Positions 1 through 64,000 of a stretch of 64,000 nt of DNA are shown piece after piece. A program made the position numbers and the translations under genes. The notes under the pieces are model-generated. The model had not been told where the DNA came from. It saw only the letters and a list, made by a program, of their open reading frames with translations, and did no database searches. This stretch comes from Natrinema salinisoli. GTDB taxonomy: Archaea > Halobacteriota > Halobacteria > Halobacteriales > Natrialbaceae. The DNA is taken from the NCBI RefSeq assembly GCF_020405205.1, contig NZ_CP084470.1, positions 62,001 through 126,000 on the forward strand. The letters are read 5' to 3'. How positions within the stretch are numbered: the first letter of the stretch is position 1; the number at the start of each line of letters is the position of its first letter.

Positions 1-1
1 A

Positions 2-1234
2 GTGAGCTACGTCCTCGAGGACAGCGACGCGACGCTGTGTATCTTCGGCGAGGCCGGTCGGGAGACGATCGCGGGCGTCCACGACGAGTTCGACTCGCCG
101 ATCGACACCTACCTCCACGTCGGCGACGAGACGCCAGGGTTCGCGACCGATTACGAGACGTTCCGAGACGACGCGCCGGCCGATCCCGTCGAGGTCGTGC
201 CGTCCCGAACAGACGAGGCAGCTATCATGTACACGAGCGGGACGACCGGCAAGCCGAAGGGGTGCGTGCTGACCCACGATAACGTCGTTCAGGCTGCGGA
301 GAACTCCCTTTACGAGGTGAACCTCTCCCGCGACGCCCGATTCATGGTGGTGACGCCGCTGTTCCACATCGCCGCGTTCGGCCTGTTCATGATGTCGTTT
401 TACGTCGGTGGGACGACGATCCTGGTCGACGACTTCGAGCCGACGTCCGTCCTCTCGGTTCTCGAGGACGAATCCGTGACGGCGTCGTTCATGGTCCCGA
501 TGATGAGCCGTGCGGTGCTGTCGGCCGACCCCGAGTCGTACGACCTCTCGAACTTCGAACACTACATGACCGGCGCGGCACCGTCGGAGCGCTCGCTCAA
601 GGAGGCGATCATCGAGACCTTCGATTGCAACCTCTACGACGTCTTCGGCCAGACCGAACTCTCGCCGTCGACGACGATGCTGCGACCGGAGAACGTGCTT
701 GAGAAGCCCGACAGCGTCGGTCGGCCGATCATCAACGTCGAAGTCAAGGTCGTCGACGAGACGGGCGACGAGGTCGAAACCGGCGAGACGGGCCGGATCG
801 CCTACCGCGGTCCGACGGTGTTCAAAGAGTACTACGGCATGCCGGAGAAGACCGCAGCGGTGTTCGACGACGGCTGGTTCGTCTCCGACGACCTCGTCCG
901 GATGGACGACGACGGCTTCGTCTACTTCGTCGGCCGGGCCGACGACATGATCATCACTGGCGGCGAGAATGTCCATCCCGCGGAGATCGAGGAAGTTCTC
1001 CACGATCTCGAAGGCGTCGACGAGGTCGCGGTCGTCGGCGTTCCCGACGACCAGTGGGGCGAGCGGGTCAAGGCCGTCGTCGTTCCAGAGGGGGAGGCCG
1101 CCCTGACGGAGAGCAACGTCGTCGGCCACGTCGATGCGAACCTGGCCGGATTCAAGAAGCCCCGCGAGGTCGAGTTCCGAGACGAACTGCCGCGGAACCC
1201 GACCGGGAAGGTCCTGAAGAACGAACTCGCCTGA
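2..1234 (+). CDS. acyl-CoA synthetase (AMP-binding), 5' end cut by window edge
   Basis: This is the C-terminal 410 residues of an ANL-superfamily ligase, which activates a carboxylic acid to acyl-AMP and then acyl-CoA. The phosphate-binding loop YTSGTTGKPKG lies at visible residues 77-87. The FGQTE motif, the GWFVSDD hinge region, the GRADDMIITGGEN segment and the C-terminal NPTGKVLKNEL lysine motif all follow in order. Family members are about 510-550 residues, so roughly 100 N-terminal residues lie outside the window and the GTG at position 2 is probably not the real start. The substrate cannot be read from sequence; medium-chain or branched acids fit the neighbours. It converges on the oxidoreductase that follows. 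Confidence 0.9.
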   Translation: MSYVLEDSDATLCIFGEAGRETIAGVHDEFDSPIDTYLHVGDETPGFATDYETFRDDAPADPVEVVPSRTDEAAIMYTSGTTGKPKGCVLTHDNVVQAAENSLYEVNLSRDARFMVVTPLFHIAAFGLFMMSFYVGGTTILVDDFEPTSVLSVLEDESVTASFMVPMMSRAVLSADPESYDLSNFEHYMTGAAPSERSLKEAIIETFDCNLYDVFGQTELSPSTTMLRPENVLEKPDSVGRPIINVEVKVVDETGDEVETGETGRIAYRGPTVFKEYYGMPEKTAAVFDDGWFVSDDLVRMDDDGFVYFVGRADDMIITGGENVHPAEIEEVLHDLEGVDEVAVVGVPDDQWGERVKAVVVPEGEAALTESNVVGHVDANLAGFKKPREVEFRDELPRNPTGKVLKNELA

Positions 1235-1247
1235 ATCGGATTCGTGA

Positions 1248-2258
1248 TCAGGGTTCCACGATGAGCTTTCCGACCGCGTTGCGATCCGCCATGTCGGCGA
1301 ACGCTCGATCGGTGTCCGCGAGCGGATAGCGCTCGTGGACGACCGGATCGAGTCGGCCGCCTTCGACGAGGTCGACGAGGCGCTCGAGGTCGCCCTGCGT
1401 TCCCATCGTGCTCCCGATGACCCGCTTCTGATTCAGGAAGAGGTCGTCGAGCGTGAGCGTCGAGGTCGGGCCGGCGGTCTGTCCGCAGATCGCCATCCGC
1501 CCGCCGCGTCGCAGGACGTTCAGCCCTACCTCCGAGAACGGGCCGCCGAGGTGGTTGATCGTCGCGTCGACGCGACCGATCTCGAGAACGGCGTCGCGGA
1601 TCTCGTCGGGCCCACCGGACTCGATGGTGTGGTCGGCACCGAGGGCCTCGAGCCGATCGAGTTTCGCTCGGGACGTTGACGTCCCGATCGTCCGCGCGCC
1701 GACGACGTCCGCGAGCTGGACGGTCGCTACGCCGACGCCGCCCGTCGCTCCCGGGACGAAGACGAGGTCGCCCGGACCGACCTCGGCCGCCTCGAGCATT
1801 CGAAATGCGGTCATATACGAGACGGGAAGCGCCGCCGCGTCCGCCGGTTCGACGGCGTCGGAGAGCGGAATCAGCCGATCGGCACGGACGGTCGCGTACT
1901 CCGCCAGCCCGCCGTTGTAGAGACTGAACCGCTCACAGTAGCTCTCCGGCCCCTCCCGACAGAACCGACAGGAGCCACACGTCTGATTCGGACAGAGGAG
2001 GACTCGGTCCCCCGTCTCGATGCCGTCGACGTCGTCCCCGATTGCGGAGACGGTCCCCGAAACGTCCATCCCGGCCACGTACGGGAGTTGGTCCTCGTCG
2101 ACCCAGAAATCGCCGTTGAGAATCCACAGATCGTGGTGATTGATCGAACAGGCCTCGACCTTGAGGACCGCTTCCTCGGGCCCGGGCTCAGGATCGTCGA
2201 ACGATTCGATCGTCACGTGTTCCGGCCCGCCGAATCCAGTGAACGCTGCAGCGCGCAT
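1248..2258 (-). CDS. zinc-type MDR alcohol dehydrogenase / quinone oxidoreductase-like
   Basis: A medium-chain dehydrogenase/reductase of about 336 residues. It keeps the structural zinc cluster CGSCRFCREGPESYC and the Rossmann motif GATGGVGVATVQLA. At the usual catalytic-zinc positions it shows INHHDLW and AGMDVSG instead of the GHE-type residues, so NAD(P)H-dependent reduction of quinones or enoyl substrates is as likely as alcohol oxidation. The frame is open to a GTG at 2342, but I chose the ATG at 2258: it follows a GAGGAG-like ribosome site and lies 28 nt from a TATA box, which would place the transcript start at or near it. It is divergent from the crotonase gene at 2434. Confidence 0.85.
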   Translation of the reverse strand: MRAAAFTGFGGPEHVTIESFDDPEPGPEEAVLKVEACSINHHDLWILNGDFWVDEDQLPYVAGMDVSGTVSAIGDDVDGIETGDRVLLCPNQTCGSCRFCREGPESYCERFSLYNGGLAEYATVRADRLIPLSDAVEPADAAALPVSYMTAFRMLEAAEVGPGDLVFVPGATGGVGVATVQLADVVGARTIGTSTSRAKLDRLEALGADHTIESGGPDEIRDAVLEIGRVDATINHLGGPFSEVGLNVLRRGGRMAICGQTAGPTSTLTLDDLFLNQKRVIGSTMGTQGDLERLVDLVEGGRLDPVVHERYPLADTDRAFADMADRNAVGKLIVEP

Positions 2259-2282
2259 GTCTCCTCGCTCGAAGGCCATCGG

Positions 2283-2289
2283 TATATAA
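2283..2289 (-). promoter_or_regulatory. TATA box for the MDR gene
   Basis: On the minus strand the sequence reads TTATATA, centred 28 nt upstream of the ATG at 2258. This matches archaeal leaderless spacing and decides between three in-frame starts (2342, 2279, 2258). Confidence 0.55.
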
Positions 2290-2433
2290 TTCCCGTTCAG
2301 CGAGGGCGGAACGGGTCCAGTCGGTAAGTGACAAGCTGACACGTGCCGTGTCCCGACGGCCTCGCCGGAGTGAGCGGTCCCGTTCTCCCCGATCCGCGGA
2401 AGCGTTTTATTCCCGGATGAGATTTAGTAGCAC

Positions 2434-3273
2434 ATGTCATCGGCCGTCGACTACACCGTCGATTCGGATCGAGCGACCGCGCTCGTCACGCTCGATCGTC
2501 CCGACTCGCTGAATACGCTGAACGAGCGCTTGATCGACGAACTGTGCGACGCGATCGCTCGAGCGGAGGCCGACGACGAGGTGAGAGCGATCGTCCTTCG
2601 CGGTGCGGGTGATAAGGCGTTCTCGGCCGGCTACGATATCGCCCCAGCAGAGGAAGATGGGGAGGAAGCAGACCCCGTTCCGTCGGTCGACGACCTTCTC
2701 GACGAGTTCGACGCCGCGACCGATCACGTCCACGCCGTCTGGGAGTGTGACTCACCGGTGATCGCCGCCGTCGACGGCTACTGTCTCGCCGGCGGGAGCG
2801 ATCTGGCGATGGCGTGTGACCTCGTGATCGCGACCGACGAGTCGGAGTTCGGCTATCCGGGGCTGCGGATGGCCGGCGTCCCGCCGACGCTCGTCTATCC
2901 GTTCGTCATGAACCTCCACGAGGCGAAAGAACTGCTCCTCTCGGGCAAGGTCGTCGACGCGCAGCGAGCGTCGGAGTTAGGGATGGTCAATCGCGTCGTT
3001 TCCCGGGACCGACTCATGGCGACGGTCTTCGCGGAGGTCGAAGAGATCCGAAAGATGCCGGGAAACAACGTTCGCATCCTCAAACAGGTACTCAACGGTA
3101 CCGCGGAGATGCAAGGCGCGAAGCCGATGTTCAAGTTCAGCGAACTGTTCGACGCGCTCGGCCACCACACGGAGTACGGGAGAGAGTATTATCGCATCGC
3201 GGCGACCGAGGGGTTCGACGCGGCGCTCGAGTACATGAACGAGCGGAACAAGGGAACGAGGCCGCCCGAGTGA
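2434..3273 (+). CDS. enoyl-CoA hydratase/isomerase family protein, catalytic Glu pair absent
   Basis: A crotonase-fold protein of 279 residues. The oxyanion-hole segments are recognisable (KAFSAGYD near residue 65, AVDGYCLAGGSD near 110). In classical hydratases the two catalytic glutamates sit in GGGCELA and FGQPE. Here those segments read AGGSDLA and FGYPGL, so one position is Asp and the other Gly. Classical syn-hydration is therefore doubtful; isomerase, hydrolase, lyase or another CoA-ester chemistry is possible. The ATG is about 25 nt after a TTTTAT element near 2405, consistent with a leaderless transcript. It converges with an acyl-CoA synthetase. Confidence 0.85.
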   Translation: MSSAVDYTVDSDRATALVTLDRPDSLNTLNERLIDELCDAIARAEADDEVRAIVLRGAGDKAFSAGYDIAPAEEDGEEADPVPSVDDLLDEFDAATDHVHAVWECDSPVIAAVDGYCLAGGSDLAMACDLVIATDESEFGYPGLRMAGVPPTLVYPFVMNLHEAKELLLSGKVVDAQRASELGMVNRVVSRDRLMATVFAEVEEIRKMPGNNVRILKQVLNGTAEMQGAKPMFKFSELFDALGHHTEYGREYYRIAATEGFDAALEYMNERNKGTRPPE

Positions 3274-3337
3274 CCGGAACGAAGAAACGATATCGATCGA
3301 ACGATCGTCAACATCACGATCGCACTGCCGACCGCAC

Positions 3338-4912
3338 TCAGTCCTCGTCTCGGAGCTTGTACTTCTGTATCTTTCCGCTCGGGTTCTTGGGGAGGTCGTC
3401 GCGGAACTCGTACCGCCGCGGCCGCTTGAACTCGGCGAGGTCGTCGCTCGCTCGACAGAACTCGTCGAGGTCGTCCGCGGTCAGGTCGCCGTCCGGAACG
3501 ACGTGCGCGACGACGCGTTCGCCCCACTGGTTGTCTTCCTCGCCGATCACCGCGACTTCGGCGACGCCGTCGTGCTGGTAGAGGACGTTCTCGATTTCGG
3601 TCGGGTAGATGTTCTCGCCGCCGCTGATGATCATGTCGTCGATCCTGTCGACCAGGAAGAGGTACCCGTCCTCGTTGAGATAGCCCGCATCGCCCGTGAA
3701 GAACCAGCCATCGCGGATCGCGTCCGCCGTCTTCTCCGGCAGGTTCCAGTATTCGTCCATCATCGGCGGACCCTGCAGGATGATCTCACCGGTTTCCCCT
3801 GTCTCGACGGTATCATCTGGCGTGACGGGGTCGTTCGGTTCCTCGTTCTCGGTCGGCTCGACGATCCGGACCTCGTGGTTCGGCGCGGCCCGCCCGACAC
3901 TCTCGAGGTGTTCCCGAACCTCGAAGGGGAGGATGAACGTCGCGCACGGCCCCATCTCCGTCATCCCGTAGGCCGTGGCGTAGTCCTCGGTGAACGTCTC
4001 GATACACTCCTCGAGCAGCGATGGCGGCATCGGGGCAGCCCCGTAGACGCCGAGTTCGAGCGACGACCCGTCGAACGACGCCATCTCGTTCGATTCCTCG
4101 AGCAGTTTCCCCCAGATACGCGAGGCCACGAAGAGGTGTGTCGCCCGTTCTTCGTCGACGATCTCGAGGGCACGTCGTGGGTCGAAATCGTGGAGGACTA
4201 CCGATTTCGCGCCGAGGTTGATCCGCGTGAGGAGTCCGCAATTGAGTTCGGCGTTGTGATACAGCGGCATCGCCGAGATCCCGATATCCGTGAAATCGAG
4301 CCCCATCTGGCCGGCGTATAGCATGTTGTGGTACGTCGCGTCTCTGTGAGAGTGGACGACTCCCTTCGGTCGGCCGGTGGTCCCGCTCGTGTACATGATC
4401 GCGTACTGGTCCGTCGGATCGACCGAGACGGACGGCGTTCCGGCGTCGGTACGCTCGAGCAGCTCGTGGAACCCAGCGGCGTATTCGGGCGTCCGTTCGA
4501 CGTCGTCGTCGACGTACACGTACTCCTCGATCGTCCCGAACTCGTCGCGGCCGCTCTCGACCGTGTCTCGCGTCGCCTCTTCGAAGACGAGGACCGTCGA
4601 TTCGGAATCGTCGAGTATGTAGCCGACCTCACTGGGTGCGAGGCGGTAATTTACGGGATTGAAGACGGCGCCGGCCCGCAGGAGGCCAAACAGTGCGATA
4701 GAGAACTCCGAAGAGTTGTGGAGCAACAGTGAAACGCGATCGCCGCGTTCGACACCGCGCTCTCGGAGTGCGTTCGCGAACCGATTCACTCTGTCATCGA
4801 ATTCGGCGTAGGTGAGACGGACGTCCTTTCGGGGGTAGACGATCGCTTCCTGATCTGGATACTTCCGCGTCGTCCGCGACAGCGTCTCCGGTAGCGTGGG
4901 AAGATAACCCAT
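3338..4912 (-). CDS. acyl-CoA synthetase (AMP-dependent ligase)
   Basis: A full-length ANL ligase of 524 residues. YTSGTTGRPKG lies at residues 174-184, followed by YGMTEMGP, GWFFTGDAGYLNEDGYL, a hinge with DRIDDMIISGGENIYP and the C-terminal catalytic lysine motif NPSGKIQKYKL. It should convert a fatty or small organic acid to its CoA thioester in the cytoplasm and so feed the crotonases and dehydrogenase next to it. The start is the ATG at 4912. It is divergent from the crotonase gene at 5012 across about 100 nt, so the two may share regulation. Chain-length specificity is not visible. Confidence 0.9.
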   Translation of the reverse strand: MGYLPTLPETLSRTTRKYPDQEAIVYPRKDVRLTYAEFDDRVNRFANALRERGVERGDRVSLLLHNSSEFSIALFGLLRAGAVFNPVNYRLAPSEVGYILDDSESTVLVFEEATRDTVESGRDEFGTIEEYVYVDDDVERTPEYAAGFHELLERTDAGTPSVSVDPTDQYAIMYTSGTTGRPKGVVHSHRDATYHNMLYAGQMGLDFTDIGISAMPLYHNAELNCGLLTRINLGAKSVVLHDFDPRRALEIVDEERATHLFVASRIWGKLLEESNEMASFDGSSLELGVYGAAPMPPSLLEECIETFTEDYATAYGMTEMGPCATFILPFEVREHLESVGRAAPNHEVRIVEPTENEEPNDPVTPDDTVETGETGEIILQGPPMMDEYWNLPEKTADAIRDGWFFTGDAGYLNEDGYLFLVDRIDDMIISGGENIYPTEIENVLYQHDGVAEVAVIGEEDNQWGERVVAHVVPDGDLTADDLDEFCRASDDLAEFKRPRRYEFRDDLPKNPSGKIQKYKLRDED

Positions 4913-5011
4913 ACCTCTCTGTATTCGGGATCAGCGTGTTAGCTTTTTCGTCCACAACCCGCCGACCGTCACGGGGATTTATTAGAGGAACCGATCTCTA
5001 TTCGAGCGGAC

Positions 5012-5809
5012 ATGCAGGAGTACGAAAACCTAGCGGTGACGCTCGACGACGACGTCCTCCAGATCGCAATCGACCGCCCGGACGCGCTTAACGCGGTAAA
5101 CGCTCCGCTACACGCCGAACTCGCCGAGGTATTCGACGACGCCTACGACGCCGACGCGAGGGTGATCGTTCTCACCGGGAACGGCGACGCGTTCTCCGCC
5201 GGCGGCGACGTAAACTGGATGAAAGAGAGCGTCGAGGAGCCCGGCAAGTTCCTCGAGACGGCCCGAGAGGGGGAGGAGATCATCGAGAGCATCGTCAACC
5301 TCGAGAAACCAGTGATCGCGAAGGTAAACGGCGATGCGACGGGACTGGGGGCAACGCTCGCGCTCTTCTGTGATATCGTCATGATGAGCGAGGACGCACG
5401 GATCGGGGACCCACACGTGAACGTCGCCCTCGTCGCCGGGGACGGCGGCGCGGTCATCTGGCCGCTACTGACGAGTCTCAACAAGGCGAAGGAGCTGCTG
5501 ATGACGGGCGACTTGCTCTCCGCCGAGGAAGCCGAAGACCTCGGACTCGTCAATCACGTGGTCCCCGCCGCCGAACTGGATGATGCCACCGACGAGATGG
5601 TCGCCAAGCTAGCGACGGGGCCCCAAACGGCGATCAGGTACACGAAGAAGACCCTGAACAGCTGGCTCGAACTCGGGAACGATCTCGCGCTGACGAAAGG
5701 CATCGCGCTCGAGGCGGCAGCGCAACAGCATCCGGACCACGAGGAGGCCGTCCAGGCGTTCCTCGATAAGCGACAGCCCGACTTCCCGAGCGGTCGCGAT
5801 CGTGAGTAG
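5012..5809 (+). CDS. crotonase-family protein lacking the hydratase glutamates
   Basis: A crotonase-fold protein of 265 residues with GDAFSAGGDVNWM and KVNGDATGLGATLALFCD forming the CoA and oxyanion site. The position of the first catalytic glutamate is Thr (GATLALF) and the second segment reads IGDPHVNVALVAGDGG, so neither hydratase glutamate is present. As with the gene at 2434, true enoyl-CoA hydration is unlikely or uses different residues. A TTTATTAG element about 30 nt upstream of the ATG fits a leaderless promoter. Only 74 nt separate it from the acyl-CoA dehydrogenase downstream, suggesting co-transcription. Confidence 0.85.
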   Translation: MQEYENLAVTLDDDVLQIAIDRPDALNAVNAPLHAELAEVFDDAYDADARVIVLTGNGDAFSAGGDVNWMKESVEEPGKFLETAREGEEIIESIVNLEKPVIAKVNGDATGLGATLALFCDIVMMSEDARIGDPHVNVALVAGDGGAVIWPLLTSLNKAKELLMTGDLLSAEEAEDLGLVNHVVPAAELDDATDEMVAKLATGPQTAIRYTKKTLNSWLELGNDLALTKGIALEAAAQQHPDHEEAVQAFLDKRQPDFPSGRDRE

Positions 5810-5883
5810 TACCGCTTCGAATACCAAGAGAATCGAATGGTATCGATTATCTGCAGACAAAGTAGACGAGGAAAAATAATACA

Positions 5884-7023
5884 ATGACAACAGCACTGAC
5901 GGCGGAACACGAGGCAATTCGCGATGCGGTTCGCGAATTCGCAGAAACGGAGATCGAACCGGTCGCCAGAGACTACGACGAACCCGGTGTGGTACAGTTC
6001 CCTCGGGAAATCTTTCAGGATGCCGCCGATCTGGACTTCCTTGCTCCGCACTATCCCGAGGAGTACGGCGGTGCCGGGATGGATTTCCTCGCGTCGGTCA
6101 TCGTCCACGAGGAGTTCAACCGTGCGGATCCCGGAATTGGGACCGCCGTTCTGACCGGCAAGTTCGGTACCGAACTGCTTCTCGAGTACGGTGAGGACTG
6201 GCAGAAAGACGAGTTCCTCCGACCGGTCCTCGAAGGCGAGGCTGTGTGTGGCACGTCCATCAGCGAACCGGACGCGGGAAGCGACGTCGCCGGGATGCGG
6301 ACGACTGCCGAGAAGGACGGCGACGAGTGGGTCCTCAACGGGAGCAAGACGTGGGCGAGCAATAGTCCCGTCGCGGAGTTCATGATCGTCATGGCAAAGA
6401 CGACACCCGATGCGGGCCACAACGGAATTAGTGCCTTTATCGTACCGACCGAAACGGACGGGTTTGAGGTCGGACGCGATATCGAGAAGATGGGACTTCG
6501 GGCGAGTCCGACCGCGGAAATCAACATCTCGGACGCACGGATTCCCGCCGACTATCTCGTCGGGGAGGAGGACCGCGGTTTCATTCAACTGATGAAGTTC
6601 TTCAACGAGAACCGCATTCTCGTGGCAGCGAACGCGCTCGGTGCGGCCGCTGGTGCGTTTCGCCACGCGTTCGAATATACACAGGAACGCGAGGCCTTCG
6701 ATCAGAAGATCGGGGAGTTCCAGGGCCTCCAGTGGAAACTCGCGGATATGATGACCGGGATCGAAACCGCCCGTTCAACCACGTATCGAGCGGCCGGCGA
6801 GTTGATGGCCGGTAACGATCCGCGACGCCTCGCCTCCATCGCCAAGTATTACACGAGCGAAGTCTGCGAAGACGTTTGTTCCGAAGCCGTGCAGATCCAC
6901 GGCGGCTACGGCTACACGCGGGAGTTCCCGGTGGAAAAGTTCTATCGGGATTCCCGAGTCCAGAAGATCGTCGAGGGAACGAGCGAGATTCAAAAGAACA
7001 TAATCTACGATAGCCTCGAGTAG
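5884..7023 (+). CDS. acyl-CoA dehydrogenase
   Basis: A full-length FAD-dependent acyl-CoA dehydrogenase of 379 residues. It should introduce the alpha-beta double bond into an acyl-CoA and pass electrons to ETF. Visible signatures are CGTSISEPDAGSDVAGM (FAD/substrate loop), WVLNGSKTWASN, the flavin region QIHGGYGYTREFPVEKFYRD and the catalytic-base segment IVEGTSEIQ, whose Glu aligns with the medium-chain enzyme base. It follows a crotonase gene and precedes an ABC importer operon, which supports import and beta-oxidation of one substrate class. The ATG is preceded by an AGGAAAAATAAT stretch. Confidence 0.93.
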   Translation: MTTALTAEHEAIRDAVREFAETEIEPVARDYDEPGVVQFPREIFQDAADLDFLAPHYPEEYGGAGMDFLASVIVHEEFNRADPGIGTAVLTGKFGTELLLEYGEDWQKDEFLRPVLEGEAVCGTSISEPDAGSDVAGMRTTAEKDGDEWVLNGSKTWASNSPVAEFMIVMAKTTPDAGHNGISAFIVPTETDGFEVGRDIEKMGLRASPTAEINISDARIPADYLVGEEDRGFIQLMKFFNENRILVAANALGAAAGAFRHAFEYTQEREAFDQKIGEFQGLQWKLADMMTGIETARSTTYRAAGELMAGNDPRRLASIAKYYTSEVCEDVCSEAVQIHGGYGYTREFPVEKFYRDSRVQKIVEGTSEIQKNIIYDSLE

Positions 7024-7291
7024 CGGTCTCAGTATCGGCTCCGAAACGAGCCGCTGTCGTTCCAGTGATCGGATCCTCCGACTACGAACGCGTACTCGGT
7101 GTGAACCGATTTCACTGGAAATGATCTGTCTCACTGCCGTTCGATCGAGAACGGTATTAGTTATAAGGTATCGGAATCGGAATTCCGGGTAGCATTCTCG
7201 AGGGAGTCGCGCTCATTCCCAGAGATAGTATAAGGTATATTATAGAAAGACATATAGGGTAACCTCCGGGACTTATTGGTGGTCGATACCA

Positions 7292-8650
7292 ATGAGCAGA
7301 GAGGCTAGTCAGCAGAATTGCGATAGTAGTAGCAACTCCGGGAGAACGAATCGACGAACTGTTTTGAAGACTGTAGGGGCGGGTGCAGCAGTCACGTCGA
7401 TTGCTGGCTGTCTGGGCGGTAGTGGCGGTACGGGTGAAACGATAAAAATCGGGCACGTCATGCCCGTCGAGACCGACAACGGGCTCGGCTCAGAGCGGTC
7501 GGCACAGTTAGCGGTCGACCAATTAAACGAGAACGGAGGTATCCTCGACAGAGATGTCGAACTCGTCACGGCCGACTCCGCTGGCCAACCGTCCGAAGCA
7601 CACTCTGTAGTGACGGAAATGATCAGCCGAGATAACATTCGGATGCTGGTCGGAACGGTCGTGAGCGAGGTAGCGCTCTCGCTGGCCGATCTGGTGGCCG
7701 AAAACGACCTCCCGTTCCTGATCACCGGCGCAGCGTCACCGCGTATTTTCGCCGAAAACCACGCACAAAACTACGACCAGTTCAAGAGCATCTTCCGTCC
7801 AGGGCCAGTCAACTCGATCAAACAGGCCGAATACCTCGCACAGTACGGCCAATTCCTCAGCGAAGAACACGGGTGGGACACGATGGCTGTCGTCTGCGAG
7901 GACGCCGCGTGGACGCAAGATATCACGGACATGACCGCGAGTCTGCTCGAAGAAAACGGGATAGACGTCGCGGTCAACGAGCGGGTCGCGCTCGACACGA
8001 ACGACTGGACGCCGATCCTCGACCAGGTCGAGAGCTCCGGTGCACAGACGATGATCGGAGCGCTTTCGCACATTCCGATTACCGGCATGACATCGTCCTG
8101 GTCGCGAAACGAGTACCCGTTCTCGCTCGACGGCGTCATGATCGCTGCGCAGTCGCCGCAGTTCTGGTCTGACACACAGGGGACGGCCGAATACCTGTCC
8201 ACCGCGACCTCCGCTGCGGACGGATTCGCGGACATTACACCGAAAACGAGCGAAGTCATGGACGCCTACCAGTCCGAGTACGATTCGCGACCGACGACGC
8301 CCACGTTCGTCGGTTTCATTACCCACGACGCGATCAACCTCTACGCAGAGGCCGTCGAGCGCGCTGGGACCGCGAACCATCGGGAGGACATCGATTCGAT
8401 CGTCGAAGAACTCCAAGCGACCGACTTCGAAGGATCGTACGGACAAATTCAGTTCCAGGGGCCCGACGGCGAGTACCCCAACGACGTGTACCCGGGTGAA
8501 GGGCCGGGCGACGAATTCGCGCCGTTCACTATCACTCAGTGGCAGGCGGCGGAAGATGGCAACGGTATCGGTGATACGGATGGAACGAAACGTTGTGTCT
8601 GGCCCGAGACGTACCAGAACGGCGATCATCAGACGCCGTCCTGGATGTAA
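7292..8650 (+). CDS. ABC transporter substrate-binding lipoprotein (branched-chain amino acid type), importer 1
   Basis: A periplasmic-binding-fold protein of 452 residues of the LivJ/amide-urea type. The N-terminus has a twin-arginine motif (RRTVLK, residues 21-26), a hydrophobic stretch and a lipobox ending in AGC (Cys40), so it should be exported folded and lipid-anchored outside the membrane. The mature part starts with a KIGHVMPVETDNG strand typical of the Peripla_BP_6 fold. It is the first gene of a five-gene importer. The 268 nt upstream are AT-rich with several TATA-like stretches (7225-7280). The ligand is not predictable; such proteins also bind aromatic acids, amides and short-chain acids. 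Confidence 0.92.
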   Translation: MSREASQQNCDSSSNSGRTNRRTVLKTVGAGAAVTSIAGCLGGSGGTGETIKIGHVMPVETDNGLGSERSAQLAVDQLNENGGILDRDVELVTADSAGQPSEAHSVVTEMISRDNIRMLVGTVVSEVALSLADLVAENDLPFLITGAASPRIFAENHAQNYDQFKSIFRPGPVNSIKQAEYLAQYGQFLSEEHGWDTMAVVCEDAAWTQDITDMTASLLEENGIDVAVNERVALDTNDWTPILDQVESSGAQTMIGALSHIPITGMTSSWSRNEYPFSLDGVMIAAQSPQFWSDTQGTAEYLSTATSAADGFADITPKTSEVMDAYQSEYDSRPTTPTFVGFITHDAINLYAEAVERAGTANHREDIDSIVEELQATDFEGSYGQIQFQGPDGEYPNDVYPGEGPGDEFAPFTITQWQAAEDGNGIGDTDGTKRCVWPETYQNGDHQTPSWM

Positions 8651-8661
8651 CGTGAAATAAT

Positions 8662-9522
8662 ATGATATCAGATATAATCACAATACTCATCGTTGGGGCA
8701 ATGATCAGTGCGATCTACGCGCTGATCGCAATCGGATTCACGATGATCTTCGGCGTCGGAGGGATACTCAATCTGACCCACGGTGCGTTACTCATGATCG
8801 CCGCCTACGCATACTTCGTCACCCAGCCGTATATCGGTCGAGCTGGGGGTGTACTCGTCGGGATCGTCCTCGCTGGGGTCGCGTCGTATGGCGTCTACAT
8901 GGGTCTCGTCAGATACATCGAAGAGAACGTGGTCATCACGTTTATGGCGACGATTATGGCCGCGCTCGCCTTGCAGGAAGCGATGACGATGGCGTTCTCC
9001 CAGCAGGCTCAGGTTCTCACACCGATACTGCCGGGCTCTGTCGCTGTCGCGGGAACCCGCATGCAGTACGATCAGCTGCTGGCGTTCGTCTTTTCGTGGG
9101 TAATGATCGGAATGCTGTGGTACTACGTCACGAACACGAAGGACGGGCGAGCGATCCTCGCAACGTCGATGAGTGAGCGAGGTGCGATTTTCACCGGTGT
9201 CGACCTGCCTCGCGTTCGGCGGCAGACGTGGCTCATCGCGGGCGCGTTCGCCGGTGTCGGCGGCATCTTCATCGGTCGGCTCCAGCAGACCAGTCCCGAA
9301 ATGTGGCTCGAGCCGTTGACGCTCGCCTTTATGATCGTCATTATCGGAGGCGTTGGATCGATCAAGGGGTCGATCATCGCGGCGTACCTGATCGGCTACA
9401 TCGAAACGCTCACGGTTGCACTTCTCGGCGCTCCGTATCGCGTCGTGGTAGCGTTACTGATCATCATCGCGGTGATCATGTACCGGCCAGAAGGCCTCTA
9501 CGGGAGGGAGTACCTTGAGTAA
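8662..9522 (+). CDS. ABC transporter permease, LivH type, importer 1
   Basis: An inner-membrane permease of 286 residues with about eight hydrophobic helices and the LivH N-terminal pattern ALIAIGFTMIFGVGGILNLTHGA. It starts 11 nt after the binding-protein stop and overlaps the next permease by 8 nt, so translation is probably coupled. It should form the heteromeric channel with the LivM-type subunit. Confidence 0.92.
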   Translation: MISDIITILIVGAMISAIYALIAIGFTMIFGVGGILNLTHGALLMIAAYAYFVTQPYIGRAGGVLVGIVLAGVASYGVYMGLVRYIEENVVITFMATIMAALALQEAMTMAFSQQAQVLTPILPGSVAVAGTRMQYDQLLAFVFSWVMIGMLWYYVTNTKDGRAILATSMSERGAIFTGVDLPRVRRQTWLIAGAFAGVGGIFIGRLQQTSPEMWLEPLTLAFMIVIIGGVGSIKGSIIAAYLIGYIETLTVALLGAPYRVVVALLIIIAVIMYRPEGLYGREYLE

Positions 9523-10525
9523 CGAATACGACCGTTCCGGCGAACCGATAGTACAGCGATTCACGAGAGAATTCCTCGGCGAACCGAACAGATACCAGAT
9601 CGCAGCGGGCGGGGTCGCGCTCCTCGCGCTCCTCACCGTGCCGTTCTGGGCTGGTCAGTATCTGTACGTATTCGCGCTAGCGAGCATCTGGGCCATCTTC
9701 GCAATGGGATGGGACATCATTAGCGGGCACACCAATTACATCAGTTTCGGTCACTCGGCATTATCCGGCGGGGCTGCGTACACGACCGGCGTTCTCGTTC
9801 ACAACGTTAACCCGGATATGGCAATGTACATTACGTTCCCGCTGTCGATCTTGGCAGCGATCGTCATTGGTCTCCTGTTCGCTGTGCCGACGCTGCGACT
9901 CGAAGGGCCGTACTTCTCGTTGATCACGCTCTTGGGCGTGTTGGTGCTGACCCAGTTGGTCTACATCTACGGGGAGTACACCGGCGGCGAGCTGGGGATC
10001 ACTGCCGTGTCGACGTTCACGTACAATCTCACGAACCTGTACTATTACACGCTGATTCCGATGCTGCTCATCGGTGCCGTACTGGTCGTGGTGAGCCAGT
10101 CGAACATTGGACGGATCCTGCGCGCGATCGGAGAAAACGAAGCCGCAATCGAGTCCTCAGGAATCGATACGACGAGATTCAAATTATGGGCGTTCCTGAT
10201 GAGCGCTATCACGATGGGAATCGGCGGTGCTATGCTCGCCCACTTCTACGGGAACATCACTCCATCGACGGTGCTCGTGGTCGATCGAAGCCTCGAAATG
10301 GTCGCCATCGCAGTGATCGGCGGCATGGGAACGATCGCTGGACCGATTGGCGGTGCGTTCGTCTTCATCATCCTCCGCGACGAGGTGCTGACGGTCTTCG
10401 GATCGACCGGCCGTTGGCTTGCACTGTGGCTAATCGTGTTGTTCTTCCTCGTGTTCCTCCGGGACGGGATCTTCCCGTTTATTTGGTCTCGAATCGGCTC
10501 CATCGGCGGTGATCGCAATGAGTAG
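9515..10525 (+). CDS. ABC transporter permease, LivM type, importer 1
   Basis: A LivM-type permease of 336 residues. A hydrophilic N-terminal tail of about 30 residues is followed by about nine membrane helices, with the family pattern [19 protein letters not shown] and the coupling-helix region [13 protein letters not shown] that contacts the ATPases. The start appears to be a TTG at 9515 inside the end of the LivH gene; later in-frame starts would remove conserved residues. Its end overlaps the start of the ATPase gene. Confidence 0.9.
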
Positions 10526-11261
10526 TGACACAGTCTTCCGGATCGATGAGTTGCGAAAAGAGTTCGGCGGCCTCGTCGCCGTCGACGACCTGTCGTTCGA
10601 TCTCCGGGACGACGAGATTCTGGGACTGATCGGTCCGAACGGGTCTGGAAAGAGTACCGTCTTCAACTGCATCATGGGGATCTACGACGTGACGGGTGGC
10701 TCCGTCCAGTTCAGGGACACCGACCTCACGAAGCTGGATACCCACGATATCGTTAACCGCGGTATCGCACGCGTTTCTCAGGAATCGAACCCGATTCCGT
10801 CCTCGACAGTCGGCGAAAACATAGAACTGTTCACGTATCCGAACGACATCTTCTCACTCACCGGCGGTGCGAGTCAAGCGGAAATCCTCGACATCGCTCG
10901 GCGATTCGACCTCGATGAGAAGTTGGATGTGCTTCCTGGATCTCTCCCTCACGCCGATGTCAGGCGGCTAGAAATCGCCAAAGCGCTGGCAACGGAGCCC
11001 GAAATGCTTCTCCTCGACGAACCGTTCGCGGGGATGAATCAGGCGGAAATTCGCAAACTGTCCGATCAAATTCGCGACATCCACGCCGAGGGACGGCCGA
11101 TCATCATCGTCGACCACAATATGAAAGGACTCATGTCGATCGTCGACCGCGTCGTCGTCATCAACAGCGGGCAGAAAATCGCCGAAGGATCACCCGAGGA
11201 GATCGCGAACGACGAGACGGTCCAGAAAGCGTACCTTGCTGGTGCGGAGGTGACCAACTGA
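10518..11261 (+). CDS. ABC transporter ATP-binding protein, LivG type, importer 1
   Basis: A nucleotide-binding subunit of about 247 residues. The Walker A loop is [10 protein letters not shown], and the Walker B is [11 protein letters not shown] followed by an IVDHNMK H-loop. The usual LSGGQ signature is replaced by a poorly matching segment ([13 protein letters not shown]); many LivG proteins keep LSYG here, so this copy is divergent. An in-frame GTG lies at 10509, but the ATG at 10518 has a GGTGAT sequence just upstream and is preferred. Its TGA overlaps the ATG of the LivF gene by one base. Confidence 0.9.
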
Positions 11262-11977
11262 TGGCCGATCCCGTTCTCGAAATCGACGGATTAGACGTGA
11301 CTTACGGCAAGACGCAAGCGCTCGACGACGTCTCATTACGCGTCGAGGAAGGCGAGACAGTTGGTGTCATCGGCCCGAACGGCGCCGGGAAGACGACGCT
11401 GTTCGACACTCTCTCCGGGATCAAGGAGTACGAGGGCAGCATCAAACTGTTCGGCGAGGAACTGTCCGAGCTATCCAAGCGCGAAATCGTCGACCGCGGG
11501 CTCGTCCACTGTAGCGAAGAGCACGACCTCTTCCCGTTTTTCTCCGTCCACGAGAACCTCCTGATGGGGGCCTATCCTCGAGACGATCAGGAAGCCGCCA
11601 GGGAGACAATCGATTGGGTCTACGAGCTGTTCCCGCGGCTGGACGAACGTCGCGAACAGGACGCGGAGACGCTGAGTGGCGGTGAACAACAGATGCTCGC
11701 CATCGGCCGTGCGCTGGTCAGCGACCCGAAACTGCTGATCCTCGACGAGCCGACGCTGGGACTCGCTCCTGTCATCATCGACGACCTCGACGACACCTTT
11801 GAGCAGCTCAAACGGGAGGGAATCACCATCCTGATCGCCGAACAGAACACCACGTTCGCGATGCGCCACGCGGAACGACTCTATCTGCTCGAGACCGGAG
11901 AGATCACGCTCGAGGGGCCTGCCGCGGAACTCCGAGAGGACGACTACGTCCGTGACGCCTACATTGGCGTCACATAG
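11261..11977 (+). CDS. ABC transporter ATP-binding protein, LivF type, importer 1
   Basis: The second ATPase of importer 1, 238 residues. Walker A is GPNGAGKTTL, the signature is LSGGEQQML, Walker B is LLILDEPTLGLAP and the H-loop region is LIAEQNT. It pairs with the LivG-type subunit to energise transport. It is the last gene of the operon, followed by a T-rich stretch (gtacttttttg near 11984) that could terminate transcription. Confidence 0.93.
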   Translation: MADPVLEIDGLDVTYGKTQALDDVSLRVEEGETVGVIGPNGAGKTTLFDTLSGIKEYEGSIKLFGEELSELSKREIVDRGLVHCSEEHDLFPFFSVHENLLMGAYPRDDQEAARETIDWVYELFPRLDERREQDAETLSGGEQQMLAIGRALVSDPKLLILDEPTLGLAPVIIDDLDDTFEQLKREGITILIAEQNTTFAMRHAERLYLLETGEITLEGPAAELREDDYVRDAYIGVT

Positions 11978-12105
11978 CGTCGCTGTACTTTTTTGACGGG
12001 GACTGCGACAGATCGGCGCGCAGTCACGGCCGCGATCGCTACGAGGCCCACTGTACTCGCGGACATAGATTTACCTTGTCAGGGATCGTACGGGATGTCA
12101 GGACG

Positions 12106-13182
12106 ATGGATGCTGTATACCTGCACGGGCCTGGAGACCTCCGTGTCGATGATGTCGAACAACACGATGTATCGACGGGGACGATCGCTGTCGATATCGA
12201 ATACACCGGGATCTGTGGCTCAGACCTGCACGAGTACGAGGTCGGTCCGGTACCGATCCGAGCCGAAGCGACCGATCACTCGATTCCGGAGTCGGAGTGG
12301 GACGAGTACTTACCGAAACCAATGGGGCACGAGATCGCTGGTACGGTCTCGGATGTAAGTGAGACCGTTGACGACGTTCAGGTCGGGGATCGCGTCACAT
12401 TAAATATGGTGGCTTCCTGCCATGACTGCCGCTACTGTGCGGCCGGCAAGTACCACCTCTGTGAGCGGGGGGACGGCGGGGTCGTCTCGAGCCGCGGATT
12501 TGCGGATCGAATCGTCGTCCCGTCCTCGATGGCAGTTCACGTCCCGGACGAGGTGTCGCTGCGCCACGCCGCGCTCACGGAACCACTCGGCGTCTCGCTT
12601 CGGGGCGTCCGCCGATCGGGCCTCGAACCGACCGACCGCATCGCGGTATTCGGCGCCGGTCCGATCGGACTCGGCGTCGTCGCAGGCGCTGCGGCGGCCG
12701 GTGCTCGCGAAATATACGTCAGTGAACCGCGAGCAACTCGTCGAGAGGCCGCAAAGGCGCTCGGCGCCGACGTCGTCATCGATCCGACTGCCGTCGACGC
12801 CGTCGAGAAGATTCAGCGGGAAACTGACCGAGTTGATGTCTCTTTCGAGTGCGCCGGAACGGCCACGACGCTGACGGATGCGCTCCGAAGTACCGCATAC
12901 GGAGAAACGGTCGTCGTGCTCAGTGTGTTTGAGGAAGAAGTCCCGATACACCCGAACGATATTATGCAGGCGGAACGGGAACTCGTCGGGTCATTCGGAT
13001 TCCAGGGCGGCCCGCTCGTTTCGCAGTCGGAATTTTCGACTGCGTTGGATCTGATCGCTGACGGCCGCATCGATCCCGAGCCGATGATCACGAAGACGGT
13101 GTCGTTGGACGCCGTTGAATCTGCGTTTGAGAGCCTCCGCGATCCCGAGACCGATCAGATCAAAGTACTCGCCGAGCCCTGA
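12106..13182 (+). CDS. zinc-containing alcohol/polyol dehydrogenase (MDR family)
   Basis: About 358 residues, resembling butanediol, threonine and sorbitol dehydrogenases. The catalytic-zinc segments GICGSDLHEYEVG and GHEIAGTV are intact, as is the structural cluster CHDCRYCAAGKYHLC. The NAD-binding motif GAGPIGLGVVAGAAAAGA follows. It should oxidise a secondary alcohol or polyol with NAD(P)+. The frame is open to a TTG at 12076, but the ATG at 12106 begins right at the conserved N-terminal strand. It converges with the dihydrolipoyl dehydrogenase gene, with only 25 nt between stops. Confidence 0.88.
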   Translation: MDAVYLHGPGDLRVDDVEQHDVSTGTIAVDIEYTGICGSDLHEYEVGPVPIRAEATDHSIPESEWDEYLPKPMGHEIAGTVSDVSETVDDVQVGDRVTLNMVASCHDCRYCAAGKYHLCERGDGGVVSSRGFADRIVVPSSMAVHVPDEVSLRHAALTEPLGVSLRGVRRSGLEPTDRIAVFGAGPIGLGVVAGAAAAGAREIYVSEPRATRREAAKALGADVVIDPTAVDAVEKIQRETDRVDVSFECAGTATTLTDALRSTAYGETVVVLSVFEEEVPIHPNDIMQAERELVGSFGFQGGPLVSQSEFSTALDLIADGRIDPEPMITKTVSLDAVESAFESLRDPETDQIKVLAEP

Positions 13183-13207
13183 CCCGTCGCGCGATCCATC
13201 TGGCCGG

Positions 13208-14611
13208 TCACCGATTCAGCGTGTGGATCGCTTGTCCGAGTGCGTTCTCGCAGGCTTCCATCACTGCCTCCGAGAGCGTCGGGTGCATGTGGATGGAACC
13301 GGCGACATCCTCGAGCGTCAGCCCTGTCTCGACTGCCAACCCGAGTTCACCGATCAGCTCGGACGCTTCGGGACCGACGATCTGTGCTCCGAGGAGTCGG
13401 CCGGTGTCCTCCTTGGCGACGACGCGGACGAATCCCTCCGTCTCTGTGAGCGTCAGCGCTCGACCGCTGGCGTTGAACGGGAATTCTCCAACGACGGGGG
13501 AGTGGCCGGCGTCGCGTGCTTCGGATTCCGTTAGCCCGACGGTCGCGATCTCGGGGTCGGCGAATATCGCCGTCGGAATCGCTGCTTGATCGAGTGCAGC
13601 GTCACCTCCGGATGCGACTTCCGCAGCGACGAGGCCCTCCGCTACTGCTTTGTGCGCGAGCATCGGTTCACCGGCGACGTCACCGACTGCGAAGACGTGA
13701 TCGCAAGCCGTCCGCATTCGATCGTCAGTCTCGAGAAATCCTCCGTCGGTCGGTTCCACACCGACCGCCTCGAGATCGAGCGTGTCGGAAACGGGTTCAC
13801 GACCGACCGCAACGAGTATCCGTTCCGCGGCCGTCTCGTGACTGTCCCCGTTCGTGTCTTCCGTATGGAGAGTTACGCTCCCATCGTCTTCTCGAGTCCA
13901 CTCGACCGCGACCTGACCGAACTGGAAGTCAACGCCGACGGATTCGGCTCGCTGCTTGACTGGCTGAGTGAGATCCGATTCGTACCCCGGCAACACGTCG
14001 TCTTCCATTTCGATGACGGTTACATCGGTCCCGAGCTTCGCAAACACTGTCGAGAGTTCCATGCCGATGTATCCTCCCCCGACGACGGCAAGCGATCGTG
14101 GTGCGGCTTCGAAAGCGAGTGCTTGCCGGGAGTTCAGAATCGGGTCGTCGTCGAAGGAAAATCCCGGTACTGTCATCGGGCGGCTACCGGTTGCAATGAC
14201 CGCATTTTCGAATTCGAGTTCCTCTCTGGTCCCATCTGCTGCAGCGATTTCGACGGTTTGACTCGTTGTGAAACGCGCAGTGCCTTCTCTCACGGTGACG
14301 CCGTTTGCCTTGCAGAGTTTTTCGATTCCACCCGTGAGCTGGTCGACGACATCATCCTTCCAGCCAACCATTTCTCCGACATCGACGAACGGCTCTGCGT
14401 AGATACCCATTTGGGATGCCGACTCGAGTTTCGTGACGAGATTTGATGCGGTCAACAGCGCCTTTGAGGGGATACAACCGTGGTTGAGACAGGTGCCGCC
14501 AATGCCGTCTCGGTCAACGAGTGTTACGTCACAGTCACGCTGTGCTGCACGAATCGCAGCCGTGTAGCCACCCGGTCCACCGCCTATTACGAGAACGTCA
14601 GTCGCTGCCAT
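13208..14611 (-). CDS. lpdA: dihydrolipoyl dehydrogenase
   Basis: A full-length flavoprotein disulfide reductase of 467 residues. The FAD motif is GGGPGGYTAAIRAAQ, the redox-active disulfide is GGTCLNHGCIPSK, the NAD motif is VVGGGYIGMEL, and the C-terminal catalytic dyad is in HMHPTLSE. It reoxidises lipoamide in 2-oxoacid dehydrogenase or glycine cleavage complexes. No E1, E2 or lipoate gene lies in the window, so it is a stand-alone copy whose partner complex is elsewhere, or it serves another disulfide substrate. Confidence 0.93.
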   Translation of the reverse strand: MAATDVLVIGGGPGGYTAAIRAAQRDCDVTLVDRDGIGGTCLNHGCIPSKALLTASNLVTKLESASQMGIYAEPFVDVGEMVGWKDDVVDQLTGGIEKLCKANGVTVREGTARFTTSQTVEIAAADGTREELEFENAVIATGSRPMTVPGFSFDDDPILNSRQALAFEAAPRSLAVVGGGYIGMELSTVFAKLGTDVTVIEMEDDVLPGYESDLTQPVKQRAESVGVDFQFGQVAVEWTREDDGSVTLHTEDTNGDSHETAAERILVAVGREPVSDTLDLEAVGVEPTDGGFLETDDRMRTACDHVFAVGDVAGEPMLAHKAVAEGLVAAEVASGGDAALDQAAIPTAIFADPEIATVGLTESEARDAGHSPVVGEFPFNASGRALTLTETEGFVRVVAKEDTGRLLGAQIVGPEASELIGELGLAVETGLTLEDVAGSIHMHPTLSEAVMEACENALGQAIHTLNR

Positions 14612-15640
14612 GTAGAGGAAATCGGTTAGGTCGTTTATAATGGTTTGGTGACCGATTCGATGTTGGAGGGGTCACAATGAAGGTTGATTTGATATTTACA
14701 AGAGGAACAGGCCGACTGCTCGGGGTCATTCGGAAAATCAAGGAACGTCCGTGATGACGAGACGCGAAATGTCTCGAACGACTTGGCCCGGGGCGATTCA
14801 CGTTCCACATAGCTGTATCCCGATATTGCAAACTGTGTGAATATGTCTTGTGACGGATTTTGAAACGCTATATTATAGCAGTGAATATAACACCCTAAGT
14901 TCGTTATTATCTATCGCCGCCCCCGGTATCAGTGCAGAGTCAGACAGTCCCACTGTGGTACTACTGACCGTTCATATGACACATACTGGTCGACGAGCTG
15001 CTGATAAAGGCACAGCGAGGAACGAAACGCACACTGAGAATCGGTCCAATGGCTAATTGAGTCTCAAAGACTCTAGTGGCGCTCCGCCCCTGCTGTGTAA
15101 GTCATTATCACACTATGGTATATAAATATTGTTGTCAGATTCCGCGGAGACATAATAGTATGAAAACTAGGACTTCTTCTTTCTTATTCTTTTGGTTATA
15201 TATTCACTAGTGCCCAGACTGCGTTCCGTTGCTTTCTGAAATCATAATCAAGGGATGATAATTATATCTTAACAATAGAGTAATATTGACAAATATTTCA
15301 GAACATGGCTCCATGTTACCCGTGCAGATCTCGGAAAACAAACCGAGATAGCACCAGTTATAGTTGCTTTAGATATTATGTAGCGCAAATATCTACATTC
15401 AGAATTTGAATAGTACACATCCAATACTGCTCGTATAGCCTATTCACGGTCACAGTGGTTGTACCGTAGTCCAGGCTTCGGACAATGTCGTGCCAGAGAT
15501 CAGCGTTGTGAACGAAGTCTTGGCCATCAGCTCTGACTGAATACTGGTATCTATCGAGAAATATAGTATTACTTAAAACAGATAATTACTGCGGCAGTGA
15601 TTGATACCGCGCCTCATCAGTGACATCCTCATCGTCGTAA
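14612..15640. other. AT-rich gap with no intact gene
   Basis: About 1 kb of clearly AT-rich sequence with no convincing coding region. Short open frames (for example 14850-15056) lack family resemblance, a ribosome site and haloarchaeal codon bias. The only recognisable content is a 50-nt motif at 14751-14800 that recurs diverged at 15826-15876. The segment looks like decayed mobile DNA. Confidence 0.6.
14751..14800 (-). repeat. diverged 50-nt repeat, copy 1
   Basis: This copy shares with 15826-15876 the blocks GTGATGACGAGACG, TCTCGAAC and GGCGATTCA/GGCAATTCA. On the minus strand both copies can be read as a QVVRD(I/A)SRLVIT-like peptide, and both contain a small inverted repeat (CGAGA...TCTCG). 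It may be a relic of a coding sequence or a structured element; I cannot tell which. Confidence 0.5.
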
Positions 15641-15645
15641 ACGGA

Positions 15646-15685
15646 GAGGGAGCTTCGCTCCCTCAAGCAGTCGGGCTAGCCCGAC
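15646..15685. repeat. two adjacent perfect hairpins
   Basis: A 19-nt palindrome (GAGGGAGCTTCGCTCCCTC, 15646-15664) is followed by a 16-nt one (GTCGGGCTAGCCCGAC, 15670-15685). A third, GAAAGGAGCTCCGCTCCTTTC-like, is at 15805-15825. They flank a TnpB C-terminal relic and may derive from element-end structures, or act as terminators. Confidence 0.5.
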
Positions 15686-15733
15686 GACGGCGAGGCTTCC
15701 CATCCCGCAGGTGGGATATTTCCCGGTCTATGA

Positions 15734-15781
15734 CACGACCTGTTCTCTCGTGTGAAACGTCCCGCTCTCGCGGTCGAACAG
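15734..15781 (-). pseudogene. relic of a TnpB C-terminus
   Basis: The minus strand reads LFDRESGTFHTREQVV, nearly the same as the C-terminal tail LFDRESGSFNTREQGV of the frameshifted tnpB at 43517-44787. Nothing of the RuvC domain remains upstream, so this is only the tail of a former IS1341/IS605-type element. Confidence 0.65.
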
Positions 15782-15825
15782 GTGTGTCGATGACTATGTC
15801 GTTCGAAAGGAGCTCCGCTCCTTTC

Positions 15826-15876
15826 GTGATGACGAGACGGGAAGCATCTCGAACCACCTGATCCCAAGGCAATTCA
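15826..15876 (-). repeat. diverged 50-nt repeat, copy 2
   Basis: The partner of 14751-14800, about three quarters identical by eye. It lies directly next to the membrane-protein relic that ends at 15887. Confidence 0.5.
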
Positions 15877-15886
15877 TACCACTCCG

Positions 15887-16168
15887 TCAAACTGCGTCCT
15901 CGAGTCCACGTCGAACGTGGCCCAGACCAGGTGTTTTGTCGCGGTACCAAGCGATGAGCGCGATGAGAACGAGTCCGAGTTGGGTCCACTCGTACCAGCC
16001 CATGGAGTAGCGGAGGAAGCCAGCGAGAATGCCGTCGACTGGATCGTACGCTGGCGGCTCGTCTTGAGTACCGATGCCGATCTGAGCAACGTTGACCCTG
16101 CAGATGTTATTGCGGAGATCGTCGATACGATCGAGCCACCAAGCGCCGATACAAGCTACGCGTTCGAC
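15887..16168 (-). pseudogene. remnant of a small membrane protein gene
   Basis: The minus strand has an open frame of 93 codons without an ATG, GTG or TTG near its upstream end, bounded upstream by a TGA (16169-16171). It contains WWLDRIDDLRNN, a YDPVDGILAGFLRY segment and a hydrophobic helix WTQLGLVLIALIAWY followed by RDKTPGLGHVRRG. Composition and the clean helix make it look like true coding sequence that has lost its start. I do not recognise the family; small halovirus or plasmid membrane proteins look similar. Confidence 0.45.
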
Positions 16169-16292
16169 TCACCCGCGGCGAGCGATGGTGGCACGGGATC
16201 GCTCGAGTAACGATTCCTATCGGCATCGGCTCCAAACGGAGCTCTCATCGACCGACCCTAGCGAACAGACGATACCAGGACAGGAATCGCTG

Positions 16293-17525
16293 TTATAATG
16301 CTTGCGAGAGGATTTCCTCGAGATCGTCTCGAGAAACACGGCGCGGATTGCCGACCAAGAGCCGCTGAATTTCCTCCGATTTCTCGGCGAGTCGCGGAAT
16401 GTCGTCCTCCGTAACACCGAGCTCAGCGAGTCCGGACGGGATCCCGATGTCGGAGCTCAGCGCTTCGACCGCGGCGACACCGCGGTCGCTTGCGTCGCGA
16501 TCACTTACGCCCTCGACGTTCTCGCCGAGAAGTTCGGCGACTCTCCCATAGCGATCGGCCACTGTTGGAGCGTTGTAGCGCATCACTTCCGGAAGGAGGA
16601 CGGCGACCGTGACTCCGTGAGGAGTGTGGTTCTCCCCAGCGATTGGGTAGGCCATCGCGTGAGTCGCCCCCAATCCAGCATTGGTGAACGCGATCCCCGC
16701 TAGCAGACCCCCCAACGACATGTCACGTCGTGCCTCGACGTCCGAGCCGTTGTTGACCGCTCGTTGCAAGCTGGAGCCGATGAGTTCGATGGCTTTCTCA
16801 GCGAACAGGTCGGTCACCACCGTTCGGCCGCCGTAATCCGGTCGTTCGTCGGCTCGTTCGGGCAACGCCTTCGTATCGTATCGACGGGTCGTATACGCCT
16901 CGATCGCGTGCGTGAGTGCGTCCATTCCCGAGGAGGCAGTGATTGCGGGCGGAAGGGACACGGTCAAAAGCGGATCGACGACCGCGAGATCCGGGTACAG
17001 GTGTCGACTGGAGATCCCGACTTTGAGTTCCCGTTCCGGCAGGGAAACGACCGCAGCAGGCGAACTTTCCGAACCGGTGCCGGCGGTCGTCGGAACCGCG
17101 AAGACAGGTAGCCCGGAGTCGGGGACCGAAACGCCGTCACCGATCGGCGGTGCAACGTATTCGAGTACGTCACGGTCCGTGGCTGCGAGCGCTCCGGACA
17201 CTTTCGCTACGTCGAGAGAACTCCCTCCACCGACGCCGACGATTCCGTCGGGATCGACCGTCGCCGCGGTTTCGATCGCCGATTCGTAGACCTCGACGTC
17301 CGGGTCCGGTTCGACGCCGTCGAAGACATCTACACTGACCTCCTCCGGTACGGAGGTCCGGACCGTTTCGACGACACCAGCCTCCCGTAGCTGTTCGTCT
17401 GTGACGATCAGGATACTCGAGATGGCGCGCTTTTCGAGTTCGTCGCCCAACTCGGCCGTCGAACCGTTCCCGAATTTAATCTGATCGGCGATTGCGAATT
17501 CCCATACCGTGTCAGACTCAAACAT
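16293..17525 (-). CDS. iron-containing alcohol dehydrogenase
   Basis: A group III alcohol dehydrogenase of about 410 residues. The NAD-binding GVGGGSSLDVAKV loop and the metal-binding segments SSGMDALTHAIEAY and THAMAYPIAGENHTPHG are present, supplying the Asp and three His ligands. It should interconvert a primary alcohol or diol and its aldehyde. The frame extends to 17618, but the ATG at 17525 begins at the conserved MFESDTVWEF start and sits 30 nt after a TTAAG element (17553-17557). The SDR gene upstream is on the same strand, 171 nt away. Confidence 0.9.
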   Translation of the reverse strand: MFESDTVWEFAIADQIKFGNGSTAELGDELEKRAISSILIVTDEQLREAGVVETVRTSVPEEVSVDVFDGVEPDPDVEVYESAIETAATVDPDGIVGVGGGSSLDVAKVSGALAATDRDVLEYVAPPIGDGVSVPDSGLPVFAVPTTAGTGSESSPAAVVSLPERELKVGISSRHLYPDLAVVDPLLTVSLPPAITASSGMDALTHAIEAYTTRRYDTKALPERADERPDYGGRTVVTDLFAEKAIELIGSSLQRAVNNGSDVEARRDMSLGGLLAGIAFTNAGLGATHAMAYPIAGENHTPHGVTVAVLLPEVMRYNAPTVADRYGRVAELLGENVEGVSDRDASDRGVAAVEALSSDIGIPSGLAELGVTEDDIPRLAEKSEEIQRLLVGNPRRVSRDDLEEILSQAL

Positions 17526-17696
17526 ACACAATGACGGAATCCGAGGGGAGACACTTAACAGTATGCTGAAATTCAGCGGTAGCGAGACGAAAGCAAACCC
17601 GTGAACGGACGGGAGCATATTGACCGCGGAGACGGGAGTGAACTCGCCAGCTGATCGGTCCCGTTGCTCGTCGAGACGATGGCGAAGGGCAATGTG

Positions 17697-18470
17697 CTAG
17701 TACCAGGCCGTTCCGGCATCGACGTTGATATCTTGTGCGGTAATATGTCGCGCTCGCGGTCCGAGCAGGAAAGACACCGTATCCGCCACGTCTTCGGGTT
17801 CGACGAGTTCGCCGAGCGCCGCATCGTCCGTGAAGACGACTCGCTTCGCCTCCTCGTAGGAGATTCCGCGCTCCTCCGCTTGCCTGCTGATTACGTCCTC
17901 GATACGCGGTCCCTCGGTAGCACCGGGACAGACGGTGTTCACAGTAATATCGTCGTCTCCCAGTTCGAACGCGAGCGTTCGTGTGAGGCCGATCACTGCC
18001 ATTTTCGATGCCGCATACGGCGTCCGCCCCTCGAGCGGCCGCTTTCCGCTAATCGACGAAATGTTGACGATGCTTCCGCGATCGCTCGCTGCCAGCAAGG
18101 GGGTCGCGTGTTTCGCGACGAGAAACGGTCCCCTCGCATTGACCGCCATCGTCCGTTCCCACTCGTTGACGTCGACGTCGGTTACGGACGCTGTCGGTCC
18201 AGCGATGCCGGCGTTGTTTACGACACCATCGAGACCGCCGAAGGCCTCGTCAGTCCGGTTGATCAGCGACCGGACCGCAGATTCGTCCGTGACGTCGGTC
18301 CTGATCGGAAGCGCTCGATCGCCAGATTCGGACGTCGCGGCTGTCTCCTCGATACCGTCGCTCCGGGCAGCCAAAACGACGTTCGCGCCTTCCTCGAGTA
18401 ATTGGTGTGCAATAGTTCGACCGATTCCACGACTCGCACCAGTGACGATGAACGTCCGTCCGTCGTGCAT
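17697..18470 (-). CDS. short-chain dehydrogenase/reductase (SDR)
   Basis: A classical SDR of about 257 residues with the cofactor motif TGASRGIGRTIA, the NNAGI motif, the catalytic Ser in VNISSISG and YAASK supplying Tyr and Lys. It performs NAD(P)-dependent oxidation or reduction of a hydroxy/keto substrate. The frame is open to 18551, but the ATG at 18470 directly precedes the conserved GRTFIVTGAS strand and lies about 30 nt after a TTATTG element. It is divergent from the HisD-family dehydrogenase at 18622 and may share its substrate pathway. Confidence 0.9.
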   Translation of the reverse strand: MHDGRTFIVTGASRGIGRTIAHQLLEEGANVVLAARSDGIEETAATSESGDRALPIRTDVTDESAVRSLINRTDEAFGGLDGVVNNAGIAGPTASVTDVDVNEWERTMAVNARGPFLVAKHATPLLAASDRGSIVNISSISGKRPLEGRTPYAASKMAVIGLTRTLAFELGDDDITVNTVCPGATEGPRIEDVISRQAEERGISYEEAKRVVFTDDAALGELVEPEDVADTVSFLLGPRARHITAQDINVDAGTAWY

Positions 18471-18621
18471 GACCGATCTATTTTCGGACCAGAACAATAA
18501 CATCTCCCCAGTCATACGGATTTCCGTTGTCGTCTCGCCTTCGTGACTCAAAGCTCACCTCCGATAATCGGTCAACATATTTTATACACCGGCGCAGTGA
18601 TTATGAGTGTGTATATCTGGC

Positions 18622-19914
18622 ATGATTGACTATCTCAAAAAGGCCGATGACGCGTCGATCGAGATCGATCAGGAAGTAACGGACGCAGTGCGCGACATTC
18701 TCTCCGACGTGAGGGAGCGAGGTGACGACGCACTCTTCGATTTAACGAAGCGATTCGACGGCGTCGAGATCGACGATTTCCGCGTCGGCGAGGACGAGAT
18801 CGAAGCCGCTAGGGCGGAACTCACCGACGCCGAGATGGAGACGATCGACAACACGATCGACAACGTTCGAGCATTTCACGAGGAACAGCGCAAATACATC
18901 TCGGGCTTCGAAAAAGAGTTCGAGACCGGCGTTCGGCTCGGCCAGCGCATCGTCCCGGTTGAGTCCGCTGGAACGTACGTCCCCGGCGGTCGCCATCCGC
19001 TCGTCGCTGCCCCCGCAATGTCGATCGTTCCGGCAGCAGTCGCTGGCGTCGATCGGATCGTCACGTGCGCACCGCCGCAGGAAGACGGGAGCATTCAGGC
19101 GGCTCAGCTCTACGCGATGGACCAGGCCGGTGCCGACGAAATCTACCGCATCGGTGGGGCACAGGCCATCGGCGCTATGGCGTATGGAACGGAGACGGTC
19201 CCCGAAGTGGCAAAGGTCACAGGGCCGGGAAACGTCTTTACCACTGAGGCGAAGCGACAGGTCTTCGGTCACGTCGGTATCGATTTCCTCGCCGGTCCGT
19301 CGGAAGTGCTGATCCTGACCGACGAGACGGCGGATCCCGAGTTGGTCGCGACGGATCTGCTCGCCCAGGCCGAACACGATCCGAATTCCCGCCCGATCCT
19401 CGTCTCGACCGACCGGAGTATCGCCGAGGAGACCGTCGACGAGCTGTACGACCAGTTGCCGGATCTTCGAACGGAAGACGTCGCCCGGGAATGCTGGGAG
19501 GAAAACGGCGAGGTGGTCGTTGCGGATACCTTGGAAGCAGCGGTCGATGTCGTCAACGACTACGCGATCGAACACCTGCAGGTGATGATTGACGAGCCTC
19601 GATCGATCGTCGACGACCTCTCCAACTACGGGTCCCTCTTCCTCGGCGAACACTCGCCCGTCGTCTTCGGTGACAAAGCCGTGGGAACGAACCACAGCCT
19701 CCCGACTCTCGAGGTAGCCCGTTATAGCGGCGGCATTTGGGCCGGCACGTACCTGAAGACGCTGACTCATCAGGAGGCGACCGAGGACGGTGCCGCCCGT
19801 ATCGCTCCGTGGGCGGCCAAGATCTGCGAGCTCGAGGGGACTCACGCCCACCAGCTTTCGGCGGAAGCGCGCCTTCGACCGGACATCAGTCCCGACTACG
19901 GACCACAAGAGTAG
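18622..19914 (+). CDS. histidinol dehydrogenase family protein, possibly a catabolic (HpsN-like) member
   Basis: A HisD-fold enzyme of about 430 residues. The zinc and catalytic residues of the family are intact: GPGNVFTTEAKRQ, the Gln/His pair in LLAQAEHDP, the Glu-His pair in YAIEHLQ, Asp and His in FGDKAVGTNHSLPT, and the C-terminal His in EGTHAHQ. The MIDYLKKA start and the NYGSLFLGEHSPVVFGDKA block resemble, from memory, the sulfopropanediol-dehydrogenase branch more than biosynthetic HisD. No other histidine genes are near, while SDR and iron-ADH genes are. A TATA-like TTTATACA at 18581-18588 precedes the ATG; an in-frame upstream GTG (18607) is less likely. Confidence 0.82.
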   Translation: MIDYLKKADDASIEIDQEVTDAVRDILSDVRERGDDALFDLTKRFDGVEIDDFRVGEDEIEAARAELTDAEMETIDNTIDNVRAFHEEQRKYISGFEKEFETGVRLGQRIVPVESAGTYVPGGRHPLVAAPAMSIVPAAVAGVDRIVTCAPPQEDGSIQAAQLYAMDQAGADEIYRIGGAQAIGAMAYGTETVPEVAKVTGPGNVFTTEAKRQVFGHVGIDFLAGPSEVLILTDETADPELVATDLLAQAEHDPNSRPILVSTDRSIAEETVDELYDQLPDLRTEDVARECWEENGEVVVADTLEAAVDVVNDYAIEHLQVMIDEPRSIVDDLSNYGSLFLGEHSPVVFGDKAVGTNHSLPTLEVARYSGGIWAGTYLKTLTHQEATEDGAARIAPWAAKICELEGTHAHQLSAEARLRPDISPDYGPQE

Positions 19915-20020
19915 GCGAACTAACGCACCCCTCCGACGGGCAGGAATGCCGTCTCGCTGGTTCCAGTGGGTGACCGAAGCTGGTCGCCGTGTGTGATGAG
20001 ATGACCGATTGTGTCAGCGG

Positions 20021-21772
20021 TCACGTCGACGGATCGGTGCCAACGGTTTCTCGTGCGAATACGTCTTCGTAGCCGGAAAACGACATCCTGAGCGACGGAA
20101 CGCCGGTGAACGACAGCGCTTGCAGGATGAGTGCCGGTTCCTCGAGACGAGCCCCCAACTCGCGGAGCGCCGAACTCACGTCGGCCATCTTCTCGGCGGT
20201 CTCGGAGATATCACGGTCTGCACAGCGGGCACCGATCGGCGTTGGGAACGTGACGCGAGTCGTCTCGTGGCCACGAACGGCCCATCCGCCTCCCATCTCG
20301 ATCACGTCCGCAATCGATCGCCGCATCGCGTCCTCGTCCGCACCGACGGCGATCACGCCGGGGGTCTGCCACGTGTGGGACGTCGCGACCGCGCCCGCCT
20401 CGAGTCCGAACCCCGAGAGGAATCCGGTAAAGCCGTCCCCGACTCCACTTGGCGAGCGATCGAAGAGCGCAACCTTGAGCGCGTCGCGGTCCGCCGTCGC
20501 GACGAATTCCCCGTCCGCAACCGCCGGTTCGACGGTCGTCTCGCTGGTCACTGTTCCGCCCTCGCAATGGATCGATCTGACGGCACCGTCGGAACCGTCC
20601 GCCGTCGGGACTCGCAACGCCCCTTCGTTCAGCGACAGCGAGATCGAATCGCAGAACCACTCGGGGTAGGCGTGCGAGCGGGACTCGACAACCGGCGTGC
20701 CGCCGTCGACCACGATTTCGCCGCCGCTGATAACCGTCTCGATGGCAACGTCTTCGAGATCGTCGAGAACGACGATGTCGGCTCGCGAACCGGGAGACAA
20801 CGAGCCGATATCGGGAAGACCGAAGTGACGAGCAGGGTTGAGGGTCGCCATTCGAACGGCGTCGACCGGGTCAATACCTGCTTCGATAGCCCGGCGAACG
20901 ACGGCATCCATGTACCCCTCGGAGACGATATCAGTCGGCCAGATCCAGTCCGTCGAGAGCGAGAGCTCCGCCGACCCGAACCGCTCGTAGGCGTCGGCGA
21001 GCGCATCGATATCGTCGCGAAACGTACCATAGCGCCCGATCGAGTGAATTCCGTTCTCGAGGCGCTCGGCGACCTCCTCGCTCGAGACCATCTCGTGGTC
21101 GTCGGTGATCGTCGCGGCGAGAGCGGTCAGTCGACGACCCGAACAGCCGGCTCCGTGACCGCTCACCGTCTTGCCGAGCGCTCGAGCCCGCGCAGCGAGT
21201 GATTCAGCCGGCGACGAGCGCCCGACGAGCTGTATCCAAGGAATTTCACCGGTACCGACGATTCGATCCTCTTGGAGCAGGGCAGACAGCTCCTCGCGAT
21301 CGGTATCGTCGAACTGATCGTACCCGATACTAAATGCATCGAGGAACGCCTGCGGCGGAACGGTCCCGAAAACCCGAATCGGGAGGTCGGCTGTCGCCTC
21401 GAGGAGTTGTCGGACACCGGGTTCGCCGAAGCAGCTCCCGAATTCACAGACTTCGGTTACGACGGCCGTGGTTCCGGTCGCGAGAATGCGGTGATAGGCC
21501 CGTTCGAATGGCTGGAAGGAGTCGACGTGTACGTGGGCGTTGACGAATCCCGGGGTGATCACTTTCCCCTCGGCGTCGACGACCGTCGTTTCCGGCCCCG
21601 TCGCGTCGCTCGCATCGGCCGTGACTGCTGCTATCCGGTCGTTTTCGACGGCAATGTCTCGATCGACGATGCTGCGGGATTCCGGTAACAGTACTCGCCC
21701 GTTCGTAACGACGAGATCGGCCGAAGCAGTTCCGAGCGCAACGTTTTGCAGTTTGTCAGCGTTCCCGGTCAC
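20021..21772 (-). CDS. amidohydrolase, adenine deaminase-like
   Basis: A metal-dependent hydrolase of about 583 residues with the architecture of adenine deaminases. A beta-sandwich N-terminus leads to the PGFVNAHVHVDS metal motif, then TEVCEFGSCFGEPG, SGHGAGCSG and DDHEMVSSEE, followed by SRADIVVLDDLEDV and a C-terminal domain with ADEDAMRRSIADVIEMGGG. It should hydrolyse a C-N bond, such as deamination of a purine or a cyclic amide. The frame reaches a GTG at 21838, but the GTG at 21772 is preceded by a GGGAGCGAGG ribosome-site-like stretch and gives the usual N-terminus. It converges with the HisD-family gene. Confidence 0.85.
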   Translation of the reverse strand: MTGNADKLQNVALGTASADLVVTNGRVLLPESRSIVDRDIAVENDRIAAVTADASDATGPETTVVDAEGKVITPGFVNAHVHVDSFQPFERAYHRILATGTTAVVTEVCEFGSCFGEPGVRQLLEATADLPIRVFGTVPPQAFLDAFSIGYDQFDDTDREELSALLQEDRIVGTGEIPWIQLVGRSSPAESLAARARALGKTVSGHGAGCSGRRLTALAATITDDHEMVSSEEVAERLENGIHSIGRYGTFRDDIDALADAYERFGSAELSLSTDWIWPTDIVSEGYMDAVVRRAIEAGIDPVDAVRMATLNPARHFGLPDIGSLSPGSRADIVVLDDLEDVAIETVISGGEIVVDGGTPVVESRSHAYPEWFCDSISLSLNEGALRVPTADGSDGAVRSIHCEGGTVTSETTVEPAVADGEFVATADRDALKVALFDRSPSGVGDGFTGFLSGFGLEAGAVATSHTWQTPGVIAVGADEDAMRRSIADVIEMGGGWAVRGHETTRVTFPTPIGARCADRDISETAEKMADVSSALRELGARLEEPALILQALSFTGVPSLRMSFSGYEDVFARETVGTDPST

Positions 21773-22167
21773 GCGTCTTCCCTCGCTCCCTGTAGTTGAT
21801 CGTCCGGAAATCGTACGAAAGGGCCATAGATACGGCACATTGGTATGCTATGAAAGAACATAGGCCAGATTGGAATGCCAGCCATATAACAGTAATTGGT
21901 AATATTATTTTTATATAGAATTTGATTAGAACTGAATTGTTTAGTTCGATAATTACAGATGCGTACTTACTGCTGACTCGAAATTGGCTGTTTGACTCTT
22001 TCCGACTTCTTGATCACACAGCTCCCAAAGTTAGTGGACATATAAACAGGTCATCGGAATATTCTTCATAAATCACTCTGCTGCAGACGTGTTGGAGTTC
22101 AGTCTGTCATCTCCCCATAGAAATAGTTACGCCCATCAACAACTATGTAGAATCCACAGACCTCATA
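21773..22167. other. AT-rich intergenic region between divergent genes
   Basis: About 395 nt without a gene, with several T/A-rich runs (21895-21930) that could hold promoters for the amidohydrolase and for the Bat-type regulator. No repeat or RNA gene was recognised. Confidence 0.5.
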
Positions 22168-22830
22168 ATGACTCTCAGCGCGAAGTTTCGAATTCCGGTC
22201 AAAGTCCTTCCGTTGGGATCTATTCTATCGGATTTCGATAATATTGTGTTTGAACTCGTTCGTGTTATCCCGACCCGAGATGGATTCATCCCATACTTTT
22301 GGATCTCGGGTGAGAATTTGGATGAGTTTGAACACGCCCTTGAAGACCATCCTCGTATCCTCTCACTCGAACTGCTTGATACTGTTAATCACGACCACCT
22401 CTATCAAGCCGAATGGGACGTGAAACATGGTGAATTCTTCGCAGGTCTTATCGACACGGATGCTGCAGTTCTGGAGGCATATAGCACCGACAGATACTGG
22501 TTTTTTCATTTCCGCTTCCCGGATCATGACCAACTGACTCAGTTCTACAACTACTGTCTGGAGAATGAGATCAAAGGGATTGAACTAGAACACGTCTATT
22601 CGTTTAATGAGCGGTCAAACCACTTCTTCGAGTACAATCTCACTCCAGAACAGCGAGAGGCGCTTGTCCTTGCCGCTCAACGTGGATACTTCAGCACGCC
22701 ACGTGAGGTGACTCTTGAGGAACTCGCTACTGAACTTGACATCTCTCAACAGGCGCTTTCACAACGGGTTAGAGGTGCCACCGAAAAAGTCGTATTAGGC
22801 GCGTTGAACCTACCTCTCAAACCGGAATAG
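22168..22830 (+). CDS. Bat-type transcriptional regulator with HTH_10 domain
   Basis: A protein of 220 residues. The N-terminal 150 residues form the bacterioopsin-activator-like sensor region. The C-terminus carries the HTH_10 motif seen in haloarchaeal Bat proteins: LTPEQREALVLAAQRGYFSTPREV, then a helix-turn-helix in TLEELATELDISQQALSQRVR. It probably regulates nearby catabolic genes, but no target site is visible. Codon usage is more AT-rich than the catabolic genes around it, hinting at a different history. Confidence 0.85.
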   Translation: MTLSAKFRIPVKVLPLGSILSDFDNIVFELVRVIPTRDGFIPYFWISGENLDEFEHALEDHPRILSLELLDTVNHDHLYQAEWDVKHGEFFAGLIDTDAAVLEAYSTDRYWFFHFRFPDHDQLTQFYNYCLENEIKGIELEHVYSFNERSNHFFEYNLTPEQREALVLAAQRGYFSTPREVTLEELATELDISQQALSQRVRGATEKVVLGALNLPLKPE

Positions 22831-22870
22831 GATTGGAGTGATATGCCAACTTCCAATCCCCCTTACTAAG

Positions 22871-22895
22871 ACCCTTGTTCGGACAAGGGTTAAAA
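22871..22895 (+). promoter_or_regulatory. palindromic operator candidate overlapping the promoter of the next regulator gene
   Basis: A perfect inverted repeat ACCCTTGT-TCGG-ACAAGGGT (22871-22890) runs directly into a TTAAAA TATA element (22890-22895), which is about 30 nt from the ATG at 22923. Binding there would block TBP/TFB access, so this is a good candidate autoregulatory operator. Confidence 0.5.
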
Positions 22896-22922
22896 CCAGT
22901 GCCACAAGGGCCAGTGGACTAT

Positions 22923-23312
22923 ATGGAAATGGACACCAATACACAACAAGATCAGTTGTTTGACTGTCTGGCACATCACCATCGACGGATAATCATAGAT
23001 GTGTTGCGGAATTCAAACTCGCAAAAACCTACAACCGAATTAACACAGGACATCGTAGCGAGAATCTCTGAAACATCTGACACGGAGATTTTGTCTATCG
23101 AAGCTCTGCAAACATCCCTCTATCACTCGCACCTTCCGAAACTGAAAGAAGCGGGTCTCATCGAATATGACGAGAAGCGAGATCTAGTAGCACCTGTTGA
23201 GTACGTATCTCATTTAGGTACTCTTGTGGATTTGGCAGAGCGAATTGCTGGAGAACGTCGCCAATACGATCCAGAGGCTCATGACTGGGATGATGAACCG
23301 ATTATGGGATAG
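22923..23312 (+). CDS. haloarchaeal winged-helix protein (DUF7344-like)
   Basis: A small cytoplasmic protein of about 129 residues. LFDCLAHHHRRIIIDVL starts a winged-helix domain, and the recognition part ends YHSHLPKLKEAGLIEYDE, as in the DUF7344-type regulators common in haloarchaea. The frame is open from 22875, but the ATG at 22923 lies 30 nt after a TATA element and excludes the proline-rich leader. The HTH protein at 57694 has a similar N-terminal domain. It probably binds DNA as a dimer; the palindrome upstream is a plausible site. Confidence 0.75.
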   Translation: MEMDTNTQQDQLFDCLAHHHRRIIIDVLRNSNSQKPTTELTQDIVARISETSDTEILSIEALQTSLYHSHLPKLKEAGLIEYDEKRDLVAPVEYVSHLGTLVDLAERIAGERRQYDPEAHDWDDEPIMG

Positions 23313-23532
23313 GAAACAAGAATACTATTCAACACAATATCTGGTCAGTGATTCACCTGTACTTATCGAGAGTTCCGCGGACGGATCTACACAAAACCCG
23401 TGCTACTATCTGTTACAAAACCCCTCCAAAACGGAATTCCAGTTACGACTGCGATGCTACTGGTCCTCAGTACATGTCTGAGATGCTGATCTAATACAAA
23501 TACCTAACTTTCTGGTAGTACAATAGTATGTT

Positions 23533-24294
23533 ATGGAAAGACGTAACATCAGCGTTGAGCGATCGGACGGACGGGCCACGCTCACGCTCGACCGACCAGA
23601 GAAAGCGAACTCGCTGACCGGAGAGATGTTCGGCGCGATCGGCGATGCGTTCGCCGAGTTGGACGAGGACGGAATCGACGTCGTGACCATCCGCGGGGCA
23701 GACGGGACCTTCTCCGCTGGTGTCGATATGTCCGACGTCCCCGAGTGGGGGGCTGAGAACCCGCTCGCCGTTCGGGATCAACTCGAGTCGATCCACGACA
23801 CGTTGCGAGCCATCGAAGGGCTCGATGCACCGGTCGTCGCCGCACTGGAGGGCCACGTACTCGGTGGCGGCCTCGAGTTGGCTTTGGCCTGCGACATCCG
23901 TATCGCCGACGAATCTGCACAGTTCGGGCTGCCGGAGTCGGAGATGGGCCTCGCGATGGATCTCGGCGGCGCTCAGAAGCTCCCGGGGTTCATCGGTGAG
24001 GGATTGACGAAATACCTGGTCATGACCGATCGGTCGATCGGTGCCGAGCGCGCCTTCGATGCGGGGCTGATCGAAGAGCTACACGCTACATCGGAGTTCG
24101 AAACGGAACTGCGCGATCTCGAGGACGACCTCGCGAGCAAACCCGCGTATATCCACGGGCTCGCCAAGCGGCAAGTTCATTCGGTTCGTCCGCCGAACCT
24201 CGACGAGGCGATGCAGCAGGCGATCCATCACGCCATCGCAGCCTATCAAGAGGAGGAAACCCAACGGCGAGTCGCCGATTTCTTCGAGGGGTGA
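23533..24294 (+). CDS. enoyl-CoA hydratase/isomerase with both catalytic glutamates
   Basis: A crotonase of 253 residues. TFSAGVDMSDVP and the GGGLELALACD segment carry the first catalytic Glu, and FGLPESEMGL carries the second. Unlike the copies at 2434 and 5012, it can be a genuine hydratase acting on 2-enoyl-CoA. Its stop is 17 nt from the convergent stop of another intact crotonase. It starts at an ATG just after an AT-rich stretch. Confidence 0.88.
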   Translation: MERRNISVERSDGRATLTLDRPEKANSLTGEMFGAIGDAFAELDEDGIDVVTIRGADGTFSAGVDMSDVPEWGAENPLAVRDQLESIHDTLRAIEGLDAPVVAALEGHVLGGGLELALACDIRIADESAQFGLPESEMGLAMDLGGAQKLPGFIGEGLTKYLVMTDRSIGAERAFDAGLIEELHATSEFETELRDLEDDLASKPAYIHGLAKRQVHSVRPPNLDEAMQQAIHHAIAAYQEEETQRRVADFFEG

Positions 24295-24311
24295 TCGACG
24301 TCCGGTTTCGG

Positions 24312-25100
24312 CTACCGGCCTTCGAACTCCGCGTCTCGTCCCTCTAACTGTGCTTCGAACCCCTCCCGTCTGTCGTGAGTCCCGTACACCTGCATCGCCA
24401 GCCTGTGTTCGGTCGAAAGCCCGTCCTCGAGGGGGACATCGAACGTCGCCTGAAACGCCTCGAGTGCGTTCTCGATTCCCAGTGGGGCCTTCTCGGTCAG
24501 ATCGTCGGCCAACTCCCGCGCTCGGTCGTCGACGGCCTCCTCGGACACGACCTCGGTGACCAGGTTACACTGTTGGGCCTCTTCGGGATCGATATACTCG
24601 CCCGTCAGGACGAGCTCCTTCGCCTTCCCGATACCGACGATTCGTGGCAGACGCTGGGTAGAGCCCTGATGCGGGAATATACCGAGGTTCACCTCGATAA
24701 TTCCGTACTTCGTCTCCTCGCCCAGTACGCGGAGGTCCGCGGGGAGCGTGAGTTCGAACCCACCGGCGATCCCGGCCCCTTTGATACCCGCGACGATGGG
24801 CGTCGTGGTCTCGTCGATGGTATCCAGCAGCTCCCGGAACTCGCGATGGAACTCGTCGTGGTCCGCGACGTCCTTCTCGTGCATCATCTCGAGCTGGAAC
24901 CCGGCACAGAATACCGACCCCTCGCCCAGCAGGGTCGCTGCGCGAATGTCGTCGTCCTCGTCTACCTGCCGGACGGCAGCGGTGATATCTGCGACGGTCG
25001 CTTCGTTCATCGCGTTGCGCTTCTCCGGACGAGCGATGACGATATCCGCACGCTGGCCGACGCGCTCGAGACGAACGTGACCGTTTCCGATTTCAGACAT
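24312..25100 (-). CDS. enoyl-CoA hydratase/isomerase with both catalytic glutamates
   Basis: A crotonase of 262 residues with SVFCAGFQLEMM, GIAGGFELTLPAD (first Glu) and YGIIEVNLGIFPHQGSTQRLPR (second Glu and the conserved GG/GS-TQRL motif). It is a likely enoyl-CoA hydratase. It lies 71 nt downstream of the cyclase-like hydrolase on the same strand and may be the last gene of the importer 2 transcription unit. Confidence 0.88.
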   Translation of the reverse strand: MSEIGNGHVRLERVGQRADIVIARPEKRNAMNEATVADITAAVRQVDEDDDIRAATLLGEGSVFCAGFQLEMMHEKDVADHDEFHREFRELLDTIDETTTPIVAGIKGAGIAGGFELTLPADLRVLGEETKYGIIEVNLGIFPHQGSTQRLPRIVGIGKAKELVLTGEYIDPEEAQQCNLVTEVVSEEAVDDRARELADDLTEKAPLGIENALEAFQATFDVPLEDGLSTEHRLAMQVYGTHDRREGFEAQLEGRDAEFEGR

Positions 25101-25171
25101 AGGAACACCTCATTCGGAAGCAGCAAAAGCGTTTTCCCGGTCAGTTCGGTCGACAGGTCACGGTACGATAA

Positions 25172-25855
25172 TTACGGCGGTTCCGTCGGCCTCGCGACGA
25201 ACCGAGCGGGTGCTCCGTCTCCGCCGCGGAGGGAGAGCGGGAACCCGTAAACCATCGGCCGCGTGCCAGCGATCGAGGGCGGAATTCGGAGATGTTCCGC
25301 GATGAGTATGCCCTCAGGAAGTAGCGTCCGATGGATCGGATACTCGTCCCATCCGTCGGGTCGCGTGGCACGGGGTCGGTCGGGGCTCGGTGTGTCGACG
25401 GCCAGCAATTTCACACCCTGTTCGAGCAGCCAGTCGCCGACATCCGCCGCGAGCCACGGATACCTCTCGTAGTCCTCGCGTTCGTATCGGTCGCCCCAGC
25501 CGGTTCGGACGAGGAGGATGTCGTCGGGGCGAACGTCACCAGCGGCCGCCGCTAGTTCCTCCGCAGTAATGGGTTCTGATTCTTCGCGACGCACGTCCGC
25601 GACCGTCGCCGGCCCGGCGAACCGTTCAAGCGGAATCTCATCGATCGTCGCGCCGCCGGCGATCATGTGTCGGGGTGCGTCGACGTGCGTACCGACGTGG
25701 GTCGGCGTGCCGATCCACTGCGCGTTGACACCGTCGCGGTCGACGTCGCTGATCGTCTCGAACTCCGGTTCCGGGAGCGCTGCCGAATGCGGAACGTCGC
25801 CGTCGAAGGGCTGGGTAAGGTCGATCCAGTCGGCGTCGGAACGTCGGTCGTGCAT
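25172..25855 (-). CDS. cyclase-family metal hydrolase (kynurenine formamidase-like)
   Basis: A protein of 227 residues of the PF04199 fold. The signature HVGTHVDAPRHM provides metal-binding His and Asp residues; DLTQPFDGDVP at the start and LVRTGWGDRY further on are also typical. Members hydrolyse amide or lactam bonds (N-formylkynurenine, isatin, cyclic amides). It starts 49 nt after the LivF-type ATPase gene of importer 2, so the imported compound may be its substrate. The exact substrate is open. Confidence 0.85.
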   Translation of the reverse strand: MHDRRSDADWIDLTQPFDGDVPHSAALPEPEFETISDVDRDGVNAQWIGTPTHVGTHVDAPRHMIAGGATIDEIPLERFAGPATVADVRREESEPITAEELAAAAGDVRPDDILLVRTGWGDRYEREDYERYPWLAADVGDWLLEQGVKLLAVDTPSPDRPRATRPDGWDEYPIHRTLLPEGILIAEHLRIPPSIAGTRPMVYGFPLSLRGGDGAPARFVARPTEPP

Positions 25856-25904
25856 AGGTTTCGGAAGGGGACGGAGAATTGTGGAAGCGGCGGTCGACAG
25901 TCGG

Positions 25905-26621
25905 TCAGGCGCCGCCGATGATCTGCATCAGCTCCTCGTCCTCGGTGATCGCTCCGGCGTCGTCCGTCTCGGCGATGATCTCACCGCGCTCGATGACGTA
26001 CAACCGGTCGACGGAGTCTTTGACCTGATTGATTTGGGATTCGGCGATGAAGACGGCTGCATCGAACTCCTCACGGATTCTCGGAATGCTCTCGACCAGG
26101 TCCTGCTTGATGCTCGGTGCGAGCCCCTCGAACGGTTCGTCCAGCAAGACCAGTTCCGGTTCGGCGACGAGCGCCCGGGAGACGGTGACCATCTGCTGTT
26201 GTCCCCCAGAGAGCTTTCCGGCTGGTTGATCGAGGAAATCTTCCATGGCTGGAAAGATATCGAGGACGACCGAGAGCCGGTCTTCGAGATCGACGGCGTC
26301 GTCGTTAGCACCCCACAGCGCCATCTCGATGTTCTCCCGAGATGTCAGCTTAGATATCAGTCTGCGGTCTTCGGGAGCGAACCCGATGCCCAGCTGCTTG
26401 CGTTCGTGGGTCGGAGCGTCCGTGATGTCCTCACCGCGGAACGACACGGAACCGCGCTCGACGTGCTGGAGACCCATCACGGATCGGAATGTCGAGGTCT
26501 TTCCGGCACCGTTTCGGCCGATGATGCCGACGGTTTCGGCTTCGTCGACCTTGAGGTCAATCCCTCGGAGCACGGTAACGCCCTCGATCGACGCGTTCAC
26601 GGCGTCGAGTTCGAGCAACAT
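25905..26621 (-). CDS. ABC transporter ATP-binding protein, LivF type, importer 2
   Basis: A 238-residue ATPase with GRNGAGKTST (Walker A), LSGGQQQMV (signature) and LVLLDEPFEGLAP (Walker B). It is the last transport gene of the minus-strand importer 2, with a one-base stop/start overlap with the LivG gene. The Walker A carries Arg in place of the usual Pro (GRNGAGKT), a common LivF variant. Confidence 0.92.
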   Translation of the reverse strand: MLLELDAVNASIEGVTVLRGIDLKVDEAETVGIIGRNGAGKTSTFRSVMGLQHVERGSVSFRGEDITDAPTHERKQLGIGFAPEDRRLISKLTSRENIEMALWGANDDAVDLEDRLSVVLDIFPAMEDFLDQPAGKLSGGQQQMVTVSRALVAEPELVLLDEPFEGLAPSIKQDLVESIPRIREEFDAAVFIAESQINQVKDSVDRLYVIERGEIIAETDDAGAITEDEELMQIIGGA

Positions 26622-27367
26622 CAGGCCTCACCTCTGATGCGCTGTTTGACCGTCTGGTCCTCGAGCACTTCTTCCGGCGTGCCGTCGATAATCTTCCGGC
26701 CTTGATCCATCGCGACGACGCGTTCGGCGTAGTCGGCGACGAGTTCCATGTCGTGTTCGATGAACAGTACCGCCGAGTCGGACGTCTCGAAGTAGTTTTG
26801 CAGTCGGTCCATGATCGCGTACTTGTTCTCCGTCGCGACGCCGCTCGTCGGCTCGTCGAGGATGAGCAACTTCGGCCGCATTGCGACGCTCATACAGACG
26901 TCGAGGATCTTCTTGTCGCCGTGTGGGATCGCCTCCGCCTCCGATTCTCGCTTCTCCGCGAGACCGAACTCGTCGAGCAGGTTGATCGCCTCGGCACGCG
27001 TGTCGTTCTCCCAGTTGAGCACCGTAAACAGGGAGTTGTTTCGCTGCTCCCGAGAGAGGATGGCCGAGCGGACGTTCTCGACGAGCGTGAGATCGTCGCA
27101 GACACGCGGAATCTGGAACGAGCGAACGAGTCCCGATTGCGCACGACTGTGGACCGGTGACCCCTTCAGTGACTGCCCATCGAAGACGATTTCTCCGGAC
27201 GTCGCGTCGAGAACGCCAGTCAACAAGTTGACGAAAGTCGTCTTGCCAGCACCGTTCGGGCCGATGATGCCGACGATTTCCCCGCTGTCCACCTCGAAAT
27301 CCATACCGTCGACGGCTCTGAGATCACCGAACTCCTTGGTGAGTCCCTGTGTTTCGAGGACTGACAT
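26621..27367 (-). CDS. ABC transporter ATP-binding protein, LivG type, importer 2
   Basis: A 248-residue ATPase with GPNGAGKTTFVN (Walker A), a divergent signature region (AIPHGDKKILDVCMSV) and LLILDEPTSGVA (Walker B) followed by FIEHDMELV. It overlaps both neighbours by one base, so translational coupling is likely. It pairs with the LivF-type subunit. Confidence 0.92.
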   Translation of the reverse strand: MSVLETQGLTKEFGDLRAVDGMDFEVDSGEIVGIIGPNGAGKTTFVNLLTGVLDATSGEIVFDGQSLKGSPVHSRAQSGLVRSFQIPRVCDDLTLVENVRSAILSREQRNNSLFTVLNWENDTRAEAINLLDEFGLAEKRESEAEAIPHGDKKILDVCMSVAMRPKLLILDEPTSGVATENKYAIMDRLQNYFETSDSAVLFIEHDMELVADYAERVVAMDQGRKIIDGTPEEVLEDQTVKQRIRGEA

Positions 27368-28407
27368 TACCTCTCACCTCCGCCGCCTCGCCAGCGGCGA
27401 ATCCGCCGACGGATTCTCGCACCGATACCCGAGATTCCTTCGGGCTCGAACACGATCACGAGGAACAAGACGAACCCCATCACGAAGTGCCAGTATTCGG
27501 TCAGCTGCTGAGCCTGACTACGGATGAGGATGAACGCTCCTGCGCCGGTGATCGGGCCGAAGAACCATCCCGTGCCGCCGAGGACGGTCATGAACGCCAG
27601 TTCGCCGGAGCGCGACCAATGGAGCACTGTACCCGGCGTGACGTGGCCGTTGAGGAACGCGTACATCGCGCCACCGAGGCCGGTAAAGAGACCGGACATG
27701 ATGCTGGCGTACCACCGGTAGCGTCGAACCGGAATGCCGATCGCTCGCGCTCGGTCGGGATCGTCTCGGATGGTCTTGAGCGTGAGCCCGAACGGCGAGT
27801 GCATGAACGTCCACAGCAAGACCATTGTCACCACGAACCCTATCAGGATGACATAGTAGAGAATCCCCATCAAGTAGCCTTCGTACCCCCATGCGGTGAG
27901 GTAGTTGACTCCTCCGACGGTCGGCGTCATGATCGCGACGCCGTCGGTACCGCCGGTGACAGTGTACAGCTTCACCGTCAGTATGTAGATCAGGTGAGCG
28001 AGTGCAAGCATCAACAGCGCGTAGTACACCTCGGTGTGGCGAACCGAGATGAATCCGATCACGGCTGCAATGGTACCCGCGACGAGGACGCCGAGCGGAA
28101 TTAACAGCAATAGCTCGGATACCCCGTAGTACTGCATCACGAGCCCGACCGCATACGCCGATCCACCGAAGAACGCCGCGTGGCCGAACGAGAGCAGACC
28201 AGTGTAGCCGAGGAGCACGTTATACGCGAGCGCCGCGATGGCGAACGCGAGTATCTGCCCCAAGAGGAACACCTGGTACTGTCCCGTTCCGGGAAGATAT
28301 GGAAAGACAAAAGCGCCGACGAGGAGCAGGGCACCAGCGGCGCTCGAGAGGTTCCCAAATTGCTGCTTGATGCCAATCATGACGCCGGTTTTCGTATCCT
28401 GACTCAT
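27367..28407 (-). CDS. ABC transporter permease, LivM type, importer 2
   Basis: A membrane permease of 346 residues with about nine helices. The family region YTGLLSFGHAAFFGGSAYAVG and the coupling region IRDDPDRARAIGIPVRRYR are visible. A short Arg-rich C-terminal tail is cytoplasmic. It overlaps the LivH stop by 4 nt (ATGA type). Confidence 0.92.
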   Translation of the reverse strand: MSQDTKTGVMIGIKQQFGNLSSAAGALLLVGAFVFPYLPGTGQYQVFLLGQILAFAIAALAYNVLLGYTGLLSFGHAAFFGGSAYAVGLVMQYYGVSELLLLIPLGVLVAGTIAAVIGFISVRHTEVYYALLMLALAHLIYILTVKLYTVTGGTDGVAIMTPTVGGVNYLTAWGYEGYLMGILYYVILIGFVVTMVLLWTFMHSPFGLTLKTIRDDPDRARAIGIPVRRYRWYASIMSGLFTGLGGAMYAFLNGHVTPGTVLHWSRSGELAFMTVLGGTGWFFGPITGAGAFILIRSQAQQLTEYWHFVMGFVLFLVIVFEPEGISGIGARIRRRIRRWRGGGGER

Positions 28408-29327
28408 GCTTCGATCTCTCCGAATAGTCCGGTTGGTTTGATCAACATTATCACGGCCATCAGCAGGAAGACGAGAGCGAGCTCAAGCACCGGAACGTAG
28501 TACGACCCGTAGGCCTGGACCATCCCGATAATCAGTGACGCCGCGATGGCCCCCTTGAGGCTCCCGAGACCGCCGATGACCAGCACCGCGAAGGCGAGAA
28601 TGACGAACTCGAGTGCTAGCCCGGTCGTCATGGAGGCAGTCGGCAGGTAGAGCGCACCACCGAGTGCCGCCAACGAAATGCCGATAACGAACACTTTGAG
28701 GTGAATCGACCGCGTATCGATTCCGGTGAAGCTCACGGCTTCCTCATCCTCGGCCATCGCGAGCGTGATCTTCCCGAGACGGGTTTTCTCGAAGAAGTAG
28801 TAGAGCGTGCCGGCGACGGAGGCAGTTACGAGGATCGTCAATACAGCCCACCACGGGTACGTTCCGCTAGGTAAGGTAAACGACCCGAGCAGATTCGACG
28901 GTGCCGTTGCACTCACCGGCTGTCCGCCCCAGATGAACTTCATCGCGTCCTCCATCATCAGGATGATTCCGAACGTCGCCAACAACTGGTAGTCGTCCTC
29001 GAGCCCGTACAGCGGCTTGAATGCGGTCCGCTCCATCGCGAGTCCAACTAAGGAGACGATGGCCGGAACGACGACGAGGAGCAAGACGAGAAAGACTACG
29101 AACAGGCCGATGAATCCAAGGGATCCGCCGACCGCTCCGACGGTCCTCTGGATGAGGCTCGCAGCCAGATACGCCCCGAGCGGCAGGAACGCAGCGTGGG
29201 CGAGGTTCATGAAATTGAGCATCCCGTAGATCAGGGAGAGGCCGGTGCCCAGTAGGAACAGCGTCGCCGCTCCGGACAACCCATTGAGGATGATTACCAG
29301 TTGTTCGCTGAGGAGTTGTTGAACCAT
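28404..29327 (-). CDS. ABC transporter permease, LivH type, importer 2
   Basis: A membrane permease of 307 residues with the LivH N-terminal pattern LLGTGLSLIYGMLNFMNLAHAAFLP and the coupling segment AMAEDEEAVSFTGID. It starts 20 nt after the substrate-binding protein gene and couples to the LivM gene downstream. Confidence 0.92.
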   Translation of the reverse strand: MVQQLLSEQLVIILNGLSGAATLFLLGTGLSLIYGMLNFMNLAHAAFLPLGAYLAASLIQRTVGAVGGSLGFIGLFVVFLVLLLVVVPAIVSLVGLAMERTAFKPLYGLEDDYQLLATFGIILMMEDAMKFIWGGQPVSATAPSNLLGSFTLPSGTYPWWAVLTILVTASVAGTLYYFFEKTRLGKITLAMAEDEEAVSFTGIDTRSIHLKVFVIGISLAALGGALYLPTASMTTGLALEFVILAFAVLVIGGLGSLKGAIAASLIIGMVQAYGSYYVPVLELALVFLLMAVIMLIKPTGLFGEIEA

Positions 29328-29347
29328 AAATTGCTACTGATTGTAAG

Positions 29348-30709
29348 TTACAGGTTGTCGATCCACTCGCCCGTGGTTATCGATGCCGGCGGGTTGACGT
29401 ATTCGGGGGTAATCCAGACGGTATCCGTGAGGGCGACTCGGTCGTCTTGGGGATCCGAGAACCCGTAGAAGGAGGGTTCAACGACGTTATGGCTCCCTTG
29501 GGGCATATTGACGAACCCGCTCGGGGAGTTAAAGCCGATCCCCTCCATCGACGTCACCCACTGGTCTTTGGTGGGGTACTCTCCGCTCAGGTTGTACGCC
29601 CGCTCGATCGAGTAGACGTAGGCCCAGATCGCCTGCCACGCGTGGAAGGCCCCGTGGGCGTAGGGCGGTTCGTCGTACTCGTCCTGGTAGTTTTGGACGA
29701 ACTCCTCGTGGAGCGGGTTCCACTGCTGGTCACCGAACGGGAAGTGTGGGCCGCGAGCGCCGAAGATTATCCCCTCCGGAATCTCGTCCGGGATATTTCC
29801 GATCACGTGACTACCCGCAGTGAAACAGGGGATTGTGTCGTCGAACAGCCCCTGGTTGTTCGCCTGCGTGATGAAATTCACTGCGTCGCCACCCCAGTGA
29901 CTGGAGTAGATGAAATCGGGGTCGGTGCTGTTCAGTGCACTGATGGTCGAACTGTAATCGTCGTTCGGGAACGGGGTGAACCGCGAATCGACGAGCTCGA
30001 CGTCGACACCGAGACTTTCGATGGCCCGTTCGAACAGGTCCCAGTTGTTCCGACCGAAGGCATAGTCCTGATTGACGCCCGCAACGGTTTCCACGTCGGG
30101 GAGCGCGTTCTGCAGGAGACGCGCCGCACCGACGGCGTCTGTCGAACTACTCGCGCACGTCCGGAAGACATACTGTGGATCCGTAACCGCATCGTCAAAC
30201 AGATCCGTCGTCCCCGTGTCCCAGACCACTGTCGGCTGTTCGAGTTCCTCCGCGATGGGGGCGACTGACAGAACGTTCGCGCTCGAGATGTAGCCCATGA
30301 TCACGTCGAAATCCTCTTCAGTCGCCAGTCGTCGGTATTGCTGAACGATCTCGTCGACGTTCTCATCGAACTCCTCCATCTCGATCTCGCGCTCGCCCAG
30401 AATGCCGCCGTTCTCGTTAATGTTATCGACAACCATTCTGGCGGACTGCATCATCGGAGTGCCGAAGACGGACGCCGCACCGGACGTAAACCCGATACAG
30501 GCCATTCGAAGCGGTTCATCGGGAATCGCGCCACCACCCGAGTTGTCCGTCCCCTGATCCGCAGGGTTGCTACAGCCAGCGAGGCCCATCGATGCGGCGG
30601 CGGTTGCCGTTCCAGCTCCCTTCATGAACCGCCTCCTTCCTATCTTTTCTTTCACATTCGGGATTCCGCGCTTTACGATTTCACCATCAGGATCGAACGG
30701 CGATACCAT
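29348..30709 (-). CDS. ABC transporter substrate-binding lipoprotein, importer 2
   Basis: A Peripla_BP_6-type binding protein of about 453 residues. A twin-arginine motif (RRRFMK, residues 25-30) and a lipobox with LAGC (Cys46) direct export and lipid anchoring. The mature part begins RMACIGFTSGAASVFG and shows the alternating domains of amide/urea/branched-chain amino acid binders. The frame reaches a GTG at 30727, but the ATG at 30709 lies about 29 nt after a strong TATA element. It is the first gene of importer 2. Confidence 0.92.
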   Translation of the reverse strand: MVSPFDPDGEIVKRGIPNVKEKIGRRRFMKGAGTATAAASMGLAGCSNPADQGTDNSGGGAIPDEPLRMACIGFTSGAASVFGTPMMQSARMVVDNINENGGILGEREIEMEEFDENVDEIVQQYRRLATEEDFDVIMGYISSANVLSVAPIAEELEQPTVVWDTGTTDLFDDAVTDPQYVFRTCASSSTDAVGAARLLQNALPDVETVAGVNQDYAFGRNNWDLFERAIESLGVDVELVDSRFTPFPNDDYSSTISALNSTDPDFIYSSHWGGDAVNFITQANNQGLFDDTIPCFTAGSHVIGNIPDEIPEGIIFGARGPHFPFGDQQWNPLHEEFVQNYQDEYDEPPYAHGAFHAWQAIWAYVYSIERAYNLSGEYPTKDQWVTSMEGIGFNSPSGFVNMPQGSHNVVEPSFYGFSDPQDDRVALTDTVWITPEYVNPPASITTGEWIDNL

Positions 30710-30733
30710 AGTGAGGCATGAGACCACCCCACA

Positions 30734-30743
30734 TAATAAATAT
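30734..30743 (-). promoter_or_regulatory. TATA box of importer 2 operon
   Basis: On the minus strand the AATATTTATT stretch is centred about 29 nt upstream of the ATG at 30709. This supports the chosen start and a leaderless transcript for the operon 30709-25172. Confidence 0.55.
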
Positions 30744-30867
30744 TATCCCCTATCTGATATATTATTCCGCCATATTGTTTCTGTTATGATAATCAATATT
30801 GACTAGAAACGATAATTCATACTGGCGGTAGCGTGCTACTGAGCCTTTCTCTCCTATTAGTGATTGC

Positions 30868-32550
30868 TCACGAGTACCCATCGCGCTCCTCGAGCGAGCT
30901 GCGACGGATCTTTCCGGACGAGGTTTTCGGGAGCTCGTCGATGAACTCGATGTGCTGGGGGTACTCATATTTCGCGAGACGGTCGCGGATGTCCTGTCGG
31001 AGCTGTTCCTTGAGATCGGCGGAAGCGTCGTATCCGTTCGCGAGTACGACGAACGCTTTCGGTACTTCGCCGCGTTCATCGTCGGGAACACCGATGACAC
31101 CGGCGTCCGCGACGGCGTCGCTGTTCGCTAACGCCTCCTCGATTTCGACGGGCCCGATGCGGTATCCCGCGCTGATAATGACGCTGTCCTTCCGTGAGAT
31201 GAACTCCAGATAGCCGTCCTCGTCCATTCGTCCGAGATCTTCGGTGAGCAGCCAGCCGTTCCGGACCTTGCGATCGGTCTTCTCGGGCTTGTTCCAGTAT
31301 TCTTTGAAGCAGACCGGGTTGCCCTCGTACCGGACAGCGATCTCACCGACCTCACCGGTTTCGACCGTCTCCTCGGCGGTGTCCGGATCGACGATTGCGA
31401 TCTCGTGGCCCGGTGCGGCGCGGCCGATCTTGCCGTCGCGAAACTCGGTTAGCGCCGTACAGTCCCCGGCGAGCATATTCGCCTCGGTCTGCCCGTATGC
31501 TTCGTGAACGGCCGCACCGTCGAAGACGTCTCGAGCCCACTCGACGATCGACTGTCCGAGGGACTCGCCGCCGCTCGGGAGACACCGCATGCTGGATACG
31601 TCCCACTGGTCAGGGTTGTCCAGTTGTTCCATCATCCGGAGTGCCGTCGCAGGGCCGAAGAAAACCGAGACGCCGTGACGTTCGATGATCTCCATGGCGG
31701 TCTCGGGATCGAACGACTCGTCGGCGGTGTGGGCGACCACCGGCTTCCCGTAGAACAGGGCCGGGAAGACCACGTCGAACAGCGTCGCGACCCAGGCCCA
31801 CTCCGACGGCGTCCAGAACACGTCGCTCTCCCGCAGTTCCATGTTACAGAAGCCGGTGACGACCAGCGGAAGGTTTCCGAGGAGAACCCGGTGTGCGTGC
31901 CGGACTCCTTTCGGATCGCCGGTCGTTCCCGACGTGTAGATGATGATCGCGTCGTCCTCGGCGGCTGTCTCGACCGTCTCGAACTCCTGCGAATGCGAAT
32001 CGACCAGCTCCCGGTAAGCGAGTTCGTCCCCCTCAGGGGCGATGTCGCCGACTGTAATCACGTTTTCGAGCGACGGGGAATCGCCTGCAATGTCTCGAAC
32101 AGTGTCCACGTTCGATTCGCCGACGAAACAGGCGACCGCATCGGCGTCGTTCAGTCGGTACGAGACGGCCTCCGTTCCGAACAGGGTGCTCAATGGGACC
32201 GAGACCGCACCGAGTTTCCAGCAGGCGACGTGGGCGACGATCGTCTCCGGCCGCTGTCGGAGATTAATTGCGACCCGGTCGCCACGGTCGACGCCGCGCT
32301 CGCGCAAGGCGTTCGCCACCGTGTTGGCGTCGTTCCGGAGACGCCGATACGTGTACGTCTCCCGGTCGCCCTCGCCGTCGTCAGCGAATATCGCAACGCG
32401 CTCCTTCTCGTCCGTCCACCGATCACAGACGTACGCCGCCATGTTGAATGTCTCCGGAATCTCCCACTCGAACGCCTCGCGGAGGCTATCGTAATCGTCC
32501 CATTCTTCGTCGTAGAAGTGGTACGCCTCGAGTTCGTCCATGACTGTCAT
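30868..32550 (-). CDS. acyl-CoA synthetase (acetyl/propionyl or medium-chain type)
   Basis: An ANL ligase of 560 residues. Motifs include YTSGTTGDPKG, the AYGQTEANM region, GWLLTEDLGRMDEDGYLEF, DSVIISAGYRIGPVEIEE and the C-terminal LPKTSSGKIRRSSL lysine motif. The AGYRIGP hinge sequence is typical of acyl-CoA synthetases near the ACSM and acetyl-CoA synthetase groups, differing from the GGENIYP type at 3338. The ATG at 32550 is about 28 nt after a TATTACC element. It lies upstream of importer 2 on the same strand, so its product may activate an imported acid. Confidence 0.9.
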   Translation of the reverse strand: MTVMDELEAYHFYDEEWDDYDSLREAFEWEIPETFNMAAYVCDRWTDEKERVAIFADDGEGDRETYTYRRLRNDANTVANALRERGVDRGDRVAINLRQRPETIVAHVACWKLGAVSVPLSTLFGTEAVSYRLNDADAVACFVGESNVDTVRDIAGDSPSLENVITVGDIAPEGDELAYRELVDSHSQEFETVETAAEDDAIIIYTSGTTGDPKGVRHAHRVLLGNLPLVVTGFCNMELRESDVFWTPSEWAWVATLFDVVFPALFYGKPVVAHTADESFDPETAMEIIERHGVSVFFGPATALRMMEQLDNPDQWDVSSMRCLPSGGESLGQSIVEWARDVFDGAAVHEAYGQTEANMLAGDCTALTEFRDGKIGRAAPGHEIAIVDPDTAEETVETGEVGEIAVRYEGNPVCFKEYWNKPEKTDRKVRNGWLLTEDLGRMDEDGYLEFISRKDSVIISAGYRIGPVEIEEALANSDAVADAGVIGVPDDERGEVPKAFVVLANGYDASADLKEQLRQDIRDRLAKYEYPQHIEFIDELPKTSSGKIRRSSLEERDGYS

Positions 32551-32769
32551 ATCATACTGAATTACCAGGTTAGGTAATACAATTTATGGTATGATGTGCC
32601 AACCCACGGACGTTAATAGGTTTTTCCAGCTCTATATGACGAAAAATAGATTGAGATACAGAGAATTTATTGATCGATCTGAAAATAAATCAGGATAACT
32701 ATAAGTATTCGAGTATGAAAATCACCCATCGGACAATATGCGTAGACAGAATTTCGGGCAGTCGATGCG

Positions 32770-33960
32770 ATGGATGGCGAAATGAGCGACCATCAGTCCC
32801 GAGCCGGCGTCTTCGCGGCGACCTTTCTCGTCTCGGTCGGCGCGAACGCGTACATGATCGCTCCGGCGAGCATCGTGCCGCTGCTCGAGGCAGCGTTTCG
32901 GATCGACAAGGCCAGTGCCGGGTTGGCGATCAGCGCGGCCGTCCTCGGCTCCGTTCTCATCCAGCTCCCCTTCGGCTACCTGATGGACCACTACGACAAC
33001 CGGCGGCTGATGACGCTCGGTACGGTCGTCTTCACACCGGTCGCGATTGCAGGTTCGTTCGCAGCCACCTACCCGCTCTTCCTCGTGACTCGAGTCATTG
33101 CAGGAGTCGCTGGTGGTGCACTGTTCGTCCTCAGCACAAACGTCGTCGCCCAGGTCTTCCGCGGTCCCCGACAGGGATTCGTGACGACGGTGTTCATCGC
33201 GAGCGCGCCGCTGGGGTTCGCGATCAGTCAGTTCGGCGGCCCGATCCTCGCATCACGGTTCGGCTGGGCGGCCGTCTTCGTCGCCTATCCGCTTCTGTCG
33301 GCGTTCGGCTATCTCGTCTTTCGCCTCTCGAGACCGGCGGCGATCCGCGGTGAGGACCAGATCACGCTTCGGGAATTCGGGGGCGCATTGCGGAACCGGT
33401 CGGTACTTCTCGTCTCCCTCTCCGGGTTCTGTTCGTATCTGCTCTATATCTTCATGAACTCGTGGATGCCGACCTACGCGACGGAGCGATTACCACTGTC
33501 GCTCGGAGAAGCGGGCGCGATAACGGCGTTGCTGCCCGCTGTCGGCATGGTCGCTCGCCCCATCGGAGGGTGGGTTTCGGACTACGTCGGCTACCGTCGC
33601 CGGCTGATCGTCATCCTCTCGCTCGGATTTGCACTGCCAGCGTTCTTCGTCGTCTCGCGAACCATTTCGACGGTCCTCTTTTCGGCCGTCATGCTCGGCG
33701 TCGGCTTTTCGCTTCAGTTCGGAATGGGTGTCTACTACGTTTACACGCGGGAACTTGCGACGGCCGGGACCGGTGGGACGAGCCTCGCAGTATTCACGTC
33801 GATCGCGTTCAGCGGAACGCTCGTCTCACCGACTCTGGGTGGCTGGCTGATCGGTGCATTTTCCTGGGAGACGACGTTTCTCCTGTACGCGCTGATCGGA
33901 ATCGCCGGTATCAGTGTCCTGTTTCTGACAAGCGACTCGAGTCCAGAATCGACTGGGTGA
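32770..33960 (+). CDS. MFS transporter
   Basis: A major facilitator of about 392-396 residues with twelve predicted membrane helices. GYLMDHYDNRRLMTLG is the loop 2-3 signature, and the second-half equivalent is PIGGWVSDYVGYRRRL. Substrate is not visible; context suggests an organic acid or a pathway product. The ATG at 32770 and the in-frame ATG at 32782 are both possible starts. The next gene is convergent, 24 nt away. Confidence 0.85.
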   Translation: MDGEMSDHQSRAGVFAATFLVSVGANAYMIAPASIVPLLEAAFRIDKASAGLAISAAVLGSVLIQLPFGYLMDHYDNRRLMTLGTVVFTPVAIAGSFAATYPLFLVTRVIAGVAGGALFVLSTNVVAQVFRGPRQGFVTTVFIASAPLGFAISQFGGPILASRFGWAAVFVAYPLLSAFGYLVFRLSRPAAIRGEDQITLREFGGALRNRSVLLVSLSGFCSYLLYIFMNSWMPTYATERLPLSLGEAGAITALLPAVGMVARPIGGWVSDYVGYRRRLIVILSLGFALPAFFVVSRTISTVLFSAVMLGVGFSLQFGMGVYYVYTRELATAGTGGTSLAVFTSIAFSGTLVSPTLGGWLIGAFSWETTFLLYALIGIAGISVLFLTSDSSPESTG

Positions 33961-33984
33961 TCACTGTAAGGACGAGTCCGAATT

Positions 33985-35682
33985 TCAGACTGGTGCGATT
34001 TCTTCTTGGTAACTGCCGTGGTGCTCCTCGAAGACCTGCATGATCTCGCCCATCGTCGCGTAGGCTTTTACCGCGTCGATGACGTACGGCATGACGTTCT
34101 TGTTGTCCGAGATGGCGTCCGAGAGAGCGTCGAGCGTCGCGTCGACTGCGTCGTCGTCGCGTTCGTCTTTGACCCGCTCGAGGCGCTCGAGCTGACGTTC
34201 GCGAGTCGTCTCGTCAACCCGAAGCGTTTCCGGAGACGTGTCTTCCTCGATAGTGAACTTGTTGACACCGACGACGACTTCCTCCCCGCGTTCGACCCGC
34301 TGCTGGTATTCGTAGCTCGCCTCGTGGATCTCCCGATGGAAGTAGCCCTGATCGATACCGTTGAGAACGCCGTCCCGAACCGAGCCGTCGCCCATCTCTC
34401 TGATTTCCTCGAGGTACTCCATGATCTCCGATTCCATCTCGTTCGTGAGCGTCTCGATGGCGAAACTGCCGCCCATCGGGTCGACGATATCGGCTGCGCC
34501 CGATTCTTCGGCGATGATCTGCTGGGTCCGCAGCGCGACCCGGACCGCGTTCTCGCTGGGCAGTGCGAGCGCCTCGTCGAAGCTGTTGGTGTGTAGCGAC
34601 TGCGTTCCGCCGAGAACGCCCGCGAGCGCCTGAACGGTGACACGAACGATATTATTGAGTGGCTGTTGTGCGGTCAGCGACTGCCCCGCAGTTTGCGTAT
34701 GGAACTTCAACCGTTTCGACTCGGGTCGCTCGGCCCCGTACCAGTCTTCCATTACGCGGGCGTACAGGCGGCGCGAGGCCCGAAACTTCGCGACCTCTTC
34801 GAAAATCGAATTGTGGGAGTTGAAAAAGAACGAGAGCAACGGTGCGAACTCGTCGATATCGAGTCCGCGCTCGAGACAATCTTCGACGTAGGCGAAGCCG
34901 TCAGCGAGCGTAAACGCCGCTTCCTGAGCAGCCGTGGAACCGGCTTCGCGAATGTGGTAGCCGGATACCGAGACCGGATGGAACTTCGGCGTCTCCTCGA
35001 CGGCGAACTCGATCGTATCGGTGACGACCTCGAGCGCCGGTTCGGGTGGGATCACCCACTCCTTCTGGGCGATGAACTCCTTCAGCATATCGTTCTGCAG
35101 GGTTCCGTTGATCTCTTCGCGCGGAATCCCTTGCTGGTCCGCCAGTGCGACGTACATCGCGTAGATTACTGGCGCAGAGGGGTTGATCGTGAACGACGTC
35201 GACACTTCGCTGATATCGATCCCGTCGAAGAGGACTTCCATGTCCGCGAGCGTGTCGACGGCGACGCCCTCTTTTCCGACCTCACCCTCGCTCATCGGAT
35301 GGTCAGAATCGATCCCCATTAGCGAGGGCATGTCGAATGCCGTCGACAACCCTGTCTGACCTTCGTCGATGAGATAGTGAAATCGTTCATTCGTCTCTTC
35401 GGCGGTTCCAAACCCTGCAAACTGCCGCATCGTCCACGTTCGCCCGCGGTACATCGTCGGATACGGTCCGCGAGTATACGGCGGTTCACCGGGGAATCCG
35501 AGGTCCTCTTCGAAATCGAGGTCGGCGATATCGTTCGGTGTGTAGAGCCGATCGACTTCGTGATTCGAAACCGTTGCGAACCTTTCCTTTCGTTCTCCAC
35601 GCTCCAGCGACGGCTCAAGTGTTTCTTTCTCCCAGTCGTCGCGTCGCTCGCGGATCGCCTCGAGCTCACTTCTCTCAAACAT
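33985..35682 (-). CDS. B12-dependent acyl-CoA mutase, large subunit (methylmalonyl-CoA mutase family, substrate site altered)
   Basis: A catalytic subunit of 565 residues without the C-terminal cobalamin domain, so a separate small subunit is needed; none lies in the window. The fold is clear (YPTMYRGRTWTMRQ, SVSGYHIREAGSTAAQE, FHTQTAGQSLTAQQP, LGGTQSLHTNSFDEALALP). Substrate-site residues differ from methylmalonyl-CoA mutase: RQFAG (Phe88) where that enzyme has RQYAG, PPEPALEVV (Glu218) where it has an Arg-containing PSMR, and NPSAPV where it has N-A/G-type residues. Phe at the first site is seen in isobutyryl-CoA mutases. It is probably a mutase for another branched acyl-CoA. Confidence 0.85.
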   Translation of the reverse strand: MFERSELEAIRERRDDWEKETLEPSLERGERKERFATVSNHEVDRLYTPNDIADLDFEEDLGFPGEPPYTRGPYPTMYRGRTWTMRQFAGFGTAEETNERFHYLIDEGQTGLSTAFDMPSLMGIDSDHPMSEGEVGKEGVAVDTLADMEVLFDGIDISEVSTSFTINPSAPVIYAMYVALADQQGIPREEINGTLQNDMLKEFIAQKEWVIPPEPALEVVTDTIEFAVEETPKFHPVSVSGYHIREAGSTAAQEAAFTLADGFAYVEDCLERGLDIDEFAPLLSFFFNSHNSIFEEVAKFRASRRLYARVMEDWYGAERPESKRLKFHTQTAGQSLTAQQPLNNIVRVTVQALAGVLGGTQSLHTNSFDEALALPSENAVRVALRTQQIIAEESGAADIVDPMGGSFAIETLTNEMESEIMEYLEEIREMGDGSVRDGVLNGIDQGYFHREIHEASYEYQQRVERGEEVVVGVNKFTIEEDTSPETLRVDETTRERQLERLERVKDERDDDAVDATLDALSDAISDNKNVMPYVIDAVKAYATMGEIMQVFEEHHGSYQEEIAPV

Positions 35683-35826
35683 TGGTATGAAAACTCATAC
35701 CATCGTCCTAAAGTCTTCTCATTACTTACCGGAGGGTTCTTTCCTTGTTGAGTGTCGAAGACGACGACTCGACTCTTTCTGGCCAGTCACAATAGCTATA
35801 TCCGGCGCGCCATTCGCCAGCGATAG

Positions 35827-36447
35827 ATGCCGCTACGCGAACCGATCGGTCAGCGCGGCCGCCTCGCCCTCATGGCGTTTCTGCTCTGCTGCGTGGCTGG
35901 CCTCCTGTTCTGGTACGGTACCCTCCCCGCCGCGAATCCCGCGATGAACGAGTATCCGGACGGAGATCGTGTCGGCTCAGACCCCACAGCGTACGTCGGG
36001 GAACAGGTCGTGCTCCGTGGTGCCGTCGTCGCTACCGAACCGGTAGTCCTCGAGGTGCGCTCCCCCGACGGCTCGCGACGGGTGACGCTCGAGGGCGCAG
36101 GCAGCACCCGCCAAACCGACGATGACCCGCTCGACGTGGGTGAGCAGGTCACGGTCTTCGGGACACTAACGGATCCCACGACGCTCGCCACCGAGCGGAC
36201 AATCGTGCGAGCCTCCTGGGAAGTACTGTATATGTACCTCATCTCGTTCCTCGGCGGGTGCTGGGTACTCGGTCGCTTCCTCCGCGGCTGGCAATTCGAT
36301 CGCGCCCAACTCGCGTTCGTTCCGCGCGACAGCCCACGTAGCCGCCAGCGGTCGGGCCAAGCCGCCACGACCGCTGCGAGTGACCAACCTACACCCGCGG
36401 ATGAACCGGCGATGGAGGGTTCAGACACGAACCCGGGTGAGCGCTGA
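35827..36447 (+). CDS. membrane-anchored OB-fold-like protein
   Basis: A protein of 206 residues of unknown function. A helix near residues 13-31 is followed by an extracellular beta-rich segment of about 100 residues (YVGEQVVLRGAVVA, VGEQVTVFGTL) resembling an OB or NfeD/CcmE-like barrel. A second helix near 133-151 (YMYLISFLGGCWVLGRFL) leads to a low-complexity cytoplasmic tail. Its stop overlaps the start of the next gene, so the two are probably co-expressed. Confidence 0.7.
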   Translation: MPLREPIGQRGRLALMAFLLCCVAGLLFWYGTLPAANPAMNEYPDGDRVGSDPTAYVGEQVVLRGAVVATEPVVLEVRSPDGSRRVTLEGAGSTRQTDDDPLDVGEQVTVFGTLTDPTTLATERTIVRASWEVLYMYLISFLGGCWVLGRFLRGWQFDRAQLAFVPRDSPRSRQRSGQAATTAASDQPTPADEPAMEGSDTNPGER

Positions 36448-36947
36448 TGCCGGATATCCTCACCCACGTCTTGGTGGGCTACAGCCTCGGGACGCTGCTC
36501 GTGCTCCGCGACGCACAGCTGCGACCGGCGCACGTCACCCTCGTGATGATCGGCGCACTGTCCCCGGATTTCGTCAAAATAAAGCTCCTGGTGCCGGACG
36601 CGATCGTGCAGACACTGCTCGGGGTGCCGTTCGCCTGGACCCCACTGCACAGGCTCGGCGGCTCTATCCTTGTCGTCTCCTTCGGTGCCTTGCTCGTGGC
36701 CCCCGGATACCGTCGCCAGGTGATTGCGTTGCTCGCGCTCGGGGCGGCGTCGCACCACGCTCTCGATCTCCTGTTGATAACTCCGACAGGCTACTCGTAC
36801 GCCGTGGGCTGGCCGCTCTCGACGTACCACTTCCCCTCGCCGGATCTCTATCTCAGCAGCGATCGCTGGCCAGCGCTCGTCGCCGGGACGGTCGCGGCAG
36901 TCATCTGGGTCGGACGCCGCCGCTGGTCCCAGTCAGTTGGGGACTGA
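36447..36947 (+). CDS. membrane-bound metal-dependent hydrolase (YdjM-like)
   Basis: A polytopic protein of 166 residues. MPDILTHVLVGYSLG at the start, GALSPDFVK, the HRLGGS segment and SHHALDLLL give the pattern of conserved His and Asp seen in the YdjM/LexA-regulated membrane hydrolase family. Enzymatic activity in that family is largely inferred. It overlaps the OB-fold membrane protein by one base. Confidence 0.75.
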   Translation: MPDILTHVLVGYSLGTLLVLRDAQLRPAHVTLVMIGALSPDFVKIKLLVPDAIVQTLLGVPFAWTPLHRLGGSILVVSFGALLVAPGYRRQVIALLALGAASHHALDLLLITPTGYSYAVGWPLSTYHFPSPDLYLSSDRWPALVAGTVAAVIWVGRRRWSQSVGD

Positions 36948-36993
36948 TTCGTCGGTCCGATAGGCGCGGCGTCACAGAGATACAAGGAGGAAG

Positions 36994-37013
36994 CCCACGG
37001 CTTTAGCCGTGGG
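36994..37013. repeat. solitary TnpB-type end hairpin
   Basis: A perfect palindrome CCCACGGCTTTAGCCGTGGG preceded by GGAGGAAG and followed by AGGAATCCGACC. These are features of the 3' ends (right end / omegaRNA region) of haloarchaeal IS1341/IS605 elements. No tnpB is attached. Confidence 0.7.
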
Positions 37014-37191
37014 AGGAATCCGACCAGGTGCAGAATGGCTGCGGCAACCACGGACTTCGCGCGGACCACCATGTATGTCGACACCAGCGAGAAGGCGAGA
37101 CATGTGATCGTCTTGGGGACGACGCGTAGATTGGGGGAAACAAGGGGTAGTTGCCGACGATCACCGAGATCGGTCAGTAAGTCCGAGTTCG

Positions 37192-38154
37192 CTAGCTGAG
37201 TCCCATTGCTTTAATCTGCTCTTGATATCGATTTCGAATGGTGACTTCGGTGACTTGGGCAACGGCTGCAACCTCCTTCTGCGTTCGCTTATCATTACAC
37301 AGGAGCGACGCAGCATAGATGGCAGCGGCGGCAAACCCGGTCGGAGATTTCCCTGACAGCATTCCCTGTGCCGCCGTGGTATCGATAATCTCGTTGGCTT
37401 TCGCCTGAACCTCTTCGCTCGAGTCGAGTTCGGAACAAAACCGCGGGACGAACTCCTTTGGATCGACCGGCTTCATTTCAAGCGACAGTTCCTGAGCGAT
37501 ATATCGATACGTGCGCCCGATTTCTTTCCGTTCGACCCGCGAGACATCGGCAATTTCCTCCAAGCTGCGTGGGATCCCCTCTTGACGACACGCCGCGTAG
37601 AGACAGCTCGTCGAGACGCCTTCGATCGAGCGGCCGCGGATGAGGTCCTCGTCCAATGCCCGTCGATAAATAACGCTGGCGACCTCGCGAACCGAGCGTG
37701 GGACGCCCATTGCAGAGGCCATCCGATCGATCTCGCTGAGCGCGAACTGCAGGTTACGCTCGCCGGCGTCTTTCGTTCGGATGCGTTCTTGCCACTTGCG
37801 GAGGCGGTTCATCTGATTACGCTTTTTCGAGGATAGTGACCGACCGTAGGCGTCCTGGTCTTTCCAGTCGATCTGTGTCGTGAGCCCCTTGTCGTGCATC
37901 GTCTGCGTGGTGGGTGCCCCGACACGGGATTTGTTGTTCCGTTCGGAGTGATTGAACGCTCGCCATTCCGGTCCCCGGTCGATGTTCGTCGCTTCGATGA
38001 TCAAACCACAGTCCTCACAGACGAGTTCTCCCTGATCATCGCTTTTGACGAGAGCGTCCGAGCCGCATTCGTCGCACGTTTTCTCACTGTTAGTTTCCTC
38101 GACTTGTTGACCCGTATCTGGGTCACGCTCACGCTGACGAGTCGGGCGCTCCAT
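37192..38154 (-). CDS. tfb: transcription initiation factor TFB
   Basis: An archaeal TFIIB homologue of 320 residues. The N-terminal zinc ribbon has Cys27, Cys30, Cys46 and Cys49. The B-finger/linker region around [23 protein letters not shown] follows, then two cyclin folds ([25 protein letters not shown] and the second starting near [17 protein letters not shown]) with a C-terminal helix-turn-helix in [20 protein letters not shown]. Haloarchaea carry several TFBs with different promoter preferences; this is one of them. It stands alone between TnpB-type hairpins. Confidence 0.97.
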
Positions 38155-38295
38155 GGTGTGTGATCAATATTCAGGGTTTCTTAATACCTTGTTCCCGCCC
38201 CAATGAGTTTTTAGCTGAATTAAGGCCCTATATGTCCTTTCTCAACGAGTAAGTGGGGTAGTTCACACAGTCTTATAGAAAGTGTGAGGCGAAAA

Positions 38296-38314
38296 CCCAC
38301 GGCTTTAGCCTGGG
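38296..38314. repeat. TnpB-type hairpin upstream of the intact tnpB
   Basis: CCCACGGCTTTAGCCTGGG is an imperfect version of the 36994-37013 hairpin and lies about 90 nt before the tnpB start. It may be the 3' end of an older copy or part of the left end of this element. Confidence 0.55.
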
Positions 38315-38401
38315 ATGTAACCGACAACTGAGATGCAATCCACGTTACTGTGGCGAGTCGACCCTAAAATATTTAATGATTATCGCCAGAATATATAAGA
38401 T

Positions 38402-39655
<1,254 letters not shown>

Positions 39656-40045
39656 CTCAACAACGTCGTCCCGATTCCAACTAACTCGGAACCGGTCCTG
39701 TGAATCAGACTTGGTCGCCGTTCATTGAGACGAGTGAATCTCCTACTTTCCCAGGCCCTTCGCTTGACGAGCCAAATAGCGTTGGGGATACTAATATCAT
39801 CTTCACACCTCAAGGTAGAGGTACAGCAGGGCACCACATCGATGCTCCCTCTCCCCGGACATCCTCCCCCCCAGACATGCCCTGCTGGTTCTACTTGAGA
39901 ACTAAAGCCGAGGCCAACGCCATTCGAGAGTGCCGACGAGGTACTCGAGTGCTAAGGAAGACCGACGTTCAGGTCGAATAGGCAGCGAAAACTACGCAAA
40001 TGATACGAACGCCCCGCACATATCTGCCGACCCAGACGAAGTCGG
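39656..40045. other. intergenic, no gene recognised
   Basis: About 390 nt after the tnpB element. One open frame of 93 codons exists (39700-39981), but its Pro/Ser-rich composition and lack of family resemblance argue against a gene. The first ~20 nt are the predicted guide flank of the TnpB element. Confidence 0.5.
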
Positions 40046-40312
40046 TTAATCAGCCGCCGAAGCGATCTCTTCGGTTGTAATCTGCAATTCCTCATCGAAC
40101 TCAGCGATCACCGTATAGCCATTATACTGGAACTCGACTCGTCCCGGCCGCTCTGCTCCATCTTTTTTCGGCGCAAAAAGCCGCTCGAGTAAATCTGGAT
40201 CGATTGCTTCGTAGAGAGGAGGAAGTTCTACCGGCTCAGTTCCCTCTTTTTTTGCAATATGTTCGATGATCTTGGTAGATATGCCCCTTCTCTCCCCAGG
40301 ACCTCCAAGCAT
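40046..40312 (-). CDS. HalOD1 output-domain protein
   Basis: A stand-alone HalOD1 domain of about 88 residues: STKIIEHIAKKEGTEPVELPPLYEAIDPDLLERLF followed by a small beta part (VEFQYNGYTVIAEFD), split here as one continuous domain. The domain is typical of haloarchaeal signalling outputs of unknown mechanism. A GTG start at 40327 is possible, but the ATG at 40312 lies 24 nt after the TATA element TATATTA (40333-40339). Confidence 0.8.
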   Translation of the reverse strand: MLGGPGERRGISTKIIEHIAKKEGTEPVELPPLYEAIDPDLLERLFAPKKDGAERPGRVEFQYNGYTVIAEFDEELQITTEEIASAAD

Positions 40313-40339
40313 ACCACTTCGTGCCACGGTGGTATATTA

Positions 40340-40899
40340 AAAACTGTCGTCCTTAGAACTCCCATAGGACATATTCTAAAGAATGTTTTCTTCTGGTGAC
40401 AGTAGTGTTACCATGCTATTTGGGCAATAGGCTTACTAATCAACAGATGGAAATCAGAATTGGCGAGAGATGGGGGATCTGATCGTGCAGTCACTATCCG
40501 ATCCACTTCGAGACATCACCAGAACTCGCCACCTCAAATCGGTCCACCGACACCAATTGCCATATTGTCACTCGGTTCCGGACCACCACCCCAAGTCGAA
40601 CACCCATTGACAGGGGGCACCAACGCTGGCACCCCCTCCCCCCGTCAGCGTTTCTGTTCAGTAACTAGAATTTGTGACCATTCGAAGCCGTGCAGAATAC
40701 AAGCAGCGAATCGGTCATTCCCGCCTGCTCGATATTGGCTCGAACAACGCCTTGATACGACAACCAACGTAGGCGGACGTAGTCGTAGCGGCTCTCGCCT
40801 ATCCTCCTCCAACATTTAAACGGATCTTTCCCGTAGTTCTCGTATGTCGACAGTTGGTACCGATCGATCATGCGAACTTGATCAGAGTGAGGGGTTTCT
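40340..40899. other. intergenic, no gene recognised
   Basis: About 560 nt between the HalOD1 and PspA-like genes. Open frames at 40460-40819 (plus) and 40665-40871 (minus) have no recognisable domain. A C-rich stretch lies near 40610-40645. Confidence 0.45.
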
Positions 40900-41637
40900 G
40901 TGAGCCTTTTCGGACGGCTCTCGTTCGTTATACAGTCGTGGGCGAATGCACTGTTGAACAGGGTTTCCGATCCCTCGGCTGAACTGGACTACTCGTACGA
41001 ACAGCTGCGCGACGAGTTACAGGCGATCAACCGTGGAATCGCTGAAGTCACAACCCAGAAGAAACGCCTGGAAATGCACCGCACTCGTCTCCGTTCGAAC
41101 GTCGAGAAACACGACGGTCAGGTCCGTGAAGCGATCCGGCAGGATCGAGACGACCTGGCCAGACGTGCGCTCGAAAAGAAGCACACGACCACCGAGCAGA
41201 TCGCGGATCTTGAAGAACAGATCGCGCGTCTCCAAGCGACGCAGGACCAGATGATCGAACGCCAGGTCGCGCTCCGCGGCCGAATTGAGGGCTTCCGAAC
41301 ACAGAAGGAGGTGTTGAAAGCTCGCCACGATGCCGCCCAGGCCTCTGCCCGCGTTGCCGAGGCGTTCAGCGGCGTCGGCGGTGATCTAGCGGACGTGAAC
41401 CGCACCATCGAACGCGCGACCGAACGCACCGAACAGATGGAAGCGCGGGCGGCCGCCCTCGAGGAACTGGAGGAGACCGGCGCGCTCGACGACATACTCG
41501 CTGAAGGCGACGAGATCGACCGCGAACTGGAGCGTCTCTCAACCGATAACAGAATCGAACAGGAACTCGAGGATCTGAAAGTCCAACTGGGACGAGACGT
41601 GGAGTCCCAGACGGAACTCGATGACACGGCCGGGTAA
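40900..41637 (+). CDS. PspA/IM30 (Vipp1) family protein
   Basis: A protein of 245 residues that is almost entirely helical coiled coil. The N-terminal amphipathic helix (SLFGRLSFVIQSWANALLNRVSDPS) and the start DYSYEQLRDELQ are typical of the PspA/Vipp1 family, which remodels and protects membranes as an ESCRT-III relative. The first sequence is given here as one amphipathic segment of residues 2-26. The start is a GTG at 40900. No psp operon partners are adjacent; gene fragments follow downstream. Confidence 0.85.
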   Translation: MSLFGRLSFVIQSWANALLNRVSDPSAELDYSYEQLRDELQAINRGIAEVTTQKKRLEMHRTRLRSNVEKHDGQVREAIRQDRDDLARRALEKKHTTTEQIADLEEQIARLQATQDQMIERQVALRGRIEGFRTQKEVLKARHDAAQASARVAEAFSGVGGDLADVNRTIERATERTEQMEARAAALEELEETGALDDILAEGDEIDRELERLSTDNRIEQELEDLKVQLGRDVESQTELDDTAG

Positions 41638-41700
41638 ATTAGGTTGTGAACGGGTCGTCTCTCCGAGCTTCGAGGAATGTGATCATTCCCCAAAGTGTGA

Positions 41701-42030
41701 ACGATATCCGGGGACAATAAGAACGCGTATTTCGAGTGGAGACGCATCAACCAGATCGTAGCCGACTACTCAGTCGAGGAACTCCAGACCCGCGTTCGTG
41801 AGTTGACGACGCGCATTATCGAGTATGAAGACAGCCACGACGCTGAGCCACCAGCCGCTGTCGGCGCCGTCGCCGCCGCGGAGACGAACGACGAGCAGAC
41901 CCCCGATGATGTGTATCGTGGACTCGCTGACTGGGAAACAGCTCGCGAGGAACGTAGCCGCTACGAACGTGCCCGCCAGCAGCGCACAGGAGGGGAGCGC
42001 GAGCAGTTGGCCGACGTACGCCGATGGTGA
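41701..42030 (+). pseudogene. open frame lacking a start, probable gene fragment
   Basis: A frame open from the stop at 41698-41700 to 42030 encodes NAYFEWRRINQIVADYSVEELQ, then RVRELTTRIIEYEDS, an Ala-rich linker and a charged ERSRYERARQQR end. The only start codon is a TTG at 41803, in the middle of the apparent helix. It has haloarchaeal amino-acid bias, so it is likely the C-terminal piece of a lost gene. I do not recognise the family. Confidence 0.4.
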
Positions 42031-42129
42031 AGCCGGTAGAGATACTCGCGGGTATCGTCCCGACCGAGAGTCAACACCCGGCTACATCTGGCATGGTGTA
42101 CTTGGAAATCCGCCTTGTTCGATGCCGTG

Positions 42130-42225
42130 ATGACTGGTGACGACGCGAATTTGGGGGACGGATCGACCGAGAACGCGCGTCGGCTGATTCTCAATCCGAC
42201 GAGCGGGGACGAGGAGCACACTTAG
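42130..42225 (+). pseudogene. N-terminal fragment of a YegS/diacylglycerol kinase-family gene
   Basis: The ATG at 42130 opens 31 codons ending ARRLILNPTSGDEEHT before a TAG. The LILNPTSG motif is the first conserved strand and nucleotide loop of the lipid/diacylglycerol kinase catalytic domain, which normally continues for about 280 residues. No continuation is found downstream in any frame, so only the start of the gene remains. It borders the repeat at 42353. Confidence 0.6.
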
Positions 42226-42352
42226 CAGGCCCGCCGACTCGAGTTCGATTGTCCAACTCTGTTCTGATTTTCGGACACGGCGCTTTCGGTAACTACTGAT
42301 GATTACTGAACCCCGATCGCTCTGTCAAGAATGAACGATGTACGGAGCCGTG

Positions 42353-42422
42353 TGCTGAATACAAGGCGCGAATGGGGCACAGACTGAGCGCCCATCTGCG
42401 AGGGTAGTGATCGTTCAATAGA
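42353..42422 (-). repeat. cassette repeat, left arm (outlying copy)
   Basis: On the minus strand it reads TTGAACGATCACTACCCTCG and ends CATTCGCGCC-TTGTATTCAGCA, matching the left arm of the repeats at 51-63 kb. With the right arm at 43295-43379 it brackets the membrane-protein gene 42492-43238, giving a 1,027-nt cassette in minus orientation. Confidence 0.75.
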
Positions 42423-42491
42423 GATGGAGTACTTAGTAACCCGACGACATTGAAGTGTAAAAGAGATGTTTCCTCGGCGGAAGGAATTTCT

Positions 42492-43238
42492 TCAATTTCC
42501 CCACTTGGAGATGTGACTTGGTTCTGATTGGTCTTTGTTTCGATCCCGCCAGATCCCAACAAGTATCACACTCCATGTCACTATAGCTAAGAACGGGAGG
42601 TGCCATGACGGGAGAGAGATATCTGTGAACATCAGAATATACGGATACGCAACTGCAACCGTTAAGAGGGTAGCACCATACCCTACAGAGAAAAATGTCG
42701 GTTCAGCTGAACGGGCAGACAACCTACGGTATAACAAAAAGAGAGCATAAGGGCCAAGAACTACACATTTTGTGAGGTAAATGAAAAACGGGTATAGCCT
42801 CCAGGTTGCGCCTGCTTGACCGATTTTGATCAAGAATCGATCCCCAGTCGAATCTTCTACAGCAAAATGTCCATATTCAGTACTTCCTTCATTGATAGGA
42901 TGCGGAAACTTCTCATATTCATCGCACAGGAGTAGTCCGGGGCTGCACACAGGGGGTCTCCCTAATGACCGTAACCCAGAACTGATTGGCTCCTGTTCCT
43001 TCGCCTCTTCGAAGGCTCTTCGTTGGGTCTCAGAAAGGCTCTCAACGGGAATACCACCCTCACTTCTGTGAGAGGCGTGCTTGATGTACTCTTCATAATG
43101 TTCTGAAGATTCATGTGCGATGGCATAATGGGTGCTGTCTCCGTTATACGGTTTCATGAGTGTGCTTGGAAATAAGATAGCACCTACAAGGAGAACGGCG
43201 ATGATGAATGAGGCGCTCAAAAACCTTTTAGATTTCAT
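42492..43238 (-). CDS. cassette membrane protein, paralogue 1
   Basis: A 248-residue protein with an N-terminal helix (residues 6-25), an external region of about 125 residues and two to three C-terminal helices. It is clearly homologous to the proteins at 54938 and 58860. Shared blocks are AHESSE/VHEST, P-V-E-S/E-L-S-E-x-Q-RRAFEEAK, a Cys pair six residues apart (CSPGLLLCDEY), VEDSTGD, GPYALFLLYR and VGYGATLLTVAVAYPYILMFTDIS. Function is unknown. Gene length, topology and flanking repeats match paralogue 2 closely. The coding sequence is more AT-rich than the core genes. Confidence 0.8.
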   Translation of the reverse strand: MKSKRFLSASFIIAVLLVGAILFPSTLMKPYNGDSTHYAIAHESSEHYEEYIKHASHRSEGGIPVESLSETQRRAFEEAKEQEPISSGLRSLGRPPVCSPGLLLCDEYEKFPHPINEGSTEYGHFAVEDSTGDRFLIKIGQAGATWRLYPFFIYLTKCVVLGPYALFLLYRRLSARSAEPTFFSVGYGATLLTVAVAYPYILMFTDISLPSWHLPFLAIVTWSVILVGIWRDRNKDQSEPSHISKWGN

Positions 43239-43294
43239 TGAGCAAGAATCATCTGATCAGGTGTAAGTATTTTCTGGGATTTGAGTCATCAATA

Positions 43295-43379
43295 CGCCCA
43301 TCTACTGAACAGCTGGTTCATTGATTACAGGGTGAAACAAACAAGGCTATCGTGCTGAACTTATCCTCTGTATTTTGCA
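43295..43379 (-). repeat. cassette repeat, right arm (outlying copy)
   Basis: On the minus strand it begins TGCAAAATACAGAGGATAAG and continues TTCAGCACGATAGCCTTG, then GAACCAGCTGTTCAGTAGAT. It ends 57 nt before the ATG of paralogue 1, the same position as in the other cassettes. Confidence 0.75.
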
Positions 43380-43419
43380 CAGTCCCTCTGGCAGTTGTCG
43401 GGGAAATAGAGGGACGTTC

Positions 43420-43469
43420 CGGTAACGCTTTCGCCTGTACTGAAGCGATGTTTACAGTCCGAACTGATT
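43420..43469 (+). repeat. truncated left arm, opposite orientation
   Basis: GGTAACGCTTTCGCCTGTACTGAAGCGAT matches the beginning of left arms such as 54676-54700. It is cut where the TnpB element end begins (43470), suggesting that the element interrupted this repeat. Confidence 0.55.
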
Positions 43470-43477
43470 GACATCCT

Positions 43478-43497
43478 CCTCCGGCTAAAGCCGGAGG
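43478..43497 (-). ncRNA. predicted right-end hairpin/omegaRNA of the frameshifted tnpB element
   Basis: A perfect palindrome CCTCCGGCTAAAGCCGGAGG between ATTGACATC and AATCCCGAGCG, just downstream of the tnpB stop on the minus strand. This marks the right end of the element near 43470. Confidence 0.6.
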
Positions 43498-43516
43498 AAT
43501 CCCGAGCGTTGGGATA

Positions 43517-44787
43517 TTACGGTTTGCAGACTCCCTGCTCTCTCGTGTTGAATGACCCGCTCTCGCGGTCGAACAGGAAGACTCCGGGCTGTGCCAACCA
43601 GCTGTTACTCATATCCCCCGTCGGGGGACTCTGAGTTATCTTTCTACGAATGTTCACCGCACCGTTCACGTCTGCATTCATCGTCGTTTCGCACGCCTCG
43701 CAGACATACAACCCGCGCTCCACGCGGTTGCTATCGCGAATCTGCCCACAACACGAACACGTCTTACTCGTGTTCTCTTCGTCCACACGGTCAACGAGGA
43801 TGCCGTATTCCTTGGCCTTGTATTCGAGCAGACGGGCGAATCGGTCGAACTCCCACCCGTGGAGCTTTTTGTTCCCCGACGCACCCCAGTTCCGAGACTC
43901 ACCATTCTCGCCTTCCCGGATGTCGTTGAGGTCGCCAACCGCTATCTTCTCCACACCTTCTTCGACACACCGCTCAACGATGTGTTTCGAGAGCGTGTGG
44001 AGGAAGTGGTCTTTACGCCGGGAGAGTTTCTGACGAGCCTTCAACGCACGCTTCGACGGCCCGTTCTCGCCTTCGGTCTGGTACTCCTCGCGGCTGAAGT
44101 AGTGCTTGTCCTCTTTCAGCACGTTCCCCGGATATAGTTCATTTGCGCCATCTTCGTAGTCGATGGCAAGGTAGTTACTGATACCGAGGTCAATACCCGC
44201 CGTCTTGTCACCGGTGCGTCTTCGACTGGAATCTCTTTCTTACAGACGAGATGCAGTTCCCACTCGTCACCATTCCAGACGGCACGCACCTGCTGGATGT
44301 TCTCGACTTCTACGTCGGGGCGGGTTTCGTACTCTGCGAGGATGAAGTCAGACCGGCTTTCTTTCAGGTTGAAGCCTTTCGAGAGGCGGAGTTGGCCGTA
44401 CTTGTCGTCGTGCTTGATAGCCCGTTTCTTCCACGTGACGGTGGAGCGCGGGTGGCGGGTGCCACGTTTCCGGTAGCCTGGTGGGTTGTTGCCGTCGTCG
44501 GAGTTGTACCAACCGGTAAACGCCTCAGCAAGTTCTTCGAGAACTCGCTGACTTGACTGAGAATGGAGGTCACTGTAGCGTTCGTGGTCTTTCAACTCCG
44601 ACTTCATTTCGGCTTCATCGGGTATCTCACCGTCTTCATCCCACCGTTGTTGGATGTAGTAGCGTCCGACGTTCCACAGTTTCGAGGCTGCGAACCCGCA
44701 CTGGTCAAGGTCGTCACGAACCTGACTGTGGTTCGTGATTTTGGCGACGTAGGTGCGGGTTGTCTCCAGCATCGTTCTGTGGTACAT
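43517..44787 (-). pseudogene. tnpB: tnpB interrupted by a frameshift
   Basis: Two minus-strand frames together make one TnpB. The N-terminal half runs from 44787 to about 44210 and ends in frame at KKEIPVEDAP. The other frame then continues GDKTAGIDLGISNYLAIDYEDG, which holds the first RuvC Asp, and goes on to AVGDLNDI (Glu), the zinc cluster CSCCGQIRD and CEAC, and NADVNGAVNI (Asp). The break is near 44205-44215 (CACCGGTGACAAG). All catalytic motifs survive, so the shift may be recent, or a sequence error. The C-terminal tail is the one found as a relic at 15734. Confidence 0.85.
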
Positions 44788-44886
44788 AACTAGTTATGAA
44801 TAGATACCTATTAAAATCAACTACCGGGCGTTGAATATCCAGCTGGACTGTCGTCGGTAGATCGGCAGTCAGAGTGTCGGATTCAT

Positions 44887-44906
44887 CCCGCGCCTAAAGG
44901 CGCGGG
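44887..44906 (-). repeat. solitary TnpB-type end hairpin
   Basis: CCCGCGCCTAAAGGCGCGGG followed by TATTCTCCTTGCTCTT. On the minus strand this reads as the usual AAGGAGAATA-hairpin right end. It lies beyond the start side of the frameshifted tnpB and belongs to a different, lost element. Confidence 0.65.
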
Positions 44907-45025
44907 TATTCTCCTTGCTCTTTATAACATTCCGCAATCCGTTTTCGGCCACCCACAATCGAACAAACGGACTTTCGCCTACTCGTTCTCGGAATCCTTA
45001 TCTGCAAATACACGGAAATTGCCAT

Positions 45026-45319
45026 ATGTACGATCTCACTGGTTTCCAGCGTGACCTGCTATACACGATTGCCGGACAAGACGAGCCACACGGGCTTGCG
45101 ATCAAAGACGAACTCGAGGACTACTACGAGAAGGAGATCCATCACGGACGCCTCTATCCGAATCTCGACGAAGTCGTGGACAAAGGTCTGGTCGAGAAAG
45201 GGGAGCGCGATCAGCGAACGAACTACTACACGGTCACCGCTCGTGGCCGGCGTGAACTCGAGGCTCGACGAGAGTGGGAAGACCAGTACGTCGGTGAGTT
45301 GCTCTCGAAAGTAGAGTGA
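45026..45319 (+). CDS. PadR-family transcriptional regulator (tandem copy 1)
   Basis: A winged-helix protein of 97 residues. LTGFQRDLLYTIAGQDEPHGLAIKDEL and HHGRLYPNLDEVVDKGLVEKGE form the PadR DNA-binding domain, and the TNYYTVTARGRRELEARREW wing and helix end it. There is no C-terminal dimerisation domain beyond a short helix, so it is the short PadR type common in haloarchaea. The frame is open from 44915, but the ATG at 45026 directly precedes the domain. A close paralogue follows at 45587. Confidence 0.9.
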   Translation: MYDLTGFQRDLLYTIAGQDEPHGLAIKDELEDYYEKEIHHGRLYPNLDEVVDKGLVEKGERDQRTNYYTVTARGRRELEARREWEDQYVGELLSKVE

Positions 45320-45586
45320 GGGAAGTAATGAATCGACACGCACGAGTGGTTCCTCATTCGGTCGTGAGCCGGTCGTCTTCTACAAACCACTGAAATATCA
45401 GCCCTGTTTGCTCCCGACTTCTATTTTGAGGGTGTGGACTACCAGCGTAGGGTCTTAACCAACAGTTCCCGAATATCCGTTGCTTTGTTGGTTAATCTAC
45501 AGCACTACAATGGGACTGCCAGTTGCGTGAGCTTACGACTCTTTACAGGTGAATAACAAACATTACAGCAATTGGATGTTCGCGAC

Positions 45587-45859
45587 ATGGATGACCTCAC
45601 AGGGTTTCAACGAGATCTCTTGTACGTGATCGCTGGCGCTGACCAACCATCGGGACAAGATATCAAATCAGAGATTGACCAGTACTACAGCAGCGAGATC
45701 AATCACGGGCGATTGTATCCAAATCTCGATACGGTTGTCAACAAAGGTCTCGTCGAAAAGGGGGAACTCGACAGAAGAACAAACTATTATGCGATTACAG
45801 AGGACGGCGAGCACGCTATCGAAGACCGACAAGAGTGGAAGTCACAATACATCGACTAG
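45587..45859 (+). CDS. PadR-family transcriptional regulator (tandem copy 2)
   Basis: A 90-residue paralogue of the regulator at 45026. LTGFQRDLLYVIAG, INHGRLYPNLDTVVNKGLVEKGE and RRTNYYAITEDGEHAIEDRQEW align without gaps. The ATG at 45587 is preferred over the TTG at 45572. The duplication is old, because the two differ at about a third of positions. No operator was recognised. Confidence 0.88.
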   Translation: MDDLTGFQRDLLYVIAGADQPSGQDIKSEIDQYYSSEINHGRLYPNLDTVVNKGLVEKGELDRRTNYYAITEDGEHAIEDRQEWKSQYID

Positions 45860-45947
45860 CTTGGTGTACTCTCCTCCGGTCTTGAACTGAGGATTCTATG
45901 TTTAAGCACTAGCACACGCATTTGGGCCACTAACTGAAGGCATAGAT

Positions 45948-46250
45948 TTAGGACGTGTCTGATTCGTCTTCTGTATCCCCTGCCGTTGGTGGCCGCTGGG
46001 AGAGTTCGTCAAATCGCTGTTGGGCCTGTTCAGATCGATCGACCGTCTCACGCTCCTCGTATATGATGTCGACTACGTCCTCGTCTTCAAGTTCGACCGT
46101 CAGTACCGCACCGGCGTGACGGCCGTCTTCGGGAAGTCGTTCGCGATCGAAGACTGTTTCGTCGACCGTTTCGCCGTCGTTCTCGAGCAATACCACAGCG
46201 AGATTGTCTTCAAACCGGTCTACGACCGCCGTGTACGTTCCATCAATCAT
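45948..46250 (-). CDS. DUF3006-like small protein
   Basis: A 100-residue acidic protein starting MIDGTYTAVVDRFEDNLAVVLLE with a FDRERLPEDGRHAGAVLTVEL block, the pattern of DUF3006. Its start overlaps the stop of the metallo-beta-lactamase gene by 4 nt. DUF3006 genes are often paired with ComEC-like metallo-beta-lactamases, so a joint function is likely but unknown. Confidence 0.8.
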   Translation of the reverse strand: MIDGTYTAVVDRFEDNLAVVLLENDGETVDETVFDRERLPEDGRHAGAVLTVELEDEDVVDIIYEERETVDRSEQAQQRFDELSQRPPTAGDTEDESDTS

Positions 46251-47689
46251 GATCCATATTCCTCCTGAAGCACGATAGTCCCGCTGTCGTTTCGCACGAT
46301 AACAGTATCACCGGCATTATTCCAGACCGCGCTGCCAGACCCCCAGTAGAGATCACTCGGTGAATCCGTTCCGCTGCCGGTGTGAAGGGTGACCTGTGTG
46401 CCCGGATCGAGCGTAAATCCACTCGGGAACGTATACGTGTGATCTGCATCATCCACTACCGACCAGCTGGTGAGATCGAGCGGTTGATCGCCTGTGTTTT
46501 CGAGGACGATATACTCGTCATTCAGATTGTTGTGATCGTCACCCGAAGCATCCTCGTGGATCGTGGCGATAGATACCGTTCCCTCTTGATCCGTTGGCTC
46601 TGTTGGTTCAGTCGTTGTTCCACCGTCAGTCATGATCGGCGATGCTGTCGACCCATCTATTGGGATGACGAGACGGTTCTGAAGTCCGGTGTCGGCACCA
46701 GGTTCAACTGGGTCTCCATTTCGGAGTTCAAGCGGCGCAGTTGGCGCGTCGTGTTGGGTCGCAACCGTGATCGCAGATCCGTTGCTCGTCAACTGTATGT
46801 TCCCATGCGTTGCCGTCCAGTAGGTCCGAACGGATCGCTGGGAAAACCGCTCGAGGACCTCTTCGTGCGGATGGCCGTATTGAGAGTCGTATCCACTCGA
46901 GATGACAGCGATGCGTGGGTTAGTAACGTCGAGGAACTCGTCTCCCGAACTCGATTGACTCCCGTGATGGCCAGCACCCAAGACACTTGCATTGAGATCA
47001 GCCCCGTATTCGTCGACGAGGAACTGTTCACTGGCTGTCTCGCCATCCCCCGGAAGCAGGAAGTTCGATTGACCGAAGCCGAGGTGAACGACGATACTGT
47101 TCTCGTTTCGATCGCCACTCGCGAGATACCCCTCGGGTGGCGCAAGCACTTGCGCCTCGACTCTTTCGAACGGAATCTGGTCACCGGCACGCGTCTCGTA
47201 CAGCGTCACGTCGTGTTCCTCGATCGCATCCAAATATCCCTGATAGGTCTGGGAAGTCGACGTGATCCCTGGGTCGTACACTGCTCCTACCCCTTCCGTC
47301 TCAAGATAGTCGATGACGGCCGCATGGCCGCCGATGTGATCCGCATCGGCGTGTGTCGTGACGAGGTGGTCGATTCGATCGATGTCGTGTTTCTCGAGAT
47401 AGGCAAGGACATCTTCGCCGTCGTCAGACCAGTCTCCCGTATCGATGAGCATCGTCTCGTTCGTCGGCCCGACAATTAACGTACTCGAGCCCTGACCGAC
47501 ATTGATGAAATTGACCGACAGCGTTCCGTTCGAACTCACCGTTGGTTCGTCCGGTGTTTCACCCGGTGACTCGGGTGTCGGTTCAGTCGTTCCATTTTGG
47601 GTGGTCGTTTCGTCGGTGATAGCACCGCCACACCCTGCCAGGGTGATGAGGACGACCACCGCAAGCACACTGAGGAGCTGACTCCGCAT
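46247..47689 (-). CDS. secreted metallo-beta-lactamase (ComEC-like) lipoprotein with lamin-tail domain
   Basis: A protein of about 480 residues. The N-terminus has a Sec-type signal with a lipobox LITLAGC (Cys20), then a Thr/Glu/Pro-rich linker. A ComEC/Rec2-type metallo-beta-lactamase domain follows (NVGQGSSTLIVGP, IDTGDW, TTHADADHIGGHA, GHHGSQSSSGDEFL). The C-terminal ~110 residues are a lamin-tail-like beta domain (DEYIVLENTGDQPLDLTSW, LDPGTQVTLHTG). It probably acts on DNA or a phosphodiester outside the cell. The ATG at 47689 lies 26 nt after a TATA element. Confidence 0.85.
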   Translation of the reverse strand: MRSQLLSVLAVVVLITLAGCGGAITDETTTQNGTTEPTPESPGETPDEPTVSSNGTLSVNFINVGQGSSTLIVGPTNETMLIDTGDWSDDGEDVLAYLEKHDIDRIDHLVTTHADADHIGGHAAVIDYLETEGVGAVYDPGITSTSQTYQGYLDAIEEHDVTLYETRAGDQIPFERVEAQVLAPPEGYLASGDRNENSIVVHLGFGQSNFLLPGDGETASEQFLVDEYGADLNASVLGAGHHGSQSSSGDEFLDVTNPRIAVISSGYDSQYGHPHEEVLERFSQRSVRTYWTATHGNIQLTSNGSAITVATQHDAPTAPLELRNGDPVEPGADTGLQNRLVIPIDGSTASPIMTDGGTTTEPTEPTDQEGTVSIATIHEDASGDDHNNLNDEYIVLENTGDQPLDLTSWSVVDDADHTYTFPSGFTLDPGTQVTLHTGSGTDSPSDLYWGSGSAVWNNAGDTVIVRNDSGTIVLQEEYGS

Positions 47690-47710
47690 CACGGCCACTA
47701 ACAATATGTA

Positions 47711-47720
47711 GATATATAGA
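47711..47720 (-). promoter_or_regulatory. TATA box of the metallo-beta-lactamase/DUF3006 pair
   Basis: The minus strand reads TCTATATATC centred about 26 nt upstream of the ATG at 47689. It supports that start over the in-frame GTG at 47725. Confidence 0.55.
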
Positions 47721-47934
47721 GGCACTGTCTTTCAATATGATGAGTTCGATGCAGCTAGCCTCTATTGAGTTGCTCTAACCATGGGCGCGAAAATATAAAG
47801 CAAGTAACTAATGGCTGGGATCAGGACCTCGACCGTTTTCCCAAATATTGGAGTCAACATCGAGAATATGAGCTATAATTTTCTCAGTGAATCTGCTGCA
47901 GAGGGATGACATGCCGATGTACGGGACCGACCGG

Positions 47935-48405
47935 TCAGTCGCTCACGTCTGTGAAACAGTTGACCTCAACGGTGACGAAGTCGACGGTTTCGCCGCCTGT
48001 GTTCACCGCGAGGACCCGGTAGCGTCCGTGGAACGGTCGATGGCCAAGAGATTGCTCGTACAGGAGCTGTCCCTCATTGACGCCTCCCTTGTTCGCCATC
48101 AGTCCGGCGTCGTCCGTCGACACTGGTATCGTGTACGCTAGCGTGTCTGCCGAGTCGTACACTTCGAGTCTGTCGATGTCGTTTTCTCGGACATCGTCGA
48201 CGGACAGTGGAACCGCAAGCCTCACGTCACTGTCTTCGACCATCCCGCGTGCGCCGGTGTCGAGAACATCCCCGTCGCCGTGATCGGGGGCGCTCGTTTG
48301 ACAATCGATCGTGTCGGAACCTCCCGATTCCGAGCCGCTACAGCCGGCTATTCCGGTAAGAGCTGCGCTACCGACGGTGGCCAGCAATCCTCGTCTGGAG
48401 GGCAT
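47935..48405 (-). CDS. hypothetical Tat lipoprotein
   Basis: A secreted protein of about 156 residues. MPSRRGLL gives a twin-arginine motif (Arg4-Arg5), and the lipobox GIAGC places the lipidated Cys at 22. The mature protein is a small acidic beta-rich domain with two Cys (CQTSAP near the start, NCFTDVSD at the end) that may form a disulfide. No known domain was recognised. The ATG at 48405 matches the signal start; the upstream in-frame codon at 48420 would put extra residues before the Arg pair. Confidence 0.75.
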   Translation of the reverse strand: MPSRRGLLATVGSAALTGIAGCSGSESGGSDTIDCQTSAPDHGDGDVLDTGARGMVEDSDVRLAVPLSVDDVRENDIDRLEVYDSADTLAYTIPVSTDDAGLMANKGGVNEGQLLYEQSLGHRPFHGRYRVLAVNTGGETVDFVTVEVNCFTDVSD

Positions 48406-48820
48406 GCAACAAAATTCCAACCTGTTACAAAATCTCTTTCGATTCTGCTCACTGACAATAATTGATACAGACCAATAGCGTATGCCTGCGTATTCAGGCG
48501 CAGGTCAAGCGATGGGCACTGTTCGACACCTGCTGTCAGTAGCTTGGCCGGATTTCTTCCGTAATTATTTTTTAGTGATACGATGTAATATAAAGTGCAA
48601 CGAATACCGTGAGATGCCGTCCCTGAACAGACAAGGGGTGGTGAGGAACGCGGTCTGTTCCTCACACGGCGATGACATGGTATTCGATGGGGCCTTATTG
48701 ACCGGGCCACAGCCCTATATTGGGGAGGAAACGAGAGTTTCTCCGGTATGCTGCCGGTTCCCCATGAGTGCGGGTTGGAACCTCAAACGTCACACTCGAC
48801 GGAAATCCCATGGTAGGATT
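48406..48820. other. intergenic, no gene recognised
   Basis: About 415 nt between the Tat lipoprotein and a TnpB-type end. An open frame at 48482-48889 runs through the hairpin into the methyltransferase relic and is not credible. The stretch 48560-48600 is AT-rich. Confidence 0.45.
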
Positions 48821-48840
48821 CCACGTCCTTCAGGGCGTGG
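48821..48840 (-). repeat. TnpB-type end hairpin at the break of a methyltransferase gene
   Basis: CCACGTCCTTCAGGGCGTGG between GGATT and AGGAGGTCAAT. The flanks match those of 43478-43497 (ATTGAC...CTCC, GGAATCC) on the minus strand. No tnpB remains. Confidence 0.65.
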
Positions 48841-48846
48841 AGGAGG

Positions 48847-49125
48847 TCAATTGCATAGCGTCTCCTTCGAGAAGCGTGTTTTGGATTGAGTTTGACTGCC
48901 AGCGACAAAGGTGTCCATTCCCCACCTGCTACTGAGGTCGAGCAGTACCTCGCCTGGTTCGTGCTCGGCCAGGTCGAAGTAGTAGTCAACACCCGCGAAC
49001 GAGTCGATCACCGCATCGGGAACGTATTCGAGCTCGTCGGTGCCGTAGCCGAGACGGACTGCGAGATCGCGGCCTGTCTCGAAGTGGAGCTCCGTGTCAG
49101 CGGACTCAGTGACGTCCCGGTACAT
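48847..49125 (-). pseudogene. 5' fragment of an ArsM-like SAM methyltransferase gene
   Basis: The first ~72 codons read FETGRDLAVRLGYGTDELEYVP, SFAGVDYYFDLAEHEPGEVLLDLSSRWGMDTFVA. This is the start of an arsenite-methyltransferase-like protein up to the SAM motif I, where DLGSGSG is expected and DLSSRWG is found. The remaining ~150 residues are missing; the frame runs into the TnpB-type end at 48821-48852. Insertion and later loss of an element is the simplest explanation. Confidence 0.65.
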
Positions 49126-49185
49126 CGACTTACTCTCACCCCCGAGTTTATTCGCGGCGAGTCATTTGCTATCGGTGGTCTCCAG

Positions 49186-49791
49186 TTAGTCGTCGCTTGC
49201 CACCTCTGCGGGCGTGTTGATGGTCACATCGACGTCCTGATTGAGGGAGACGAATGTGTAGACGGGTGCCCGCCGGGCCCATTCGTCGATCAGATCTCGA
49301 TCGAGATCTTCGCCGTCGATCTCGACTTCGGCGGTGAGGTTCTCGAAGACCGAGTCGGCTTCTTTGAGTGCCTCGAGACTGAAGAGAACTGCCGGATCGA
49401 AATCAGTCCGGACGCGCGTTTGGAGGTGTTCGATATCCACACCGTTCGCAGCGGCGTTGATGGTGATACCGACGTTGATACAGGCGGCCAGCGCCGACAG
49501 CGCCGCCTCTATCGGTTCGAGCCGGTCGGTCCCGCCGACCCACCCGCCGGCGTCTAATACTTCCTTCCATGCGCCGTAGGGAATCGTGTATTCGCGCGTC
49601 TCGCGATGGATCGTCTCGCCCCCGAGTTCGTAGCTATCGACTTTCGCTAGGCTGTGCGCGGCTGTCCCCTCGTAGGTCGCGGACGCCCCGAGGCCAAACT
49701 GGACGGCGTCGGGATTCTCTGCTGCGTGTGCGGCGAACCCTTCGAGTGTTTCGAGGTCGATACCGTGCAATAGTTGTCGTTCGTCAGTCAT
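49186..49791 (-). CDS. OsmC-family protein
   Basis: A protein of 201 residues of the OsmC/Ohr fold. The helix with LEPIEAALSALAACINVGITINAA carries the conserved Cys, and VEIDGEDLDRDL and the C-terminal VDVTINTPAEV strands follow. Members reduce organic peroxides or have unknown thiol chemistry. The second resolving Cys typical of Ohr is not evident, so it is closer to the OsmC/YhfA side. It is monocistronic, upstream of the methyltransferase fragment on the same strand. Confidence 0.85.
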   Translation of the reverse strand: MTDERQLLHGIDLETLEGFAAHAAENPDAVQFGLGASATYEGTAAHSLAKVDSYELGGETIHRETREYTIPYGAWKEVLDAGGWVGGTDRLEPIEAALSALAACINVGITINAAANGVDIEHLQTRVRTDFDPAVLFSLEALKEADSVFENLTAEVEIDGEDLDRDLIDEWARRAPVYTFVSLNQDVDVTINTPAEVASDD

Positions 49792-50040
49792 TGTTTGTTT
49801 CTCACTCCGGTTAGAGCAATTTTCGTGTCCCTATCCGGCAAGGGACATTACGAAGTTGAACGTATTGTAGCTATTTCGTGGTAATTCGGCAGTTCCTGTC
49901 GTTACTGCGTCCACTGCAAAAGAACCAACAACTGCAGTCTGGCACCCGTTGAATCCGATCACACTAAGTTAGCCATTAGGGCTCAAACTCCTGCGAAAAG
50001 CGATCGGAACGTAATCGGTCAGAGTGTGTCGCTGGAGCCC

Positions 50041-50847
50041 TCACTCGACACTCTGTTGCAGTTCGACGGGGCGTGCACCCGCCCTGTAGGTTTCGTAGAC
50101 GGACTTCGCCCACTCGCGGACCGCCGGCGCGTCGGTATCGATTAACGCATGTACCGTTCCACTGTTCTTCTCGTAACAACTGATCGTAACGCTGTCGTCG
50201 AGCAGGCCAATTCCGTAGAGAGGGAGGTCATCGTGCTCTAGAACCGTGAAATTATCCTGTTGTATCATCTCCGAACTGCGATCCGGGTATGTCGAAATAA
50301 AGTACATGTGACATTCCGGTCGGTCGATCAACGTCATGTCTACGCCCTCGTCAATCAGTTGGTAGAGCACGTCGAAACACAAATCCATCAGCGCAACTTC
50401 TGGGCGAAGAAATCGCAGGGTGGTCGTCTCCCGGAGAAGCAACTCGAATCGCTTCACCGGACGATACGGAGCGTCGGGTTCGGCGACAGTTATGGTCAGT
50501 TCTGACCACATCTCAACCGGAAACTCGCTGATTGCGTCGGGGAGCCAGTGCCAGACATGACGCAACTTTCGCTCGGTTTCGACTCGTTCGATCAAGTCCT
50601 CCATCCCGGATGCGATAGCCTCTCCCAGTCGTGTCGCTACGTACTGGTATCCGTCTTTGCGGATCCAGAACCGGTCGTCGAATTCGTCCAGCGTCCGACG
50701 AATCGTAGAAGACGAAACCCCAGCCAACTCGCAAAGTTCGGAGCGGCTCCGGGGGCGCTTCGTCAGTGCGACGAGCGTCGGGACGCGATGCTCAGCCCGC
50801 GCGAGATACGCTATGTCGACGATCGGCGAGTCCTTATTATGTACCAT
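50041..50847 (-). CDS. HTH transcriptional regulator with FilR1-like middle domain
   Basis: A regulator of about 268 residues. The N-terminal winged helix is VPTLVALTKRPRSRSELCELAGVSSSTIRRTLDEF, followed by a helical linker (ERVETERKLRHVWHWLP) and a C-terminal sensor domain of the FilR1/PF08350 type (VDMTLIDRPECHMYFI, FTVLEHDDLPLYGIGLLDDSVTISCYEK). Such proteins are frequent haloarchaeal regulators with unknown ligands. The frame starts at 50862, but the ATG at 50847 has the better N-terminus; both are possible. Confidence 0.8.
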   Translation of the reverse strand: MVHNKDSPIVDIAYLARAEHRVPTLVALTKRPRSRSELCELAGVSSSTIRRTLDEFDDRFWIRKDGYQYVATRLGEAIASGMEDLIERVETERKLRHVWHWLPDAISEFPVEMWSELTITVAEPDAPYRPVKRFELLLRETTTLRFLRPEVALMDLCFDVLYQLIDEGVDMTLIDRPECHMYFISTYPDRSSEMIQQDNFTVLEHDDLPLYGIGLLDDSVTISCYEKNSGTVHALIDTDAPAVREWAKSVYETYRAGARPVELQQSVE

Positions 50848-50953
50848 GTTACCATTCTCCAACGATAGAGGTACGATAAGGAACGTAAAAACGATTATGT
50901 CATCTCATGCGACTACCGTCAGTTTCTGACAGAGTCCTTGGTGCTCAGTTCGT

Positions 50954-51157
50954 ATCTTTACTTACAGTAAGTACTACTCGCAAATTCCGTCCTCGAGGAC
51001 AGCGATAAGTACAAACGAAGGTGTCACCGTGGATTCCATCTATTTCTTCGATATCTGTCAGAAACGACGTGCGGAATATAGAGAATGAGTTCAGCACGGC
51101 GGGTTCGTTTGTTTCATGCCGTGGCTACTGAACCAGCCGTTCTCCAGACAAAAACGC
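50954..51157 (+). repeat. cassette repeat A (degenerate left arm, clear right arm)
   Basis: The left arm is recognisable as TACTTACAGTAAGTACTACTCGCAAATTCCGTC. The right arm starts TGCGGAATATAGAG (51070) and continues AATGAGTTCAGCACGG, TTCGTTTGTTTCA and GAACCAGCCGTTC. It precedes the histidine kinase start by 56 nt. Here the left arm no longer ends in a clear TATTCAGCA. Confidence 0.7.
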
Positions 51158-51212
51158 AAACTCTTGGATGATCGGCGAGTGGCTTAAGTTGGATGCTGAT
51201 CATAAATAGGTA

Positions 51213-54200
51213 ATGAGTACACGAGCGGGCTGCCCCGACGAGGAATTTTGGGGTGACGTCGACGACGACGAGGCACTCCATCGGTATCGGACACTCGTCA
51301 ACACGATCGACGACGGGGTATATCAGCTCGATTCGGATGGACACTTCGTTGCGGTCAACGACGTGATCGTTGAGACAACAGGGTATTCTCGCGAGGAACT
51401 CCTCGGTGAGCATGTCTCACTTGTTCTCACTGATGCCGTTATCGAACGCATCGAGCGCGAAATCAAGAATCAGGTCGAGACTGAAGATGAGGACATTGCT
51501 ACCTTCGAATTCGGTGTCCACACTGCCGATGGAAACGTGGTTCCCTGCGAATTACGGATCAACCTGCTGCTCACCGAGGGGGAGCTTCAGGGAACGATCG
51601 GTGTCGTACGAGATGTCTCCGAACAAAAGCAGCGGCTGAAAACGATCGAGTCAGCACAAGCGTCGTACGATTCGATGACGAGCGTTCTTGACGAAGCAAA
51701 TATCGGCGTCTTCGTTCTCGACGACGAGTTCGAGGTCGCGTGGGCCGACGAGACGATCGAACGGTATTTCGGCCTCGATCGGGACGACCTCATCGGCCGC
51801 GACAAACGACAGGTCGTACACGAACTCGTCGCGGACACAGTCGACGATCCAGACAGATTTGTAGAGACGGTCTTGGCGACATACGACGACAATAGCAACA
51901 TCGGGGAGTTCGAGTTCCGCATCACAGCGGGCGACGACCGTGAGGAACGCTGGCTCGAGCACCGGAGCAAACCGATCGAATCGGGTGAACACGCCGGCGG
52001 TTGGATCGAACTCTACTACGATATCACGGATCGAAAGCGATCGGAGGATGCCCGCCATGAAACCGAAGAGCAGTTTCAGTCGCTGGTCGACGCCGTTGAG
52101 GAAGATGCAATCTTTCGACTCGATGCGGAGGGTCACGTCGTCAGCTGGAACGAAGGGGCGAAAGCGATCAAGGGATACGACTCTGAGGAGGTCCTCGGCG
52201 AACACTTTTCGAGGTTCTACACCGAGGAGGATCGTGCAGCGGGCGTCCCCGAACGGAATCTCGAACGGGCCGCCGAAGCGGGATCCATCGAAGATGAAGG
52301 CTGGCGCGTCAGAAAGGACGGCACACGCTTCTGGGCAAACGTGACGATTACAGCGGTCCGCGACGAGAAAGGAATCACCCAAGGATACCTGAAAATCACC
52401 CGCGATATGACTGATCGGCACGAGCGCGAGCAGGAACTCAAGAGCGAACTCCAGCGGGTGTTCGGTCGAATCTCCGATGCATTCTACGCAGTCGACGAAG
52501 AGTATCGATTCACCCACGTCAACGAACGCGCCGAGCAACTCCTCGAGCACTCCGAAGGGGAGCTGCTCGGCAAAAACATCTGGGAAGCGTTCCCTACTAT
52601 CGATCGGATGGACGACGTTCGGGACGCCTTCGAAACGGCAATGAACTCACAGGAGTCGACCAGTCTCGAGTTCTACAACGACAACCTCGAGTTCTGGGTC
52701 GAGGCGAATCTCTATCCCTCCGAGTCTGGTATCTCAGTCTACTTCCGAGACGTTTCCGAACGGAAAGAACGCGAGCGGGAGTTAGAGCGGTACGAACGGA
52801 CTATCGAAACGGTCTGGGACGGCGTGGTGACGCTCGACAGTGATAATCGGTTCGTGATGGTCAACGACGCGTTCTGTGAGATGAGCGGCTACGATCGCGA
52901 GGAGCTGCTCGGGGAACGCGTCACGCTCATCCACGACGAGGACGTTAACAAACGAGCCGAAGAGTTGAATGAAGACGTCCTCGCGGGCGAAATGGAGTAC
53001 GCCACGATCGAATTCGACCTCGAGACCGCGGGCGGTGACCGCGTTCCGGTCGAGGGACGATTCGGCCCAAACGAGGCCAGTGGCGGATCGATCGGTCGAG
53101 CAAGTGTCGTCCGCGACATCTCCGAGCGGAAAGAGCGCGAGCGGGAACTGGCGAAGTACGAGAAGATCGTCGAAACCGCCAACGACGGAATCTACACGGT
53201 CGACGAGGACGGGCGTTTTACGATGGTCAACGACGCGTACACCGATCTGACCGGGTACTCCCAGGAGGAACTGCTTGGATCGCACGTCTCACTCGTCGTC
53301 GACGAGGATACGATCGAACGGGCAACATCCTTGGAGAAGGCGATCGCGGAGGGGAGCACCGACAAATCGATGATAGAAGCGACAGTACGGACGGCAGACG
53401 GCGGTCGCATTCCCGCGGAGGCGACGTTCGCTATGTTGCCCGGCGACAGAACCGAACGAATCGGCATCGCGCGTGACATCAGCGAACGGAAAGAGCGCGA
53501 GCGTGCGCTCGAGGAATCCGAACGGCGCTACCGGACGCTCGTCGAGAACTTCCCGAACGGCGCAGTCGGCCTCTACGACGAGGATCTGACCTACAACGTC
53601 GTCGGTGGTGAACTCCTCGACGGCCTCGGCTTTTCCCCGGACGAGATCGTCGACACGACGATTTACGGGCGTTATCCCGACGAACTCGTCGACCGTATCG
53701 AACCGAACTTCCGCGCCGTCTTCGACGGCGAATCGAATTCGTTCGACATCGATCTCGATGAACACACCCTGTTAGCGCATACGCTTCCTGTCCGGAATGC
53801 CGACGACGAGATTTACGCCGGGATGCTCGTCGTCCAAGACGTTACCGAACTTCGAGAGTACCAACGCCAGCTCGAGGAGTCGAACGAACGGTTAGAGCAG
53901 TTCGCCTACGCCGCTTCCCACGACCTCCAGGAGCCACTGCGAATGGTGACGAGCTACCTCCAGTTGATCGAGAATCAGTACGGCGATGCGCTTGACGAGG
54001 ACGGCGAAGAGTTCATCGAATTCGCCGTCGACGGCGCCGAGCGGATGCGCCAGATGATCGACGGGCTGCTCGAATACTCGCGCATCGAAACGCGTGGCGA
54101 TCCGTTCGAACCGGTCGACCTCGACGACGTCCTCGATGACGTTCGCGAAGATCTCCAAATACGGATCGACAAGAGTAACGCCGAGATCACAACCGACGAT

Positions 54201-54557
54201 CTCCCACGCGTAGATGGCGACGACAGCCAGTTACGCCAGGTCTTCCAGAACCTGCTGAGTAATGCGATCGAGTACAGCGGGGACGAACCGCCGCAGGTCG
54301 ATATTTCTGCCACGCGTGATGGCGAACAATGGATCATTTCAGTGCAGGACAATGGTATTGGGATTGATCCAAATGAACAGGAGCGTATCTTTGAGGTGTT
54401 CCAACGACTGCATACACACGAGGAACACTCGGGGACGGGCATCGGTCTCGCGCTGTCCCGTCGGATCGTCGAGCGCCACGGCGGCGAGATCTGGGTCGAC
54501 TCCGAACCTGACGAGGGATCGACGTTCTCGTTTACCCTTCCGGCTGTCGATACCTAA
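51213..54557 (+). CDS. multi-PAS sensor histidine kinase
   Basis: A soluble kinase of 1,114 residues with about seven PAS domains (roughly 21-135, 145-265, 280-400, 405-520, 525-640, 645-765, 770-880), a HisKA domain (SHDLQEPLRMV, phospho-His near 898) and a HATPase domain (QNLLSNAIEYS, VQDNGIGIDP, HSGTGIGLALSRRIVERHGG). No membrane helix is visible, so it probably senses a cytoplasmic redox, light or small-molecule cue. PAS5 and PAS6 are near duplicates, each preceded by an ERKERERELxxYE linker. No response regulator is adjacent. It lies in a cassette bounded by repeats at 51070 and 54632. Confidence 0.95.
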   Translation: MSTRAGCPDEEFWGDVDDDEALHRYRTLVNTIDDGVYQLDSDGHFVAVNDVIVETTGYSREELLGEHVSLVLTDAVIERIEREIKNQVETEDEDIATFEFGVHTADGNVVPCELRINLLLTEGELQGTIGVVRDVSEQKQRLKTIESAQASYDSMTSVLDEANIGVFVLDDEFEVAWADETIERYFGLDRDDLIGRDKRQVVHELVADTVDDPDRFVETVLATYDDNSNIGEFEFRITAGDDREERWLEHRSKPIESGEHAGGWIELYYDITDRKRSEDARHETEEQFQSLVDAVEEDAIFRLDAEGHVVSWNEGAKAIKGYDSEEVLGEHFSRFYTEEDRAAGVPERNLERAAEAGSIEDEGWRVRKDGTRFWANVTITAVRDEKGITQGYLKITRDMTDRHEREQELKSELQRVFGRISDAFYAVDEEYRFTHVNERAEQLLEHSEGELLGKNIWEAFPTIDRMDDVRDAFETAMNSQESTSLEFYNDNLEFWVEANLYPSESGISVYFRDVSERKERERELERYERTIETVWDGVVTLDSDNRFVMVNDAFCEMSGYDREELLGERVTLIHDEDVNKRAEELNEDVLAGEMEYATIEFDLETAGGDRVPVEGRFGPNEASGGSIGRASVVRDISERKERERELAKYEKIVETANDGIYTVDEDGRFTMVNDAYTDLTGYSQEELLGSHVSLVVDEDTIERATSLEKAIAEGSTDKSMIEATVRTADGGRIPAEATFAMLPGDRTERIGIARDISERKERERALEESERRYRTLVENFPNGAVGLYDEDLTYNVVGGELLDGLGFSPDEIVDTTIYGRYPDELVDRIEPNFRAVFDGESNSFDIDLDEHTLLAHTLPVRNADDEIYAGMLVVQDVTELREYQRQLEESNERLEQFAYAASHDLQEPLRMVTSYLQLIENQYGDALDEDGEEFIEFAVDGAERMRQMIDGLLEYSRIETRGDPFEPVDLDDVLDDVREDLQIRIDKSNAEITTDDLPRVDGDDSQLRQVFQNLLSNAIEYSGDEPPQVDISATRDGEQWIISVQDNGIGIDPNEQERIFEVFQRLHTHEEHSGTGIGLALSRRIVERHGGEIWVDSEPDEGSTFSFTLPAVDT

Positions 54558-54610
54558 ATGGCCTGTGTCGACGTCGCCACCCCTTGTTACTGTATAGTCA
54601 GAGAGTTCTG

Positions 54611-54632
54611 CATTCGCGCTCTATATTCAGCA
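54611..54632 (+). repeat. cassette repeat left-arm end after the kinase
   Basis: CATTCGCGCTCTATATTCAGCA is the last 22 nt of a left arm. Its terminal CTCTATATTCAGCA is the exact inverse of the TGCGGAATATAGAG type at 51070 except for one base, closing a 3,563-nt kinase cassette. Confidence 0.65.
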
Positions 54633-54686
54633 GACGATTTTTGGCATAATTCGGACAGACCGATAGCCACTTCGGTAACGGCTTTC

Positions 54687-54887
54687 CCTGTACTGAACGA
54701 TCACCAGCTCCGCAAATCATGCCAGAGCTCGTGCAACATTCGCGCGTTCTATCCAGCAGCGGCTGCTCATTCTACGCGAACACTGTCAGAAACGGCGTGC
54801 TGACTACAGAGGATGAGTTCAGCACGACGATCCCGTTCGTTTCACGCCCAATCTAACGAACTAGCCGTTCCGTAGATATGCGTATTG
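54687..54887 (+). repeat. cassette repeat B (full copy)
   Basis: The left arm CCTGTACTGAACGATCACCA... ends CGTTCTATCCAGCA (54758). A spacer of 39 nt follows, then the right arm TGCTGACTACAGAGGATGAG (from 54798), TTCAGCACGACGATCC, and CTAGCCGTTCCGTAGATATG. The gene of paralogue 2 starts 51 nt later. The spacer begins GCGGCTGCTCATTCTA, nearly the same as in copy F. Confidence 0.85.
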
Positions 54888-54937
54888 AACACTGAGTTCC
54901 ACAAAGCACTTACCTTCAATCGGATGATTGTTTTTTA

Positions 54938-55693
54938 ATGAAGTCTAGAACTCTTCTGATAGCGTCATTTATCGTCACGGTTCTCCTCACAGGTGCGATC
55001 TTCTATCCCGGTGCCCTTACAGAACCATATGGTCCTGATGAGTATGATCAAATGACTTATTCGGTTGTACATGAATCGACAGAGGCGTTTAATAAAACTG
55101 TACGTGAGAAGTCTCTTAATACGGAGGCAGCTATCCCTGTAGAAGAACTATCTGAGAACCAACAAAGAGCATTTCAGGAAGCGAAAGACCAACCACAAGA
55201 ACCACAAGAGTTCGGAGATAATACCCCTGGGCGACAATATTTAGAGATACGAACCTGTGATCCCGCGCTTATCCTCTGCGATGAATATAGAGAACTTCCA
55301 AACCCATCCAATTCTGGCAGTGAACATACTCTGATAGAAGATTCTGATGGAGAACAATATCTCGTAGAAGCACGCTCATTTAATACGGCAGGTGCAAGTT
55401 GGAATGGAGTTTCCCGTACAATTGAGCAGGGTGCCAGATTGTTGATTCTTAGTCCATATGTTCTCTTCCTTTCTTATCGAACGTGGACATCCACCCCACC
55501 TGCCCCAACACGCACCTCAGTAGGATACGGAGCTACTCTCCTCACCATAGTGCTTGGATATCCGTATCTCCTGATGTTCACAGATATCTCATTTTCGTCG
55601 CGGCATATTCCTGCCCTACTCGCGATAACATGGTGTGTAATACTCATTGAGGTGTGGCGGGGACGTACCGGAACTCAAGCAAAGTCAGGGTAA
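54938..55693 (+). CDS. cassette membrane protein, paralogue 2
   Basis: A 251-residue protein with an N-terminal helix (IASFIVTVLLTGAIF), an external region and three C-terminal helices. It shares with paralogue 1 the P-V-E-E-L-SENQQRAFQEAK block, the paired cysteines CDPALILCDEY, the IEDSDGEQYLVE strand, SPYVLFLSYR and VGYGATLLTIVLGYPYLLMFTDIS. The start to right-arm distance (140 nt) equals that of paralogue 1 (141 nt), so gene and repeat appear to have duplicated as a unit. No function is known; the external Cys pair suggests a disulfide. Confidence 0.8.
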   Translation: MKSRTLLIASFIVTVLLTGAIFYPGALTEPYGPDEYDQMTYSVVHESTEAFNKTVREKSLNTEAAIPVEELSENQQRAFQEAKDQPQEPQEFGDNTPGRQYLEIRTCDPALILCDEYRELPNPSNSGSEHTLIEDSDGEQYLVEARSFNTAGASWNGVSRTIEQGARLLILSPYVLFLSYRTWTSTPPAPTRTSVGYGATLLTIVLGYPYLLMFTDISFSSRHIPALLAITWCVILIEVWRGRTGTQAKSG

Positions 55694-55761
55694 ATCTACA
55701 ATGACAACATGGGAGAAGTCCTGTTTCACGGATAGCACTCTTTTACACGCTCAGTGTTCTC

Positions 55762-55833
55762 TCTGTACTTAGCGATTCCTCGCCAACGGTTTCAGCTGTA
55801 ATGACATGACCGATACGCGCGGTGTATGCAGCA
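55762..55833 (+). repeat. cassette repeat left arm before the recombinase (copy K)
   Basis: CTGTACTTAGCGATTCCTCGCC at the start and CGCGCGGTGTATGCAGCA at the end (55833). No right arm follows after 39 nt; the recombinase gene comes instead, and the matching right arm is at 56613. Confidence 0.65.
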
Positions 55834-55907
55834 CAGCTTGGCGGTACTCCCAATCCACCAGCATGAGGATCGTTACGGGTGTCTCATCACAACCAACCCG
55901 CGACTGA

Positions 55908-56582
55908 GTGGGCAGATCGCCACCGACGGGCCTAACCACCCGGCATACTCACGAAGACGTCCTAACCGACCGCGAGTTCGAACTCTTACTGGAAGCGTGT
56001 TCGACGCTCACAGAACCACACGACTTTGAAGCGCGGTTCATTTGTCTCATCGCAGGCCGACTCGGGCTTCGGGCTGGCGAAATCGCCCACTTTCAGACTG
56101 CATGGGTAAACTGGAACCACCGAAAGATTCGCATCCCACAGCACGAACCATGTCGGTGCGGATACTGCAAACGACAAGCTCGACAGGAAGCCACCCACAA
56201 CGACGACCTATCTGTCGAGGATACCGTCGCGTCCCGCTGGCATCCGAAGACCGTGGCCTCGGCTCGCCTCATCCCGTTCGACCTCTCGCTTCGGCTGGAA
56301 CTGTGCGTCGAACGCTTTGCCAACCGCTACGATTCGTTTCCTCGCTCGCGGTCAACAATCAACAGACGAGTACAGGCTGCCGCGAGCGCAGCTGACCTTC
56401 CTGGTCATGTCTATCCACACTGTCTGCGAGCGACCGCCGCCAGCTACCACGCCTACAAGGGCGTCGCCCCGGTGCCGCTACAGGCGCTGATGGGGTGGAG
56501 CGATCTGGCGACTGCACAGAAATACATCCGTATCTCTGGGACAGCGACTGCCGACGCACTGCGTCGAGTCCACCACCGATAG
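55908..56582 (+). CDS. tyrosine recombinase / integrase (catalytic domain type)
   Basis: A 224-residue recombinase. The catalytic set is visible: Arg55 (GRLGLRAGE), Lys114 (WHPKT), His171 and Arg174 (PHCLRATAAS), Trp197 in the last His/Trp position (MGWSD) and Tyr206 (AQKYIRISG). An extra Cys-rich segment CRCGYC near residue 82 may bind zinc. It lacks the N-terminal SAM-like core-binding domain of phage and Xer integrases, as do several haloarchaeal plasmid proteins of this type. The start is a GTG just after a stop codon. It lies between the left arm (55833) and right arm (56613) of one cassette repeat. Confidence 0.85.
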   Translation: MGRSPPTGLTTRHTHEDVLTDREFELLLEACSTLTEPHDFEARFICLIAGRLGLRAGEIAHFQTAWVNWNHRKIRIPQHEPCRCGYCKRQARQEATHNDDLSVEDTVASRWHPKTVASARLIPFDLSLRLELCVERFANRYDSFPRSRSTINRRVQAAASAADLPGHVYPHCLRATAASYHAYKGVAPVPLQALMGWSDLATAQKYIRISGTATADALRRVHHR

Positions 56583-56612
56583 AGATTCCTCAAACGTCCA
56601 TCAGTAACGGCG

Positions 56613-56655
56613 TGGCCGATACAGAGAAGGAAGGCAGCACGCGATCCGTTGATTT
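56613..56655 (+). repeat. cassette repeat right arm after the recombinase (copy J)
   Basis: TGGCCGATACAGAGAAGG...GCAGCACGCGATCCGTTGATTT resembles the start of right arms. It is preceded by CAGTAACGGCG, the conserved end of the 39-nt spacers. Later parts of the arm are not recognisable. Confidence 0.6.
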
Positions 56656-56733
56656 AACGGTGTTCATTGGATCAGTACACAGCTTCGGGATACTGTGAGG
56701 CTTTAACCAGTCCGCAGGAAAAGACGGTCCGTG

Positions 56734-57288
56734 TTAGCCGAGCAGATACCGAAGCTTCGGGTACCGCTCGAGGAGCGGTTGGCCGCCGACTTTGATCTGT
56801 TCGATGTAGCGGTCAAGGCCGGCGATGCGGCCCGCCGCAAAGGCACCAAGCGCCAGGAAGACGACGACGTAGATCAGCGTGGAGTCGAATAGTGCGAGCC
56901 ACTGTCCTTCCCAGCCGCCGAGGTAGAACATCGTCATCTGGATCGTGCCACCGAGGGCTGCCAGGCGGACGAATGCGCCGGTGATCAGCGCGACGCCGAT
57001 CAACACTTGAGTGACCGGTACGACGACGTTGATGATCTCGAGCAGGGCGGCGTTGCTGGCCATCGCGGCGAAGAGGCCGCTGACGGGGCTAGCCGGATCG
57101 ACGTGCATGAGATACCCGCTGGCGTCGAACGGCCAGTCAGTGATCTTGCCAAGTCCCGCGAACAGGATCATTCCGCCCATCACGACCCGCAGGGCGACGA
57201 CGAACCACGCCGTCAGTGCGTGGGGGTGTCCTTCGAGCGTAATTCCCGCGTATCGGCTTTCGAGTCTGTTTCGAATGGTAGTTGACAT
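56734..57288 (-). CDS. DoxX family membrane protein
   Basis: A four-helix membrane protein of 184 residues. VALRVVMGGMILFAGLGKITDWPFD is the DoxX/DoxD start pattern, continuing with VPVTQVLIGVALITGAFVRLAALGGTIQM. Members function in thiosulfate:quinone oxidation or as general redox-stress membrane subunits. It has minus orientation inside the cassette 56613-57454, unlike most of its neighbours. Codon use is GC-rich and core-like. Confidence 0.85.
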   Translation of the reverse strand: MSTTIRNRLESRYAGITLEGHPHALTAWFVVALRVVMGGMILFAGLGKITDWPFDASGYLMHVDPASPVSGLFAAMASNAALLEIINVVVPVTQVLIGVALITGAFVRLAALGGTIQMTMFYLGGWEGQWLALFDSTLIYVVVFLALGAFAAGRIAGLDRYIEQIKVGGQPLLERYPKLRYLLG

Positions 57289-57382
57289 GATCTGGTAACC
57301 TCTTGTATTTGTATAAAGGGGTCGAACGGGGATGATCGAGTACCCTTTATATAATGGGTCCGGGGACGGTCCCTACCTGTGC

Positions 57383-57555
57383 CCTGTACCGAGCGATCAC
57401 CACTTTCACAGACCGAGTCGAATCCCGAGGAACATTCGCGCTCTCTATTCAGCAACGATTGAGTGTTCTGTCCGGATATTTCCACAAACAGCGTACTGAA
57501 TACAGAGGATAAGTTCAGCACGACGGCTTTGTTTGATTCACACCAGATACAATGA
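57383..57555 (+). repeat. cassette repeat C (full copy)
   Basis: Left arm CCTGTACCGAGCGATCACCAC... ends CTCTCTATTCAGCA (57454). A 39-nt spacer follows, then the right arm TACTGAATACAGAGGATAAG (from 57494) with TTCAGCACGACGGCTTTG. The arm ends shortly after TTGATTCACACC. Confidence 0.85.
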
Positions 57556-57693
57556 ATAATAAATCCAGTAAATACGCTTATTTGATCATTAGAAGGGCTT
57601 AACCTTCCGTGTGAATTTATATATTACAATTCGATGACAATGTGTTCTAACTGATGCCTACTCTTTATAACCACTCATGAATATTCTCTGGTA

Positions 57694-58515
57694 ATGGATT
57701 CGCAGGACCAAGACCTCATTCGGCTACTCACAGATGCCACCAATCGGGCGGTTTTGACCGCACTCACCGATGCTTCTCACGGACTTTCCGTGACTGAGGT
57801 TGCTGAACAACTCGTTTCGGAGGACGAACGAGATATGGAGGAGATGGTTATCTCGCTCCATCACAACTATTTGCCTCGGCTTGACCAAGCAGGGCTGCTC
57901 ACGTACGACCGCGATGAAAACATCGTCACCAGCGAGAACTATGTGACAAGTGACACCGAGTGGATGGACATAGACGTACTCAAAGATCTGCTCTCACGGT
58001 TCAGCCTGGGTCGCAAACCAGACGAAAGCACCGTTGGGCGACTGGAGGGGCGTGAGGCCGTGTACGACTACTGCCGGGGGTTGGCTGATAGAGCTGAGGA
58101 TGAACTGTTTCTGATTTACGCCTCTGACGAACTCCTCGACGAGGAGTGTCTCCCTCATGCGGAGAGAGCTATCGAGCGAGGAGCTGAACTCCATGCTGGG
58201 ACGAAAAGTCGAGAGGCACGGGAGTTCTTTCGAGATCGTCTTCCAGAAGCGACGATATGGGAACCTCAGATGGACTGGATGTATGAACACTCGAGCTATC
58301 CCAAAGTGAGTCGGCTGATTGTCGCTGATCGAGTGAAAGTCGTTGTTGGTCTGTGGGACGAAGATGCTGATGGGGCGAAAACGGAAACTGCAATAGTCGG
58401 AGAAGGAACGACTAATCCCTTGGTGGTCCTTGTCCGTGAACTGCTCGGTCCTCGATTAGATCATCTCGATTACCAGAGTGACGAATTCCTTGGAGGTCTT
58501 CCGTTTGAAAGCTGA
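57694..58515 (+). CDS. HTH regulator with C-terminal sensor domain (DUF7344-like plus FilR1/TrmB-like)
   Basis: A 273-residue regulator. The N-terminal winged helix (LIRLLTDATNRAVLTALTDASHGLSVTEVAEQL; HHNYLPRLDQAGLLTYD) resembles the DUF7344-type domain also seen at 22923. After a short linker the C-terminal part (GREAVYDYCRGLADRAEDELFLIYASDELLDEECLPHAERAIERGAELHAGT, and PKVSRLIVADRVKVVVGLWDED) looks like a phospholipase-D-like or TrmB sensor domain without catalytic residues. It probably binds a small ligand. It is the only gene of the cassette 57494-58629. Confidence 0.78.
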   Translation: MDSQDQDLIRLLTDATNRAVLTALTDASHGLSVTEVAEQLVSEDERDMEEMVISLHHNYLPRLDQAGLLTYDRDENIVTSENYVTSDTEWMDIDVLKDLLSRFSLGRKPDESTVGRLEGREAVYDYCRGLADRAEDELFLIYASDELLDEECLPHAERAIERGAELHAGTKSREAREFFRDRLPEATIWEPQMDWMYEHSSYPKVSRLIVADRVKVVVGLWDEDADGAKTETAIVGEGTTNPLVVLVRELLGPRLDHLDYQSDEFLGGLPFES

Positions 58516-58557
58516 CCACCAATATCCGCTGCGAGGAATGAGTTCAATAACTGCTTC

Positions 58558-58760
58558 TCCTGTACTGACTGATCACTACGTCGAAGATCGAGCCGAACCC
58601 CGTGCGACATTCGCGCTGTGTATTCAGCAAGACCTGAGCGAACTCCCGGGCCACTGCCAAGAACAGCGTGGTGAATACAGAGGATGTGTGCAGCATGACG
58701 ACCCCGTTTGTTTTGGATCGAAAGTAGTGTACCAGCTGTTCACTACACATGCAAACTGAA
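58558..58760 (+). repeat. cassette repeat D (full copy)
   Basis: Left arm TCCTGTACTGACTGATCACT... ends CTGTGTATTCAGCA (58629). The 39-nt spacer is followed by the right arm TGGTGAATACAGAGGATG (from 58669), GCAGCATGACGACCCC and ACCAGCTGTTCACTA. Paralogue 3 begins 100 nt later. Confidence 0.85.
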
Positions 58761-58859
58761 CGATTAGGCGTACGAAGACAGTAAGGAGTTGTGACTGAGT
58801 CAAATTCCATTACACCCTAGACCAAAAAACACTTACTGTTGACACGAAGATGAGTGATG

Positions 58860-59642
58860 ATGAAGGTGAAAGTTACGACTCTATTTTCGATACTCGTTGT
58901 TTTCTTTTTGTTTGCCACTATAGTTCATCCAATGTCGCTCACAAATCCCTATCATAAATCTGGACCATCGTATGAGATCTCTCATGAGCCAACAAATGCC
59001 TTTAAAGAAACGGTAAGAGAGAAAAACATCAGTACATCAAATCCGACACCTGTAGATGACCTTTCATCAGACGCACAGCGAGCATTCGAGGAAGCAAAAG
59101 ACCAGCCCCGGAGGAGTGGGGATAGATATGCTGGCTCGCAATACCTTGGAAGCGTCAACGTGTGTAAAGACTATCTATATTATTGCAATGGTTATACAGA
59201 CTCGCCAGAATTCCCTACTGCTGAGACTCATGAAAACTCTCCTAGTGGAGTATATAGTCCACAATATGGTCTCGTAGAAGATACAGATGGTGAGATATAC
59301 CTCATAGAAACTGATATTGGAGGAGATAGTTTTGGCCTTGGAGGATTTGTCGAACTGTTTCTCAAGTTTATCTCCTTTGGACCGTATGCTGTATTTCTTA
59401 CACTACTAACATGGACTCAACGTAATAATAATCCTCATAAAATACGCAACTTTGCAGGATATGGAGTAGGAATGATTGTGCTGGCTTTTGTATTTCCGTA
59501 TCTCATAATGATTCCCTATATTCCAGCAGGCCCAACAACTATACTCGGATTTGTAGGCGTAACATGGCTAGTGATATCGTACGGAGTCATAAATCTCACA
59601 AGGTCAAAAGAAATACTAATGAGAGATAGAGGCGAGTGGTGA
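58860..59642 (+). CDS. cassette membrane protein, paralogue 3
   Basis: About 260 residues, the most diverged and most AT-rich member of the family. The N-terminal helix is followed by SHEPTNAFKETVREKNIS, the P-V-D-D-L-SSDAQRAFEEAKDQP block shared with the other two, a Cys pair (VCKDYLYYCNGY), VEDTDGEIYLIE, and three C-terminal helices (GPYAVFLTLLTW, GYGVGMIVLAFVFPYLIM, TILGFVGVTWLVISYGV). Three adjacent starts exist (GTG 58854, ATG 58857, ATG 58860); the last matches the MK start of the paralogues. Function is unknown. Confidence 0.78.
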   Translation: MKVKVTTLFSILVVFFLFATIVHPMSLTNPYHKSGPSYEISHEPTNAFKETVREKNISTSNPTPVDDLSSDAQRAFEEAKDQPRRSGDRYAGSQYLGSVNVCKDYLYYCNGYTDSPEFPTAETHENSPSGVYSPQYGLVEDTDGEIYLIETDIGGDSFGLGGFVELFLKFISFGPYAVFLTLLTWTQRNNNPHKIRNFAGYGVGMIVLAFVFPYLIMIPYIPAGPTTILGFVGVTWLVISYGVINLTRSKEILMRDRGEW

Positions 59643-59692
59643 TACTATTTATTAATTCAAATTCATATATGGAGCTCAACTCCTTTCTTTCT

Positions 59693-59805
59693 GCGGGTCC
59701 AGCTATGCCCAGCATTTTGGACGTAACATGGCTATGATATACCACGAGATTATCAGTCTCACACGTTTAAAAACGATGCTGAGAGAAGATAGGACACTGG
59801 ATTAG
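59693..59805 (+). pseudogene. C-terminal remnant of a fourth paralogue
   Basis: Just downstream of paralogue 3, one frame reads AGPAMPSILDVTWL and, after a frame change, MIYHEIISLTRLKTMLREDR. These match AGPTTILGFVGVTWL and ISYGVINLTRSKEILMRDR at the end of paralogue 3. It is a broken partial duplicate within the same cassette. Confidence 0.65.
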
Positions 59806-59839
59806 GAATATTTCAGGACCACTAAGCAATGTGTGTCTT

Positions 59840-60039
59840 ACCTGTACTAAGTGATCACCACTTCCGTAGATCGATTACAATCTCGTGCCGCATCCGCGCG
59901 GTGTATTCAGCATGTCTTGCTCGATCTATCCAGTAACTGGTAGAATTGGCGTGACCGATACAGAGAATGAGTTCAGCATGATGGCTTTGTTTATTTCGTT
60001 CTCAGTCGATGAACCAGCCGTTCAGCAGATCTGCGTATG
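59840..60039 (+). repeat. cassette repeat E (full copy)
   Basis: Left arm CCTGTACTAAGTGATCACCA... ends CGGTGTATTCAGCA (59912). The 39-nt spacer, which contains its own CCAGTAACTGG palindrome, is followed by the right arm TGACCGATACAGAGAATGAG (from 59952), TTCAGCATGATGGC and GAACCAGCCGTTCAGCAGAT. Confidence 0.85.
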
Positions 60040-60098
60040 GAACAGTACCCGTGTCACTATCCCAAAAAGAATTCATGTACATATTATTAACATATAGT

Positions 60099-60514
60099 AT
60101 GAATCGACGGCAGTATCTCTCTGTAGTTACCGCTGGTGCCACAATCTGCTTTTCTGGCTGTACGGGCTTTTTCAACGATGATGTCGAACTTCTCGGCGTT
60201 GCCCTCGGAAATATGCAGAGTAAGGAACGGACACTGTCCGTTCGAATTACGAACGAGGGGGAAATCATTGATGAATCTACTCATGAACTCCCCCAGAGGA
60301 CTCTTGGACTTTCCTCGACTGTACATGGCCACATGAACCGGGTCAGTTCGCTATTACAGGCCAGCTGGAGGGGGATAAAGAGTGGGTTGAACGCGAACTC
60401 ACTAATGCCGAATCTGATTGCGTAGCCGTCACTATCAAAGTCACCACGTTCGACCACGTCGGATTTACGGTTACTGAAACCTGTGACACCTCTGCTGAAA
60501 CGGAACAGTGTTAG
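60099..60514 (+). pseudogene. small Tat lipoprotein gene with a one-base frameshift
   Basis: MNRRQYLS gives a twin-arginine-like start, and FSGC provides a lipobox (Cys21). The frame reads well to STHELP, then loses sense at a run of five C (about 60287-60292). Adding one C restores PEDSWTFLDCTWPHEPGQF, then GQLEGDKEWVERELTN and VTTFDHVGFTVTETC to a stop at 60512-60514. The product would be about 138 residues. Either a true inactivating slip in a C run, or a sequencing error. A haloarchaeal beta-sandwich lipoprotein of unknown role. Confidence 0.65.
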
Positions 60515-60550
60515 CTCAATATTGGTAGAGAGTTCTGTAGTAATTTCTTC

Positions 60551-60695
60551 AGCTGTACTGAGCGATCACTGCCGTCACAAATCGGCCCCGATCTCATCCG
60601 ACATTCGTGCGTTCTATCCAGCAGCGGCTGCTCATTCTATGCGAACACTGACAGAAATGGCGTGCTGACTACAGAGGATAGATTCAGCAGACTCC
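60551..60695 (+). repeat. cassette repeat F
   Basis: Left arm AGCTGTACTGAGCGATCACT... ends CGTTCTATCCAGCA (60623). The 39-nt spacer is nearly identical to that of copy B. The right arm TGCTGACTACAGAGGATAGA (from 60663) with TTCAGCAGAC is then truncated. Confidence 0.85.
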
Positions 60696-60998
60696 GACGC
60701 TCAGTCAGAAGTGGGTCCGATCGATGCAGAAGAATGCTTTATGGCTATTCGTGAAAGCTGGTGATCCGCTCAGTGAAGAGGCGATCCGCAGAGCGGAATC
60801 TTCCCACTTGCAGGCGGTGACGACCTTGCATCGTCTGCACCGACGTCAATAGCTGCCAGAACCCCACTAGATACTTATTCTACTCGCGCAGTCGTGTCGT
60901 TCTCTGCGGAGGCATAACCCGAATGGGCACCGGAACAATCGAACGAGAGTACGAATGATACATAGAGAACCGGGAGAAGATAGGTCAAGGGTGACACA
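60696..60998. other. intergenic, no gene recognised
   Basis: About 300 nt between the truncated right arm of repeat F and the methyltransferase start. A short inverted stretch with AGTGAAGAGGCGATCCGC is visible near 60771. Nothing codes convincingly. Confidence 0.4.
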
Positions 60999-62063
60999 AT
61001 GTCCATTAACGAAGACAGACTCGAAGAACTGATAGAAACTGCCACTACCGATATCGGCGCGATCGCGTACGCACCGCTAGCCGTCATCGGCGATCGGCTC
61101 GGACTCTACGATGCTCTTGCCGAACACGGACCGCTCACAACGAGCGAACTCGCCGACCGCACTGACACCGCTGAGCGGTATGTGCGCGAGTGGCTCGCTG
61201 CCAGTGCAGCCAGCGATTACGTGAGCTACGACCCCGAGACGGAGCACTACAGCCTCTCCCCGGAACAGGCACTCTTGCTAGCCGATACGGAAGGTCCAGC
61301 ATCTCCGCTTGCGGGCTTGTTCCAGATCGCTACCGCCGCCGGTAAGATCACGCCCAAGATTGAGACAGCCTTCCGTACCGGTGACGGCGTCGGATGGCAC
61401 GAACACGACGAGGGGGTCTTCCAAGGCATGATGCGCGCCTCCGAATTTGACTTCAAGGAAAACCTTGTTTCCGACTGGATCCCTTCCCTCGACGGGGTTG
61501 ACGAGAAACTCCAAGAGGGCGCACGAGTCGCTGACATCGGGTGTGGCCAGGGCGAATCGATAATCACTATGGCTCAAGCCTATCCCAAGTCGACGTTCGT
61601 CGGATACGATTACCACGAGGGGTCTATCAAAGCGGCACGCGAACGCGCGGCTACCGCCGAGGTAACCGATCAGGTCAGCTTCGAGGTTGCGAGAGCCAAG
61701 GAGTACGACGGTAGTGATTACGACTTCGTCACCTCCTTTGACTGCCTGCACGACATGGGTGATCCAGTCGGTGTTGCAGCGCACGTCCGAGAGACACTCG
61801 CTGACGACGGCACGTGGATGATCGTAGAGCCACTCAGTGGTGATCGAGTTGAGGAGAATCTGCATCCGCGTGGGCGGATGTATTATTCGGTGTCTACGAT
61901 GATGTGTACGCCAAACGCACTCAATCAGGAAGGTCCCCACGCATTAGGCGCTCAGGCTGGGGAAGAACGGCTACGTGAGGTGGTCACCGAGGGTGGCTTT
62001 TCGGAGTTCCGCCGCGCGACCGAGACGCCGCCGTTCGAGATGGTTCTTGAAGCAAAACCGTAG
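60999..62063 (+). CDS. winged-helix SAM-dependent methyltransferase
   Basis: A 354-residue protein. The N-terminal ~85 residues form a winged-helix dimerisation domain (IGDRLGLYDALAEHGPLTTSELADRTDTAERYVREWL). The SAM motif I, VADIGCGQGES, is at residues 177-187. Motifs YDYHEG and FVTSFDCLHDMGDP follow, and the C-terminus ends VTEGGFSEFRRATETPPFEMVLEAKP. This matches small-molecule O/N-methyltransferases of the Rv2258c type. The substrate is unknown. The gene is GC-rich and stands alone between repeats F and G. Confidence 0.88.
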   Translation: MSINEDRLEELIETATTDIGAIAYAPLAVIGDRLGLYDALAEHGPLTTSELADRTDTAERYVREWLAASAASDYVSYDPETEHYSLSPEQALLLADTEGPASPLAGLFQIATAAGKITPKIETAFRTGDGVGWHEHDEGVFQGMMRASEFDFKENLVSDWIPSLDGVDEKLQEGARVADIGCGQGESIITMAQAYPKSTFVGYDYHEGSIKAARERAATAEVTDQVSFEVARAKEYDGSDYDFVTSFDCLHDMGDPVGVAAHVRETLADDGTWMIVEPLSGDRVEENLHPRGRMYYSVSTMMCTPNALNQEGPHALGAQAGEERLREVVTEGGFSEFRRATETPPFEMVLEAKP

Positions 62064-62339
62064 CGGGGGTGGGTGCCTCATCTTGACACGAAGATATGAC
62101 TACGGCGATTTCGAGGAGGCTGACGCGGTCTCGAAATCTGGCTCAGAACAGCAGAGGGTTCCGACGTACTCCTCGGCGGTGTGTCTCTGAGCGCGTATCC
62201 GCCGGTCATCACGTCCAGCACGTTCTGAACCCTCGGGAGAACCCGGCGTCGAAACGCGTTGTAGGCGTCGGCCGATCGTCCCATGCTCGTTCGTGTCGGA
62301 CCTGTGCCGGATAGCCCCGATATATTATCAGAAACGCCC
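62064..62339. other. intergenic; left arm expected here but not recognised
   Basis: By analogy with the other cassettes a left arm should lie here. GTGTCGGACCTGTGCCGGATAG near 62293 is the only vague resemblance. TTATCAGAAACGCCC at 62325-62339 resembles the conserved end of the 39-nt spacers. Confidence 0.4.
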
Positions 62340-62415
62340 TGCTGAATACAGAGGATGAATGCAGCACGGGGTTGCCGTTCATTTCACGTCGAGACGGGTG
62401 AACCAGCCACTCACT
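62340..62415 (+). repeat. cassette repeat G (right arm)
   Basis: TGCTGAATACAGAGGATGA, then GCAGCACGGGGTTGCCG, TCATTTCACG and GAACCAGCCACTCAC. Its first 19 nt are the perfect inverse of the end at 63148-63166. Confidence 0.8.
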
Positions 62416-62495
62416 ATATCTGACTATCTAACGGCTGTTTCAGCGGGAAAGTAATCGAAAATAGGAATTCAATAGAACGACTTGGTTATGGTGTG

Positions 62496-62990
62496 TTATT
62501 CCGCGGATGATTTTGTCTTAGTACCAATGACATCATAAATTTCTATGTGTTCCTTTTCTTCCAAATAGGACGCTTCCACCCGGTCGTACACCTGTGCTTG
62601 ATTGAAATTTCCACGGTCCGTGAAATCGTTATGACAACCCGTGAAATCACCAGTTTCCCATTGCTCACTACAGACGCCGATCACATACCAAACCTGATCG
62701 TATGTCTGGTGTAATTCGTCGTGAAACGTCTCCGAGATTATCGGTTGGTCGGGGTCATCAATGTAATCACTCCACTGTTCGGAAATATAGCCGTCCACTT
62801 TTTCTGCACGATCATCAAAGGAAACATCCAGTACGGTCTCGTTGGCACCGTCCGTTGGCCAGCCTTCAATACTTTTTAGTTGAACATATCCACTCACGGA
62901 ACCGGCACTCTCGAAGGCAGATGCCTGACAACCTGCCAATCCAGCAGCACCAGCTACTGCGCCTGCAAGAACATCACGTCGGGAGGGCAT
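62496..62990 (-). CDS. hypothetical Tat lipoprotein
   Basis: A 164-residue secreted protein. MPSRRDVLAG gives a twin-arginine motif and GLAGC the lipobox (Cys21). The mature part is acidic with Cys in VCSEQWETGDFTGC, which may pair. No known domain. It has minus orientation between two inverted right-arm repeats (62340 and 63166), which fits an inversion relative to the plus-strand cassettes beside it. Confidence 0.75.
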   Translation of the reverse strand: MPSRRDVLAGAVAGAAGLAGCQASAFESAGSVSGYVQLKSIEGWPTDGANETVLDVSFDDRAEKVDGYISEQWSDYIDDPDQPIISETFHDELHQTYDQVWYVIGVCSEQWETGDFTGCHNDFTDRGNFNQAQVYDRVEASYLEEKEHIEIYDVIGTKTKSSAE

Positions 62991-63139
62991 ACTCGATATA
63001 TATGAATAAAACTACATAAAAACACCGTTCTTTTGTGAAGGAACTCTACATTTTGTGATTTGTCAGAATGGCTGAGTCGCTGCGTGTCATCAGTGAAAAG
63101 AGCAGGCTGCTGCTCCACGTCTAAACAGAGGACCAGTTT

Positions 63140-63166
63140 CGCTGAACTCATCCTCTGTATTCAGCA
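63140..63166 (-). repeat. cassette repeat right-arm start, inverted (copy H1)
   Basis: On the minus strand it begins TGCTGAATACAGAGGATGAG and continues TTCAGC before diverging. It lies 150 nt upstream of the start of the lipoprotein gene, the usual place of a right arm. Confidence 0.75.
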
Positions 63167-63219
63167 CGCAGTTTCTGATATTTCTCGGACAAATTGGTCA
63201 TCGCTCCGTTATCTGCTTG

Positions 63220-63292
63220 TCTGTACTTACCGATCACTATCCCTCGCAGATCCCGTCTCAGACTGTACCTCATTCGCGTTATCTATTCGGCG
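63220..63292 (+). repeat. cassette repeat left arm (copy H2)
   Basis: TCTGTACTTACCGATCACTA, then CCTCGCAGATCCCGTC and CATTCGCGTTATCTATTCGGCG. It is the last recognisable arm in the window. Confidence 0.75.
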
Positions 63293-63306
63293 CGACCCCG
63301 GACGTC

Positions 63307-63954
63307 CTACGATTCCGTTCCGTGCACATAGACACCGCGTTCACCTGTGCTTTCGCCGGCTTCCACGCGTACCGGGAACTCGTCATCTCGAGCCACGGGA
63401 TACGTCTCGAACAGGAGATCGAGTTGTACCGTTTCACCGGCGGGGACCGTCACCATGCGACTGTCCACGGTCTCTGGATCGTTGCCGACCACCAGAGTGA
63501 CTTCGCGGGTCACCTCTGACGAACCGGTATTTTCGATCGCAGCAGTCACCTCGAGGGTCTCCCCACCAGTCACCGGACTATTTGTCTCCTGAATCCGCAC
63601 AGCAACGTTCCCTTCATTCGTATCATCATCGTTGTCTGCCGCGTCGGAAGCTTCGAACACCCACGGATTGACCGCCGTATACGCATTGTTGTCGTCGATC
63701 ACCCACGCCTCGATCTGACACGTGTGGCACCCCCCATCGATCTCGATCGAAGCAGTGTCACTGTCCCCTGCTACGTCGGACACGTCGAGGATTACGTCCG
63801 ACTGGGTCAGCCACCACACGACACGATCCAATTCGGCCGCGCCGCTCGAGACCTCGAGTTCGAGGGTAGCCGATTCGTCGGCGGCAAGTTCGCTGGTGGC
63901 TGGCCGGGCCACATCGACGGTTGGCGGTGCAGCCCCATCTTTAAACAGCGAGGG
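63307..63954 (-). pseudogene. 5'-truncated gene for a secreted beta-domain (CARDB-like) protein
   Basis: The frame has stop-free sequence from the TnpB-type end at about 63955 to its stop near 63307. GTG at 63912 is the first start codon but lies inside the domain. The protein has an N-terminal beta segment, a small Cys-containing piece (GGCHTCQIEAW), and a CARDB-like domain (VTGGETLEVTAAIENTGSSEVTREVTLVV, VPAGETVQLDLLFETYPV). It lacks a signal peptide, so the 5' part was probably removed by the element whose hairpin lies directly upstream. Confidence 0.6.
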
Positions 63955-63957
63955 AAC

Positions 63958-63975
63958 CCCGGCCTTTAGGCCGGG
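63958..63975. repeat. TnpB-type end hairpin at the window edge
   Basis: CCCGGCCTTTAGGCCGGG followed by TGGGGAATCGCG resembles the other element-end hairpins. A tnpB might lie beyond position 64000. Confidence 0.6.
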
Positions 63976-64000
63976 TGGGGAATCGCGTTACTTGACTACG

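Follow-up and report, generated by a model that had tools for sequence, protein, structure and literature searches.

Haloarchaeal repeats with a nearly fixed 39-nt spacer as probable sites of cassette recombination in an integron-like system

Examination of a 64,000-nt stretch of the Natrinema salinisoli contig NZ_CP084470.1 (hereafter the window) revealed an array of repeats that are probably the recombination sites of a haloarchaeal integron-like gene-cassette system. In the mechanism that we propose, a short tyrosine recombinase whose gene lies in a block bounded by cores would bind the core arms and exchange strands in a 7-bp centre, the presumed crossover position, and cassettes as well as the recombinase's own gene would in this way be inserted, lost or swapped. 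The fixed 39-nt spacer would act as a ruler holding two recombinase-bound cores in register, in addition to reflecting common descent. A carrier with IS5-like terminal repeats and 8-bp target duplications holds the solo cassettes and part of the arrays, and would move them by ordinary transposition.

Anatomy of the sites and of the array

The original prediction had described five repeat copies (B to F) in which a left and a right arm are separated by exactly 39 nt. The arm ends and starts were correctly placed (Table 1) and the spacer is exactly 39 nt in all five copies. A search with the full arm consensus and spacing of that prediction, allowing up to 3 mismatches, matched 2 copies for a chance expectation of 0. 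The arms are inverse copies of each other only approximately (8, 9, 9, 12 and 12 of 14 positions complementary). The spacers, said to differ widely, do more than that: B and F agree at 36/39 positions and the other pairs at 19-24/39, against a mean of 9.7/39 (maximum 21) in a shuffled control, and they are therefore homologous. The right arm does hold the second inverse pair, TGCTGAA-N13-TTCAGCA, and the left arm has its counterpart, TGCNNCATTC-N7-GTATTCAGCA.

Each arm forms part of a site of 27 bp, TGCnnnATnC-N7-GnATnnnGCA (model derived from full sites), in which inverted 10-bp arms lie either side of a 7-bp centre, as is typical for tyrosine-recombinase cores. A full site consists of a left core, 39 nt and a right core, with core centres 66 bp apart. 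Left-type centres are mostly GCGCNNT and right-type centres mostly AGAGGAT, no centre sequence being common to all cores. The core model at score 14 gave 0 matches in window positions 1-40000.

Further half copies occur at 51042-51148, 54580-54637, 55750-55833, 56609-56690, 62326-62430 and 63140-63292, outside the coordinates first described, and the feature is therefore wider, covering about 51-63.3 kb. The window contains no tRNA gene as a target. Pairs in which a right-type core is combined with a left-type core of the other strand, at a distance of about 128-132 bp, recur at window positions 63140-63292 and at two other loci (L081, L082). The proteins encoded at 54938-55693 and 58854-59642 resemble each other by eye and have no clear Pfam family.

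Table 1. Features of the cassette array in the window
Feature	Position	Strand	Evidence
Separate single cassette outside the main array, cores 42353-42379 and 43353-43379	42353..43379	-	profile match
Core A, right-type, TGCGGAATAT AGAGAAT GAGTTCAGCA; left end of PAS-kinase cassette	51070..51096	+	PWM score 23.0, profile match
PAS/histidine kinase cassette gene, 1114 aa	51213..54557	+	Pfam
Core A', left-type	54606..54632	+	core model
Site B left core	54732..54758	+	core model
Site B 39-nt spacer	54759..54797	+	spacing measured
Site B right core	54798..54824	+	core model
Cassette gene, 251-aa hypothetical protein	54938..55693	+	open reading frame
Recombinase block left core	55807..55833	+	homology with Haloprofundus halobius plasmid starts 55807
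Tyrosine recombinase, 224 aa, catalytic domain only	55908..56582	+	PF00589 6e-15
Recombinase block right core	56613..56639	+	score 12.8; block homology stops at 56641
DoxX-like membrane protein cassette gene	56734..57288	-	Pfam
Site C left core	57428..57454	+	profile match
Site C 39-nt spacer	57455..57493	+	spacing measured
Site C right core	57494..57520	+	core model
DUF7344 protein cassette gene	57694..58515	+	Pfam
Site D left core	58603..58629	+	core model
Site D 39-nt spacer	58630..58668	+	spacing measured
Site D right core	58669..58695	+	core model
Cassette gene, 262-aa hypothetical protein	58854..59642	+	open reading frame
Site E left core	59886..59912	+	core model
Site E 39-nt spacer	59913..59951	+	spacing measured
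Site E right core	59952..59978	+	core model
Cassette gene, small hypothetical protein (138-aa ORF)	60009..60425	+	open reading frame
Site F left core	60597..60623	+	core model
Site F 39-nt spacer	60624..60662	+	spacing measured
Site F right core	60663..60689	+	core model
HTH/methyltransferase cassette gene	60999..62063	+	Pfam
Core G, right-type	62340..62366	+	score 28.8
Cassette gene, 164-aa Tat-signal-like protein	62496..62990	-	weak evidence
Core H, right-type, inverted	63140..63166	-	profile match
Core H', left-type, degenerate	63266..63292	+	profile match

The tyrosine recombinase and its block

The window recombinase gene occupies the place of a spacer, with a left core on one side and a right core on the other. 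The catalytic residues of tyrosine recombinases (R, HxxR, H/W, Y) are all present in the family as R55, H171xxR174, W197 and Y206, which are invariant in 12 aligned sequences. Models of XerA/XerC/XerD, of integron integrases and of DNA invertases gave weak matches far under their cutoffs, a PDB sequence search found no relevant relative of the recombinase, and its AlphaFold model (pLDDT 41) was too poor to use. A CxCxxC motif, possibly zinc-binding, is conserved at residues 82-87 (alignment A3).

Comparison with a plasmid of Haloprofundus halobius revealed a block of 836 bp, 81.7% identical, which begins with the first nucleotide of the left core and ends 2 bp beyond the right core. Alignments across genera also recovered recombinase blocks of 780-850 bp. 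Every endpoint lies 7-13 nt from a core centre in the clearest of these pairs (L020-L034, for example), but many of the listed block endpoints have no recognised core nearby. The recombinase moves from one genus to another as a unit of about 840 bp with cores at its edges. At 55870-55935 the window matches the N-terminus of the relatives' recombinases (first ~19 codons) out of frame with the ORF starting at 55908, suggesting that this copy may be shortened or disabled and making its activity uncertain; several relatives keep intact frames. The recombinase would be the enzyme that acts on these cores.

Cassettes and their exchange

Defining a cassette as the segment from a right-type core to the next left-type core allowed us to delimit 89 cassettes with a median length of 991 bp. 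A single ORF of at least 60 aa was found in 62 of them, so that the arrays consist mostly of single genes separated by recombination sites, as in integrons. Relative to the site, 47 cassette genes lie in '-' and 41 in '+' orientation.

The related Natrinema genomes G008 and G018 have, at two chromosomal sites, common flanks (94-97% identical at site 6, 91-96% at site 5) with a different gene between them. The match between the two genomes breaks off within the core of the right-type end at both sites, at L090:4690 (after TGCTGAATACAGAGG) and at L089:6819. The break at the left-type end of site 5 runs through the core, whose conserved sequence blurs the exact point; at that of site 6 the alignment resumes 24 nt past the left core, so this break is not at the core, and site 6 of G018 showed no left core. 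One G008 cassette is present at both of its sites (88.2% identity); its endpoints lie 1 and 23 nt from core centres. In genome G033, too, one cassette occurs twice (97.3% identical). The PAS-kinase cassette of the window is shared over 3.5 kb (88.5%) with locus L082 of Natrinema G028; its left-type end lies 13 nt from a core centre in both, and at the other end the distances are 58 and 233 nt. In a block comparison, 19% of all endpoints fell within 15 nt of a core centre versus 1.2% at random, a figure inflated by the choice of loci around cores.

Homologous recombination in the flanks is another way in which cassettes could be swapped, and excised cassette circles were not seen. The orthologous region of locus L102 in other species is variable and without cores. 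The cassette at site 5 of G018 (L130) lacks the usual flank consensus beside its cores, which suggests that the cores alone may suffice.

Carriers with IS5-like ends

Terminal inverted repeats (TIRs) of the GGCTCTGTTGAAA type lie outside terminal cores at fixed distances, mostly 40 nt from right-type and 43 nt from left-type cores (114 in some tails), at 12 left and 22 right ends. Target duplications were found in two units only: the chromosomal cassette L101 of genome G000, which faces an empty orthologous site in G008, has an 8-bp duplication with 7/8 positions matching, and L077 has a perfect one (8/8). The solo carriers thus have the ends of MITEs or IS5-like elements; the TIR-bounded pairs L037 and L108 showed no duplication. 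In the N. salinisoli genome this TIR also flanks an element that holds DUF772 and DDE_Tnp_1 transposase fragments; the transposase of that kind would be the one that moves the carriers. The IS6 family was rejected for this role: PF13610 is absent from the N. salinisoli genome, and four matches elsewhere have no matching TIR pair nearby. A 3.1-kb element at L098:10830-13908, whose TIRs are of the GGCTCTGTTGAAA type and which has an 8-bp duplication (GAACCACC), carries IS5-like transposase fragments and a BAT/HTH_10 regulator.

These ends, at their fixed distances from the cores and with their 8-bp duplications, as well as the IS5-like element bearing the same TIR, would also be expected if the repeats were non-autonomous MITE-like units or ends, the arms subterminal transposase-binding sites, and the arrays tandem or nested IS5-like insertions with passengers. 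We consider this unlikely. A general motif scan for TIRs near cores placed them outside terminal cores and showed none at the internal sites (left core, 39 nt, right core), and the recombinase block is bounded by cores rather than TIRs. The reading is weakened by the swap sites, where genes were exchanged with carrier and flanks kept and with breakpoints at a core.

Spacer constancy and the folded-structure readings

A constant spacer had been taken to imply a structural constraint, either a folded RNA or DNA hairpin or a spaced protein-binding site. Among left-right core pairs less than 150 nt apart in the fetched haloarchaeal loci, 39 of 47 were exactly 39 nt and 6 more within 2 nt of this value, the other 2 being unrelated pairs with anchor distances of 108 and 132. 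The spacing, which recurs across haloarchaeal genera, is dominant in related genomes but not absolute, and such constancy supports a constraint. Near-complete profile matches had no net indel in 72 of 94 cases, a figure somewhat favoured by the training of the profile on 39-nt sites. Over these 94 alignments, spacers showed 23 indels in 3666 aligned positions, and their columns match the consensus only about half the time, which suggests that spacer length is held more tightly than spacer sequence, with the same bias toward 39-nt sites. In the comparison of indel rates by region, the flank values are unusable since local alignments end early there.

Of the two kinds of constraint, a spaced protein-binding site fits, because the arms belong to 27-bp inverted-repeat cores and cassette breakpoints lie at cores; the hairpin is unsupported. 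That the palindromic core should be a folded RNA or a regulatory, terminator- or attenuator-like hairpin between genes is very improbable, even with inverted arms around a constant 39-nt loop and a few arm positions that change on both sides. RNAalifold predicted no structure on 58 sites, and 24% of arm cells are unpaired. Covariation of the inner arms on these sites does exceed that of shuffles (0 of 500) but is confined to few columns, mainly 25/73 and 26/72 and to a lesser extent 21/77 and 22/76; for the within-core and outer-arm palindromes it was not above shuffles. Such restricted covariation is also expected of two half-sites binding one protein, and it falls short of the conserved covarying secondary structure of a structured RNA. 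Moreover, the genes have no common direction with respect to the site (47 versus 41), and half sites and recombinase-containing versions exist. A single-stranded, attC-like fold of the DNA during recombination is compatible with these data. An Rfam scan of the region had no match at the repeats; at 48688-48862 of the window it gave a sub-threshold match to HgcC RNA (31 bits versus a gathering threshold of 50).

Finally, there is next to no chance that the core encodes a conserved peptide of 13 codons (39 nt), since the similarity of one frame in several copies (ATFALSIQQRL..CQKRRAEYRG) is set against a six-frame test that effectively refutes a coding explanation: no frame is clearly depleted of stops (48 in the frame concerned, where 57 are expected), and the similarity excess is larger in a different frame.

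Comparison with known systems

Like integrons, both bacterial and those of archaeal MAGs with an IntI-type integrase, the haloarchaeal system combines a tyrosine recombinase with arrays of mostly single-gene cassettes and with composite palindromic sites, in which two inverted core sites surround a spacer and which share one orientation per array. In contrast to IntI, the recombinase is a short catalytic-domain protein with a CxCxxC motif, and the IntI model TIGR02249 gave 20.7 bits for the window copy and 16-24 bits in three relatives, against a cutoff of 265. Also unlike in integrons, the spacer length is nearly fixed, both attC boxes (RYYYAAC/GTTRRRY) occur together in 0/60 sites, cassette genes lie in either orientation rather than a shared one, the recombinase gene sits in a core-bounded block, and the carrier is IS5-like. 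The system thus works like an integron but has neither an IntI integrase, nor attC boxes, nor a common gene orientation.

XerA, XerC and XerD are the best family matches of the C-terminal part of the recombinase, and dif sites also have two inverted arms around a short centre; however, the scores (about 23-51 bits) are far from the cutoffs (220-335), the N-terminal core-binding domain is unmatched, and the haloarchaeal sites are many per genome. FimB/FimE-type invertases are likewise small and consist of a catalytic domain only, and a DNA-invertase model matched weakly, but no invertible switch was seen and many haloarchaeal sites flank gene cassettes. Tn916-type tyrosine-recombinase transposons tolerate differing coupling sequences, which resembles the variable 7-bp centres described here; unlike in these transposons, the haloarchaeal sites mark the ends of gene cassettes, and the outer carrier is bounded by TIRs and an 8-bp target duplication. 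The latter traits are those of IS5-family elements and haloarchaeal MITEs, from which the carrier differs in holding exchangeable cassettes between recombinase cores. MITEs and SMRs of haloarchaea have been described (PMC3119063). Integrons with IntI-type integrases were reported in archaeal MAGs of nine phyla, the main text being without Halobacteria (PMC9668308).

We lean towards regarding the system as an independently evolved, class-wide archaeal counterpart of integrons, with a minimal self-travelling recombinase, twin-core ruler sites, IS5-like carriers and active cassette exchange. A literature search, with most subscription papers outside its reach, found no description of a haloarchaeal cassette system. 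Haloarchaea are known for extensive gene exchange; cassettes with defined sites would offer them a means of swapping single genes and would allow the prediction of mobile accessory genes.

Distribution in the Halobacteria

Matches to the R1 profile were found in 168 of 242 sampled Halobacteria, belonging to 60 of 74 genera, and the recombinase family (E<=1e-30) in 52 of the 242, many genomes with sites thus lacking a close recombinase. Phage records and viral contigs gave no match. Across the wider set of 52 genomes with a recombinase, no obvious difference in site number was apparent by eye. At least 8 sites, counted by hand among the matches listed (at most 10 per genome), were present in 10 of 17 genomes with a close recombinase (E<1e-100, a cut chosen after viewing the list) versus 32 of 225 others (Fisher p=7e-5, the genomes not being independent).
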